64,000 nucleotides of DNA, taken from assembly GCA_002261195.1 (NCBI GenBank), contig MVBO01000019.1, positions 1-64,000 on the forward strand. Direction: 5' to 3'. Shown here piece after piece: positions 1 to 64,000 of this stretch. The DNA comes from Bifiguratus adelaidae (taxonomy: Eukaryota; Mucoromycota; Endogonomycetes; Endogonales). The translations under genes and the position numbers were made by a program. Under the pieces are notes generated by a model. It made no database searches and was not told the origin of the DNA. It saw only the letters and a program-made list of their open reading frames with translations. The stretch's first letter is position 1; each line of letters starts with the position of its first letter.

Positions 1-959
1 AATTCCTGTGGAAGCCAACGCGAATGCTGCTCTCTGCCAACGTATATAGAAATTCCAACTCAGCGTATGAGCTGACACAAAAGACAGTAGACAAAGAGAG
101 TTAACAATCTCTCACTTAGCGCAATTGGGACTGCAGAGCATAGCACCCGCACCGATCAGTGCAATACTGTAACTCCATTAGCTAGCTTATTTAAGATCAG
201 GTCTAAGCTTCATCATATATAAGTCAACAAAGGCCTCTAGAAGGGATAAGCTGGTCTTACTCATCTTTATGGTTTGCCCAATTCTACACATCGTACATCC
301 ATACTAGACAGTCCATATGTACAGGAGTATGGTCTCCGGCACTTACTGTAGGAAATGGTCGCTGAGTTTGAGCTAGTGTATGTATCTTGCTATTCTCGTT
401 ATGTGACATTTGGGATAGGGAAGATACTGAAAAGGCGCGCATGAGCTTGAGAACGTCAACGTTGGTACATGAAACAGAAACATATAAGTTCAACACACGC
501 ACAAAATACTTGCACACATCTGCAACAACTTGCGCACACTTGCTGCTTGTTGCCTACAAGTATCTCCACCAACTGTCAATAGACTCCCCACAAACAACAG
601 CCTATTTCTCTGTATGTTAAAAGTCAGTTGCTGACAGGAATTGAGTAGGCGCCAACTTAGCATAAGCTAATTCTAGAAGCACTTCAACGTCAACTGCAGA
701 TCGAGGGTCCATTGCAGCGCCCTGGCGCTAGTCACAGCGACAAAGACTCGCAATCGCTTCCAGAGAGGCAAGAAATGTTCACATTCAGAGCGTATTTATA
801 AGCCTATCAGCGGTTGGAGACGAAGAGATACGTAAGCGTTACGAATTAATGCGGCTAATCGACACCTTTGGGTGACTTCGGGTGATCTCATGTATATCGT
901 ACGAAGAGACAGTTGTCATTTCGCTCGCACCACGAGTTACTGTCCTGCTTTTGTCTAGT
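1..959. other. Gene-free left edge
   Basis: No coding region, RNA gene or repeat could be supported here. The only open frames are under 80 codons, on both strands across the same bases, with no recognisable motif. The stretch lies downstream of the minus-strand JmjC gene, so it probably holds that gene's 3' UTR at its right end and the flank of an unseen gene further left. Confidence 0.6.
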
Positions 960-2378
960 TTAAGTGAACCAGAAACTGAGGCTGAAGCTTAGCTCGAGCG
1001 ATTGCACAAAATGCCACCAATTGGGCTACAAGGAAAGGTGAGGGACATGCAACGGACATTTCATGTACTTACGGGGACATACAGCATTTCTCCGGGTTGC
1101 AAGTTGCATTTGTAACATTTAGCCTTCGTAAATAATGGGAATTTCTCTTGGTCTTCGCGATCAATGTCCACCTGAAATTCATTAGGGAAAATCAGACTCA
1201 TGTTGACGAACAATCATTACCTGACTAGTGTTAGACATAAAGCTTTCATGTGGGTATAAATACGGAGTATCTTTTGGCGAGAACAGTACCATGCGCTTTC
1301 TCCCGACAACCTGGGTGAAGAGATTGTGGTATGGATCTTGATGAAGCGGAGAGATAGTTCCTGAAGGCCCAAACCATGCATTCAATATGACGCCATCACC
1401 ATCCTCGTCGAGAACATCGCCGTGCAGGTCATAATGGACGTAGCAATAGTCTGGAATAAGAATGTCCTTCTTCAACCTTGGCATCTGCTCTAATAGATTG
1501 TGTTGCGCCAGATACACCTTTTGACCGTGGAGTGGACCAGCGCTCGGTTCAGGAATTGCGTGACCACTTTGCTCCAAGCAAGCTTCGAGGAAGTCTTCGA
1601 AGTTGACTAATTTCTGAGACCATGAATCCTCTGTGTATTTGCTTCCAATCTCCACCGGGACAACTCTATTGCAACCGATTTGCAATATATGATTTAGGTC
1701 GGTCCACGCTCTTTCGTTGAAGCAAGGCCATTCTGCTGTAGCTTCCTTTGGTATGATGAAAGGTTCAACAGCATCGTTCGATATCATTGTCATGAATTGA
1801 TCCAATGTCGGAATTTCCTTCAAGACTGGAATCTGGACGGACTGCTCCCATTGCCACTCACCAGTCGATTCTTCCGTCCGTTTCCGCTTACCGAGTACTG
1901 AATCGGAAGTTGGTGCGATAGATATGTCCTTCAGGCGCGACTGTTCGATAGTACTTATCGTGCGTTGCTGAAGCTCGTATATGATACTTTCGACCTGTTG
2001 ACGCCGACCTTTGCCGGGACAACCAGAGATAATGTTTGCCGTATCCAATGTCCAAATGCTTTCACGCCAATCTGCTACATCATCGACTGTCTTCCTTTCA
2101 GACTCAAAGAGCCTAGCCAACGCACGCATAATACTGGTGTCAATGAGCATTTGTCTCCAAGGAGCGTTCTCCTCTGTCGTTGTCGAATACAATCGAGTGA
2201 GTGCGAAATCGATAATTGCATCTGAACGTTGTCGGAAATCGTCATAGGACAGGTTGAAAGACAGCAGGTCGCTCCCAAGTCGCTCAAATTGGATGTATAC
2301 AGCTCCATGAGTGCCGCGCTTTAGTTCCTCGTCATAGTGTATGTTGTTCACAAACTCTGCAGCTCGCTCTCTCCACAT
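960..2378 (-). CDS. JmjC-domain hydroxylase, JMJD5/KDM8-like
   Basis: Exons (minus): 2378-1221, 1171-1073, 1025-960; 440 aa, close to human JMJD5 (416 aa). The C-terminal half is a JmjC (cupin) Fe(II)/2-oxoglutarate domain. The first iron ligands are the HQD of SPLHQDPYH, followed by GRKRMVLFSP, and the distal histidine lies in PNWWHFVQSL, which is reached only after both introns are removed. The N-terminal half is helical, as in JMJD5. Family members hydroxylate protein side chains (arginine for JMJD5); the substrate here cannot be read from sequence. The start is the first in-frame ATG and gives normal length. The gene is divergent from the PTC7-like gene, with only 42 bp between the two ATGs. 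The family call is secure; the exact orthologue is inferred. Confidence 0.9.
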
Positions 2379-2420
2379 GCGAGAGAAAATGGCGTTGAAT
2401 CAATTGCAGGGAAATTTCAA
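2379..2420. promoter_or_regulatory. 42-bp divergent intergenic gap
   Basis: Only 42 bp separate the ATG of the JmjC gene (2378, minus) from the chosen ATG of the PTC7-like gene (2421, plus). The two promoters must therefore overlap each other or the neighbouring 5' coding sequence. No TATA box is evident inside the gap. Confidence 0.4.
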
Positions 2421-3656
2421 ATGTTGAGCAGGACAAGCGTTCGATCAGCAATGCAGTCGCTGAAGCGTCCAGGGCTATCGTTGACTTGGAGAGGATACGA
2501 CCAATATATACTGAGTAGCCTACGCACTCAACGTAATGGCGCTCTGTCGCCAAGAAGGCATCTCATTAACAACACGGCAGTAAATCGACCCAGCTCATCT
2601 CGCCGACGATCACTAGCAGAAGCCGTCAGTTTGCGACAGTGTATATCGACAGAAACAACAGGTGAACAAACGGACCAAGACAGAAACAACGGCTTTGACT
2701 TCTTTCTGGCCGCAAGTTGGCATCCAAAGCAGAGCAGATCTAAAGCTCAAAACGGTAAAGGCAAGTCTCTGGCCTATTGGAAACGGACGCAAGTTGGCAA
2801 GGTGAACGCTGGCGAAGATGCCTTCTTTCACACGAGCACAAAGAAAGGATTAGCGCTTGGAGTAGCGGATGGTGTCGGCGGATGGGCGGAAGTTGGAGTC
2901 GATCCTGCCTTGTTCAGCTGGACTTTGATGAACAATGCAGCAGATGCCGCAAAATACGCTACCGAGTCCCTCAATCACGATGCTCAAGCAATCCTACAAA
3001 AAGCATTTGACGACCTAGTCAGCGAAGGCAGTGTCGAGGCTGGATCCAGCACTGCGTGTATAATAGACATTTGCAAATCAAGCGGTAGAATGACGACGGC
3101 GAACATTGGCGATAGCGCGTTCTTGCTGATTCGAGATCAGCAGATCATCTTCGAAAGCGCCACTCAGCAACACTTTTTCAATTGTCCGTAAGTGGTCTTC
3201 AGCCTACGGTGATCATTCGATAATGTCGTTGTCTTTAGTTATCAGCTCACAGTCCTTCCCGCCTCCTACAAGAACAGAGAGAACCACGTCATTGATGAAC
3301 CGAAAGATGCAATACAGAACGAATTCGATCTTCAGCATGGGGACATTATCGTCCTGGCAACCGACGGCTTTTTCGACAATGTCTTTTCCTCCGAGGCATT
3401 GCAAATCGTGAATGCCGAGTTCGCTGACATCACAACTGATGCATCAGCACAAGGCGATAGCAAAGCAACGTCTGATGCTGTCGTTAAAAAGGTCAGACAT
3501 CTTTCACGCACCTTGGCAGACACCGCGCGTCGATTTAGCCTGAACCAAAAGCGGCTCAGTCCCTGGGCATTAAGTGCTCGCATGCATGGTGCTCGATACA
3601 TGGGTGGTAAAGTGGACGATATAACCTGTCTAGTCGCCTATGTCCACAAATCATAG
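2421..3656 (+). CDS. Mitochondrial-type PP2C phosphatase, PTC7-like
   Basis: Exons 2421-3187 and 3239-3656; 394 aa. The catalytic PP2C/SpoIIE-like domain shows the family's metal-binding aspartates in VADGVGGW, ATDGFFDN and GKVDDIT. The first ~90 residues are Arg/Ser-rich with almost no acidic residues, as expected for a mitochondrial presequence. Yeast Ptc7 dephosphorylates Coq7/Cat5 and promotes coenzyme Q synthesis; the same role here is inference from family. The ATG at 2421 was chosen because the frame further upstream lacks another ATG and runs into the opposing JmjC gene. The intron has a GTAAGT donor and restores NCPYQLTVLP exactly. Confidence 0.9.
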
Positions 3657-3759
3657 CATTTGTATGATTAGAATCATAGAAAGCATGTGAAAAGTGAATT
3701 GGGCTTAGTCAAGGCGTTTCCTTTGTGGGGAACCTTCTTTTGGTTTGCCGAGAAGTTGC

Positions 3760-4990
3760 ATGGCGACGTACAAATACGAGACGGTGCAGGTGACCAGTCC
3801 GGCAGAAGGAGTCCTACATGTACAACTGAACAGACCCAAGAAGTTGAACAGTTTGAACGGACAGTAAGTGGAACGAATGACATTTCTGGGAGCGTTGACC
3901 GGGCACGGGCTTACAAACACGTCCATCAGGCTTTGGGAAGACATTCATGATTGCTTTGAAAAGATTGCGCAAGACCAGGATGTCCGTGCTGTAGTGTTAT
4001 CTGGTAATGGGAAAGTTTTTACAGCTGGATTGGATTGTGAGTAAGCGGGACGATGGTATTATGTCTATGTCTGATCCATCATGTTACAGTATCCGACAGT
4101 ATCCTTGCGAAGCAACCTGAAGACGAAGATCCGGCTAGGCGCTCGTATCATCTACGCCCGCATATAATGGTAATCCTTGGATATAATTGATTGCGAAACG
4201 AGCTTACGGTCATTTAGCACCTTCAACAATGCTTTACCGTCATAGAGAAATGCCATAAGCCCGTGATCGCAGCAATTCATAATGCTTGTATCGGAGGTGG
4301 AGTGGATCTCATCACGGCGTGCGACATACGATATTGCGACAAATCAGCCTTTTTTTGCGTGAAGGAAGTTGACGTTGGTTTAGCGGCAGATGTCGGTAGG
4401 TATACGTACACCCTCGATTTGACCGATCAGTGCTGACAGTTTGACAGGCACACTGCAACGGTTACCCAAAGTCATTGGAAATCAAAGTTTTGTTCGTGAG
4501 ATATGTTACACGGGTAGAAAGTACGTTCGTCTGGTAGAGCTGCAGATACCGGCAGGACTGATTCATATGTTTCACTAGTGTACCTGCCCAGGAGGCCCTC
4601 GAAATGGGTATCGTCTCCAAAGTATTGGATACCAAGGAAGAGCTGCTGGGTAAGCAATACAACTACCTATCGCTTGTTCCTGATGCATTGTCATCTTTGA
4701 TGCAGCCTCAGCCATTGCCACCGCCAAGACGATTGCCAGTAAATCACCAGTAGCCGTATTCGGAACAAAGTAAGCGATTGTGGATTGGCTTATTGTGTAC
4801 AACATGGTCCAGTAGATTTGACGTTGCAATCTCCACCAGGCACCTCATTAATTTCTCGCGAGATCACTCAGTAGATGAGGGTCTGGCCTACACAGCCACT
4901 TGGAACATGGCGATGCTCAACAGCGAAGATGTTGTAAAGAGTGCGCAAGCTTTCTTCACCAAGAAGCAAGCCATCTACTCAAAATTATGA
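3760..4990 (+). CDS. Delta(3,5)-delta(2,4)-dienoyl-CoA isomerase, peroxisomal
   Basis: Eight exons: 3760-3863, 3930-4036, 4090-4169, 4218-4395, 4448-4520, 4579-4649, 4706-4769, 4840-4990; 275 aa. It is a crotonase-fold protein of the ECH1 branch: IGGGVDLITACDIRYC forms the oxyanion/active-site helix, and VKEVDVGLAADVG carries the acidic residues that distinguish the isomerase from plain enoyl-CoA hydratase. It moves double bonds in dienoyl-CoAs so that odd-position unsaturated fatty acids can enter beta-oxidation. The protein ends in SKL, a canonical type 1 peroxisomal targeting signal, and lacks a mitochondrial presequence, so a peroxisomal site is well supported. Splice phases agree at all seven introns. 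Confidence 0.93.
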
Positions 4991-5138
4991 AAATTAAAAA
5001 AAAGGAACTTCTGGGGAATCCAGGGACAATGGGACACACTGAAAAAGGATTAGTTTGTCCGATATAAATTCCATGCATTTCACGTTTGCATATTTCATTG
5101 CATCTATTGCACTCTCTCTTGTCACTCCTTTTGCCATA

Positions 5139-6469
5139 ATGCCATCATTGAGAGTAGCTGGTCTTCTAGCATTTACCGCAGCTGTTGCTCAGGCATTTAA
5201 GTTGCCAGCGCAATTTCCCACTACCGCGCCAAACTCAACGCAGATTCCTCAAACCTTTCAAACGACCGGCTACGATGTTGCTACACAATGCAAGCCTTAT
5301 ACCTCATCACTTGTATTTAACAAGGGCGATTACCCTATTCCGTGGACTACAGCTACACAAGGCACTAATACATCAGCAGAGTGGCAGGCGCTGAGAGCCT
5401 CCATCGATTGGAACGCGGTACCCAAGATTGCTCCGCGAAAGTTGGACGCATTAGGAGCACTGGTCCTGACCGGTTATGATATCGTCAATGATCCTGATTG
5501 CTGGTGGTCAGCCAGTGGCTGCAGCAAACCCAAGGCTGCCAATATACCAGCAGACATCACCCAATGCCCCGAACCAGGTGAGCGTTTTATTGATCTGAAA
5601 CGCAAACACGAAATTTGTGGTTTCCTGGATTTCGACTCTAACATTTTCTGCTTTTAGAAACCTGGGGGCTCACCTTCGACGATGGACCCAATTGCTCTCA
5701 CAATGCCTTTTATGATTACCTGCAGCAACACAACCTCAAGGCAACCATGTTTTATGTTGGTTCGAACGTCATGGGTTGGCCTTATGGTGCTGTTCGCGGA
5801 CTTCGCGACGGTCATCACCTGGCTGTCCATACTTGGTCCCATCAACTGATGACTACTTTGACGAACGATGAGGTCTTGGCCGAGCTCTATTACACAATGA
5901 AGGCCATCAAATACGTGACTGGTGTAACACCTCTTCACTGGCGTCCAGTAAGTGGCCGAATGATATGTTTCATGTGGGCTGATCTTTCAATTATTTAGCC
6001 ACAAGGCGATGTAGATGATCGTGTGCGCGCGATTGCCGCGCAACTGAACCTGACTTGTATCCTATGGAACCAAGATACAGATGACTGGAAATCGGCAACT
6101 ATCGGCACTCAGGCCGTTCAACAAAATTACAACAACTATATCACGATGGGACAGAATGGTACTTACGCGAATATTGGCAATATTGTGCTCAGTCATGAAA
6201 TCAACAACACAACTATGTCTCTGGCCGTTCAAAACTTACCGGCGATTCAGAAAGCCTACAAGCATGTGTTGGATGTGGCCACTTGCATGAACATCACCAA
6301 ACCTTACATGGAGACCGATGTGACCATTCAAGCGTTTGGAAGTGGCTCGGCTGTCCCTAGAGAAGCTTTCCCAACCGGAACCAAAGGCTCATCCTCGGCA
6401 GCTTCCATCACTGAACCGATCAAGATGCTTACCGTCGCACTTGTTGCATTTGCCGTAGCTCTTTTGTAG
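5139..6469 (+). CDS. GPI-anchored chitin deacetylase (CE4)
   Basis: Exons 5139-5577, 5658-5947, 5999-6469; 399 aa. MPSLRVAGLLAFTAAVAQA is a signal peptide. The polysaccharide deacetylase (NodB/CE4) domain has all five motifs: TFDDGP (catalytic base and metal Asp), HTWSH (metal histidines), RPPQGD (formed across intron 2), DTDDW and VLSHE. The Ser/Thr-rich tail GTKGSSSAAS followed by a hydrophobic end (MLTVALVAFAVALL) is a GPI-anchor signal. It converts cell-wall chitin to chitosan on the outer face of the plasma membrane, a major wall polymer of Mucoromycota. Several NxT/NxS sites are present. An in-frame ATG 66 bp upstream could add residues, but the chosen start gives a clean signal peptide. 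Confidence 0.94.
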
Positions 6470-6691
6470 AATTAAGCCAAGCTGAACAAGATACAAATTA
6501 GAAGCATGCAATGACTCAAAAACCGTGATGGATGATGGCCCGAGCGCGTTTTACTAATCCATCGGCACCACCCTTCACGAGCCCTAACCCAACATTGCCT
6601 TTTACAGCTTATGGTGCTGTGTCATTTGAACGTGGGGTTCGAATTAAAGCCCTTGCTTTTTTGCTAATAATACAATCTCTTCGATTGCGAT

Positions 6692-9338
6692 ATGCCGCCA
6701 AACCCAGTTTACATACCTCTCACTACCTCTCGACATGTCAAAAGATCGACAGCGTTGCCTCAAGGCCTCTATCTAGGCTTGGATATATCGATCACCAAAG
6801 CGCGCGACAAGTTTGAATACTGTATCTGTACGCACGACGGATCCTTTTCCAACGACACATACCTAGGCAACGCGGTAGTAGACCCTACAGAATCACGACT
6901 AGAGCGTGTTAGATCGTCCGAAGACCAATTGATCGATGTTATTCGCAAGTATTCGCAAGCTCAACAGTTCAAGATTCATGCGTGTGCAGTAGGCATGGAG
7001 ATTGGCGACGAGGAGTCCAGTTTTTTACTCTATAGATCACCAAGCTTGGTCTCGCGATTATGGCTGGAATTGGATGCCATACCGTTCGTAATGCCCACGG
7101 ACGGTATCAATACGGAAGAAAGGGCCAGCGCGGCCGTTCGGAAAGCAGTGATCTGGTGAGTTGTGCCATTAGGGCTCAACCTAACCACCTGGCTAAACTT
7201 TTGAATATCTAGGTTCACACCACAGTTTCCTGGATCTATCCCGCGAATCTCTGTAGGATTTCGCCACGAGGTATGTTGTCCTGCGTGCACGCCTGCCCTG
7301 TAATTTCTGGATATTTTTATGACTCCTTTTTTTCTTTGGTTATGCAACTTGCTCTTTAGGTGGAGGGTGAGTAGAAGGTTTCAAGCTATTTACGGACGGG
7401 GTTCATCGTACATCTTTGACAGTCGACTTAAGCGGTCAGATTCACTTGGTTGACTTGGGTCATTACGAAGCGACGGTGTGCAAGGAAACATGGCGAGTTC
7501 TAATGGAAATTGCGAATGAAGTCAAGAATAGGCGTTTGAAGATCTCGTTTTTCAATTCCACACCGCAGGGAGGTGGAGGTGAGTCTAGCGATGCGCACCG
7601 CTTTGTGGGAGACATGATGACACCTTCATTTAGTCGCGTTGATGCGACATTCTCTTATTCGATTTTGTCGGTTGCTCAATATTGACGTCCATTGTGCGTT
7701 TTTGTACAATGTTGTTGCGCGCGACTAATCATTGCTCATTTCAGGGTTCGTTGCTAAACCAAATCCGAAAATCTTTGACATTACCAAGAGAAAATTCCAT
7801 AACGTCTTGCAAGGTGTTGCACCTCCGGATGTTCGACTGACAGAAGAGGAGATGGCCGATTTTGACGAGTGGACTCGTCAGAATGTTGAGCGATTTTGGA
7901 GTGATGCAAAAGGCCCGCTGAGGACTTCGGATGTTATTGTCATTGATGACCCACAAGGTGAGCGCAGCCTACGGGAGCGGGTTAAGGCACTGATACACGC
8001 CTCCATTAGTATGCGGAGTGATACCTTACGTTCGTAAATTGTCACCAGCAAAGACAAAGGTCATTTACCGCTCTCACATTGAGATCTGCGCAGACCTAAT
8101 TCGGAACAACCCGAACGGACCGCAAGCCGTTACGTGGAACTTTTTGTGGGACAAGATTAGATACGCCGATTTGTTCATTTCCCATCCCATTGACAATTCC
8201 ATACCTGATGATGTGCCTAGAAAAAACGTGGTTCTGATGCCGGCGTGCACCGATCCTTTGGACGGGCTGAACAAGGATATCTCCTCATACGATATGGACT
8301 ACTACAAGGCAGTCTTTAACCGAGTTTGCATGGACCAAGCAAGCAATGAGGTCGATTGGACCCGTCCGTACGTTGTTCAAGTTGCCCGTTTCGACCCATC
8401 GAAAGGTAGGGAACTGCTTGCATTCAACGCCATGGCGCGACAGATCTTAACGAACAACCTTAGGCATTCCGGGCGTAATAGAATCCTACAGGAGACTTCG
8501 CGTGAAGCTGGCGCAATCTGGCAAGTTTGAGGATGAGGATAATATCCCCCAGTTGATTATTTGTGGGCACGGAAGTGTGGATGACCCAGGTATTGCCAAG
8601 ATATGGGTTTTACTTACGATTGCTTTACTCACACGACACTAGATGGCACTTTAATCTTCGAGCAAACGCATGCCATGATTCACTCCAATACGTATGCGTC
8701 TATTTCGGAAGACATTATTATTGTGAGAGCGCCGCCTTGCGATCAATTGCTCAATACCGTGTTGCGTAATGCTTATATTGCTGTACAATTATCTCATCGT
8801 GAAGGTTTTGAGGTCAAGATCACGGAAGCACTTGCCAAAGGTAATACGGCGCCCGGATATGGCTGTCAGCGATCTGATTTGATGTCTTGCAGGGGTCCCT
8901 GTCGTCGCTTACAAAGCCGGTGGCATTCCCTGGCAGCTGATCCATGGCAAGGATGGGTTCCTGATCCCGATTGGAGATGTTGAAGCCGTCGCAGACACCC
9001 TCTTCAATTTATTTTGTGACCCGGAGCTTCGTGCCGAAATGAGTACCAACGCGATAGAGAACCTTACCGAAGAGTACTTTACACCTTACAGTGCGATTAA
9101 TTGGCTCTTTTTGGCCAATGAGATCAGTAGAAACCAAGACTATAGTGCTGGTCTTCACGGGGAAGACGTGACATTGCAAAGAAATAAGGGTATCGGTAAT
9201 GGACTCTGGGTGAAAGAGTTTTGGATGAAGAAATACGATTACTCGGAAGAGCATGTCAAGACCAAGGTTCTGGGCCCCGGAGCGTCGGAGTTGGATGATC
9301 AAGAGGTTAGAGATGGAAACATGGCCGCCGCTACATAA
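6692..9338 (+). CDS. Trehalose phosphorylase/synthase, GT4 (ccg-9-like)
   Basis: Ten exons: 6692-7155, 7213-7270, 7360-7366, 7423-7578, 7634-7693, 7745-7957, 8010-8405, 8464-8589, 8643-8840, 8893-9338; 707 aa, near the fungal family length (~730). The glycosyltransferase-4 signature is EGFEVKITEALAKG followed by GVPVVAYKAGGIP, with VVQVARFDPSKG at the start of the second Rossmann domain. The enzyme reversibly converts trehalose plus phosphate to glucose 1-phosphate plus glucose; Neurospora ccg-9 and Grifola trehalose phosphorylase are relatives. Exon 3 is a 7-nt micro-exon needed to restore RHEVEVDLSGQ. The gene converges with 5-oxoprolinase 130 bp downstream. Direction of the reaction in vivo is unknown. 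Confidence 0.92.
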
Positions 9339-9468
9339 TGAACCACGCAAGTGGGGTTGCGAGAATTTGCCTAGACGCAATGGATGTTTTGTTTACATAT
9401 ACTGCTTCATACTCGTAGCTTATCGTATACATATCTTTTCACTATCCTCTTGATGTACCGTTTTATCC

Positions 9469-12400
9469 TTAAAACTCTTCATTTTTACTTCTGTAACTTT
9501 CTAGGCTACCTCCTCCCCTGCTGCTCAACAAGCTGGAAACATCGGCTTTAATGTCTCGTGGTGTCGACTTTTTGATATCCGATGCGCCATTCGCCGAACC
9601 CCACGCACCACCACCAGGCGTACAAATTATCACACGATCACCTTTGTTGCAGACAGCCGTGTTCTTGCCGCCGAGGTTCAATACTTGGACGTCACCATTG
9701 TCGCGTTTTCGCACCCAAAGATTGAGGCCGTTAGCTCCTTCTTCGCCTCCGTTCAGTCCATATGGTCGATACACACGGCGCTCAGATAGAATAGACACAG
9801 CAATGTTGTCCTCATAAAATTCAATATCTCGAACGACACCGTTGCCCCCTGGATGTAAACCCTTTCCGCCAGAACCCTCGCGAATGGAAAATTCACGCAG
9901 CAGCACTGGGTATCGTCGTTCCAAGATCTCTGGATCGGTGATTCGGGTGTTTGTCATGTGGGTATGAACACCGCTCTGACCTTCCCACTCTGGACCGGCC
10001 CCACTGCCTCCAGCGATAGTCTCGTAGTATCCCCAGCCTTCGACCACTTCGCCTGTCTCCTCATTACGACCACCAAGTCCAAAAGTCAGATTGTTGCAAC
10101 ATCCTTGACTGGCCGCGCAAGCATTGAAAGCTTTGAGCACGACATCAACAACGCGCTGGGAGGTTAAGACATTGCCCCCAACTACTGCCGATGTATCCGA
10201 AGGTGATAAGAGTGATCTTTCCGGAATCTTGATAGCGATCGGTTCCAGACATCCAGCGTTTAATGGTATCTCGGTGGGTATCATACTCCGCAAACAGTAA
10301 ATGATGGCACTGTGACACACCGAAGGTGGCGCGTTGCAATTGCCATAGGTTTCCGGACCTGTGCCGTCAAAATCAAAGGTAGCGGTACCTTTCTCAGCGT
10401 CAATGTTGATTTCTAAGGATATCGGTGTTCCATCGTCCATATAATCAACCGCCTTAAGTGTAGTACCTTGTATGCGCTTCGAAACATCTTTCAGAAGCTC
10501 CCTCACAGCCACCTCTGCATTTTTGCGAATATGCATCATATACGCTTGCACCACATCAAGACCGTATTCTTCAATTAATCCTTTGACGAGGGTAATACCC
10601 TTGTGATTGGCGGCCACTTGAGCCTTGAGGTCAGAAACATTGTCCCGAAGGCAACGTGTGCCTGAACAGCCCGGATATTGCGCAGGATCTTCCAGCAAGC
10701 ACCTGCGGAGTCCTTCATCGTCGAACTTGCCGGCAGATACGAGTTTAAAAGACTTGATGGCGGCCCCTTCTTGGTACAGCTGAGAGACAACGATGCAAGG
10801 TTAGTACAGGACGGAATTCGAGAGCAAGCTCGCATACCTCTCGAGAATGCGGCGGCATAGAACCGGGCAAAATGCCACCAATATCCGCATGATGACCGCG
10901 AGAAGCGACAAAGAACACAATCTTGCCGTTATCAAACACCGGTGTGATGATGGTGATATCTGAGCAAGTCATGAGTTTGAAAACTTGGGCGCTACCGCAC
11001 GCAAACCTACCTGGCAGATGAGACCCTCCGGCAGCGGGATGATTGGTAAGAATCACGTCGCCTTCAACCAGTTTGTCCTTGTAATAACTCATTTGCCACT
11101 TTACTGCATGGCCAAGACTACCAAGATGGACCGGGATATGCGGGGCTAAATCAGACATTGGGTCAGATGTGGATAGTTGCAACCTCATCACTTACCATTG
11201 GCCACCAAACCTCCGTCCGGACCGAACAGAGCACAGGAAAAGTCAAGTCTTTCCTTGATGTTGGTGCTAATGGCTGTCTTTTGCAATGTTCTACCCATTT
11301 GTTCGGCAATGCTCATGAAACGATGAGAGAAAATGGCAAGTTGGATAGGATCCAATTTGGTAGTGACCTTTTGTCGGACTTCGTCACCAAGCGCGATGAC
11401 GATATGCTGAGATGTGATGGTGGCGTTGCAACCTGGCTCAATAACGACCGTAGCAGTAGCATCAATAATAACCGCTGGACCGGCAACTTGTTCACCAACT
11501 CTGAGATCCGATAATTGATACACAGGCACCTTGTCGTTTCGACCTTCCTCAAAATAGATGGATGTTGTAGTGCAGGCGATTTTGGGATCCACGGCTTCGC
11601 GTTTGTTGTCCTTCTTAAGTCTTTCTAGCTCCTGCCAAACAGATTCACTTTCGCGGTGATTGGCTTTGCCTATACCACGAATGCGGACATCATCTGCAAT
11701 AATTTCTCGATCTGGTAGAGTGAACCCGAATTCTTGCTTGTGGTTCTTAACAAAGGCTTGCTCGAAGTCACCATCCTCAGGTTCCATGGTCATTAACGAG
11801 CAATCTGTGCCATTATATCGCAGATTGAGGTAGGTTTCGCAAGTCGTCTGATTTTCTGAGAATCCTTGACTCATCAGTTCTTGCACACATTGCTTGGACA
11901 GCTCCTTGATGCGCTCTTTGAGTTTTGGAACGGATGACTTTGACAGGGTCTCGGCCGATGGTTCTTGTACTTCGTGCACAACATCAGCAAGAGAGAGCCC
12001 GTAGGCTGAAAGAATGGAACTGTGTCGATGAATCAAGATAGTACGTATTCCCAATGTCCGTGCAATCGCACAGGCTAAGACTTGGTCAGCGAGGCATTTT
12101 CCGCAAACGCAGCCTACCATGTTGACCACCAGCGCCACCAAAGCAGGCAAGGACGTGATTGCTGGTATCGTGACCTTTTGCTTCGGTCAAGGCACGAATC
12201 GGACGACACATGGTCTCGTTTGCTACCTTGATGAACCCGTAAGCGATCTCATCAACGCTCATGTCCTTTGACTCGGTTCCTTTGTCATTCTTCATAAAGG
12301 TCGTAATCTCGTTGCGAAGTTCTTCAAACTTCCTCCTGGATGCTTCAATATCCAAGGGCTCCTTCTCGCTCTCACCAAAAATTTTGGGAAAAAAGTCGGG

Positions 12401-14123
12401 TATAAGCCTGCCAAGCACAAGATTCGCATCCGAGACGGTCAGCGGTCCCCCTTTGCGATAACACGCTGGACCAGGGTGTGCGCCCGCACTCTGCAATAGA
12501 TTAGACCCGACCCGTCAGCGTTCGAGATGCACGTCAATCGCATGCCTTACCTCCGGACCGACGACAAACATGCCGTTACGGAAAAAGAGTCTTGATCCAC
12601 CACCGGCAGCGACTGTATTGATGTCGAGCTGAGGTGCTTGGATCGTCACGCCGGCTGTAGTAGTCTCAAAGACATGCTCGTAATGACCCGCAAAGCGAGA
12701 GACATCTGTACTCGTCCCACCCATATCAAAGCCAATGATGGGTGTCTTCTCCTTTTCATCAAAGCTTGTCAGTGCGTAACCTGGGGGCGCTTAGCAAATG
12801 GATCCGAGCTTAACGTCAGTCCAATACTCACCTACTACACCGGCAGCCGGTCCAGAGAGGATGGCGCGGAAGCCGGAAAAGTTGCGGACAGGTACAAGAC
12901 CACCATCGCTCTGCATGAACTGTAGCGAGGTATTCGACCTTTCCTTTCGCTTATCCAGACTTGGTAACGTGTCATTGTCGATATAATCAAAATGTCCGTC
13001 AAATCCATCGGTGAAGCCGTCCACGTATTTACGGATGCAGGGTGTCAAGTACGCGTCTGCTGAGGCCGATGTGCCCCGAGGCACAATTTTGATCATGGGC
13101 ATGATCTGCGAACTCAGGGAAACATGTGTAAATCCAATCTTTTCCGCCTCTTTGCCAATGAGAGTTTCGTGGTCTGCCAAAGCGTACGGCATAAGATTCA
13201 TGGTGATGCACCACTGCCACATCACTCACCAGGAAATGTATACGAGTGCATCAAACAAATGGCGATACTCCTCAATCTATCGTCGTATAATTGCTGCAAT
13301 TGCTCGCGTACCTTGTTCATGTCTTCAGACGTTAGCATTCCATAGTTCCACTGAACACAGGTATTCCTACCTGGTCGCTTAATGATCTTGAGCCATTCCC
13401 CGCTGACTCCCTTGACAATGTCATCACCCTTTTCCTTGGGTTCATCAACCACTCCATCCGGAGCGTTGGTATAGCCCAGCAATGTCACTCTGCCAACAGC
13501 CTATCATTAGAGAATTCTCTCAATTCTCTCTGGTCAGACATCCTCACCTCTCATCCACTTCAATAACTCGCTTGTAGAGCACCTCGGGCTTCTTGATGGC
13601 CAAATCAAAAATCTTGGGTCTCGATTGATTGCCTGCAACCTGGTCAACATGACGGGTAGGGACGGGCGGTCGCTGTCCTTACCGATAACGAGCAGGTCCT
13701 ATGTACAACGCGTTAGCTATGGAACCTATATCCCAGCCTTGGCCTCTCACCTTGAATCCCTTGGACGTGAGCAAGGCACAAGCTTCCCCTTGTCGTTCCA
13801 AAAGCGCGTTCGTAGCAACGGTCGTTCCCATGCGAATGGAGGCTAACCAAGCGTAAGCGCTCGCTCGTCACTCACTCCCTTAGCTACCTACCTATATCCC
13901 GAGTAGGCACAGGCTCTTCTCGAGGGTATCGTTTACCCGTAGCCAACTCCAGTATCCGCCGTATCCCTTCTCGAGGAGCATCGGGATAGTTTTCGGGGTC
14001 AACCGATAAGAGTTTGATAATGTGCTCTTTTGTTCCATTAGGATTTTCTGCAGTCTTCTCCACCCGTTCTATCCCGATGCAGTCGGTGAATGTTCCACCT
14101 CTATCGATACAGATATCTAACAT
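9469..14123 (-). CDS. ATP-dependent 5-oxoprolinase
   Basis: Twelve exons (minus): 14123-13892, 13842-13751, 13698-13683, 13632-13548, 13489-13230, 13173-12832, 12780-12551, 12490-12118, 12074-11196, 11145-11011, 10959-10838, 10779-9469; 1358 aa, a little longer than yeast Oxp1 (1286). HyuA-type N-terminal half: DRGGTFTD near the start and [12 protein letters not shown] mid-protein (acetate/sugar-kinase ATPase motifs). HyuB-type C-terminal half: [24 protein letters not shown] and FDFDGTGP. It hydrolyses 5-oxo-L-proline to glutamate using ATP, in the cytosolic gamma-glutamyl/glutathione cycle. Exon 3 is only 16 nt. The 5' end faces the HMG-box block, and a decayed fragment of the same gene lies at 20110-20505, making this gene the presumed left flank of a mating-type locus. 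Confidence 0.93.
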
Positions 14124-17100
14124 GGCCGAAGGAATGGACAGCCAAAGTCACATCCAACGTCTTAGAATAGGTATGACAGCACGTGATTAGTCTCTTTATG
14201 GAAGGAGCAGGCCTTTGGATGGTACTCGTGTGGTCTTTGTGTCGTGATTTGCGTTGTGTTATGAAAATGAAACGGCTGCCCTTAGCTTCTTACATGTGCA
14301 TATCAATACAACGGAATAAATAATTCACTAGAGGCTCTCAAGGCAATGACAATCAGGGATATCGAGTTCAACGTTTGACACATCGATTGTCTATGGCAAA
14401 ATAGATCATGGGGAGTTCCTCATATCAGAACTTACATTATAATGTATAATGTATGCGATTGCGGAAGGGGTATGTACACTATCGTTACGCATCGCAAGCT
14501 GCGACTCTCTTCGCCAAAGATGCCAAAGACGATGATAAATGATGTGACGGAATGATAGTTTGGACGCATCCGGACAATGAATGCTTGGTGATCTTCTTGA
14601 TGGTGTTTCGCTTGCGATTTGGGGTATGTTTTGAACGTGATGTGAGAATTGTTGAAGTTGACGCAAAGTTGTACAATCATGCATTGTTAACTCCACGTAT
14701 GATAGTCGCATTAGTAATCCTATGGAGCATTCGAAAAAACTTAAGAATTTATCCAACAGCTCAAATATTCGTAAACAGGAATATTTGCTCCCAGGTTGCC
14801 GGGATCGCGTCGCTTCGGAGCTTCATGATGTAGTGTCGGTGCTGACAAATTGAGGCCAAAGTCATCAGCGTCAGTGTCCCTGCAATGGTAATGCGTGGCA
14901 ACGACTTGGCGCTCCTCCATTGAGACAAGTTATTAATCAAGGCAGAACATGCACACTAATCTCAAGGCCCCCGAGCACGATTGAACCAGCTTAAGGGAAT
15001 CTTCTAGATTGTTGAAGATTCTCCTCAAGTGCCTCAGTAGACGCCTCCATATAGATGGAGTCCATTTCGCCGGTTCTGCCGAGACCCTCGCTAAACCGAG
15101 GAGAAGATGTCGAGGAGGATTCCAGATCAAACTTCACGAGCTTTCGGGTGCTACTGAAGGTTTCGCATCTAAATTCCTGAGACCAACAATCCAGACTCAT
15201 ACGAAGTCAGCAAATGTAGAGAAAGGCATTCACCAAGTGAAGTTGACCAATTTCGTTGTCGCTCCAAAGTGTTTGAACATTGGGACAACGTGATTGAACT
15301 TGGGGTTCCTCTCCTCATCCAAAACTTGGTTTCCCTCTTCGCAAATTGCGCAGAAATTCGTAAAAGTGTAATAACTCATTCGGATGAATTGCTTTGTCGG
15401 AGCGGAATCCCAGCCTTTGGATAGTCGCTGACGTTCACATGGGGCAGGGCATAGCCTTGAATTGACCGAAGCAGCGAGTAAATGACTCATTGAGACATTG
15501 CAACGATTACTAGGCGGTTTTTCCTTCCACAAGACCAGCTGACAAGGTGCTTGGCAGCTTAGGCCAATCCGATCGGCCAACCATGATGGAAAGGCGCTCA
15601 TTTAGGCACTCCATCGCGGGAGTCGAAAATTTGCTCTTATGAAGTGAGATTCTGTTTGCTGTGGGGTCATTTTTCTTCAGCATTCCTGAGTTGACGACTG
15701 GGACAAGCTAGTAGAGGCTCCTTCCGAAGGCAATGGTATTGTTTCTAAACTTATCCCAATCCTCAATGTCTTAAACCTGGTAAGCGTTGGGCACACCCTC
15801 TTGAATTCAATACAAATTTCTGCTTCCTTGTGTTTCCGTGTCGGTTCGTTATATATAGCAACAGTCCGTTCAAGTTAATGAACAGGACTTTGCGCGTGAT
15901 GCACTGCCAATCGTCAAATTGAAGTCTGAGCGACCTTTAAGCACTGTGTACACTATCTGCCTCGACCCCATCTATTCTAGAAGTATCTCCAGTGAACTGT
16001 GCCAATGCGTGTGTCAACGGTCAAGTAACGGAAGCATGCGTTCCTTGAGCACTCCAATATACATAGTACATGGTACTTGAGCAAGGTACCAACCGTCCAA
16101 AAGTTTCAGACTTGAGATATAATGTCAGGTCCAGAAGACCTGAGGAATCGACTGGTTTGAGAGTCGATCATTGTAAGCGATCAACGTGAGACGAGACTCG
16201 CAAACGGCACAATATCGATTGTTCCTGGATTATCTTGCGCACTGGGTATACCATTCAAAGCCGACGCATCAATGGACGCTGAGCGCAACACCAAGTCAAA
16301 AACCCGTAAGGTGCAAGAAGCATGCATATATTGGACAGAGTTAAATTCGAGGCTATTCCGGCGACCAATGTTCTCTATTGTCTTTCGCATATGCCTTCTA
16401 GATCCTATGCTTGAACGCAAGTATGGCAGACACAAGCCCGACTGGTACCGCATTAGTGCTACACTGCAAAAGCAAGTCAATGACCATAAATAGATTACAA
16501 GCGAAAGAAGCATAATCCATTCCAATGTTACATTCTATCCCATTTATTGGCTGATTGGTGACAAAAGCGTGAAGATACACACAATCGCTATGAGCTTGAG
16601 CTTTACCTCTGTCGCTATTACGGGAATATATTAAGGTGATGACCTAACTCTGGTATCGCTCGGACTGGAAAACGACAAACACGACTTGAAGCAATGAAAC
16701 CTCGGCAGGAAGGCAGTGGTTATGATACAGGCCGCAATTATAACTAGTCATAATCATTGCTGCCCTGAGGTTCCCTAAAGGGATTCTTGGAAAGGCCAGG
16801 ACGGCAAGGAGGGGTGGCTAATAAGTGAAACAACCAAAGCAGACACCAGAATCGTACATTCACATTTAAATAACAATACCACCATAGAAAGGGTACTGAA
16901 CTGGAGGATTGGTAAGCTGGTCCAACTCACTTTCCTTTGTGCAGACCAGTGGTGCCTACCGGGATCAGAGAAGATGACCGGCAAATTGCGCTGCTCACTG
17001 TAGCAAGGCGATATAGCGATCATCAAGTTGCGTTAATGTCGTTTCTGTTCATGGTCGTTTGTAGACGTTTCCTTCACGTTTGTATTGCGGGAAGCGTTTT

Positions 17101-17528
17101 TGAGCAGTCGCTGACAAAGACACCGACAAACTTGAGCCGTTGAATAGAAGGTGTTGCGAATGTAAATATTAGTCTTGACAGGCAGAATATAGGTGACAGA
17201 CCGGACTTTCATGGACTGAGCGTTCACGTATGTTCGTCAATAACTGCTCAGAGGTTCCAGGAAGGCACCAAAACGTCTGTTCAGAGCTTGAAAAGCAAGA
17301 AGCCTGAATCGAAGGTTTACATGAGAAAACTCACAGTATGACCTCGGTTTAACCATCCGTCTTATAGCCATGCAGTCCGTGGATGTTCCGTCTGCCAGTT
17401 CAGATATTTTACATGGGAATGACAGGCACGATACCAGTTTAAGTGTGCAGATTGGGTTTTTTGCGCCCAATTCCGCCTAGTAAAAAGAAGCGAGGACATT
17501 CTTATTGTATTCCTCTTTTTCTTGTTTC
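14124..17528. other. 3.4-kb gene-poor stretch left of HMG1
   Basis: Nothing convincing is encoded here. Open frames are short (up to ~125 codons), mostly lack an ATG, and show no known domain. The best candidates are two minus-strand frames (15601-15230 and 15200-14991) and an ATG-started plus-strand frame of 73 codons (16272-16493); none could be joined into a gene by plausible splicing. This spacing is exceptional in a window where genes otherwise lie less than 1.2 kb apart. It would be idiomorph-specific sequence if the mating-locus reading is right. Confidence 0.6.
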
Positions 17529-19124
17529 ATGTCTTCCCTGCCAGCAAAACGACGCTTGATGCCCAAGGAGGAGACATTCTTGGACGCAGACGTCTCAATG
17601 AAAGGCTTAACGGTGGCCAGGGACTCGCAACAGGCTCCTCGATTCTATCTTCCAGGCACCAATGTCTTTGTCCCTGACCAGTGTTTTGTCCAAGCAGCCA
17701 GTTCTGACTACGTTTTCCTACGTCCAGATACTCGAGTCTCCTCCATAGAGCTCCTTGGCAGGACACAGAGCCTGCTAGACGATATGTCTGGCTCTTCTGA
17801 AACGAACGGGCTGGTCCCTTTGTTCGCAACGAAAGACGAGGATGTAAAGAAGCGTGTCCGCAACCGAAGAAGATCCAATCGCCAAGTACCAAGACCAAGG
17901 AATGCATTCATACTTTACCGTACGGAAATGCAGCGAAAACTGAAACGCGTGCTATCGAGTCTGTCCAACCCGGAGATATCCATCATCGTTGGTCGTATGT
18001 GGAAGATTGCTGCGGAGGACACCCGTCATCATTATGCAAGAATGGCCGAAGAGGAAGCGAAGCATCACGCTGCTCAATATCCGGATTACAGATACACTCC
18101 GTTGAAAAGAGTGCAGAGAGTATCGGCTGACTTCGAGGATGATGTCCTGGTACATACCCGCAATAGCAGGAACCGACACAAGCATGAACAAGCGCGAAGA
18201 CCAGCAGCCCTTCTGGCAAGCTCATCTATCACTTCAATTGAGACAGAGATCACCAATTCGCTAAATCCAAAGTTGCAGCTATCTGCAACGTCTGATTATG
18301 AAATGGGAAGTTCTTATATCGATCTCGCCTCGATGAACGACATTCTTCGCAAACAATTTACCTGGGGTCAAGAACGTGCAAGGAAATTCACCATGAAGGA
18401 GGTTTGCAATGTTATCCTTCGTTCACTCAATGACGACCTGTCGCGAACATTAGACCAAGCTTGCCCTATCAATCTTTTCGATGCCCTATACGAGGCCGCG
18501 CCTTTGATTGACCGTCAAGCGGGTGGGAAAGATGCAGACTGCTTGCTCGAATTATGTGATTTGGGCGAGTTCAAGCTCGGGCAGTCCGGATTATCAACCG
18601 AGCAATCACTATTCAACGACCTTGAAATTGACTCTTTGGGTCAAAGTCTGGATGCACCTACGGAATCATTGGGTGATATACTGTCACTTTTCAGTGGCCA
18701 TAACAAGACAGGACAAAGCAATGACGAAAAAACATACATTGAAAGCGGTGACCAAGGTTCTGGCTTCACATCCTATGGAAGCACCCCAAACTTCGCTGCA
18801 GGAGCTTTTTTTGAGGATGTGGCATGGAATGACAGGGCACGAACCGAAAACGTCGAAGACTTGAGTGTCGGCGAGAACACTTTTGCTATTTCATGCTCTT
18901 CAGAGAGCTTGCAAAGCGTGTCATCCTTCGACTATAATATCGACTCTCCTCTTTCTTCGTTATCGACGGAAGTAATAACGCCATTCGCCGAGATAGATAC
19001 GGAAACAGCCAGAATTGACACATTATACGGGCATACGGTTGATCAAGAACATCTTCAACACATCGCGCCACAATGGAAAGGCATCTACGAGCTTCCACAA
19101 GCGATATTCGATTTCTCATTCTAG
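17529..19124 (+). CDS. HMG-box transcription factor (MATA type), 'HMG1'
   Basis: A single open frame of 531 aa with no intron needed. The HMG box spans about residues 121-190: RPRNAFILYR, then LSNPEISIIVGRMWK and YPDYRY, the pattern of the MATA_HMG class that includes ascomycete MAT1-2-1 and Mucoromycota SexM/SexP. The preceding KKRVRNRRRSNR is a basic nuclear-localisation-like stretch. The C-terminal 300 residues are acidic and Ser-rich without a known domain, possibly an activation region. The ATG at 17529 is the first in the frame. It faces away from 5-oxoprolinase, and its 3' end is 107 bp from the broken X copy. The fold call is strong; the mating role is inference from box class and locus structure. 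Confidence 0.85.
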   Translation: MSSLPAKRRLMPKEETFLDADVSMKGLTVARDSQQAPRFYLPGTNVFVPDQCFVQAASSDYVFLRPDTRVSSIELLGRTQSLLDDMSGSSETNGLVPLFATKDEDVKKRVRNRRRSNRQVPRPRNAFILYRTEMQRKLKRVLSSLSNPEISIIVGRMWKIAAEDTRHHYARMAEEEAKHHAAQYPDYRYTPLKRVQRVSADFEDDVLVHTRNSRNRHKHEQARRPAALLASSSITSIETEITNSLNPKLQLSATSDYEMGSSYIDLASMNDILRKQFTWGQERARKFTMKEVCNVILRSLNDDLSRTLDQACPINLFDALYEAAPLIDRQAGGKDADCLLELCDLGEFKLGQSGLSTEQSLFNDLEIDSLGQSLDAPTESLGDILSLFSGHNKTGQSNDEKTYIESGDQGSGFTSYGSTPNFAAGAFFEDVAWNDRARTENVEDLSVGENTFAISCSSESLQSVSSFDYNIDSPLSSLSTEVITPFAEIDTETARIDTLYGHTVDQEHLQHIAPQWKGIYELPQAIFDFSF

Positions 19125-19231
19125 GCTTAAATTATGTAGATTTTGAAATACAAATGCCGTTGTTTTTTTTTGATGTTTCGTTGCTAATATAGCTGATAAA
19201 TTGTATACGAAAAAGCCGCTGGCTTCTGAAG

Positions 19232-19976
19232 TTAGAGGGGAAGCGCGGGAATGATATAAGCGGGCGTTGTGGGCATAGATTCACTCGACCCCAACAAAGA
19301 AAAAGAACAACGAGGATTCAGTCGTCATGACAAGGACATGTCTTTGTACGACGTGAAATAAGGGATGATCTTAGGCGCGTAGGTGGGCTAGGATCGCGTT
19401 TCGTTTGGCCAGGATGGCGCCTGCGCGTGAGACGCGACTATCAAAGGTAGTCTTGGAGGTATGGGATATCTGATCGACACACTCGTCGCGCAAAAAGGGC
19501 AGGATAAATTGAGTAATATTGATAGGGGGTGGAGTATTGCACGTTGTTCGGCGTTGTTCTGCTGTCGGCGTAGAAATAGATGTGGTCGAATCGGTCGTTG
19601 ATCCTGTTTCCTCCTCGGATGTTCATAGATGGCTGGCCTGTGAGACGTTACATCTCGACGATCCTGGGCCATCCGCTCACTTGCCTCGTCGAGTGCGACT
19701 CTCTACTCGCAGCTTTTATGGGAAGACGAGACGGGCCAATCTATCATCTAGCCCTTAGATATCACGTCTCAATCAACGCACCACATGTATTCAGCTGACC
19801 TCTGTCTGGAAGGCCGGAAACCACAGAGAAAGTCCCAGGGCTTGAGACGTGCGCGCGGGTGGTGTGTGATCGACTACGCCCAGAAACCCTGAATACGCGA
19901 TGTTGCACAGGAGCCACGGGGGAACTGATGGATAGATAACGCGGGAGAGGGGCGTGGAATGAGCGTTTGAATAAAC
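19232..19976 (-). pseudogene. Broken copy of gene X and its promoter
   Basis: This stretch aligns base for base, at roughly 90% by eye, with gene X and its upstream region (21906-23000). Similarity starts exactly at the X stop codon (TTA on the plus strand at 19232) and runs through the X start (ATG near 19672) into ~300 bp of promoter. Two internal pieces of X are missing, about 175 bp (X 22046-22221) and about 185 bp. The second gap is joined at the 5-bp microhomology TGGCT shared by both sides in X. Small indels also shift the frame between the start and the conserved middle part, so no intact product remains. It is in the same orientation as X, next to the 3' end of HMG1. Confidence 0.88.
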
Positions 19977-20109
19977 CTTATTTTCGTGAAATGTGCTTCC
20001 GATGTATCTTGGAAGCATTCAGAGGGCGACGAAGCCCTCCGTTATGTTCAGGTGCCCGGAAAATTCATTTCGACAGCATTTAAACATCGACATTTCTGCA
20101 TGACTCAAC

Positions 20110-20505
20110 GGAACGTTGATCCGCACCGCTGCTATGAACCGTATTAACGTCCAGCTGAGGCGCCTGTGTCGTCACCGCCGCTGTAGTAGTCTCAAGCAGG
20201 TGCTTGGCACGACTTGCAAAGGGAGAGACATCGGTACTCGCCCCATCATGTCATAGCCAATGGCGGGAGTCTGTTCTTTCTTGTCAAAGCTTGTCAGCGC
20301 GTAACCTGAGCATGGGCAGCGAACAGCGGCTTACCACAACGCTTTCTCGCGCCCATCTACCACATCAGCAGCCGGTGCATACAGGATAGTGCGTAAGCCG
20401 GGAAAGTTACAAACAGGTATAAGTCCAGCATTGCCCCATAGATATTCCAGACACGTATTCACTTCTCACTGCGCTTATCGGTATTCGACGACGTCTCGTA
20501 CCGAA
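20110..20505 (-). pseudogene. Decayed fragment of 5-oxoprolinase
   Basis: The plus strand here is collinear with plus-strand positions ~12588-12985 of the intact 5-oxoprolinase gene. Shared landmarks include CAGCTGAGG, GCTGTAGTAGTCTCAA, CAAAGCTTGTCAG and GCGCTTATC, and the alignment crosses an intron of the intact gene. Divergence is roughly 25-30% by eye with several indels, much older than the X duplication. The intron's donor GT is lost, and the frame is broken. Only the middle of the gene is recognisable; the part coding for the enzyme's C-terminal half is absent and the N-terminal part is not detectable to the right. Orientation matches the intact gene. Confidence 0.85.
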
Positions 20506-21344
20506 AAAGAAACGCGCCCTAAGCTTATTACCGGTAACTATTTTCGCGGACGCACACGCTTATCGAGCAGCTCTAACCGGATGGTGTGTATTTTTAAAAA
20601 TGAAGCATCCAACACATCCAGGATACACCTAAAGTTGTACTTGTAGTAAAGTTGGCTCGTGATCCTACCAAAGTTCCAAGGTGTATGTGTAATCTGCAGA
20701 CCCAGTTGACGGAAGGAAGCCTCGACCTTCTGCTTTTTTGACCAGTGATGAATCCTCTCTTACGAGGAAGGTTGATGCTTTATCGTAAACATTGAGTTCC
20801 CTCCCATTAGACTGCTTTCACTAAACACCGGAAGGCATTCCCGCATTTCAGCAGGACGCCATCACCAAAAAAGGAAGCAGCAGGTGGGTGACATGAGAAA
20901 TTACATCTTACATTCTGACAACAATCTCGCATAGATGCCATGGCTAGGCCGAGTATCTGCGGTGGCAAAGCTCGCAAGTCCTACATGTACGCGACTCTTT
21001 TAATAGTTTACAGTGATGCCAGTCCCTCAACTGCTTCTCGCTCGATTGGAAAATCGTTCCGAGTTTAAAATTCTAGATCGACTTTTTTTTTCTTTTTTGG
21101 AGCTGCGTGACAGCCCACACTCCAAGGAGCGCTATGTCAAGTCAATGAATGATGTTTCATCGTCGTCAAAAATCTATGCGTAACTGATGCCAGATGGTGT
21201 CTGCATGTGTACGTCGTGCTATCGTTGAACAAGAATGCACATACCGAAAGCGACAATTCACAAGCATTCGTTGATCTGATATTTTTTGGTATACGCTTTG
21301 TTGTACCGTCGTGATTCGAAAGCGATGGTTCTAGAATGCAAGGA
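20506..21344. other. Unassigned stretch between 5-oxoprolinase relic and HMG2
   Basis: About 840 bp with no supportable gene. It contains a T-rich tract near 21080-21100 and short open frames without motifs. In the fused-idiomorph model it should hold the missing 5' third of the 5-oxoprolinase relic or idiomorph-specific DNA, but I could not align it to 12985-14123. Confidence 0.5.
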
Positions 21345-21797
21345 TTAGCATTTCTCGATGCATTGCAGGTCGGCCGTCGCATTCACCTGTTTTGGGGTAT
21401 GTTCACTGGCCGCGGTGTCTTGTTGCCTAGACATCTTGTGATTGTATCCCGGATATTTGACTCGATGGTGGACACTTTGTATGTCGGCTAATTGATGGTA
21501 TGCTGCAACGACGTCTCTAGACTCCGTCTTCCACCACTGGCTGATGATTATAGAGCACTCCTTGGCCGTAAGACGATCGAGATGATGTTGCATTTCCTTC
21601 ATCTTGTGCTTCCGATATAGTATGAACGCGTTGAGGGGACGAGTAACCCTTCCTTTCCTTCCGTTGCCCCAAACCATTTCCTCATTCTCTGACCGAACAC
21701 CGATCTTTAGGCACGTTTCCGAGCCGTGTTTCACATGAGTGAACTCGTCGGTAGCTCTTAGCAATCCCTGCCGAGATGACACTGTCTTGTGGTTCAT
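21345..21797 (-). CDS. Small HMG-box protein (MATA type), 'HMG2'
   Basis: A 150-aa protein from a single exon. The HMG box covers about residues 52-121: RPLNAFILYRKHK, then LTAKECSIIISQWWK and KYPGYNH, aligning with the HMG1 box at the same landmarks (NAFILYR, EISIIVGRMWK, YPDY) but clearly diverged. It has only short tails. The chosen ATG at 21797 is the first in frame; upstream codons in the frame lack ATG. It is transcribed opposite to HMG1. Its promoter must lie in the 108 bp between it and the X stop codon, or within X. Opposite orientation of two different HMG alleles is known for SexM and SexP of Mucorales. An additional 5' exon cannot be excluded. Confidence 0.78.
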   Translation of the reverse strand: MNHKTVSSRQGLLRATDEFTHVKHGSETCLKIGVRSENEEMVWGNGRKGRVTRPLNAFILYRKHKMKEMQHHLDRLTAKECSIIISQWWKTESRDVVAAYHQLADIQSVHHRVKYPGYNHKMSRQQDTAASEHTPKQVNATADLQCIEKC

Positions 21798-21905
21798 GCT
21801 ACGCCGGTAAAAAGGATGGTCAACGTGAGACTCAAATGCGAACAAAGGACAAAAGAGGGCACAAAAAGGGGTTCCAAATTTGCTCGTCAAAGGATTACTG
21901 GAAAT

Positions 21906-22706
21906 TTACAGGGGAAGCGCGGGAATGATATAAGTAGGCGTCGAGGGCGAAGATTCACTCGACCCCGACGAAGAAAAGGACATTGAGGAACCAGTCCTCA
22001 TAAGTTGGACATGTCTAGTACGACGTGAAATAGAGGAAGATCTTGGTGGGGGAATGATCATGGGAGGTGGAGGCGCACATCGGTGCCTTGGGCGTTGTGG
22101 CGTCGAATTGCGGTCACTGCTCAGGCTGGTGCGTGAGGCCGAATAGGCGGAGCCGTCAACGGAGCTGGAGGGAGTCGGCGTTGCTTGAGAGTTGCTGCGA
22201 GACAGCGTGGAGAAGTGGGAAGCGCGTCGGTGGGCAAGAATCGAGTCTCGTTTGGCCAGGATGGCGCCTGCGTGTGACGCGCGACTGTCAAAGGTCGTCT
22301 TTGATGTGTGGGATATCTGGTCGACACACTCGTCGCGCAAAAAGGGCAGGATAAATTGAGTAATATTGATAGGGGGTGGAGTATTGCACGTTGTTCGGCG
22401 TTGTTCTGCTGTCTGCGTAGAAATAGATGTGGCCGAGTCGGTCGTTGATCCTGTTTCCTCCTCCGGTTCCTCATAGATGGCTATAATGTCCTCCAGGTAG
22501 CCAGGAATACCATCATGGCCGACAAGAATACTCGACACCTCTTCAATAAGCTGGTTCAATTGTTGATCAAGATCCGGGCTCCATCCTTTTCTCCTCGCGT
22601 CGGGTTCCTGACCATGGGCGGGTATATCCGACAGACTTTGAGCTGAGAGCCGAAACCGACTTTTGGCTGGCCTGTGAGGCGGTACATCTCGAATATCCTT
22701 GGCCAT
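21906..22706 (-). CDS. Unknown Ser-rich protein X (266 aa)
   Basis: A single-exon frame of 266 aa with no recognised domain. Residues ~50-75 are acidic and helical (QLNQLIEEVSSIL, GYLEDIIAIYEEPEEE). The middle contains NITQFILPFLRDECVDQISH, and the C-terminal 100 residues are Ser/Pro/Arg-rich and probably disordered. A TATA-like CATAAAAGC lies ~45 bp before the ATG. Its upstream region and much of its coding sequence are duplicated at 19232-19976 as a broken copy. It lies immediately upstream of HMG2 on the same strand. I interpret it as the right flanking gene of a mating-type locus; its own function is unknown. Coding status rests on the long open frame and conservation of the frame in the middle of the broken copy. 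Confidence 0.65.
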   Translation of the reverse strand: MAKDIRDVPPHRPAKSRFRLSAQSLSDIPAHGQEPDARRKGWSPDLDQQLNQLIEEVSSILVGHDGIPGYLEDIIAIYEEPEEETGSTTDSATSISTQTAEQRRTTCNTPPPINITQFILPFLRDECVDQISHTSKTTFDSRASHAGAILAKRDSILAHRRASHFSTLSRSNSQATPTPSSSVDGSAYSASRTSLSSDRNSTPQRPRHRCAPPPPMIIPPPRSSSISRRTRHVQLMRTGSSMSFSSSGSSESSPSTPTYIIPALPL

Positions 22707-23002
22707 CCGCTCAATTGCCTCGTTGAGTGCGACTCTCTACTCGCAGCTTTTATGGGGAAGACGAGACGGACCAATCTATCATCTGGCCCTTAGATATCAC
22801 ATCTTGATCAAGGCACCACATGTGTTCAGCTGACCTCTGGACAGCCGGAAACCACAGTGAAAGTCCCAGGCTTAAGACGTGCGCGCGGGTGGCGTGTGAT
22901 CGACTACGTCCAGAAACCCTGAATGCGCGACGTTGCACAAGGGCCACGGGGGATCTGATGGATGGATAACGGGGGGTGGAATGGGCGTTTATATAAGCAT
23001 CG
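22707..23002. repeat. Duplicated upstream region of X (partner at ~19673-19976)
   Basis: These ~295 bp 5' of gene X match 19673-19976 in the same orientation at about 90%, with scattered substitutions and small indels. Similarity fades near GCGTTTATATAAGC (X side) and GCGTTTGAATAAAC (copy side). Because non-coding DNA is conserved as well as coding, the duplication is a block of genomic DNA rather than a retrocopy. Confidence 0.85.
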
Positions 23003-23254
23003 TATCCATCAACAGCTTATGGCAGAGTGGACATCGGGGCATGGTACGTTTATAACTAGGGTAAGCGTGTGTGCTAGATGGTCCATGTGGTCAAGGTGAT
23101 GACAGAAGGGAGCGACCAGCAGGGTGGTGAGCGGCAGCTAGAACCTAATTTCATGAAACGGGTAAAGTGTGGATCACATTAAAGGGGGGAAATGGCGTCT
23201 AGTTCACACACAGACTGTAAGCACACTTGTGCTGTCTACCTGTTATTTTCTATG

Positions 23255-25848
23255 TTATAGTCCTACGTGAAACAGCAATTGCTTCTGTTTCTTGCCCTTC
23301 TTGCCCTTAGGCGACTCCTGCAAATTCTCGACGGATTCTGCTTCACTTGCGCTTTCGTTAGCGTTTTTCTTGAGGCCCCACGCGTCGTGTCCCGAGGATT
23401 TTCTTCTTATACCAAATTCGGTCAGGTCACGCTTTGGTGCCATTGGTAGACTGGGAAAGTCGGCTCCACTTGATCCGCGCTTTGTTCCTATAGGTGCGGT
23501 TGGAGTGCTTCCCGCACCGACAAATTGAGGACGACTCGTCGATGAGCTCACATTTTGATTGCGAACGCTTCCTGCCCATGCGGTCCCTGACGGTGCTAAC
23601 CCAACTTGAGCACCGACCTTGGTGCCGAGTGAAGGAAAGGCCACGGGCGATGCGCTTCGAACGGGAGAGGCCGATCCAGGTATCGGAGAGTTACTACGTC
23701 CTAGCGCTGGAAAGGCATTGTTTGCCGCGCGGTTGACCCTGTCCCAAACGTTTGTGGTTGTTCGGGTACCGCCCGCCCTTGTGCTACCAGCCTTGATCAC
23801 CAAAACCCGAGGATTTGTGCTGGTATCGTCGGTGATTGGGGTCAAGGATGGGAAGCTCTGCGTCTAAGAAAAAGGAACCCATCAGCTGCTGCCGTTCTGC
23901 GACCGTCCACGCCCGCTTACCGCAGCCTTCTTGTCATTCCACAGCTTTAATAGCTCTGTCCTCTGAGCGTCGTCTTCTAATAGTTCGGCCACACCACTGA
24001 CAATCTTGCCAGTAATGTCCATATTGTTACCGAGAAGCGTCGTGAGTGAATCAAGATAGGTCTCGCCCTTGAGGATGGAGCGGCGATAGGCGGTGGTCAA
24101 TTGTCGGAACCGTTCGACGCGTTCTTCATCCCTTCCCAGGTAATTTCCAACTCTTTCTAATAGGGCACTGTGACGTTGCATAGTAGCTGGGTCGGCGGTG
24201 GATGATGGCTTGGCTGATGTTGAGGAGGAGGAAGTCGACGTAGTCGGTGCCGAGGGTGTAAGAGCCCCGAATCCTTTGGGTGCCCTTGCTGCAATCCCAC
24301 GTTTGGGTGTAGGTGCATTTGACATCGCAGGGAAATCTTCGGTCGTCTGAGGCACGCGTTGACCGTTGTTTTGGTTGCTCACTCGTTGTGCAGGTGGCTG
24401 ACCATCTAGATGCGTTTGGGAAAGAGAGGATGTTACTGACGACGCGTCGGGTGTCGATGAGCTTGTTCCTGCACGGGAGGTATCTTGCACGTTTCGATCT
24501 CGCGAAGTACGTTTTGAGGGCTCTCGATCTCTCTGAGTATGAGCAGATGCATACTGAAACGCAATGTCGACCTTCCGTGCTTCATTCCGACGGGCACGCT
24601 GCAGTCCTGTCATAGATGCGCCGTGAACTTCGACCTACCCTTACCTATTAATCTACGGCGCACGGGACAATCCCTCAAACATGGCTTTCACTCACCTCAT
24701 GTGCCTTCAAATCAATGTCTGACGGAAAGACGACAAACTTTTTCTCCAAACATTCGGGATACTGGCACATGTAGTGATCTTTGCGGAAATGTTTGGCCTA
24801 ATCAAACAATAAGTACGAGGATATGATCAGATTAAAAGCACTTACAAGGCTGTCATAGTTTGCATAATATTGGTGTCTGATACCTTGTCGGACACAGACG
24901 TGACATTGTTCGTGCTTGTCTCGACAATGCTCATAAAGCTCATCGTCGCCGTAGAAACTGATTCCGCAGAAAGCGCATTCTGGATGGCCTTTGAAGCCTG
25001 ACGCTTCAGCTTCACTGTCAGCGCTGTCTCCGTATTTGTAGTGTTTTTGGAGCTGATCCGGAGTAAAAAGGGTTTGTTCATGGGCGAAAATCTTTTTGTG
25101 CTTGATGCAGAGATCGCTTCGCATAGGTCAGTCCACTACCTACGCTCACGATGTCCCACAAGAACCACCTACCAAAGGAGCATTCCATGAGCCTTCTTGA
25201 CATGCCGTTTAAGCTCTTGCCATCCTCCCTCACAAGCGACATCGCAATCCCCTTTGGGGCAATTGAACTGCAGCAATATCATGCTATCTTGGAACATTTG
25301 CCGATTTTCAAATTTGATTCCCAAGCGCTCGTCCATGTAGAGTAGATCTTTCGCGGTGTAGTCTTGATATAGTTTTGATGGATCATTGGTGAAATAAGCC
25401 GTGTGAATTTCGCTCTACACAATAAGCGGCATAATTAAGCGATGAGCCTACAAGTAACTGGTGCAAAGCCTACCTTGCAATATGCGCAATGTCTCGTCTT
25501 GTACAATGCCCGAAGTCGAAGCGAGCATAGGTGGCAAGTGCGATGATTGCACTCACCGACCGCAAATATAGCGATCGGCTCTGTACAGATGAAGCAGTGC
25601 ACCGCATTCTCGTCTTCCGCAAGTTCGCTCTCCTGCTCCTGCTTCACAAGGACCGACGGCTTTTCACCATTGCCATTTTTGAAGTCGCTTCGGGGTCTAC
25701 TTGATGCATCCGCTTTGCGAGCGCTTTCTCCGCGAGAACTTTTTTTGTCTCGGCCGCCTCTTCCCCGATTCGATTCTCCGCGTTCCGAGCGGTGCGGCCG
25801 ACCTCTACCACGGCCGGATTCCCCTTTTGTTGGCTCCGTGGCAACCAT
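23255..25848 (-). CDS. RING E3 ubiquitin ligase, HEL2/ZNF598-like
   Basis: Six exons (minus): 25848-25474, 25414-25173, 25116-24846, 24797-24696, 24634-23921, 23863-23255; 770 aa. After a basic Arg/Gly/Ser-rich N-terminus comes a C-terminal-type RING (residues ~85-124: CFICTEPIAIFAVGECNHRTC, CAYCK), then a series of C2H2-like fingers (for example CPKGDCDVACEGGWQELKRH, CAFCGISFYGDDELYEHCRDKH, CQYPECLEKK). The C-terminal half is low-complexity and ends in a Lys-rich segment. The family ubiquitinates ribosomal proteins of collided ribosomes and starts ribosome-associated quality control. It is divergent from MON2 with only 60 bp between start codons. The architecture is diagnostic; residue-level targets are inferred from yeast and human work. 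Confidence 0.93.
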
Positions 25849-25908
25849 ATCAATATGCACGCCGCAGCACGGCAGCCTCCACGTCAAAGAGATCGTGACG
25901 TCACTGAA

Positions 25909-28900
25909 ATGTCTTTTAAGCTTGAGTCCATTTCAGGCAATTCAACGTGCGCTTGGCGGCTGATGAGCGGTCTGGTGTCCTTCTTGCAGGCAGAGCTCCT
26001 GACTCTGTCCAATGAGGCGAGAAGGAAGCATCCAGAGATTAAGGAGGTGGGTCCGAAAGCACTCAGTTCCTGCTGAGCGACAACATTGATTCTTGTTAGG
26101 CGTCAGAACGGTTGAGTGCGACATTGAGAACTTTCAAGGACAGGACCGGTCAAACTCTTCCTCAAGGTGGGTCTAGACCATCAAGGAAACTGGGAATATC
26201 AAATTTTGACCATTGGGGCCTTATCAGAGCTTGCGCATTCCGATGAGACCGTTCAGCCTTTTATCCTCGCGTGCGAGACCAAGAATGCAAAGCTAGTGAC
26301 GATAGCAATTGGTTGTCTTCAGCGATTGATTACTTTCAAGGCATTGCCAGAGGTAGGATTAAGTTGGTCATGGTTATGGTCCGGTCGCTGATTGACTTGC
26401 TATGCATCTAGACATCCATCCCGAACGTGCTCAAATGTCTGGATGAAATATCAACTCTAGGCGTTGATACCCAGTTGAAGATCCTACAGATCATATTGGC
26501 GCTCTTGGGCAACTACAATTCCGTTCATGGGCCCTTACTAGCAGAGGTTCGTCCGTTTGTATTCATCACTGATTACGCCAGCTAAAGTATTCTCCACCAG
26601 AGTCTTCGCGTGACATTTCATCTTCAAGAATCCAAGACCGCCGTTGTCAACAACACTGCAGCCGCAACCTTGCGTCAGTTGGTTGTCTCAATCTTTGATA
26701 AGGTTGCTGCAGAAGATGTAGAGCTGTTCAAAGGTAGGCAGTATTATCCACATGATCAAGCTTTACCTACTGATTGCACTGCTTTTCTCCTCCACACAGG
26801 AGGAGATGGTGACGTTGCTACTCCCTGCCGAACGGACGCATACCTGATGTTTCAGGATCTTTGCGCGCTTATCAATGCTGAGCCGGCTGATTTCCTGCAA
26901 ATTAACAAGCTCAGCAAATCATTCGGCTTAGAATTAGTAGAATCTATATTGACTAATCATAGCGACACCTTTCGAAAGGCAAGTGCACGGTAATTGCGAG
27001 GATGAGAGGGCACCATCTAATGAAATGTAGCACCCCGAATTTGTCGGCGTCTTGAAGCTCCGAATAGGTCCTCTTATAATCAAGATGTCATCAGAGAAGG
27101 CGGACTTCCCGCTAACGATGCGTCTGATGCGGCTGGTCAATGTCTTGTTACGGAAGCTTAGTGACATTCTGGTAAGCAAACGTGATTCCCTTTTTCAAGT
27201 TAATAACCTCTCGAAGGTTGTGGAAGGCGAGGTTTTCCTTAGTTTGCTCATCAAGACAATTGAAAGCGATCACCCTATCTGGCACCGCGTCCTCGCGATG
27301 GAGGTTTTTCGAAGTCTATGTACCGATCCAGCCTTCCTCTGCCACACATATCGTTCGTATGACATGTCCGAAGGATCCGTCAATGTGTTTTCAGACATGG
27401 TCAATGCGTTTGGTAAAGTGGCGGCAGAAAACCCGCATTTGCTCGTTGCCTCCACTAATCGACGCGACTCGATGTCTGAGTCAGGTCCAGGTGCATCCTT
27501 CTACTCCTTCACCCATGGCACTGACGGCGGGTTTGGATTGTCAAATCAATTATCATCAGTTAGAATACAGAGGTAAGGTACTCAACACCATATGGAGACT
27601 TTTAATGACTTGTCGTCCTCATTATAGCATCGATCAACTAGACAAGACAGAGCCGCCGTCAGTTCCTGACACCTATCTCTATTACCTTTCCCTTGTTGGC
27701 CTCAACCAAGTTATCGATGGCATAGCGAATCAGGTTCTGCCGATATTCAACAATGTGCATGCCACCAAACCAGAGCCGTCCATGGGTAAGGAAAGCGATC
27801 CTAACGACATTCTGTATCGCTTCCTGAAGAGCTACGATGGCAGTTTGGAAATACTACAAGAACACCCATCCTATGATACATTGATCTTGATGTCAGCTAT
27901 GGCAACCGCTGCATGGCCAGGTTTGCTTGCGTCCCATACCTTCTTCCTTACCGCCGCTCTAGACGAAGAGCTTTTCCAAAATGTCGCCCGAGCTTACCAA
28001 AATTTTACCAATGTCTGCGGAATGCTACGCCTCAACACACCCAGGGACGCCTTTCTAACGTCACTTTGCAAAGCTGCGATTCCGCCGATCCCGTCCTTTT
28101 CACCGACTCCCGGTGGCGAACAAAGACCTTCCCTTCACTCCATTCTTTCCTCGTCTTCAACGTCATACATGAACACATCGTTGGACTCAAATCCTCACAC
28201 TAACCTGAGTGAGAAAAACATTATCTGTCTCAAGGTATTGGTGAACATAGCGGTGTTTTTGGGCGAGACATTAGACGAGGCATGGTACATTGTGCTGGAC
28301 ACACTGCAAGAAGCCGACTCTATCTTTTCATCTCGAGGGAGCAGGTCATCAGGATCTGCGGGATCCGGGATACCTAGACGCCAATCATCCCTGATGATTG
28401 GGCCCGATTCAACATCTTCCCGTGAAGGCAAGTTGGGCATTAAGCAACTTCGCAGCCCATTTGATGATGTACTGACATGGCGCAGATGTCGATCAGCAGG
28501 CTATTCTCGCGGCCGCATTCCAACGACTTTTCGATAACTGTCGGTTTCTCGGAAGCTTGGCTTTGACACACTTCATAAGTTCATTGTGTCAGCTTGTCGC
28601 TGAAGCTGCAGGTGTCAAGGAGAATTCTCAACGTCTCCATCGTCAGGTGTGTAGCACAAGTACTGCAGAAAATCTGACATTGACCATTACTTAGCGACCA
28701 AACAAGGAATCTTTTGCTCTTGCAAAGTTGGCCTTAGTGACGAGGGACAATATTACTCGTATTATCGGAGCGCAAGCCGATGTGCCATCATGGAAAGCCA
28801 TTGTAGAGAACCTGGAGGCCGTCGCCATAATGCCTCAAACGCCCACAGCCATGCGCATGCAAGTTTGTGATATCATAGGCCGACTCGTTGCTCTCGTGAC

Positions 28901-31848
28901 CAGGATCGAGGCAGCGGAGAAGCAACAAGAGGAAAAGCGGCACCTTCAACAACTCATCATCGAATTGCTTGAAAAATGTATCAAAGATCCAAGGAGCACA
29001 GTTGGCGTCGGAGAAGACTATCTCAGAGCTAATTGGATCAGAGAGCTGACAGGGGTGAAGTTGATGGCTCTCGACAGCCTCGATAAATTCATCCAAACGA
29101 GCGGCCATTCGATTACGTTTGGATGGCGTCCGATTCTTTGCATCGTTCAAGCCATATGCCTTGGACTTTCGCAAAGCGATGCTGATAGCGAAAGCATTAT
29201 TTCTTCACGCGATAGCTTAAGTGAAGTTGCCGAAAGCACGTCAGCAGAAATTGCTCGCACAGAACAGGACCGGAGCCCCAACCCTCAGCGCTCACTGAAA
29301 GCCAGTGGTCTTGTGAAATCAGCCTTTCCCTGTTTGCAATTAATCTGCTCGGACTTTCTTGATCTTCTGGACGCGTCAAATCTGTTCCTGTGCATCCAGG
29401 TCTTGGGTGATTTCTGCTCACAGAAGGAGGATCTGAATATCAGTCTCACAGCCATCGGCATTCTTTGGAACGTTTCTGATTATTTGAAGAATAGACGTTT
29501 AGCTTTGCGTGGTGAGAAGTCAAGTGCTCTGATAGACATCACTGTCAACAGCGTCGCAATGCTTCGGGAGAGCCTGTCCGGTGATATCTCCATCAGACTT
29601 TTAGACAACCTGTGGATGCTTCTCGTTGCAGAGCTGCTTGACATCAGCTCAGACGATCGGCCTGAAGTACGCAACGGTGCGCTGCAGACGCTGTTCCGTA
29701 CTATCGAAATGAATGCCGAACACCTGACGGAAGGGACGTGGTACTTCTGCATTTGGAAGATGCTGATCCCTCTCATAAGGAACATCAACACAGCCGCTCA
29801 ATTCGCCATCGAGAACAGGGATGTCAGAAAACAACCAGACAGCCAGCTACTGTTGCAGGACAGCAGAGTCACTACCGAAAAACAATGGGAGGAAACAAAG
29901 ATACAGATGCTGACTGGCATAGGCTCGATCTTCATCAATCACCTTCAATCGCTTCTTCACGTTCACGACTTCCAATCGTCCCTACGCGTATTGCTTCTAA
30001 GCCTGTATGATCACATCGTACATGCCAGTCATGATGTAGGCATGGCCTCTACTCGAGTACTTCAGGGCCTTGCCGACGCCATGCAACCGTCTAAAGCGCA
30101 AAATGAGGACTCTACGGCGTTGCACAATGCAATTGATGATGTCTGGCAAATATGGAGGTCGGCAAGCATTGACATTGTTCAAGAGAAAGATGATAATTTT
30201 CAGAAGTTCGCCAATGGGGATTTTACTGCCAAATGCTTCAGCGATCGCGATATTGCAGCTAAAGACATCTTCAGTTTATACGAACAACATGCGAGAAGGA
30301 ATTACGCTCAAGAGTTACTGACCGTTCATGTATCGTGTCTCGGCAGTCTTGTTAAAGGCATGATAACCACATGGAGCAATGACGACCTCACTGCTATCCT
30401 CAACATCTTCTCCGACCTCCTAGTCTATCCTCATTCTCCCGAATACCGCATGGATGAAGACAGCATGATTCCTTTACAAGAAGCTATACTCAATGCTACT
30501 AAGGCGCTGCAGAGGAAGGAATGGATTAGCCAAATTCTATCGCAAATAGTAGATTATAGTCTGGCGCTCTTCACTCGACTTGACTCAGCCGACAAGTCAG
30601 TTCAATCACGCAAGCGAGACTTTGCGTCTTTGACCTATGTTGGGTTGAATAAGGCCGCTACAGTCGTTGTCGCCGCTCTTATCACTTCAAATTCTACGGC
30701 GCTGTCCCTGTATACGGACGGCACATATACCAAGGTGATCATGGTAAGAAGCGCGTTGATGATTGGCTTTTGGCTTCTTTTATAACGAATTCGCGTACAC
30801 AGGGTTTGGACGCTGTGATGAAATTAAAGTACGACTGCCCAACGTCGTATAGATTCGCCGAAGACACCCCAGCATTATGGGAGACCGCGTTGAACGCGTT
30901 CATGTCAGTTGTCAAGATTGGTGTACCTTGCATATATCGGGCGGAATCAGCGATTTCCTCCGAAGGTCATGTTGAGATCTGGAATGCCATAGCTGGCGCG
31001 ATTAAACGCTTTTTGTTTGCTGAGAGGTAAGCTGCCTACACCAAGCTGCGCCGGGAGATGCTTACTGGCAGAACAGCATTTGGAAAGTCGATGTCGACAG
31101 AGTTATTGAGGATCAAACTTACGACATGGAACTCTTGACCTGTTGTGAGGAGCATGTCCTCAAATACCTAGGGGCTCCACGCATACCTGAGAGCATCTTG
31201 CAAACCTTCCTGAATATCATCGCCGAGTGCGCTCAGCTGCAGCAGCAACAACGGAATCCGAAAAGCCTTGGCCGTGAAAATTACATCACATCTTTGGAGT
31301 CGCCCAACCCTCGAGAAGAATTGGCATTCACTGCCTATAGCATTCTTTTCAAGGTTTGCTCAGCAGATTACGAAGGTAAAGTATCTCCATTGTCATTATT
31401 ATGGGTCAACTTTCCATTCATATATTCTGTAGATCAATCTCCCCAAAAGGCTAAAGTGGCGACCGCAGCGGCACCTATGCTGCTAACTAAAATACAGCAA
31501 TTGATGCAAAATTATGCAGCAGATCGTAGTCTAATGGGCAAGCTCCCATTCCCAAGGTAGTAACACTCTTGCAACGTGTGATATTGTCCTAAAGCTGATA
31601 CTACTGGATGTAGATTGCGTGAGAAGGAGCTCACATTTATCCTTCAGAGACTTTTGAGTCTCGAAATGCGTGCCGGCATCTTGCTGACAAACACCAAGAA
31701 TCCCCTTTTTCAAGGATGCAAAGCACATATGTTTTACCTATATCGCTCACTCTGTCAACTCGTGGTGGCGTGTGAGGATGAAAACTTGGAGTTACTAAGC
31801 TCGTGCCTACGACAATGCGCAGATGAATTGGAGACACCTGAGTTGTAG
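25909..31848 (+). CDS. MON2, large trans-Golgi/endosome trafficking protein
   Basis: Fifteen exons: 25909-26046, 26100-26166, 26228-26352, 26412-26546, 26601-26733, 26800-26978, 27031-27171, 27217-27572, 27628-28427, 28486-28646, 28695-30743, 30803-31026, 31077-31375, 31433-31556, 31614-31848; 1721 aa, as in Mon2 of other species (~1640-1720). It is an all-helical HEAT-type protein related to the large Arf-GEFs but without a Sec7 domain. Hallmarks are LQAELLTLSNEARRKHPEIKE near the N-terminus (DCB), PFILACETKN, WHRVLAMEVFRSL and the HDS-type C-terminus. With Dopey (Dop1) it acts in endosome-to-Golgi recycling. Two introns (26979-27030 and 28428-28485) use GC donors (GCAAGT), and the frame demands both. 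The start could also be the in-frame ATG at 25963. Confidence 0.92.
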
Positions 31849-31990
31849 GCGTCTACTTTGTACAGTTTTGTGGTTTCGATATAACCAGACATATAAAATT
31901 TGTCGGCTCCCGCGCGAATAGAATCAAGCTATTGCGGCGCTCTGATTGGCTGATATACTGAGGAGAGGTAATAAACAAAGGGAAATCGCG

Positions 31991-34900
31991 TCAAGGAGAC
32001 TGGCACTGGAACTTACATGCTTCTTCGATAAGTCGTCCGCCTTTGACACTGTCGATGACCCATCTTTGAGACACGACATGTGGTCTTTTCGGCCAGCTAC
32101 AGGAAGCCTTCAATACCAAACTGTCACAGATCGAGTACATACCCACGCATATGCAAATGCCACCATTGCCAAGCTTTCTCATCGTGATCCTCGAGTATGA
32201 TGTGTGTTAATTCATTACAATCGACATCCTGCGTGATTTGGCCACCTTGGAACACAATCCAAGACCTGATACGGAAGCAGCTGTTGTCGGAAGTAAGTAT
32301 CAGACAATTGAAAACGCACGAACATACCAATCATGTTTTCTAGCCGTTTGTGTTTCCTGGAGAGTTAATCCCTTTTCATAAGGACCAATTGAGTCTACAG
32401 GCAGCCGCTGAGAGCCAGGATCGTCCAACCAAGCGACGACCTGATTCATTAAGGCACCAGGAATAGCATCGTTGTGAAGATACTTCTCGACGATGCGCGA
32501 GTTTAGAAACGCTACGTATTCCAGATCCTGCGCTGTCGGCGATGGCATCGTTTTGAACAGCTAAACCTCAGTGAGGCCCTGCATCCCAAGGTACCATGAC
32601 CTTCTTGACATTTACCTCAAGGATCCCTGAGTCTGTGATGTCGTCAACATAGGAGTCACCAGACTCATCTATAATTGTCCTGAATCGAATCGCTGTGTGT
32701 AGAGTGGTATGAACCATGTACCTGTTTGCAAAGGCATGTCAATACTTGGTCAAGTACTGTGCAAAACGCTTCTCACTTTGGTTGCAACGGCAGAATATCT
32801 TGACGTTGTATGCAATCAACAATCCACTGAGGCCTGATGATGTCCTTCTCTCTTTTGCTTATCAACGCTTTTACCCTTATTTCTGAACACCGAATAAGAT
32901 TAAGCTATTGGGTCGTACACACAAAGCTACTCACGTTTTGTGTCCCCTGCGAGTACGTACATTCCTTGCTTCGCATCTTCATGTTGATAGAAATTTCCAC
33001 CATTCTGCTTGATCAGGATTTCTAATTCTTCTTTGGAGTGATCTTCGTCCCCGTTGATAACAGCTAAACGAAAGACTGTCAAGGAAAGAAGTTCCTAGAA
33101 CAATCATTGCTTACCGAACGACATATTTTCGAACAAAACGCTCTCTTGCTTTATCTGCCGAGTATCCGCCCCAATTTGACTCGGCATCAAAGAGAGGCCG
33201 ATATGCTACACAGGAATAGTTCTTAAGCAATTATCAAGCAAAGTCCGATGACCTACCCTTTGTGAAGAGGCGACTTTTCGACGTTTGGGCGAGGATCTAA
33301 GACGCGCGATTAGGACCATTACACTCGCTTGATAGATTACAAACGTAATTCCACCCTCTCCGACACGTTGACCTTGTAAGCGGCCAGCGGCTTGCGCACG
33401 CAGTGCCATAAGTTCTGCCTTCTAATTAGAGGTGGCCTGCTTGCTTCTTTACGCCCACCTTTGGTACTCGTACAATCCTCCCAGCTTTTGTCATCTCGTA
33501 GACGTACAAATCGCGGGAAGCGCAAAGTGTAGCCAACCGCATAGACGCCTAATATCGGGATTAACATATACCTTGCAGGGTTGTGAACGCAACCTGAGGT
33601 AGTTATTTCGGCAGCTTTGACCTGAACAACTAAAGACCTTGACGTCGTCTGTTAGAGGCAGATCACTGCCCGCCATTGCTGTACTCACTTATAGGGCGGT
33701 ATTAAGACATCAGGCTTTTCCTTCGAGTGTGGTGAATGCATGAGCCATGAAGGTTGCTTTGATGGATTGTATGGTATGCGCTCGGCCAGCATTTCGCTGA
33801 AATTGCTCCAATCAGCCCGGATCGTAATTTTGATCCCCTTCACTCACTTGTATCTCGTTAATTCCGCAATCGAGTACCCGGTTCCCACCTTGCAAAATGA
33901 CAGAAACCTAGTAGGAGCGAGTCAAACATAGTTCAAGAAGCCAACCTTTCCTTACTTTGGCTCAGAACCGGATGGCACGCTGCTATCGCGAACTGCCAGT
34001 AAGAAATGCGACAACAAATGGGATCTTCTCCCGGTTCCATATTCACCACCTATGATGGAACAAGATTACTTTGAAAGCGACTGAGCCGATAGACTCACCA
34101 ATGATGAGAAGATCTAAATCTTCACCGAGTGTGTCGACGTATTCCGGCTTGACTTTGATCCAGTCCTTATTTCGCTCTCCAACTCGATAGGGACTTCCGG
34201 GATTTTTGATCACAATTCCTTCGTGCCTAGACACACGCGTTGTTGGTTATTCTTAAGTTGGCGTTCTTTTAGAACACAAACCTATCCATGATAGCGTTGT
34301 CCATAGCGTCAATGACATCTTGCACCTTGCTGCCCTCTTTGCTCGGGAGAATTTGCAAGAAACCTTTTAATTCTGTAAATAGCTTAGGTAGCAATTTGAC
34401 ACGCTCTTGTAATGGAAATTGCACCAAGGATGCTCCGTTGCAGTACAGAATATCGAAGGCAATGTCTGTGAATGTTTTGTTTCGGTAACTCGAGGTCTTA
34501 CGGGACGGTAAGGTTCATTACTTACAACACGGGCGAGGTTTGAGTTTGTCCTCGGTCGTATCTGAGGTGCATCCGGGGATAAGTATCTGTACATCCAATA
34601 CCAATCGCATTGTAGCCTTACCTTTAGCCGCGGTTTTTAAAGTCCCGAAAGGCATGATTTGGTCTCCTATCGGATCGTACGCAACCATTTCCCCATCCAA
34701 GATCAGACTTGCATGTGGTCAGTAAGCCTAATTGCTCATCCATAGATCGTAATCATACCTGTCTGTATTTTTCAAGAATAGATGATGTATATACTGGGTC
34801 AATGAGCCCATTTTATCGTCCTTGTTCTTTCCATAAAGCTCAGTATAGTCAGTTGTACGTCTGATCTAAGATCAATTACTTGAGCAACATGAGCCCTCTA

Positions 34901-36094
34901 CGTACCTGGACCAATATCGGTATTCTCCTCTCTGAATGTGAAGCTGGATACGCTCTCCATCGAGCTTTTGCTGGATTAGAAACGTTCGGTTGCCCATTGC
35001 CTTCGGGATGTCTTGAGGTATTTCTTTGTGAGCCAGTTGAGGCTTGACTGGATGGAAAATATCAACTTCCTAAATAATTTCAGAAGCGTCAAGTCATTGT
35101 AATTCAATTGGTCTTCGTGGTCACCGACATTGGTCACTAGTCGCGAAAACGGGTCCCGCAATTCAGCGCAAACTTTTCTCAGATTACTGCAATTATTGAA
35201 CAGGCTGACCGCGTCGGGGTGGAATGCGGTGAGGGCTGAATTCTCCGACATGCCAATTTTCAGTTCTATTTGTTGGCTCAGCATTCCATGATCGAAGAAT
35301 ATGAACGAGAAGAACATGAACTAGAACTCACCTTTCAACACTATTCTGATAATCCATTTTTGCTCTTCGGCGGTGTAATTCAAGAATATTCGCCGGATGA
35401 TTTCGTTGTACTGTTGCCTTTTTAATAAGATTCGAAGCGAGCGTTAGTATATGCAGTTTGCTGACTGTCGTGTATTGACTTACTTGCCACTGGAAATGCT
35501 CAGTTTGTCCAATTCCAAATTCAGATCTGCGACTGTCTGTGTGCTTCTCGACACCGAAGAACGTGTGCGAATTACCTCATATGCGACCTCGGCGAAATCC
35601 CCAGCGGTCTTCTGAACGATAGTCAATTCGCAATTCGTGCACTTACCAGCGAATATACTGACCTGTTTAGTTTTACCGGGCATCCTCCAATGGATGAGTT
35701 GATCTGCATCCTCAGAGTCGCGCGAAAGCCCTAGAATCTCAACGTACGTTTTCGCAAGAACTTGCTCTTTCATCCCGTATGTTGTTCTTTCCTTGTCATA
35801 CTATTGGAAAGCACCAAAGTATCAGCACGCTGATAAAGACCAAGGAGCTAGAGACACTACAAAACTTACCGCTGGCAAGAGCAGCCGCATAGCGTCAAAA
35901 AAGTCCCCATATTTAGACCTCCAGTTCTGTATATATCGGGTGAGCTTGTCGCGCTTCGGCTCGGTACCCTTTTGTCTGGCGATGGAGGCTAGGAGTCGAC
36001 AGAATTCACTGAATAGTGGCGAGCTAAGACTCATCTGAGAACCTGAGTCTTGCTGCAGACTTGAAGGTGGATCGCCGTTCAGGTTCGACGACAT
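31991..36094 (-). CDS. DNA ligase IV (NHEJ)
   Basis: Twenty-four exons, 955 aa: 36094-35870, 35800-35663, 35611-35484, 35417-35332, 35265-35138, 35069-34906, 34860-34759, 34707-34622, 34561-34526, 34465-34282, 34226-34099, 34049-33956, 33907-33848, 33796-33689, 33637-33594, 33548-33459, 33414-33257, 33205-33115, 33063-32935, 32882-32777, 32721-32616, 32560-32328, 32280-32143, 32096-31991. Nucleotidyltransferase motifs: KLDGER (adenylated Lys), [32 protein letters not shown]; then [10 protein letters not shown] of the OB domain and two BRCT domains that bind XRCC4/Lif1. It seals double-strand breaks in end joining. Phases agree throughout; the donor at 35138 could instead be nine bases further on. 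The 3' end converges with MON2. Intron density is the highest in the window. Confidence 0.92.
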
Positions 36095-36175
36095 GACAGC
36101 TTGGCGCAAATGAGCAAGTCGATTACCAAAAGTGGACGGCTTGTGATTATACTGCCCGAGTCCTTTGTTCTTTCT

Positions 36176-39100
36176 TTATGTTACAGTTGCATTCAATTCT
36201 TTGACTTTACTACGTGTTCGGTAGGGGCTAGAGCTTATGGAGCTCGCAGACTTGGCTATCCGGCTGGTTTTCTTTCTCTTTGTGTTTTCTCCATTGTGTT
36301 CATCGAGATTGTCTTTGGTCAATGGGCTTTTGACCTGATCCAGTGAGGCATCCAACTGGTCGCTGACGTCTTTGGTTTCAACATCCCGCCACTTTTGCTC
36401 AAGTTTCAGGCTCAAGCGGTGGCATTCTTCCTCCAATTGCTATAAATGTTATTGTCAGTTTGTTCTCGAAGGTCGCTCGCCAAAGGTTACCTGAAAACGC
36501 TCCAAGAGAGCCTGATGATTCTCTTCTAGTTTGCGGGAATGTTCTCTTTCAGCTTGCAACTGCTTCTGCAACATCTCTGCTTCATGGTCATTCTTGCTGA
36601 CGCGTTCCGATGCATCAAATGACGTAGGTACGTTTTCTATCTCAGCGAACGGCTGTCTTTGCTCTCTTTGCATGCAAATGAACTTTTGCAGCAGCTTCTT
36701 GCTCCTCGAACGTATCTGATATGGATCGCGACCTAGTTCTAAGGCCATAAGCTCTTTCAGAGGCAACATTGCCGCTGTTTGAATCGATGGGTTGTCCGTC
36801 TTTTCCATGATGGCTTCCAGCTGAGAAATGGCTTCATCGATATGGGCCGCCGCCTACGGAAACAAATCAGCCTTGTCTCTTGATGAGCTTTAGTGAGCAA
36901 ATACCTTCCCAGATACTTTGACTGTGTCGGCGGATGCTATAAGCGAAGTCAAGCGCCCAATGTGACTTAACACTGGATCGTCAAGATTGTCGCGGATGTC
37001 TCCAACGCGGCCGGTCTGGACTTGTTCAAGCAACGTCTGCATATGATCCACCTTTTCACGCTCCTGCATAAGTTCTTTGACTAGTCTTTGTTGATAAGCG
37101 GCGTCCTTTTCCAGTTTGAGCTCAAGATGTTGTATCTGTATCATTCATCAGAAAGGATAGTCGATGCGCAATCAAACTTACCTCTTCTTGAAGGGATTGA
37201 TTCTTATTCTGTGTTTGCTCCATGTCAACTTGGATACTCCCCAAGCTCATTTCAAGTGTGCGACATTTGTGTTTGAGCTAGTTGGTCATTTAATGAATTG
37301 GTAATACGATGGAGCCAGCAATGAAATACTAACTTCATCTACCTCGACTTCGGCAAAGTCTTTTAGGATGTCAACGGTATCAGTACTTTCTCGACGACGA
37401 GAAAATAGATCCATTTTGCGTTCTGCTTTCTCCTCTGCCAGTGCGCTCTGATGAAGGTTAGCCAAGGTACCTGTGCAGGCTTTCACTTTACCTCTCGCTG
37501 CAGCATTTTCATGTAACGATTCTCCATCTCCTGTAATTGTTCCTCCATAGTATGCACAACCTGTTCTCGGATCTCATACTCGAGTTTTGCGCAACGAGAC
37601 TCCGCGTCTATCCACTTGATGTATCGTTATTGAGAATGCTAAACCATGATCCTAAGCCTTCCTACTTGACTACCTTTTCACGAAAGTCTTCCAGTTGTGT
37701 AAGGAGATTTGATACGAAAGGATCCGTGTCCTCGTCTTCTTCTTCTTCCTCCTCTTCATCTTCTGGATCAATGGACATTAACGGACATTTCGATTTACGT
37801 TGCTCTGAGGCAACTCACCAATTTCGCTTTCATTAGGGCTGGCTACTCGCCGCCGCTTTCGACGCACTGAAACCGGACGTTAAGACAACATCCAGATGAT
37901 ACAGCAAACCTTACGCTCTGTTTGAATTTGATCCACATCAAGTATGCCCAGACTGCCCTTCAGCGTAGTGACATCCTTGGCGACTGCCGAGAACTTCATA
38001 ACGTGAGAGTTTTCATCGAACCCAGTATCGTAAGGGTTCACATTAACCACCATAACAGCCTTACCGTCACCGGTAAACGAACTTCGAAATAGATCAGTGA
38101 GTTTGCTGTGCTGGAATGGTACAGGAAGATCACGCTGAGATGGGAGGAATCATTATCAAGTTAATATTCTTGAACAGCGACCAACGCATCCTATACCTTG
38201 CCAAGCTCTTTTCGTATCTGGTTGGCTCTGATGATATCCATGCATTGTCCCAGTACCATCAAAGATTTGTTAATATTGCCTGCTTCTTTCAGCCGTTGAC
38301 CTGGAAGACCAAGGACGGATTTTGGTCAGAGGATGGATTGCGAAAGGTTCTCTGATCTCACCTGTGTTTTGGGTATGCCGCGTCCTTTCTGATCCCGCCA
38401 AGTCGACTATACTCAACCTGCTTACGCGCACATATGCTGGGTCTTCAATGACGCAGTCGTCGTTGTCAATGGGAAGGCTGACCACTTTGATGGTAAAGAC
38501 GCCATGACTGCGACTGCTAGTATTGTTTTTGAGAGTCGAGAACACTGCTCGGTTCTTTTGACCTTCATTGAGCACCGAATACGCCTCCTTTAATGTCTTG
38601 ACTCGAATATCCGTTAGCCCGCCGACATACTTGTTGCCGGTGGCAGGATCATGATTAAGAGGGAGTGTGCGCCTTCGAACACCTGGTATCGGCTCGTCCA
38701 ACAGATCATATATCTTTTCATTGTAAATCTCGCAATACGACACCCATATCGCATACTCGTGCTTTCCGTCAACATCAATGACTACGGTGTAGAGGGCATG
38801 TTGAGCCAGCATGAAATGAGACGACATAAATCAGCGGACTAACCTTTCTCATGATAACGCTGAGGGTATACAAAGGCTTGTTCCAAGGCTGTAGACAAAC
38901 CCTCCCGGTGCATGTCCTATTATGGGCACGTTAAGCATAATTTCCAATACTTGCGATTACGTTTACTTACATATTGCGCGTATTGATGACGACGTTTAGA
39001 TCGCTCGGGCAGAGAATCGAAGAATCTTTGAGACAGAACGTCCTCTTCTTGGACAAGTTCAACGTCGTTCAATCGTGCAGGGCGTAGCTTAAGGTTATCT

Positions 39101-39877
39101 AAGAACATTGATCCACGCCAAACGGGCTCCCAAACTCTACCTTCGACGAACTGTGCCATTTCGTGATACTGTTGAATAAGACATCCAATGTTTTCGGCAA
39201 AATTCCAGAGTTCTCCTTGTTGCCTTGTATTGTGTAGGTCTTCCCAGAATTAGTGACTCCGTATGCGAAGATCAACCCATTTTGGCCCTTCAAGACATTT
39301 TCGACAAGTGGCATGGTCGTATGAGCGAAAAATTCTTGCTGTGAGGTGCCCTCGTTGAAGATCTTGGTGAATCGATAATGCTCCGGAGTTTTATGCCTAG
39401 TCCTATAAGCGTTGGAGTTCTAAGACATTTTCAGTCTCTGTGTGCGAGGTTGTCAAGGAAGACTTTCAGACCTCAGGTGGTGTCATTTTTACTTCCAAGT
39501 CATCTACCACTGTCAAATACGGCTCGTCAGTTGCCTTATCCTTGCTTGAAGGTCGCGGCCTTATTCTGAGGTACGCCTGAGGGTAGGAATGATTACTTAT
39601 CTGTATAATACCTTAAGCGGGCTACGCATGATCATACCTGAATTGGTTCCTTTTCGGCGTCATAGTCAGCAAAAACACTGCGCGACGTGGTACTAGAGGA
39701 GTCTCGAGCACATGAATTTCTCTCTACAAGATCTGAGATAGCATGCTGGACTTTACGTATCGGAGTCCTCAACTTGTCGTGCTGTAATGAGCGCTTTCGA
39801 GACGCATGAACTGATGTCGGTGTAGTGAAACGGGTAGGCGTTCGACGGCTTTTCGTTGGCGTCTGTGGCAGCTCCAT
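36176..39877 (-). CDS. Kinesin-6 family motor (KIF20/KIF23/Klp9-like)
   Basis: Sixteen exons, 961 aa: 39877-39638, 39576-39472, 39419-39152, 39098-38971, 38916-38844, 38781-38362, 38300-38197, 38134-37915, 37866-37819, 37762-37674, 37614-37492, 37447-37334, 37277-37182, 37135-36905, 36853-36491, 36439-36176. Motor domain: [10 protein letters not shown]-loop [13 protein letters not shown] (the N of TNSGKT is typical of kinesin-6), switch I NNTSSRSH, switch II DLAGSE. A long insertion sits between the P-loop and [13 protein letters not shown], another kinesin-6 mark. An acidic Glu run follows the neck, then ~350 residues of coiled coil and a basic tail. Family members act at the spindle midzone and in cytokinesis. 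The exon 3 donor (39152) was chosen to keep LFNSI. The gene sits 81 bp upstream of DNA ligase IV on the same strand. Confidence 0.9.
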
Positions 39878-40761
39878 GATCGATATGTCAGGTTCAGGTT
39901 ATGGTAACGTGCTGCACACCTGGCTACCCACAGAGGATTGTGCCCAAAGGATGTCCAGGACACGCGTTGCCGCTTTCCAAATTTAGGCAGTAGGCGAATG
40001 GAATTCCCATTTGTGGAAGATATCAAGCGTTGTTTGGAAAGATGTGTTTAGGAACTATTGCCGGTGCTTTGCTACGCTAACTCGCTGTCAATGCGTAAGA
40101 GAAGTAGAGCATGGGCTTTGGGAAGCACCATGCATAAACTATGACTCATCGCAAGTAAGTATCGCTCGATGTGCGTCAATAGAACAAGTATGCAGACGTT
40201 CAATCCATCTTGATTCTCGTTAGCAAAGCACCTCCTAAGTGGAAACCTTATGTGAACGGCAGAAGATCCTCACATCAAGTCGTGCTACATGTTCCTCATT
40301 TACGGCCTATCTCCACTCCGAACCGACGAACTGGCCAAAAGAGGAAGGCGGGTCACATAGGCGTGTGAACCGAGGTCGGTCTACCGCGTAGGCACGAACA
40401 AAGAAGCTAATACACCCATCTCGGCTTATACATGAGTATTATGACTCGTTATGTTTCTACATTAAGTTGACGTTCCTTGTCCTCCTGGCCTACCTTTTGC
40501 ACGCGATATTATACCAAACCAATCCGAGACAAGATACGAAATTATCCTACGAAAACTGTTGCAAGTGCCAAGAAAGAGCCGGCCAATCAGTCATTACCCA
40601 AGCCTCATCAACACCATACTAGAGCTGAATAGGATTATCCATCATCTTGCAGGGGCAATTGTCTCCGACCGAAATGGCAACGCTTCCGTGACGTGTTCCG
40701 AATGGTCGGAAGCTCGGTATAAAACCGCAAGTTGCCTGTGTCTCGCTTCTGCACGACAGGC
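39878..40761. promoter_or_regulatory. 884-bp divergent intergenic region
   Basis: This lies between the start codons of the kinesin (minus) and the Gfo/Idh oxidoreductase (plus). No gene is supported. A TATA-like GGTATAAAAC sits at ~40717-40726, about 40 bp before the oxidoreductase ATG, and is the likely core promoter of that gene. Confidence 0.5.
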
Positions 40762-42889
40762 ATGACTGCAGACGTAGATGGTAGACCGATAACTGTCGCT
40801 GTGATTGGCGGAGGTCAAAGGTGAGTGTCCTCGCGGCGTCCCAGTATATATCCTGATTATATAACAGAGGAGCCGCTTATGCCAAGTATGCGCTACAGAA
40901 TCCTTCTCGTATGAAGGTGGTAGCGGTCGCCGAGCCGGTGGACATAAAACGACACAGACTCGCTAAGGTATGCCGCTATGCTTGTTCGTGGTCTCTCGGG
41001 ACATTGATGTGGTTTCATTAGCAACATGATATTCCGCCCGAAAATGTGGTTCGCGATTGGAAGGAGGCATGTGGGTTAACTAGGCTCGAAACTATAGCTT
41101 ATCGAGCCTTTCTTGTGGGTATAGCTCGCTGCACGACCCCGCTTTTGCGATGCCGTTATGATTTGTACGCTTGACCATATGCACATCGATCCGGCGATAG
41201 GTAAGCAAGATTGTTGCTGCAGTGATGCGATACTGACACATGCAGCCTTTGCAAATCTCAAGTACGACATTCTGCTCGAGAAGCCTATGGCGGTAGATAT
41301 TCAAAGCTGTCTACAGATTGTAGAAGCGGTCAAGAGGAATGGGGTAAGTTTGTGAGGCATATTCTGAGTCAGGTAATTATAATCGGTGAACAGGTATTAC
41401 TGGCCATCGGTGAGATCGTATCAGGTTCGTGACAGTTGATGGGATTCTTATTATCCTATCTTTCTTCTCCAGGCCATGTTCTCCATCACACCTTACTGAA
41501 TGAGCGTATCAAGGCAATCATCGATTCTGGTGTTCTAGGAAAGGTCAACAACATCCAGCATTTGGAGCCGGTCGGCTTTTGGCATTTCGCTCACTCGGTA
41601 GGCGACACAGCTTGCTTGGTCCATGTCTAAGATATCCTAGTTTGTGCGAGGGAACTGGGCGAGAGAAGCCGACTGTTCCTTCTCTTTAATGACAAAGGTA
41701 GGTACCTTATCTTACATTTGGTCCACGGTATTGAGCTGCAAAACCATCTTTCAGAGTTGTCACGACATTGGTAAGCGAAATCGGGCAGCAATGGATGTTC
41801 AGAGGGTTAACAACCATGGTCAGATCTTGTGTCATGGTTCATGAACAGAAAGTGCGAGGTACGTCAAGACATGCCCACCCGTTACGTAGACAGTAATTGA
41901 TCTTTTGTAGAAAATCTCGTCGTTTGGATCCTTGTATCACTTTAACAAGGCAAACAAGCCTGGGGAAGCAGGATCTGCCACGTCGGTATTTCGGGAGCAA
42001 ACGTTACTCGATACTCATATGTCGCTTTAGTCGCTGCCTTGATTGTGCTTTTGCTCCAGAATGTCCATATGACGCCAAAAAAATCTATATCGATCGCTTG
42101 TACGCAGGCAAGACGGGGTGAGTATTTGTGACAGATATTCGGCCAAAGCATTCCTGCTGAACACTATCGGTTGTAGTTGGCCCGTGGATGTGGTTACACC
42201 TGCAGCAGGTATGTACACATTCATCATTCCGTTACTTCGCGCCCGTGCCCCCTGCTCACACAGACTTGTCGTCCATTAGATATCGAGTCCTTAACGGAGG
42301 CGTTAAAGACGGGTCCTTATGGCCGCTGCGTCTATGAGAGTGATAACGATGTGGTGGATCAGCAAGTGGTCAATATGGAATTTGAGGATGGGGCCACTGT
42401 ATCCTTTAGCATGATTGCGACGACCGAAGCCCTCTGCCAACGAAAGGTAACAGCCTGCCATGCTCCTGGCGACGGACGCTGACGCCTGTTGTGCAGACCA
42501 GAGTGTTTGGCAGCCATGGTCAATTGGAAGCAGATGCCGAGACCGGCGTGATATCCCATTTCGATTTTCTGACACGCGCTCGAACGATCATTGAGCCTTA
42601 TGCCGAAGCAGGCATCGATGTGACCACAGTTGAAGGACACGGCGGTGGAGATATTGGATTGGCGGCTCAGTTTGTGGATGCTGTCAAGAAGCTACCCAAC
42701 GCTCTTCCTACGCCGGATGAGACCTTGCGTAAGTATACACATGTGCGCCAGGCTAATGGACGTGTGACTGACATCGGCTCAGTATCCCACATTTATGTTT
42801 TTGCAGCCGAAGAAGCACGCAAGACCAATTCTGTGGTCAATGTGCAAGAGTATGTCAGTCAGGCCATGAAGCTCCCGACAGTGAATTAG
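40762..42889 (+). CDS. Gfo/Idh/MocA-family NAD(P)-dependent oxidoreductase
   Basis: Sixteen exons, 440 aa: 40762-40820, 40868-40967, 41022-41066, 41125-41200, 41246-41343, 41394-41409, 41473-41597, 41641-41697, 41755-41770, 41824-41858, 41911-41981, 42031-42117, 42177-42208, 42280-42446, 42497-42728, 42783-42889. Rossmann motif [13 protein letters not shown] at the N-terminus; LLEKPMAVD is the EKP motif whose Lys is catalytic in the family. The C-terminal half has [18 protein letters not shown] and CHDIDLVSWF. Substrate is unknown; relatives act on sugars, inositols or similar polyols. Two exons are 16 nt. The third intron seems to begin with GC (GCATGT), since no GT donor keeps the frame. 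It converges with the MAP kinase gene. Confidence 0.88.
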
Positions 42890-43031
42890 AATGGGAGATG
42901 GGTCATATGCGGATAAAGCAATAGCATGTATGGGTTTATGCGAATAGTGTACATCCATTAGAGACACGGATACAATCAATGTACGTAGATGGGTATACTG
43001 AAGATGACTGATACGCTTCGAATGTGAAAGC

Positions 43032-44599
43032 TTAGTTGACAATTAGACTTCCTTGCCGTAATGTCTGCTCCAAACCCAAACGATCGACATCCATGGGTTG
43101 GGTTAGATCGGACGAATACATGTCCTCAGGTTCCTGACTGAACACTGTCGATCCGTCAGAGGCCACCGTCTCTTCGCTAACATAGGACTCGCTGTGTGAT
43201 GCTCGAGATCGAATGTTGGGTTCCGGGTATCGTGAATCGAGATGAATGTCTTCGGCCAGGACGACATCTTCCTCGGCGGGAGTAGGAAGGTAGCTGTCGA
43301 GAACGGTTTCAGAAGCCGCATTGGGATCTTGAATGAAGGAGGATGCCGTCGCCGTTCTCATTGGTTTGCCACTGTAAGATTTGCCCTTACGTTGAAAGCC
43401 ACGCAAAGACAGGACAACATTGCCAATCTTGCGGAACTTCTTGGTTAACAATGATGCCTTGAATCGCTGAACGTCTTGTACAATGAGCTTGCGAAGTTCA
43501 TCCTGATCTTGGACGGCTTCAAGTGCATCAAAGTCAAACCGTTTCGGACAGCTGATTTCGTCCTCGGGTGAACTAAATTGGACAAGGTATGGATGTTGAA
43601 GAGCTTCGTCGGCAGTAATGCGCCTGTCGGGATCTAGAAAGAGGAATTCTTGCAAAAACTGAATGGCTAAAGGTGTCGCTTGGGGATAGAGCAGTGAAAA
43701 GTCGATCTGCTTTGACGACAGCTTGTTGGTATTGGCGTGCTTGAGCCGCTGAATGTATTTCACCACGGTCTCGGACGTCATTTTTGACCATATTGGATCA
43801 TTGTCGTCCGGTACGCCCAGTGTCCTCAAAATGCGATTCAACTGATCGACGTAATTGTCTCCCCGAAACATGACTTCACCTCCGAGAAGCTCGCCAAAGA
43901 TGCAACCGACTGACCACATATCAACTAAATTATGGATTAACCTATGATCCGCGAAATCCACTCGGCGAACTAGCGCTTACTTGCTTGGGTATAACCGGCA
44001 AAACTAAGCATAATCTCTGGAGCACGATACCACCGCGTGGCAACATACTGCGTCATAAAGGTGGGTGCATCATTTTGTTGATCATGAAAGCCACGAGCCA
44101 GGCCGAAATCACAGATGCGCAAATCGCAATTGGCATTCACGAGAATATTGGCCGGTTTGAGATCCCGATGAACGACATGCGCCGAGTGAATAAACTTGAG
44201 ACCACAGAGGATTTGATACGTGAACCATTGTAGGTGAACATCCTGTAAGTTTTGCGCCGAGTGAATAATCTCGCTTAAAGTAGTGTCCATGCACGGTTGG
44301 ATCAGGTACACGTCCTTGAAGTTATCCTTGTCAGGGATATCCATATCCAAGATGCCAATGATGTTGGAGTGACCGTTGAAGTGTTGCAGTAGCTTGATTT
44401 CCCGCAGACATCGCTTGGTGAGAATAGGTTTGTCAAAGATTCGCGACACCTTCTTGATAGCAACACATTCGTTGGTTCGCGTATCGACAGCACTGCAAAC
44501 GGTGCCATATGCCCCTTGCCCAACCGCACGAATGATGTTGTAGCGCGGATTAAGGACAAACACCTGCCCTCCGCCTATGGGTACCTGGTTAAAGTGCAT
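43032..44599 (-). CDS. MAP kinase, Slt2/Mpk1-like with TQY activation loop
   Basis: Exons 44599-43981 and 43924-43032; 503 aa. Kinase landmarks: GQGAYG (P-loop), VAIKK (ATP-binding Lys), HRDLKPANILV, DFGLARG, ATRWYRAPEIMLS, and after the intron AIDMWSVGCIF. The LARG after DFG and the extended C-terminal tail (~170 residues past the kinase core, acidic and Ser-rich) match the cell-wall-integrity Slt2/Mpk1 branch. The activation loop reads FMTQYVATRWYR: Thr-Gln-Tyr (ACG CAG TAT) instead of Thr-Glu-Tyr. The start is the first ATG in frame. Only 46 bp separate it from the stop codon of the upstream monooxygenase on the same strand. The kinase call is certain; assignment to the Slt2 branch is by motif. 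Confidence 0.92.
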
Positions 44600-44645
44600 G
44601 ACATTTCCTGGCCAGGGCAATTTTCGTCGATCTCAAGGTGTACCT

Positions 44646-46227
44646 TTAATAGCCCAAAAGCTCTCGCCGAAACTTCAGGGCATTGACGCGAAATGTATAC
44701 CATTCTACATCTACCGGTCTCTGGACCTTGTCTATAATCTCTTCTGTCTCGCCGTTAACCTCTCCCGTGACTATCCATCGATACATGAGGTTGAGATAGT
44801 GCGCTTCAGCTGGTGCGCCCAAGATCATGCGCTCTCGACCGCGTTCTTGTCCATGCTCATCTTTCATGTTGGTATCGTACCATTGTCGCATCATCGGAAT
44901 GGATGGCAATTCGGCTTTTCCTGCCCATATCTTGCTCACCAGCAGAGATTGCATTTGAGCCATTGGAAGCGGGACAATTTTCATGGGAAGACCTACAAAG
45001 GCCATGGTTGGGTTGGACATATAAACAAGGTGAAGATAGAGATTGAGGAGCGACATGCCATCTGTAAGCAAGGTATCCTCCTTGATGTGGCCATCAGCGG
45101 AGGTATATTGCGGAAGAAATGGTAATGTGTAGAGGTATCCGGTTCCAAACAACACAAAGTCCACATCCGTGAGTGTGGTACCATCCATGAGCACAATAGC
45201 TCCACGGGGAGTCTCGTGTGTCGGCGCGACGAATCGGGCAATTTCAGGAACTTGATTTATCTTGGCTTCCCAATCGTTTGCATCTTCCTGGTGGACTTCT
45301 GGAGTAGACCCTCCTCCCTCCCGTTGACCCTTGGCGAAACTCCTGACGGATTGATAGACTTTGCGGGCTTTGCCGGTCGCTTCTCTTGCCACATCGACTG
45401 CTGAAAACCCGCCTCCAATGACGATAGCCGTCTAAGCCCGATCAGCCATATGACAATCATTGGGTCGATTCGAGCTCACCTTGTCTGCAAATATGTCCGG
45501 ATGACGGTAATCCCTGGCATGCTTCAAAGTGACCGTACCTGACTCGGTCCCCAGGCGTTTGTATTCGCTCAATCCTGGTATATCCGGAATGTAAGGTACC
45601 GTGTAATGACCCGAGCACACCAAGATGGCATCAAATTCTCGTGTGTATCGCTTTCCGGTGTCGACATGTAATGTCGTCACATTCCACGCATCGTCGTACT
45701 CGGCCCGAACCACTTCTGTCGAAAATTGAATAAGCGGATTGAGATTGTGTTGTTGAGCGTACGTTTCGAGGTAGGAAAGGATATCGGCGTGAGGTGGGTA
45801 CATGTGAGTCTCTGATGCAAACGGTACATCGCGATAGCACATGACGTTCTTGGGCAAATTGGTGTGGAGACTGCGGTAAAGGGGCGAATAATGCTCATGA
45901 TAGGGTTTCGGAAGCGGGACTGAGTGGTCGGCGAGTGGTGTTGAGGGATCGGTCGTGGGTGACAAGGACGGAAATGAAGGCGGCATGACGGACTCGTCGG
46001 TGTCCTCCGAGTATAGCCTACATGGGAGAAGTCAGATTAGATTGCAAAAGTGAAGATACTTGCCATACACCGCCGAGACGAGCTTTACGTTCGTAAACGA
46101 CAATCTCATCAAAGGCACCTTGTTCTACCAGATTCTTCGCAGCCACAAGACCGCTAGCGCCAGCGCCAATCACAGCGACACGACGAATAGCCTTACGGAA
46201 TGTGTAATGCACCTCCCCGTTTCTCAT
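44646..46227 (-). CDS. Flavin-containing monooxygenase (FMO)
   Basis: Exons 46227-46064, 46017-45480, 45431-44646; 495 aa. FAD-binding GAGASG lies near residue 22 with ERKARLGGVW following; the second, NADPH-binding Rossmann motif is VIGGGFSAVD near residue 240, and LKHARDYRHPDIF precedes it at the position of the FMO signature. FMOs oxygenate soft nucleophiles (S or N); yeast Fmo1 oxidises thiols in the ER, but no ER signal or membrane segment is obvious here. The first intron has a GC donor (TG/GCAAGT), since only this joins GGVW to LYSED in frame. The gene lies head-to-tail between the F-box gene and the MAP kinase. Confidence 0.9.
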
Positions 46228-46341
46228 GTCAGTGGAAGAACCATGGATGTCGAAATTGAGTGGAATCTACACTTGCGCTCTTATGTTACAATGCGACGGA
46301 TTGGGGAGGAATGGATGGTCTATGGAAGGGCGTGGCTCTCG

Positions 46342-47693
46342 CTAGTGATCTTCTTCTGCTTCTTGATATGATTCTTCTGATTCATCGCTGGTGATCGCTT
46401 CCAATTCCGACTCTTCCGGAGTCAGGCGGGCGGCTTCCGCTTTCAATGCCGCTACGGATAAGCGGATGTAATTGTATTCGGGGTCAGTGATGCTCTCTGC
46501 ATATAGAATCAATCACAATCCCATGTGCACACCATCTATCGCTGACCTTCGTTCAATATCTCTTCTTCTGGTATACCGTATACTCTGTGCAAATATTCCC
46601 AGGTGGAAGGACGTATGAGCGCAAAGTCAAGTCCAGCAATCACGTTGCGTCGCATTTTTCGTACAGTGACTTCGGCCGGGTTCACGAGATGAGAGGACGC
46701 GCCTGCGGCCACACTTGACGCCGATACATGCGTGGTGAGGAGTGGTGAATTGTCGATTCGGCCGGGTGGATCGGCATTGCCGAGGAGAAATTCATACCAT
46801 GCTTGCATCCAGCCGGTACAGACAAAGTAGGTGGTGTTGTTGATCAAGGATGTGTGGTCGTCGGCTGCTTCACGGGCCAATTCACGCTCGAATTGCCGAC
46901 GTGAAGTGAAGAAAGTGGTGGGTTGTATCGGGCTTCCGCGTGGTAATGAACTGCTAATGCGATTGATGATGTCGTTGATGACATAGCGCTCACCCTTTGG
47001 GCCGCTCATTACGCCAAGCTAGCATCAAAACAGTCAGATGTGCCAGCATCGAGCAATCCATGCTCTACCTACCCATTTCTTGCAGCCATAACACCAACAT
47101 TCAAGCGTGCGCAATTTGACGGCGATAAAGTGTCTCTCGGCGTTAAAGTGCTTCAATGCGTGGGCAGCTTGCCTTCGGCCACAGCCTACATGACCAGCGT
47201 TTAACATCGAATGCCCTCCCTGACATGCTCAATTACCAATCACATAACATCCAGGTTCCAGGCACATCCACAGATCCGGAAGGCTTCGCCCACAACTATA
47301 ACAGCGTACACCTTGAGATCCATCCACCAGTGCCATGATTGTCCGCCAAAAGCCTTCTACAGCCGCCGCTCTAGCCTCCGGGTCGGCCAGGGCGTTTATA
47401 TGTCGGCAGGCTTCTCCAATATCCGCCGAATAAAAGACTCGGCGCCAACTTTCAGATGGATCACGATAAGCGATATTCTTGGTTCGAACCACCAGTCCTT
47501 TCCATACCCGCTCGGATGAGCAAGCTGCTTGGAATTGCCGAGACATTGCAGCTAAGGCGAGAACATCGCTTACTTCCAAGTACGACAAGATTTCGGCAAT
47601 GATCTCCTGAGGTAACGCGCTGAGCATGTCTCTGCCCCTCCAAGCATTCGCTATACGCCCACTTCGCAACCGCATTGATATGCCTAGCGTCAT
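46342..47693 (-). CDS. F-box protein with zf-UBP and DUSP-like domains
   Basis: Exons 47693-47237, 47185-47073, 47018-46547, 46496-46342; 398 aa. N-terminal F-box (LPQEIIAEILSYLEVSDVLAL ... VWKGL) starts near residue 26. It is followed by Cys/His-rich zf-UBP-like sequence (RCYSCGRSLPDLWMC, GCGRRQAAHALKHF, CWCYGCKKW), then a segment resembling the DUSP domain of deubiquitinases (GWMQAWYEFLLG, DPPGRIDNSPL). An acidic C-terminus (EESELEAITSDESEESY) ends the protein. The F-box suggests recruitment to an SCF ubiquitin ligase, and zf-UBP binds free ubiquitin tails; no peptidase Cys/His boxes are present, so it is not itself a deubiquitinase. Function is inferred from domains only. Confidence 0.85.
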
Positions 47694-47978
47694 GCGGCGA
47701 ATGTCTCTTTCCTCGCCATGAAAAATTCAGCCGTTGCACTGCGCAAAAATGCAGCTTGAGGCTTTGCATGCTCACAGCTTGCTTGCCTGCAGAATGCTAT
47801 CATGCTTCATTATGTCATATCAATAGACGTGTTTCTAGTGTAGGAGTAACTTTGCCTGAACAACTTTGAGCTTCACCACTGGAGAACGACAGGCAATTTT
47901 TACAACCCGAGATGGACGACTTTACATTGCCCAGAAAGATTATGTATACACTGCAGAGACCTCCAACAAACGACGCGA

Positions 47979-48318
47979 CTATTTCTTGTTCTTGGGGTTC
48001 TCAGGGCTCTCCTTCCACTTTTTCGCGACCATTTTGAAGGCCTATCGGTTCCTTGTCAGATTCCTTGTCCCTTCAATGACACGTCACAGACGCGTCCTTA
48101 CCTCTTGATGACCAAGACCAGGCTTTTCGCTCTTCATTTTGGCAATCTCAGTCTACGTGTAGCGTGTCAACACCTTAATCCATCTCAAAAACGCGTCATA
48201 CCTTGACAAACTTGTTGTAGGGAGAGAGCTTCTTGGCTAATCCATCCTCAGTCAATAGTCCTTCTACCATAACCTTACCTCCACCTGTCGACTTTTTTGC
48301 AGTCTTCTCCTTGGCCAT
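47979..48318 (-). CDS. Small YABBY-like/HMG-superfamily protein
   Basis: Three exons: 48318-48202, 48152-48102, 48041-47979; 76 aa, too short to be seen as one open frame. The C-terminal 50 residues read LSPYNKFVKTEIAKMKSEK, then PGLGHQEAFKMVAKKWKES and PENPKN, the conserved core of fungal YABBY-like proteins related to HMG boxes. The N-terminus is Lys-rich. Such proteins are presumed DNA-binding or chromatin-associated; evidence in fungi is limited. Splice phases agree (117 + 51 + 63 nt) and both introns have GTAAGG or GTATGA donors with AG acceptors. The neighbours are the F-box gene (285 bp) and the divergent hydrolase-phosphatase gene. Confidence 0.88.
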
Positions 48319-48668
48319 CGTGTCGAGTTTGAAAAAGATAAAGCAAAAGCAAAACGAGAACGAATAGGAGAAAGCCTACCTTAAATTTCGAGACGCCCCC
48401 GCCACGAATGCGTCAATCCCATAAATGGACTGTAAGACTATATGTTGGATGAACGAGTCACTTGAACGCCATCAATCATTCATTGAAATGCCTAATTCTG
48501 CCATCAAGTGGGATATTTGGTACACTTGCATGTTCTGGTGAGGGCAGAGACGTAGATGTCCATCTTATTGAGAAGTACTTGCAGACTGTGTGTTTGTAGG
48601 TGGTTAAAGTGTGGATATATACATTCGTGTCTAAAAATCATCAAAAAACGCGTGATCCATAAAAGTAG
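48319..48668. promoter_or_regulatory. 350-bp divergent promoter region
   Basis: This lies between the start codons of the YABBY-like gene (minus) and the hydrolase-phosphatase gene (plus). A TATA-like GATATATACATTC occurs at ~48613-48625, about 45-55 bp upstream of the plus-strand ATG. Nothing else is recognisable. Confidence 0.45.
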
Positions 48669-50811
48669 ATGTCTGCCATGGCGCTCATGAGGACGCTCAT
48701 GGCGCTCACTGCTCTATGTGGAGGGAGTCTGTGGTTGTTATTAAAGTACTTGCGAGAACCGAGACACGTCATTCAGTTCTATGGCGTGTTATGCGGTCGA
48801 CGGAAAGAGGAGCGGGATCTAGAACGAGCGCTGATCGAGCAAGGCAAGTGAGGCCAAGTGAAATGTTGCCCCTCAGGTCTCTTGAACTTGCACATACAGA
48901 GGATCCCGAATGGTTATTAGAATGCTCACATACTATCCGTGTAAAGAAGCGGAACCTGAGAATTTATCATCATATCCACGAGCTGGGTATGCAAGTCCCA
49001 TTGATTGTCTTTATCCACGGTCTCGGAGGTCAGGTAAGGCAAATCGATTCACGGAAAGACGTCAGCTGACGGAGAGAGTCAGCTTTCTCAATGGGAGGAT
49101 CAGATAAAGCACTTTGAAAATGTGGCCAATGTCGTTTCAGTTGACCTGCTCGGATGCGGAAAGAGCCAAGTGACCTATGAGTGAGTCGTAACGCATCAAG
49201 GTTGGTTCTCTGACACATCTGTCGCAGATCAAAGGATTATACGACACAGCATCTCGTGCAGCTTCTTTCAGAGCTACTCATGACGCGTTACCCATCACAG
49301 GACACGATCTTGATTGCACACTCATATGGATGCAGCCTTGCAGGCGAACTGGCCACGTCCTCGCTTGAATTAGCGCAGCACATTAAAGCTCTGGTGCTCA
49401 TAGCGCCCAAAGCCTCCATGACAGCAAAGGAGAAGGCCAATCGGAGTCGGATCAAGTGGATACCTGATCCGGTCATTGACATTATGCGAACGTTAGATAG
49501 ACGAGGGGGCCTAAAGTCGGCGAGCGTTGCAAGGATGGTATCTGGTCAAGCATCTGAAGCCGTGAAACGTCGTCAGCTCCGGTGGAACTTGCAGAGCCGC
49601 ACACCGGTATGGAAACGTTTCGTTGCCGGCATGAATATCCCAGGAAACGAGACGTGGTCGCGTTTAAGTTGTCCCGTCTTGTTCATTGGTGGTAAAGAGG
49701 AGCGAGTCGTTTCAACGCATGACATGTACATGATTCGCAATTGGATCTTGGGAATAGATATTCCCAATATTGATGCGGAATCGACAACGTCTGCAAAGCC
49801 GGAAACAGATGAAAGTGCACAATACGATACCTTTCCACCCGAGCCTTTACAACCCCGTCCACCGCGACACTTATCACTGACCCAAGAAGATATTGAAAGA
49901 CAAGGACTTCCACACCGACCGAGCGACAAGACTACCTCCGACAAAACACACGATCCCGTTCCGCTTCCCTACGTAATTCCCGATGCAGCACATTCACCAC
50001 ACGTAGAATCACCACAACTCGTTAATTCGATTATCTCCTCTTTCCTCATCAACAATGTCGGCTACCACACTCTTAGCGCAGGTTGGCAAATACAAAACAG
50101 GGCCCGCGGAGAGAACAAGTGGGATCTCAAAAATCTGGAAAAATGGAACCGCACAGAAGCCATTAGCGAGCATCGGGTGGGCACAAGTCTCTTTCGAGCC
50201 ATGAAAGTGATGCGACAGACCGACCCGGTTCACTCACCGGCCCATTTCATTGCCAACCATCCAGAAATCTCGCACATCATTGACCTCTCACACGACACTC
50301 CGCCGCCCTACCGTACCACTGATTTTGACAATTCTCACATCCGTTACCACAAATATAGTACGCTATCCAAAGTGGTGCCAAGTGTTGATGAAGTCAAGGG
50401 ATTTATTGCTCTCGTCGACCAATGTGGCGGCATGAACACACCTAAAACTAAAGAATCCGATCCAGTGACCTTTTGGACGCGGTTCGATAAGGACCGCACT
50501 ACTCTAAGCGACGACACTACCCCAAATCAGATTGCCGTGCATTGTCACTATGGGTAAGTTACTCCGCGCACAAAACAGTAGGCTTATCCGCTAGCTATAA
50601 TCGCACCGGGTTCTTCATCTGTTCCTACATGATTGACCGACTGGGATATTCTGTCCAAGACGCCCTACAAGCATTTCAAAAAGCACGACCACCGGATGGC
50701 ATCAGGCAAGTAGACAATATGGCATCCAATACATCCGCTCATATCCCCATCCATAGACATTTACATTTCCAAGAAGAGCTTTACCTTAGATATAGTGCAT
50801 TTGAACATTGA
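48669..50811 (+). CDS. Alpha/beta-hydrolase fused to dual-specificity phosphatase
   Basis: Six exons: 48669-48843, 48900-49033, 49083-49180, 49228-50553, 50595-50705, 50757-50811; 632 aa. An N-terminal hydrophobic segment (LMALTALCGGSLWLLL) may anchor it in a membrane. The hydrolase domain follows: FIHGLGG (oxyanion region), nucleophile Ser in AHSYGCSLAG, acid in GGKEERVVS, His in AAHSPHVE. After ~100 residues comes a phosphatase domain with HCHYGYNRTGF, the Cys(x5)Arg loop, nearest to RNA 5'-triphosphatase/DSP types. The loop is split by an intron (50554-50594). Introns 1 and 5 have GCAAGT donors; the last one is a multiple of three without stops, so it may be retained. Substrates of either half are unknown. 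Confidence 0.85.
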
Positions 50812-50877
50812 TGTGTACACATTTGTCATACTTCCGATTTTGCCTATGCGGCAAGTCCTCTTTCTCACCTCTGCATA

Positions 50878-53490
50878 ATGGGGGACATGCCGCTCACGGA
50901 AATGAGGGTTGACGGTGTCCATTCTTACGCCACCGATCTCTTGCAACCATACGACGATAGTAAGAGTAGGGCCAAAGCGGAACAGGACGGAATTAAGATG
51001 GAGGATGTCTGGCCGGTGCATAGTACGTCCCTGTCGACCAAGATGGCCTCGTCAAGTTCAAGCGAACAGGGTTCAGATGTCTCTGAGGATGCTGAACCAC
51101 GTCCACGACGGGAGTCTCGGAAATCGACGTTGGAGAAGGGGCAAAAGGTGGGAGGAAGTGGCCGGAGATTCAGGTCCAGGTCTGAGCAAGCGGAGGCACG
51201 CGCTCTGGCCAAGGCTCGCAAGACGCGGCAGGACGAGTTAGATGCGCTTGAAGTGACTTTCTTCGAGATTGAGTCATGGATTGATAAGACGATGCCAGCG
51301 ATCACGCGGATGACTGGGGAATTGCACAAGGCGGCGACCGATTTTGATGCGGCGCGCAATTGCCCCTTATTATTGAAGGCGGAGAGGGAGGAGAAGGAAG
51401 CATTGGAGAGGAAACGTGGTGCTAGCGCGGTAAAGACATCTTTGAAGCACAATTTTCCGGAAAGACAGCTCAGTTCGTCATCCTTGAGCACTCACACGGG
51501 CTCATCTTCGTTGACGACCATAAGGAATGAAGCGGTTGACGTTCCGCTCAAGTTGGATCCTACACAATCGGTAGATGCCCCTGGTGATGTCTCTGCACCT
51601 CCTCAGCAAAGTATTACTTGGAGTATAACCTTTGAACAGGGTGGTACCCTAAGACTGCAAACCAACATCACTCAAGTCGATCAACTCGTCGCTGCGCTCA
51701 GAAAATTCGAGGATCTCACGCAAACGGAGCCGTCTACGCTTCAAGAACCCAGAGTGTTTGTCACGAAGCTAAATCCGGATGGGTCCGTCAACAATGTGAA
51801 GTCATCTTTTTTCGCATTGCCATCGCAGTCAGATGCGAGCGGCCCCCATGCTCATTGCGAGTATTGGCGTTATGCGCTCTCTTTGCGACCACCCCTAACC
51901 TATCCAAGTGAAGCAGAGCTGCTTCGGCCGCCCACTGCCCTTGCTCACATCTCACGCGACATTGTTGATCACGTCATACAAGTGTACATTGATTGCCTCT
52001 TTCCAAAGCCAAGTCTCGATCAGCACAGCTTCTGGCATAGGCACGTCGACCCGACTGACAATGTCATGTGCGTCAACGCTTCCTTGGCCCTAGCTTTTCA
52101 TCATTTTGTCCGACATGATCTCAACACGTTCCCACCCGCACGCATCGCCTCCAAGCACTATTACGAAGCTGCCAAGTCGCATTTGAACGAGGTTTTTGAT
52201 ACGCCGTCACTCGCTGCAGTGGAGGCACTCGCGTCAATGAGCGTCTTCCAATTGTTTGGCAAGCACAACAGCATGGCCAAAACGTTTCTGGGCATTGCTG
52301 TCCGAATGCTTCAGGAAATGGGCTATACCACGAAGCGAAAGTTGTCTGAACTTGATCCAGCATTGCGCCTGCATGCACTTCGCATCTACATGAATCTGTG
52401 GTACTGCGATTGGATTGTTGAGGCCTATTCAGCAGACGGTTGCATTGTCAAGGATGAAGAATTCGACATTGACTTTCTCGACATCATACCGCTTGGAACG
52501 CAGGTCATGTACAGTCAGCTAGAAGATACAAAGGGGCGGGATGCGCACGAAATGAGTCAAGAGCGCGCCAATCTCTTGGTGGAGAAAGAGACCTACTATG
52601 TCTACCAAATTCGATTGTTGCAGATCGGCAAACGGATACAGAAATTTGTCAAGGAACTGAGGACAGGCGGAACGATGGGGCAAGCGGCTTTGCAGCAAAA
52701 GAAGGCATTGGAAGATGCCCTGTGCGAGTGGTACCGGGGGCTCTTGTCGAATTGGTGGGGTGTGACGGACCCAGAAGAAGTTCTGGGTGAAAAGGTAGCC
52801 TGGGAAATTGGCGGTTATCAACCGGCGGCAACCGCTTTACATGGGCAACAAGATCAGCCCAAGGCGGCTAGCATCGGCAGAGACCCGCACCAACCACGTG
52901 CTGTTACGTGCATTCGATCCCAAACCGCGCTAAATCTTTTCCTTCAATACGAAGCTGAATGGGTCATGCTCGAGAAACCTTGGTGTCAGGGCATGTTTCC
53001 GAGCAACCTATCGGAGAGCGACAATGTCTCAAAGTCCTCGACACCCATGTCTTTCCCCCCTACGCCACCCAATTCATCATCTCAGCACTATGGCTACCAT
53101 CACCCACAAAACCTTCCCCGACCGCGACCTTCTGCCACCTCCTTATCCCCCTTCAACGGTTCATCTCCATCCCCATCATCAACAGCTTCGGCACCACCGT
53201 CTCCATCTCCTGATTACATCACATTCAGAGCGGCTTTGAACATTATCCGCATAGCCACATACATCACTCATCGTCATGGTTGGTGTGTAGTGCAGCCCTT
53301 TGTGGTCTGTATTTACGAAGCGAGCACGATTATTCTTCGATGGTCGCAACACCTCAAACGTCGCGACCTCTCTGCCGAATTGCGTCATCCAGCTCGACTT
53401 ATCAAACAAACTATAGATATATTAGAGAGTGCGCCTGTGTATTCTGGTCTCCCCGAAGACTTAGCCATCTGTCTCAAGCAACATCTGTAG
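50878..53490 (+). CDS. Fungal-specific transcription factor domain protein, no zinc cluster
   Basis: A single-exon frame of 870 aa. The middle half (from about residue 330 to 650) is the helical Fungal_trans domain: DHVIQVYIDCLFPKPS, ALASMSVFQLFGK, GIAVRMLQEMGY, RIYMNLWYCDWIVEAYS. The first ~110 residues are charged and Ser-rich, followed by a helical stretch rich in Lys and Glu. A Pro/Ser-rich linker precedes a final helical part. No Zn2Cys6 cluster or other DNA-binding motif is visible, so the DNA-binding exon was lost, lies elsewhere, or the protein works through partners. The ATG lies only 66 bp after the stop of the hydrolase-phosphatase gene; a later ATG (51043) would give a longer leader. 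Confidence 0.8.
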   Translation: MGDMPLTEMRVDGVHSYATDLLQPYDDSKSRAKAEQDGIKMEDVWPVHSTSLSTKMASSSSSEQGSDVSEDAEPRPRRESRKSTLEKGQKVGGSGRRFRSRSEQAEARALAKARKTRQDELDALEVTFFEIESWIDKTMPAITRMTGELHKAATDFDAARNCPLLLKAEREEKEALERKRGASAVKTSLKHNFPERQLSSSSLSTHTGSSSLTTIRNEAVDVPLKLDPTQSVDAPGDVSAPPQQSITWSITFEQGGTLRLQTNITQVDQLVAALRKFEDLTQTEPSTLQEPRVFVTKLNPDGSVNNVKSSFFALPSQSDASGPHAHCEYWRYALSLRPPLTYPSEAELLRPPTALAHISRDIVDHVIQVYIDCLFPKPSLDQHSFWHRHVDPTDNVMCVNASLALAFHHFVRHDLNTFPPARIASKHYYEAAKSHLNEVFDTPSLAAVEALASMSVFQLFGKHNSMAKTFLGIAVRMLQEMGYTTKRKLSELDPALRLHALRIYMNLWYCDWIVEAYSADGCIVKDEEFDIDFLDIIPLGTQVMYSQLEDTKGRDAHEMSQERANLLVEKETYYVYQIRLLQIGKRIQKFVKELRTGGTMGQAALQQKKALEDALCEWYRGLLSNWWGVTDPEEVLGEKVAWEIGGYQPAATALHGQQDQPKAASIGRDPHQPRAVTCIRSQTALNLFLQYEAEWVMLEKPWCQGMFPSNLSESDNVSKSSTPMSFPPTPPNSSSQHYGYHHPQNLPRPRPSATSLSPFNGSSPSPSSTASAPPSPSPDYITFRAALNIIRIATYITHRHGWCVVQPFVVCIYEASTIILRWSQHLKRRDLSAELRHPARLIKQTIDILESAPVYSGLPEDLAICLKQHL

Positions 53491-53665
53491 CGGTGTGCAT
53501 GTGTAGCATATACAAGGGAAACGCGTCACCCAAATTTGGAAATCAACTTGTATATTATGACGTCATTATTCAATATTTTGGGACTGCTGCCAAAACGTCT
53601 CACTCACACATTGCGTCTCGCACTCAACTCTCTTTCCTCACACTTCACTCGGGTGACCATAACGG

Positions 53666-56442
53666 ATGGCGAAACGCAACCCACGTGAGGCATGGCATCA
53701 AGTCCATGAGGATGCAGAACAACTCGAAGAAGATTTCGTTGAGGCGGTAGAAGATAGCGCATACTACGCCAAAGAAAAGGCTCAGCAAGGTGCGCAGAAA
53801 GCTGGCGAGGCCGTCAAACATAGAGTCGTTCAAGATGCACAAGCAGCATGGCATTACGGTAGCGCAGCAAAAGATACAGCATCAGTGAAAGCGTCAAGTG
53901 TGGCCAACCGTGCTAAAGCTTCAGCAACGAGTTTGATGAGTTCGGCTTCGGGACGAGTGAAATCGGCCAAAGAGGCTGAACAATCGCGGATGTCTTCTCG
54001 GGCCGCAGCTGCCTCTCGACGAGCTTCTCGCTTTGCTTCGGAGGCAGAGGCGTCAATTGCCTCCAAGGCTTCTCAATTATCCAGGGATGGTCAAAGCGCA
54101 GCAGCTGATTTCGGAGCCGCCACGTCCAATGTAAAGCATACCATCACGTCAAAGACAGATCAAATCAAATCAACGGCATCTTTGGCTGCCAAACATGCAA
54201 AGGCCTCCGGCGCAGCTGCGGTACATGACGCTGAGCAAGACAGTAAGGCGAAGCTGAACGACATCCAATCCCGTGGCGCCAATGTTCTCTCTCGCCTCTT
54301 TGAGCAGTTTTCCGGAGATGTGAATGGACTTTTGGGTGGATTCAAACGCACCGGTGGTGAGGGCGTTGATAATGCAAAGTCTACGTTGAGTAAGGCAAGC
54401 GCCTCGGTGACGAGCTTTGTACCGAACGCGACCGACTCGGCCAAATCTGCCGCACGTGCCGCCACCATTAGTGGCTTTGCTCCCACACCAAGTGCAAACG
54501 ACTGGTTTAAACTGCGATCCACCTATGACAAGGAGAAGGCCCGCGCCAACTCACCTGTTGGATGGGCTGATTGGATCAAGGGAGCTGTCCTTGGTCAAGC
54601 TGATCAGATTGCGCAAGAAGTTAGTCCTTCCTACGCTGCTCAACAGCAGCATTGGTTCGGCTGGCGAAAACCAACGGTCGGAGACAAGTTTACTGCTCTC
54701 TACGAAGACATGAGCGCTGCTAAAGATCGTGCTTTGCAACGCGGTAGCGAAATCACACAAAAGATTGCAGAATTGCCCGAAGATGCGCGTGAAGAAGCCT
54801 ATGCTGTCCGTAAAGAAATTGCTCAATGGCTTGACAAGGCTCGCAGGACTGGCAATGATGTCGCCAATAAGGCTGTCGAAGAATTTGATCGAGCAGTGGA
54901 GGATGTCGAGGATATCTGGGATGACTTCTTGGAAGGCTGGCGACAGGGTGATCGTCATCAACGTGGTAGTGCTGTTTTGGATGACATTAAGCGCAAAGTT
55001 TCGGACGCTGTGTACGAGGTGGAAAAGAAGGTCTCTGGTGGAGCATCCTGGGATAAGGATCTTCGTCATGAATTTGATCAAATCGCAGCCAAGGGTGGTC
55101 GCGACATGCGTAAGCTCTACGACAATACACGCGAAGAAACGTTGGGTGCTGTGGGTGGAGGACGACGTGCTGCCATCCGTAAAGTCAAGGCCAATTGGGA
55201 GGCGGCTCTCAAGGAGGTACGGGCCAAATATGTGCAGGCCGAGAACTTGGAGAAGAAAGCTCGCGCCGCCACAGGCGAGAAGGCCGAAGAAGTCAAGGTT
55301 GAAGCCGAACGTGTTTTCCAAGAAGCGGAAGATGATGTCGCCGTCGCCTTTGACCGCGTCATCAAGGAAGGCAAGCAAATCGTCCGTGATGCCGAGCACC
55401 AATCCTCCCGTATCTGGTGGCTTGCCAACGAGCAAGTTAGCCGCGCTGCTGGCTCGTGGGACATCGCCAAGGATCAATTGGGCGTCCAAATGGAGAATCT
55501 ACGCGACTCTCTCTCACCCGATAAGGAGGCTGTCCGCGACGCCTATGCTCACCTCAAAGACGATGTTGCTCACAAGATTGATCACGTCAAGAGTAAGACA
55601 CCTTTGCTGGGCGTCTTGCGCAAGAGCGATGGCTCTTTTGGACTCAGTTTGCCCGGTTTGAGAGAAGGCCCTGGTGAGGGAGAGCCGGTTGCTCCTCTTG
55701 CCACTCTTTATGGTGCCCTATTTGCCCTCTACTTTTGCTACATGGGCTGGCGGGTATGGAAGGAACGCAAGGCTGCCAAGGTCTGGGTAGGCGATGGCAC
55801 TTTGGAGCAATTGAAGGTACTCTACGGAACGGGTGCCGGCCAAGGCGCTATAGTCACTGAAGTGGAGACAACAAGCGGCAAGCGTGATGGCAGAAGTGCT
55901 CGCGCCGACAGCGCCTTTGGCAACGATGAAGTTGAAAAGACAGAACGGAAATGTAAGTGCTCTATCCTGTCTGGTACCTTATGTCCCTGACTCATGATTG
56001 CATTCTCCTAGCCCGTTCCACCAAGACTACCGTCACGACCGCACCTACCACGACTGCTTCAAGTCTTCACTCCATTCGGGGGCAGACGGCCCTATTAGCC
56101 AATCTGCAACGTCTGCAACACGCTCAACATGAATTGAATCAGTTTGTTTGGATTGTACCCTTCATGCTAGCCCTTCTGACCGCCCTGGAGCTCAACGGCT
56201 ACGATCCTACCATCGTACATGGCCTCTACGTTGGTCTCATCATCTCTGGTCTTCTAGCCACCGAGACAGGCCAACGACTATGTGCTGATCTTGGCGCGGG
56301 TAGAGATTTGGCTTACAAGGTCTTCTTGGCTGTTGCGCTATCAAGTGTTTTGCTGACTGGCTGGGGTGCGTTGCTTGGCGAAGGTGGATTACCTGGTTTG
56401 CCTGTGAAGGTTGTAGGTGGTGGGCATACCATTGATCAATAA
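53666..56442 (+). CDS. Ala-rich helical membrane protein, unknown (905 aa)
   Basis: Exons 53666-55952 and 56012-56442; 905 aa. About 640 residues are almost uninterrupted Ala/Lys/Glu/Ser-rich amphipathic helix, resembling apolipoprotein, LEA or perilipin-type lipid-binding helices rather than a classic heptad coil. A hydrophobic segment follows (APLATLYGALFALYFCYMGW) near residue 690, and the C-terminal exon adds three more (WIVPFMLALLTALEL, GLYVGLIISGLLA, VFLAVALSSVLLTGW). The predicted topology is a large soluble helical domain tethered to a membrane by four passes. I do not recognise the family. Codon choice is biased to C/G-ending codons, suggesting good expression. Confidence 0.8.
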
Positions 56443-56580
56443 TGTGTACCATAGAATATATTTGCTATATACATTTCGGTATTGGTGGAAAAAGCATAAT
56501 AGGGACCTGTCGCCGTCCTACGCAGTTGCCCCTCCCCCCAAAAGAAGCCAAATTGGGCTTTGACCCGGGCGACTGGTGTC

Positions 56581-56644
56581 TGACTAAAGCGTTGACAAAT
56601 AAGTGTGACTGTCATTTGTCAGACTCCTCGTACAAGTATATAAA
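56581..56644 (+). promoter_or_regulatory. Stress-type promoter elements of the flavodoxin gene
   Basis: TGACTAA (56581-56587) is the reverse complement of TTAGTCA, a Yap1/AP-1-type element, and GTATATAAATG (~56636-56646) is a TATA box about 65 bp before the ATG. A C-rich run with CCCCT-like cores (~56529-56540) resembles stress response elements. Yeast PST2, the likely relative, is a Yap1 target; regulation here is inference from motifs. Confidence 0.45.
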
Positions 56645-56709
56645 TGTGCCTATGGGAATCCCAGGCTTTGTGTTCTTTACCCTTGCACTCTCTGTCAATC
56701 CTCGATACC

Positions 56710-57333
56710 ATGATTGCTCCCAAGATTTACATCATCTACTACTCCATGTACGGTCATGTGTACCGCCTTGCTCAAGAGATCGAGAAGGGTCTCAAGGAGC
56801 AAGGTGCTGAGGTGACCATGTTCCAAGTCGCCGAGACGCTTCCGGAGGAAGTGTTGACCAAGATGTATGCTCCTCCCAAGCAAGATGTGCCCGTCATCCA
56901 AGCTGCTCAATTGGCCGAGCCTGATGGTATCCTGTTCGGTATCCCCACTCGTTATGGTATGGTCCCCGCTCAGATCAAGGCATTGTTTGATGCTACCGGT
57001 CAACTCTGGGCTTCCGGTGCTCTCATGGGCAAATTTGTCGGTACTTTCTTCTCCACTGCCTCTCAACATGGTGGTCAAGAAACCACGGCCATGACCACTT
57101 TGCCTTACTTTACCCACATGGGCATGGTCTACGTTCCCTTTGGTTACGCCAACCCCAGCATGTTCACCAACGAGGAGGTAGTTGGTGGATCCCCCTGGGG
57201 TGCTGGAACCGTTGCCAATGGTGATGGCAGCCGTCAACCCACCGAGAAGGAGTTGCAAATTGCCTACAACCAAGGTCAAAACTTTGCCAAGACTGTTGGC
57301 GCCTATGTCCGCGGCAAGGCTGCCTCTGCTTAG
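56710..57333 (+). CDS. WrbA/Pst2-type NAD(P)H:quinone oxidoreductase (flavodoxin-like)
   Basis: Single exon, 207 aa. The flavodoxin-like FMN-binding start IYIIYYSMYGHVYRLA is followed by PTRYGMVPAQIKALFDATG, FFSTASQHGGQETTAM and the C-terminal GGSPWGAGTVANGDGSRQP, all standard for the WrbA/Pst2/Ycp4 family. Members reduce quinones by two electrons and protect against oxidative stress, often as tetramers at membranes or eisosomes. Codons are strongly biased (AAG, GGT, CTC, GCT), implying high expression. The in-frame sequence upstream lacks an ATG suited to the TATA box position, so 56710 is the clear start. Confidence 0.95.
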   Translation: MIAPKIYIIYYSMYGHVYRLAQEIEKGLKEQGAEVTMFQVAETLPEEVLTKMYAPPKQDVPVIQAAQLAEPDGILFGIPTRYGMVPAQIKALFDATGQLWASGALMGKFVGTFFSTASQHGGQETTAMTTLPYFTHMGMVYVPFGYANPSMFTNEEVVGGSPWGAGTVANGDGSRQPTEKELQIAYNQGQNFAKTVGAYVRGKAASA

Positions 57334-57486
57334 AGTATCAATAAAAGGAGTCATTGTAGATGATTGTCGTAATAGGTCATAACGAGAGCTTGTTGAAGGA
57401 GTCGACAAGCTTTCTCTCTCATTTAAATCTTGAATATACATTGGTTGTTTCCTGCCCGTCAAATGTACGTTCCAGCGATACGCTGG

Positions 57487-57789
57487 CTAGTTTTTGACCC
57501 CCGGCATCTTTTCGGGACCTTGGCCACGTGCTTCTTTACGTGCTAGTTCCTCGAGTTCCTCTCGCTTGATTTCAGCGTCCTTGGCTTGTTTGTGAGAGTG
57601 TCCGATGTGATGAGGATTGATGGATGGATCAGGATGCTTCGACTGTACGTATTTATCGTCCAATTCGTGGGGTTGTTGATCGGCAAGACCCTTGTTGGTC
57701 CAGGATTGACCACCTTGAAAATCATCAACAGACATGGTGTGTTGTAAGGGATACCATCTGGGGTCAGCACTATTTATGCTCTTTGTCAT
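57487..57789 (-). CDS. Small hydrophilic protein, unknown (100 aa)
   Basis: A single open frame of 100 aa from the ATG at 57789; an in-frame ATG at 57735 could also serve. It is highly charged: WTNKGLADQQPHELDDKY, then a His-rich patch (NPHHIGHSHKQ) and an Arg/Glu helix (EELEELARKEARG), ending in GPEKMPGVKN. No domain is recognised. Support comes from the unbiased frame length, absence of alternatives on the other strand and convergent placement 153 bp from the flavodoxin gene. It may be a small stress or hydrophilin-like protein, but that is a guess from composition. Confidence 0.5.
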   Translation of the reverse strand: MTKSINSADPRWYPLQHTMSVDDFQGGQSWTNKGLADQQPHELDDKYVQSKHPDPSINPHHIGHSHKQAKDAEIKREELEELARKEARGQGPEKMPGVKN

Positions 57790-58935
57790 GACTTCTACGT
57801 GTTGCACCTGACATCACACTGATTGCAATGTGACGTTTTTGGTCTGGCGGAGACCGAAATCCAGCAGCAATAATATTCCACGCATGTGAATGGATGCCAT
57901 TGTTGTGTGGATACTGCAATGGCCGTTTCGTTGACCACTTTAACAAGGACCGAGCCTATCATGAGCGTCTGTGAAACGATGGAAAATCGGAGCTCATACG
58001 ATTATTGTAACAAGTAATCGTGCAGTCTTACATTACGGGTCTTTGTTGGGAAAGAACAATGCCAATTTTAGGTGGGCGTGCAAGTCCAAAGGCCGTCGAC
58101 TTACCATGGAACGTATTGCCTTGTATTGCTGCAGTCGAGGACATAAACAGCAAAGATGGTGGGATCCGCGGACTGTTACAGTATGCAACTTTCTACAGCA
58201 AGTCATGGGCGAGGTTATTAGTTCACTAAAACACCCAGCAATTCAAGTTGGCAAGACGGCGACGGTCAGTGACATGGAACCAAACCTAGCATAGCCATGA
58301 CGCATTTCCGGCTCATGGACAAGGAGACGCTTATGCAAACCAATTCTTTTACGCATTAAGGCCGGTGGCGTCTTACATTCTGTAATAGACATATACCTGC
58401 CCGGCTCTGGTACCGTCATAACTACGAGCGTCCTGCCCGGCATAATGAATAACATGACCTCCAATTCGATTCATGCATTCCTTTACACACAGGACCAGCC
58501 ATATGCTTGAACTAGATAGAGATTGGCGTTCATGGAGAGAGACCCTTATGTCGTGGTGCAGTAGCATGCGATGGTACGACAAGGAGGTAATAGTTAACGC
58601 TTAAGCCTCCTGTATCGCTATGGGGAGACATTGGATGACATTGTTCGCGGTCCGGAAAGTTACCATACAATACTAGCATCTTAGCGCACAAGTCTTCTTG
58701 TGCCGGAAGGATTGCATGGTCGTGCTTCCATCACCTGATATGAGGAAGCAAAGTTGTTACACTGAGGCATCACGCAGATGCCAGCCTCTCACTTGAAACC
58801 TTCGTGTCGTTCATCAACCAAATGTCCTCATGATCCAGAGATTCAATATCAACATGGGACCGAGAGTTTGCACTGATTAACTTTTAATGATCTCAATGAA
58901 TGTACACTAAGTATAACTGCGGAACAATATGTCGT
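57790..58935. other. 1.1-kb intergenic stretch
   Basis: No gene is supported between the small unknown and the 3' end of the bZIP gene. The longest open frame (107 codons, 57971-58294) has no motif and is overlapped by equal frames in other phases. No tRNA cloverleaf or repeat was seen. Confidence 0.55.
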
Positions 58936-59799
58936 TCATTTCGCTCTTTCACCAAGAGCCTTGTAAGCATCCTCTAGCTGCTTCTCCAAGCGAGTAATTC
59001 TATCGAGATAGTCATTTTCCTTCTTCACAAGGTTGTTCTTGTCGCTCTCCAACAATGCAACCTTGAGATTCAGTTGACCGTTTTCAGACTCGAGCTCCGC
59101 TACCTTCGTCTCAAGATTTTCGAGACGAGCAACCTTCTTCGCGCGAGAACGACGAGCAGCATCGGTGTTCCTCTGACGCTTGATGATGACCTCTTCTGGT
59201 TCTTCCTCGTCATCGCGTCCGTGACGGCTACGCTTGCCAGACACAGAGGCAGGGGACCTCATAGGAGTGGAAGGGGGATGATGGTCCTCCACTTTGGTAT
59301 CCCAAGAGTATCCATGCAGATCAGCAAGACCATTGTGAGCAAGGGTAGGAAAGAAGTTGAGCTTCTTTTCCATCTCTGGACTGCTCCGTGGAGCAGTAGC
59401 GGGTGTGATGGGAGAGCTAGAGATGGACTCGATGTTGATGACTGGGGAGTGGCTTGGGTCGAGGATGGGTGTACCAAAGAGTGCAGTGTCGGGGGCGTTC
59501 ATGAGATCAATGATGTTGCTGAAAAGCGCGCCGTGAGGGCTATCAACTTCCGGGCTTGGCGCCTCAGGGAGGACACCTACGCGCTGCAGATCATCGTGGA
59601 GCCAGCTGTCCACCAATGCCTCAGCACCGATGTCAGAAGACATGGCGCCGTCGCAGATATAATCGCTGCCGCCCAAAGCAACAAATATGTCCTTGAAATA
59701 GTTCGGATCGTTCATCTTCTTTTGATGTTCGTTCAAGATGGTATCGACGTTAAGAGCGTTGTTTTGATGCATGGAAGTTTGGTCGTTAGCGGGGACCAT
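58936..59799 (-). CDS. GCN4/CPC1-like bZIP transcription factor
   Basis: Single exon, 287 aa. The C-terminal bZIP has the basic region KRQRNTDAARRSRAKKVARLE (N..AA..SR) and a leucine zipper continuing through LETKVAELESENGQL to LEKQLEDAY, as in GCN4/CPC1. Acidic and hydrophobic segments upstream (YFKDIFVALGG, DSWLHDDLQRVG, NIIDLMNAPDTALFG) look like activation motifs. The expected role is general amino acid control under starvation. The frame's first ATG is 59799. Two short uORFs lie 5' of it (60067-60084 and 59908-59976), the arrangement used for translational control of GCN4 and CPC1. Confidence 0.88.
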   Translation of the reverse strand: MVPANDQTSMHQNNALNVDTILNEHQKKMNDPNYFKDIFVALGGSDYICDGAMSSDIGAEALVDSWLHDDLQRVGVLPEAPSPEVDSPHGALFSNIIDLMNAPDTALFGTPILDPSHSPVINIESISSSPITPATAPRSSPEMEKKLNFFPTLAHNGLADLHGYSWDTKVEDHHPPSTPMRSPASVSGKRSRHGRDDEEEPEEVIIKRQRNTDAARRSRAKKVARLENLETKVAELESENGQLNLKVALLESDKNNLVKKENDYLDRITRLEKQLEDAYKALGERAK

Positions 59800-59907
59800 G
59801 GTGTGCAAAAGCAGATATTGAAAATCGAATGCAATGAAAAAGCAGACTTGAATAGACTACGGTAAATGAAACACGATTGGGCGTAAAGCTCCGTGAATGT
59901 AGAGGGT

Positions 59908-59976
59908 TCACCGGTGAGTAAGAGCGCGGGGTTTGCACCTTCGTTTTAGTGCAGATTTGTGTGTGAGGGAAGCCAT
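59908..59976 (-). promoter_or_regulatory. uORF 2 of the bZIP gene (22 codons)
   Basis: ATG at 59976 and TGA ending at 59908; 22 sense codons. The stop is 108 bp before the main ATG. It is Lys/Arg-rich (KSALKRRCKPR). It would block scanning ribosomes unless bypassed. Confidence 0.5.
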
Positions 59977-60066
59977 GTTGGGCGACTTGCTTTGCCTGAG
60001 AGGCGGAAAGGACTTGCGATCAAATACTTTCTGTAACAAAGAGTCGACTAAAAGTCGAGAGCGAAT

Positions 60067-60084
60067 TTAGTGGAAGAAAACCAT
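60067..60084 (-). promoter_or_regulatory. uORF 1 of the bZIP gene (5 codons)
   Basis: ATG GTT TTC TTC CAC TAA on the minus strand, 90 bp upstream of uORF 2. A very short first uORF that permits re-initiation, followed by an inhibitory second one, is the GCN4/CPC1/ATF4 pattern. It matters only if the transcript starts upstream of 60084; the next gene's stop codon is at 60235, which leaves 150 bp for the promoter. Confidence 0.45.
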
Positions 60085-60234
60085 GTCGATATTCTCCTAT
60101 GTGCGTAAGTGTAGAAAGTATATGAGAGAGAAATGCAAGGAAAGGTCTTGAAATCAACAGGTAAATAAACGAGTGACCCGAGTCCATGCTTGAGGAAAAT
60201 TTGATTGTTGTACAACATTTTGATTGGCTGGTGG

Positions 60235-60878
60235 TTATGACTCATTGCCCCCAAGCCTATTTTGGAGCGCTTCTAATGGCATGTACCATGGCATTGCGCG
60301 GCTATACTTGAAGCGTGTGAGAGGATGAAAAGGTGGGACAATGATATGAAGGTGGAGATGATCCACGGAATCGAAGGGTGGTACGTGGAATCCCACTCTA
60401 AAATGGGTTCAGCAGGCATGAAGCAGCAATGAGAGCATACGGACTTGCACTGATGTGGATCTTTGATGCCATGATTTTCCAGAATCGTGTGAGCCACGCG
60501 TTTCATTCTCGACACTGTAACACCTTTTAATTAGGCCAGGGCCAGGGCACTGCGAGAGATGCAAATCTTACGCAAGGGTAAATCATTCTTTGAGAGATCC
60601 TTAACCGTGCCTGAACAAAAGTGTATGGTTGGTAACCATGGCCATGATTTGGTGACAACCCCTTACCAATGTGTTTTATGGGAATGAGCAAAAGATGAAT
60701 GCGACCGCCTGGAGCGCGATCGTGAAACGTTTTAAACTCTTCATCCTGGATAGGCGACATGGAATAAGCCATGGGATCAAAGTCACTCTTCGCGATAGCA
60801 GACCTCGTATACAATCTTGAATCCAAGATCCGCTCGCACGTCGCAGAAGACGCAAGGCCCTGTGCCGCACCAGCGCAT
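60235..60878 (-). CDS. HIT-domain protein, HINT3-like
   Basis: Five exons (minus): 60878-60804, 60745-60667, 60610-60572, 60514-60445, 60397-60235; 141 aa, not visible as one open frame. The HIT fold is clear: CVFCDV near the start, DEEFKTFHDRAPGGRIHLLLIP, then the triad DHLHLHIIV (H-x-H-x-H) and WYMPLEALQNRLGG at the end. HINT3-type enzymes hydrolyse AMP-lysine and adenosine phosphoramidates. All splice phases close and the triad appears only after splicing. The ATG at 60878 lies 133 bp from the divergent complex I gene, so they probably share a promoter region. Confidence 0.88.
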
Positions 60879-61011
60879 AGGATGGAAGAAGTTACCATGT
60901 ATAAGATCTTAGGCATTGGGGCCAAAATCGTGACGTCACCGTTCTTCATATTTGTTGTGGCCGCCTTCTGGGAAGACTCGTCAGTGCTGGAAAGCTCAAC
61001 CGGTTATCGGC

Positions 61012-61963
<952 letters not shown>

Positions 61964-62178
61964 CTGCAAAAAGAATAAAATTTGTCTTTTGATGACGTGG
62001 CAGTTTTCTCCAATTTTTTTATTAACTTCTGGACAGCTTGGCTTCCTGTTTGCATCACTCTTCGTCAACATCATTGCCACTGTCTATTGTGAAAGAAAGC
62101 TAGCATTTTTGTCAACTTCCATCACCCGCGTCACCACTCCCATTGTCACTTACACCTTTCCAAGTAACACTTACCACC

Positions 62179-63236
62179 ATGTCCGGACCCGACAAAGTTT
62201 CTACCCCAAATGCCGACGATCACTTCAAGACCAACGGGAATCACGAACTCACTGAAGACGCGAACGGTACGACTTTGAGCCTTCGGGCTCTCGTTTCCAC
62301 CAAGGAAGCCGGTGTTATTATCGGTAAGGGTGGCAAAAACGTCGCGGATCTCCGAGAGGAGACCGATGTCAAAGCTGGCGTGTCAAAGGTCATTCAGGGC
62401 GTCCATGATCGCGTGCTTACAGTTTCCGGAAGTCTCGAAGGCGTGGCTAAGGTAATTCTCGCTGCATTTATATGGGAGCGACACGTGTCAATGAAGATTA
62501 TGCTCATTTGCGCCTCTAGGCCTTTTCCATGATTGCTGGTACCATTCTGGAGAACACGACTATACCCAACACTTTGACATCTACCATTACTCCCACCACC
62601 GCAACCATCCGTCTGCTCATTTCGCATAACCTCATGGGATCCATCATTGGTCGCCAAGGCGTCAAGATCAAAAATATTCAAGATATGTCTGGTGTCCGCA
62701 TGGTTGCATCCAAGGACATGCTACCTCAATCCACTGAACGCGTCGTCGATGTCCAGGGTACACCTGAAGGTATTCACATCGCTATCACGGAGATCGGACG
62801 CTGCCTCCTGGAAGACTGGGAACGTGGTGTCGGTACCGTCTTATACAACCCTTCCGTTAGACTGACCCATAGCAACTATTCCTCCGATTGGGACAAGAAA
62901 CCTGCCTCGCCAACCTCCACTGGACGACCCAATTCATCATCCACATCTGCGGCATTCCTCAACAATCCAAATATTCGCACCCAAAACATCTCTATTCCAA
63001 ACGACATGGTTGGCTGTATCATAGGCAAGGGGGGAGCCAAGATTGCTGAGATACGGCAACTATCAGGTAGTCGCATCAGCATTGCCAAGACTCCCCATGA
63101 CGAAAGTGGTGAAAGGATGTTCACCATACAGGGAACACCCGAAGCCAACGAAAAAGCACTTTACCTCCTCTTTGCCCAATTGGAGAGTGAAAAAGAGAGG
63201 AGACTCAACAGTGCAGAGAACGAGGTTGAAGAGTAA
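62179..63236 (+). CDS. Triple-KH RNA-binding protein (PBP2/HEK2/Rnc1-like)
   Basis: Exons 62179-62451 and 62520-63236; 329 aa. Three KH domains with GxxG loops: VIIGKGGKNV (about residue 53), SIIGRQGVKI (about 130) and CIIGKGGAKI (about 250). Each is followed by the expected VQGTPE- or VSGSLE-type strand. A Ser/Thr/Pro-rich linker separates KH2 and KH3, as in poly(C)-binding proteins. Yeast Hek2/Pbp2 and fission yeast Rnc1 regulate mRNA localisation and stability, Rnc1 in the cell-wall-integrity MAPK pathway. The intron lies within the first KH domain. The exact orthologue is uncertain; the domain content is not. Confidence 0.93.
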
Positions 63237-63374
63237 TAGCGCACACGCATAAGCCAAAAATGACCCCTCTGTAACAATCATTCCCTTCAATACAACCTGG
63301 CGTCCTCATTGTCGAAATTGCGACTGGCGATTATTTCCCTTCAGCCTTTTGACAGCACATGTTCTGATTGCAAC

Positions 63375-64000
63375 ATGTCTGCAAACGCACAGATATACAA
63401 GGCCACCTATAGTGGTGTGCCTGTATATGAGTTTCTATGCAAGGGCGTTGCGGTCATGCGCAGACGCTCTGATTCATACCTCAACGCAACACAGATCCTT
63501 AAAGTCGCCGATTTTGACAAGCCGCAGCGCACGCGGATTTTGGAGCGTGAGGTGCAAAAGGGAGAGCACGAGAAGGTCCAGGGAGGCTACGGCAAATATC
63601 AAGGTGAGTTGAACGGTCGTAGCTCTTAAACCAAGGTCGTTGTCATTTGCGTGACGAGCCTTGTCTATTTCGCGTTTTTCTTCATACTGACGCTCTGGTT
63701 GTGCTTGTGTCCAGGTACATGGGTACCTTTTGAAAGAGGGATTGAACTGGCAAAACAGTATAACGTTCTCCATGACTTACAACCTATATTCGATTACAAC
63801 CAAGACGGTAAATCGCCTCCACTTGCTCCGAAGCACATCACGGCCGCTACCAACCGACCACGCAAGCCGCGAGTGCCAAAGCCTGTCACAGGTGGAAAAG
63901 GCGGAAAGAAGATGCCGAGGGCGCTGTCTAACCGTATGAGCATGCGCAGTTATTCGGATTCTGAAATTTCCGAAGATATGTTGGACGAGTCTGAGGATGA
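63375..64000 (+). CDS. APSES transcription factor, Mbp1/Swi4-like (5' part)
   Basis: Exons 63375-63603 and 63715 to the window end; about 171 residues are visible. The KilA-N/APSES DNA-binding domain covers most of them: [71 protein letters not shown] basic region ([19 protein letters not shown]) and an acidic Ser stretch follow. Mbp1 and Swi4 drive G1/S gene expression in complex with Swi6; ankyrin repeats would be expected beyond the window. The frame is still open at 64000. Confidence 0.92.

Follow-up and report, generated by a model that had tools for sequence, protein, structure and literature searches.

Sex in the Mucoromycota is thought to depend on HMG genes that lie at a site with recurring neighbours, and to our knowledge the sexuality of the group of soil fungi studied here is little known. 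The locus described in this work carries two HMG genes among repeated flanks and raises the question of whether two mating-type idiomorphs have been joined end to end, as a preliminary description of this DNA proposed. Two fused idiomorphs, with MATA-class HMG proteins acting as opposite sex regulators, would be the best reading of the locus, one that we hold tentatively and with rather less than even confidence. The window that we analysed is the whole 64-kb stretch C101:1-64000. It comes from a draft assembly that totals 18.6 Mb over 286 contigs, and the locus within the window is made up of the following features, from left to right.

9469..14123, minus strand: 5-oxoprolinase, intact, of the ATP-dependent OXP type, with several short introns (Pfam over the scanned exons)
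14124..17528, no strand: spacer of 3.4 kb from 5-oxoprolinase to HMG1 (DNA and Pfam searches)
17529..19124, plus strand: HMG1, single exon, 531 amino acids, with a box at 17889-18092 read as MATA-class (Pfam HMG_box, profile)
19229..19974, minus strand: X', a decayed copy of X including the promoter (self-comparison, alignment)
20116..20479, minus strand: 5OP', 364 bases from the interior of 5-oxoprolinase, frame-shifted by indels (alignment to 12592-12955)
21345..21797, minus strand: HMG2, short, 150 amino acids from the first in-frame Met, with a box at 21441-21644 read as MATA-class (Pfam, profile)
21906..22706, minus strand: X, an intact frame of 266 amino acids, serine- and proline-rich (open reading frame, Pfam, database search)
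22321..22413, no strand: a 93-base tract in X, identical to 19474-19566 in X' (X/X' alignment)

This anatomy is confirmed: Pfam, open reading frames and self-comparison place all six elements, 5-oxoprolinase (-), HMG1 (+), X' (-), 5OP' (-), HMG2 (-) and X (-), where they had been described, in that order and on those strands. The locus has a glycosyltransferase, weakly of the trehalose-synthase type, as its left neighbour and ZNF598/Hel2 and Mon2 as its right neighbours. The exons of 5-oxoprolinase, whose start codon, N-terminus and introns were assigned by eye, match the Pfam families Hydantoinase_A, Hydant_A_C and Hydantoinase_B (E 1.7e-137 for the last), and an exon compared with 699 plasmid records gave just matches below 60% identity. 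The spacer has no DNA match in the genome besides itself, and its three examined open reading frames gave no Pfam match. X matches no Pfam family, and a search of 5.8 billion proteins, in which 2120 candidates were scored, returned no relative besides X itself, as expected of a fast-evolving gene; a peptide-pattern scan of a viral collection found no relative either, and the codon-usage score of the reverse frame is marginally above that of the X frame.

What makes the locus a candidate for fusion is the arrangement of its repeats. Self-comparison of the window (E<=1e-4, after removal of copies whose starts lie no more than 20 bases apart) listed four repeat pairs, three of them X/X' blocks (82-92% identity) and one a 5-oxoprolinase block (72%); all four are direct and all lie within the locus, which bears out the claim that both flanks are repeated once, in the same orientation and in the proposed order. 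This is the order expected from one misaligned crossover, although the second 5-oxoprolinase amounts to merely 364 bases. A check for duplicated DNA in 248 kb of the genome (the window and 19 further loci, E<=1e-6) added two paralogous gene pairs, a 126-base piece from upstream of another HMG gene, and a fragment of the HMG1 5' end that lies in two parts. The fusion would have started from two versions of the locus, A with 5-oxoprolinase, HMG1 (plus strand) and X, and B with 5-oxoprolinase, HMG2 (minus strand) and X. One misaligned crossover, just past X on A and within 5-oxoprolinase on B, would give the present order, X' and 5OP' would be leftovers at the joint that then decayed, and the 5' part of 5OP' would have been lost later. 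HMG1 and HMG2 would be opposite sex-determining transcription factors, both present in one haploid nucleus. We infer the allelic past, the crossover, the later loss from 5OP' and the mating role alike.

The 5-oxoprolinase fragment speaks against this account. A second copy of the gene does exist, as first described, but it is just an internal, frame-shifted piece that matches 12592-12955 of the intact gene with 72% identity over its best block, and DNA alignment searches to the right of 5OP' did not detect the rest of the 5' part (1.2 kb). Differences from the intact gene number 21/103, 16/100 and 36/104 at codon positions 1, 2 and 3, so that positions 1 and 2 together (37/203) differ at about half the intron rate. 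Such counts agree with one copy having stayed under constraint after the split while the other was free, and with a fragment dead from its origin rather than a long-lived functional allele; they are thus no proof of a former working allele. In the intron of 5OP', the limits of which were set by eye, 19 of 48 sites differ, against 36 of 315 noncoding sites of X (p 6e-6), and overall the divergence of 5OP' is roughly three times that of X'. A single event can cover both copies only with prior allelic divergence or with gene conversion of X'. The shortness of 5OP' and its divergence therefore count against fusion, and the contrast in divergence between 5OP' and X' speaks for a local rearrangement with no mating role, in which the HMG genes would be lineage-specific MATA-class regulators, X would have been duplicated in tandem, a 5-oxoprolinase fragment would have been copied during break repair and HMG2 would have been gained or moved separately. 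We take this history to be a serious possibility that falls short of being probable. It needs several events that by chance left everything ordered and oriented as a single crossover would, and it leaves unexplained why X homology ends at a stop codon beside two different, opposed HMG genes that pair on a tree.

The other repeated flank is better preserved. The broken X of the preliminary description is indeed a decayed copy, the correction being that X' has lost two stretches of roughly 180 bases each from its interior; it retains the promoter and the end with the stop codon. Homology begins at the stop codon of X, and with the promoter included 656 of 731 aligned sites are identical (about 90%). 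The 93-base tract is the longest identical run in these sites (p 0.0017 in 20000 shuffles of the mismatches) and suggests gene conversion or recombination between X and X'. Differences are more frequent in the core-proximal part (38/240) than in the distal part (37/491; p 0.001), a split that was picked post hoc and whose distal part holds the 93-base tract, so that the two signals overlap; within that limit, higher divergence beside the HMG core would fit the edge of an idiomorph. The decay of both inner copies also bears on the thought that the sample was mixed or diploid and the assembler joined its two haplotypes end to end. The draft state of the assembly, with 286 contigs and a total of 18.6 Mb where Umbelopsis genomes are put at 22-30 Mb (PMC10386755), lends this some colour, but joined haplotypes should hold both X and 5-oxoprolinase intact twice, and we consider such an artefact very improbable.

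The DNA between the flanks behaves differently from the flanks themselves. Core A (14127-19228) and core B (20480-21902) align with a best local score of 56, where the 5OP' fragment scores 284; the maximum in 40 shuffles was 48, and since the score is slightly above this some similarity of the cores is possible. HMG2 has no match in core A and a weak one at about 19993-20106 (E 0.046), while the best match of HMG1 in 19975-21345 has E 1.4. HMG1 (plus) and HMG2 (minus) are opposed and adjacent on one chromosome. In Mucoromycotina the sexM and sexP types also stand in opposed orientation. The HMG genes of the present locus could instead be mating-type genes descended from one HMG gene that was duplicated in tandem and then diverged, without any allelic fusion, as their pairing on the tree and the doubling of both flanks might suggest; that the HMG units are inverted and hardly align at the DNA level, when X with its promoter has kept 90% identity, makes this improbable, and the same contrast favours the fusion of idiomorphs, which appears a better fit than simple tandem duplication.

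Both proteins carry an HMG box. Pfam HMG_box matches HMG1 with E 8.8e-17 and HMG2 with E 9.4e-8, and in a profile of 21 sequences (HMG1, its database relatives and HMG2) nearly the full motif is aligned in both boxes, whose mutual identity is 35%. From this profile and from trees built without SexM and SexP we read both boxes as MATA-class, in line with what had been proposed, and in comparisons with solved structures both fell best with the sequence-specific SRY/SOX class. HMG1 and HMG2 pair in the trees with support of 87/97 (14 rows) and 90/88 (20 rows), although the very long branch of HMG2 makes the pairing suggestive only and insecure. Five boxes in the genome were read as MATA-class, partial boxes split by introns being left unclassed; the other three, on C112, C275 and C79, cluster together (98/98 in the 14-row tree). 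Codon-usage scores weakly favour the HMG1 frame and favour HMG2 only from its first Met. Peptide-pattern scans, with six patterns in all, likewise gave no HMG1 relative in viral or prokaryote collections. The database search with HMG2 gave no relative among its 20 scored candidates, a blank that carries little weight because common HMG proteins were missed as well.

The best named relative of HMG1 among the best 8000 candidates is BGW37DRAFT_548946 of Umbelopsis sp. PMI_123 (64% over 128 amino acids), which makes the Umbelopsidales the probable source of the window. This protein appears to be a chimera of an out-of-frame piece of HMG1 and a piece of another gene; its remainder, residues 118-263, is 81% identical to a gene on C100 of the present genome. 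A patchwork of gene ends was also seen within 1 kb at about 4261-5180 of the piece C159:9500-15222. It comprises the HMG1 5' end and upstream DNA in two pieces of 204 and 31 bases (95-97%), a stretch of 126 bases that matches, with 96% identity, DNA lying upstream of the C275 MATA-class frame, and a putative aldehyde dehydrogenase start that was recognised by eye and has no Pfam match. On C79, a short single-exon HMG gene of the MATA class, with a frame of 285 amino acids, lies at 4668-5522 on the plus strand of C79:146900-156800, with a gene for a SacI-domain protein on one side and a WD40 gene on the other, and by its size it is a candidate for a further sex gene.

The rest of the genome was searched for a sex locus of the classical kind. 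In two Umbelopsis genomes the sex locus is reported as agl/tptA/sexP/DUF2405 (PMC7928374), and rnhA is reported to be excluded from the sex locus in two Umbelopsidales genomes (PMC7928374). Among best candidates, HMG gave 24 matches on 15 contigs (E<=10), TPT 15 matches at eight places on seven contigs, alginate lyase (PF05426) five matches on C85, C250 and C198, and the OB_NTP_bind helicase domain ten matches. We take OB_NTP_bind to be a domain of the rnhA helicase. None of the 24 HMG matches is close to any of the eight TPT places or on the three alginate-lyase contigs; C218 is the sole contig common to HMG and TPT matches, which lie about 215 kb apart on it. Around the best TPT match, ten open reading frames of C240 include no HMG or alginate-lyase gene, and among 20 of the longer open reading frames around the genes on C112, C275 and C79 there was no match to TPT, alginate lyase or helicase. 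PF09435, which was meant as DUF2405 and is named DUF2015 in the Pfam set used, gave zero matches in a search without a positive control. Helicase matches do occur about 9 kb from two HMG genes, one on C218, where a Sec7 gene intervenes, and one on C230. Both genes carry several boxes, were read as not MATA-class and were set aside, although one of the trees (20 rows) put the C230 gene next to the other MATA genes, with weak support and a very long branch. A separate TptA-HMG-RnhA locus, which would have spoken against the original proposal, was thus not found among the best candidates scored in this assembly; since the assembly may be incomplete and best candidates only were scored, the absence of a classical locus is weak evidence.

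Taken together, the proposal of an end-to-end fusion stands in part. The order of the repeats, the MATA-class boxes and the cores that scarcely align favour it, and for it we also count the tree pairing and opposed strands of HMG1 and HMG2, the out-of-frame HMG1 remnant in the Umbelopsis sp. PMI_123 protein, the absence of an X relative among the scored candidates, as for a fast-evolving gene, and the lack of an HMG match near the best TPT or alginate-lyase candidates. The divergence of 5OP', the gene fragments elsewhere, the three further MATA-class genes and the published Umbelopsis loci with other flanks weigh against it. The fragments on C159 and in Umbelopsis sp. PMI_123, and the report of Umbelopsis sex genes beside tptA (PMC7928374), are likewise what a local rearrangement would lead one to expect. 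If idiomorph fusion is the true history, a sex locus can move and both types can be united by fusion as in ascomycetes, and the locus would offer a directly testable marker of the breeding system for soil fungi of the Mucoromycota.

The proposed fused locus may also be able to lose one of its types. X' and X are direct repeats, with copy lengths of 0.75 and 1.1 kb, that flank HMG2, and because they share the 93-base identical tract HMG2 could be looped out: recombination in the tract would delete HMG2 and leave HMG1-only, self-sterile nuclei. By analogy, a fused two-HMG mating locus at a new place, with X' and X still recombining, would represent unidirectional switching outside the ascomycetes, a scenario that we regard as unlikely. 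Its model is Chromocrea spinulosa, where 115-bp direct repeats surround MAT1-2-1 as X' and X with their 93-base tract surround HMG2 (PMC5608430); loop-out of MAT1-2-1, giving MAT1-1-only nuclei, has been demonstrated there (PMC5608430), whereas at HMG2 loop-out is a possibility.

Other systems resemble the locus in different respects. The sex locus of Mucoromycotina (tptA, sexM or sexP, rnhA) is described as a divergent core with sharp edges and conserved flanks (PMC5982828), and it shares with the present locus its HMG genes, putative sex regulators here, and the opposition of divergent core to conserved flanks. Its flanks are tptA and rnhA; here they are 5-oxoprolinase and X, with two HMG genes together, and C101 gave no TPT, OB_NTP_bind or alginate-lyase match among best candidates, so the flanks differ from the TptA/RnhA pair as originally noted. 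A literature search at title and abstract level showed, among the papers listed, no mating-type locus with oxoprolinase and HMG, and to that extent the 5-oxoprolinase/X flanks would be new for an HMG mating locus. Rhizopus microsporus var. azygosporus likewise has two HMG types, sexM and sexP, in one strain, but two sex loci are reported there (PMC5982828) and here the interval is one and contiguous. A further parallel is offered by many homothallic ascomycetes, Sclerotinia and Cochliobolus among them, in which two idiomorphs fused at one locus are ascribed to crossing over (PMC3574095); those fungi join an alpha-domain gene to an HMG gene (PMC2999568), whereas the present locus, in a probable mucoromycote, would join two HMG genes with decayed copies of both flanks between them.
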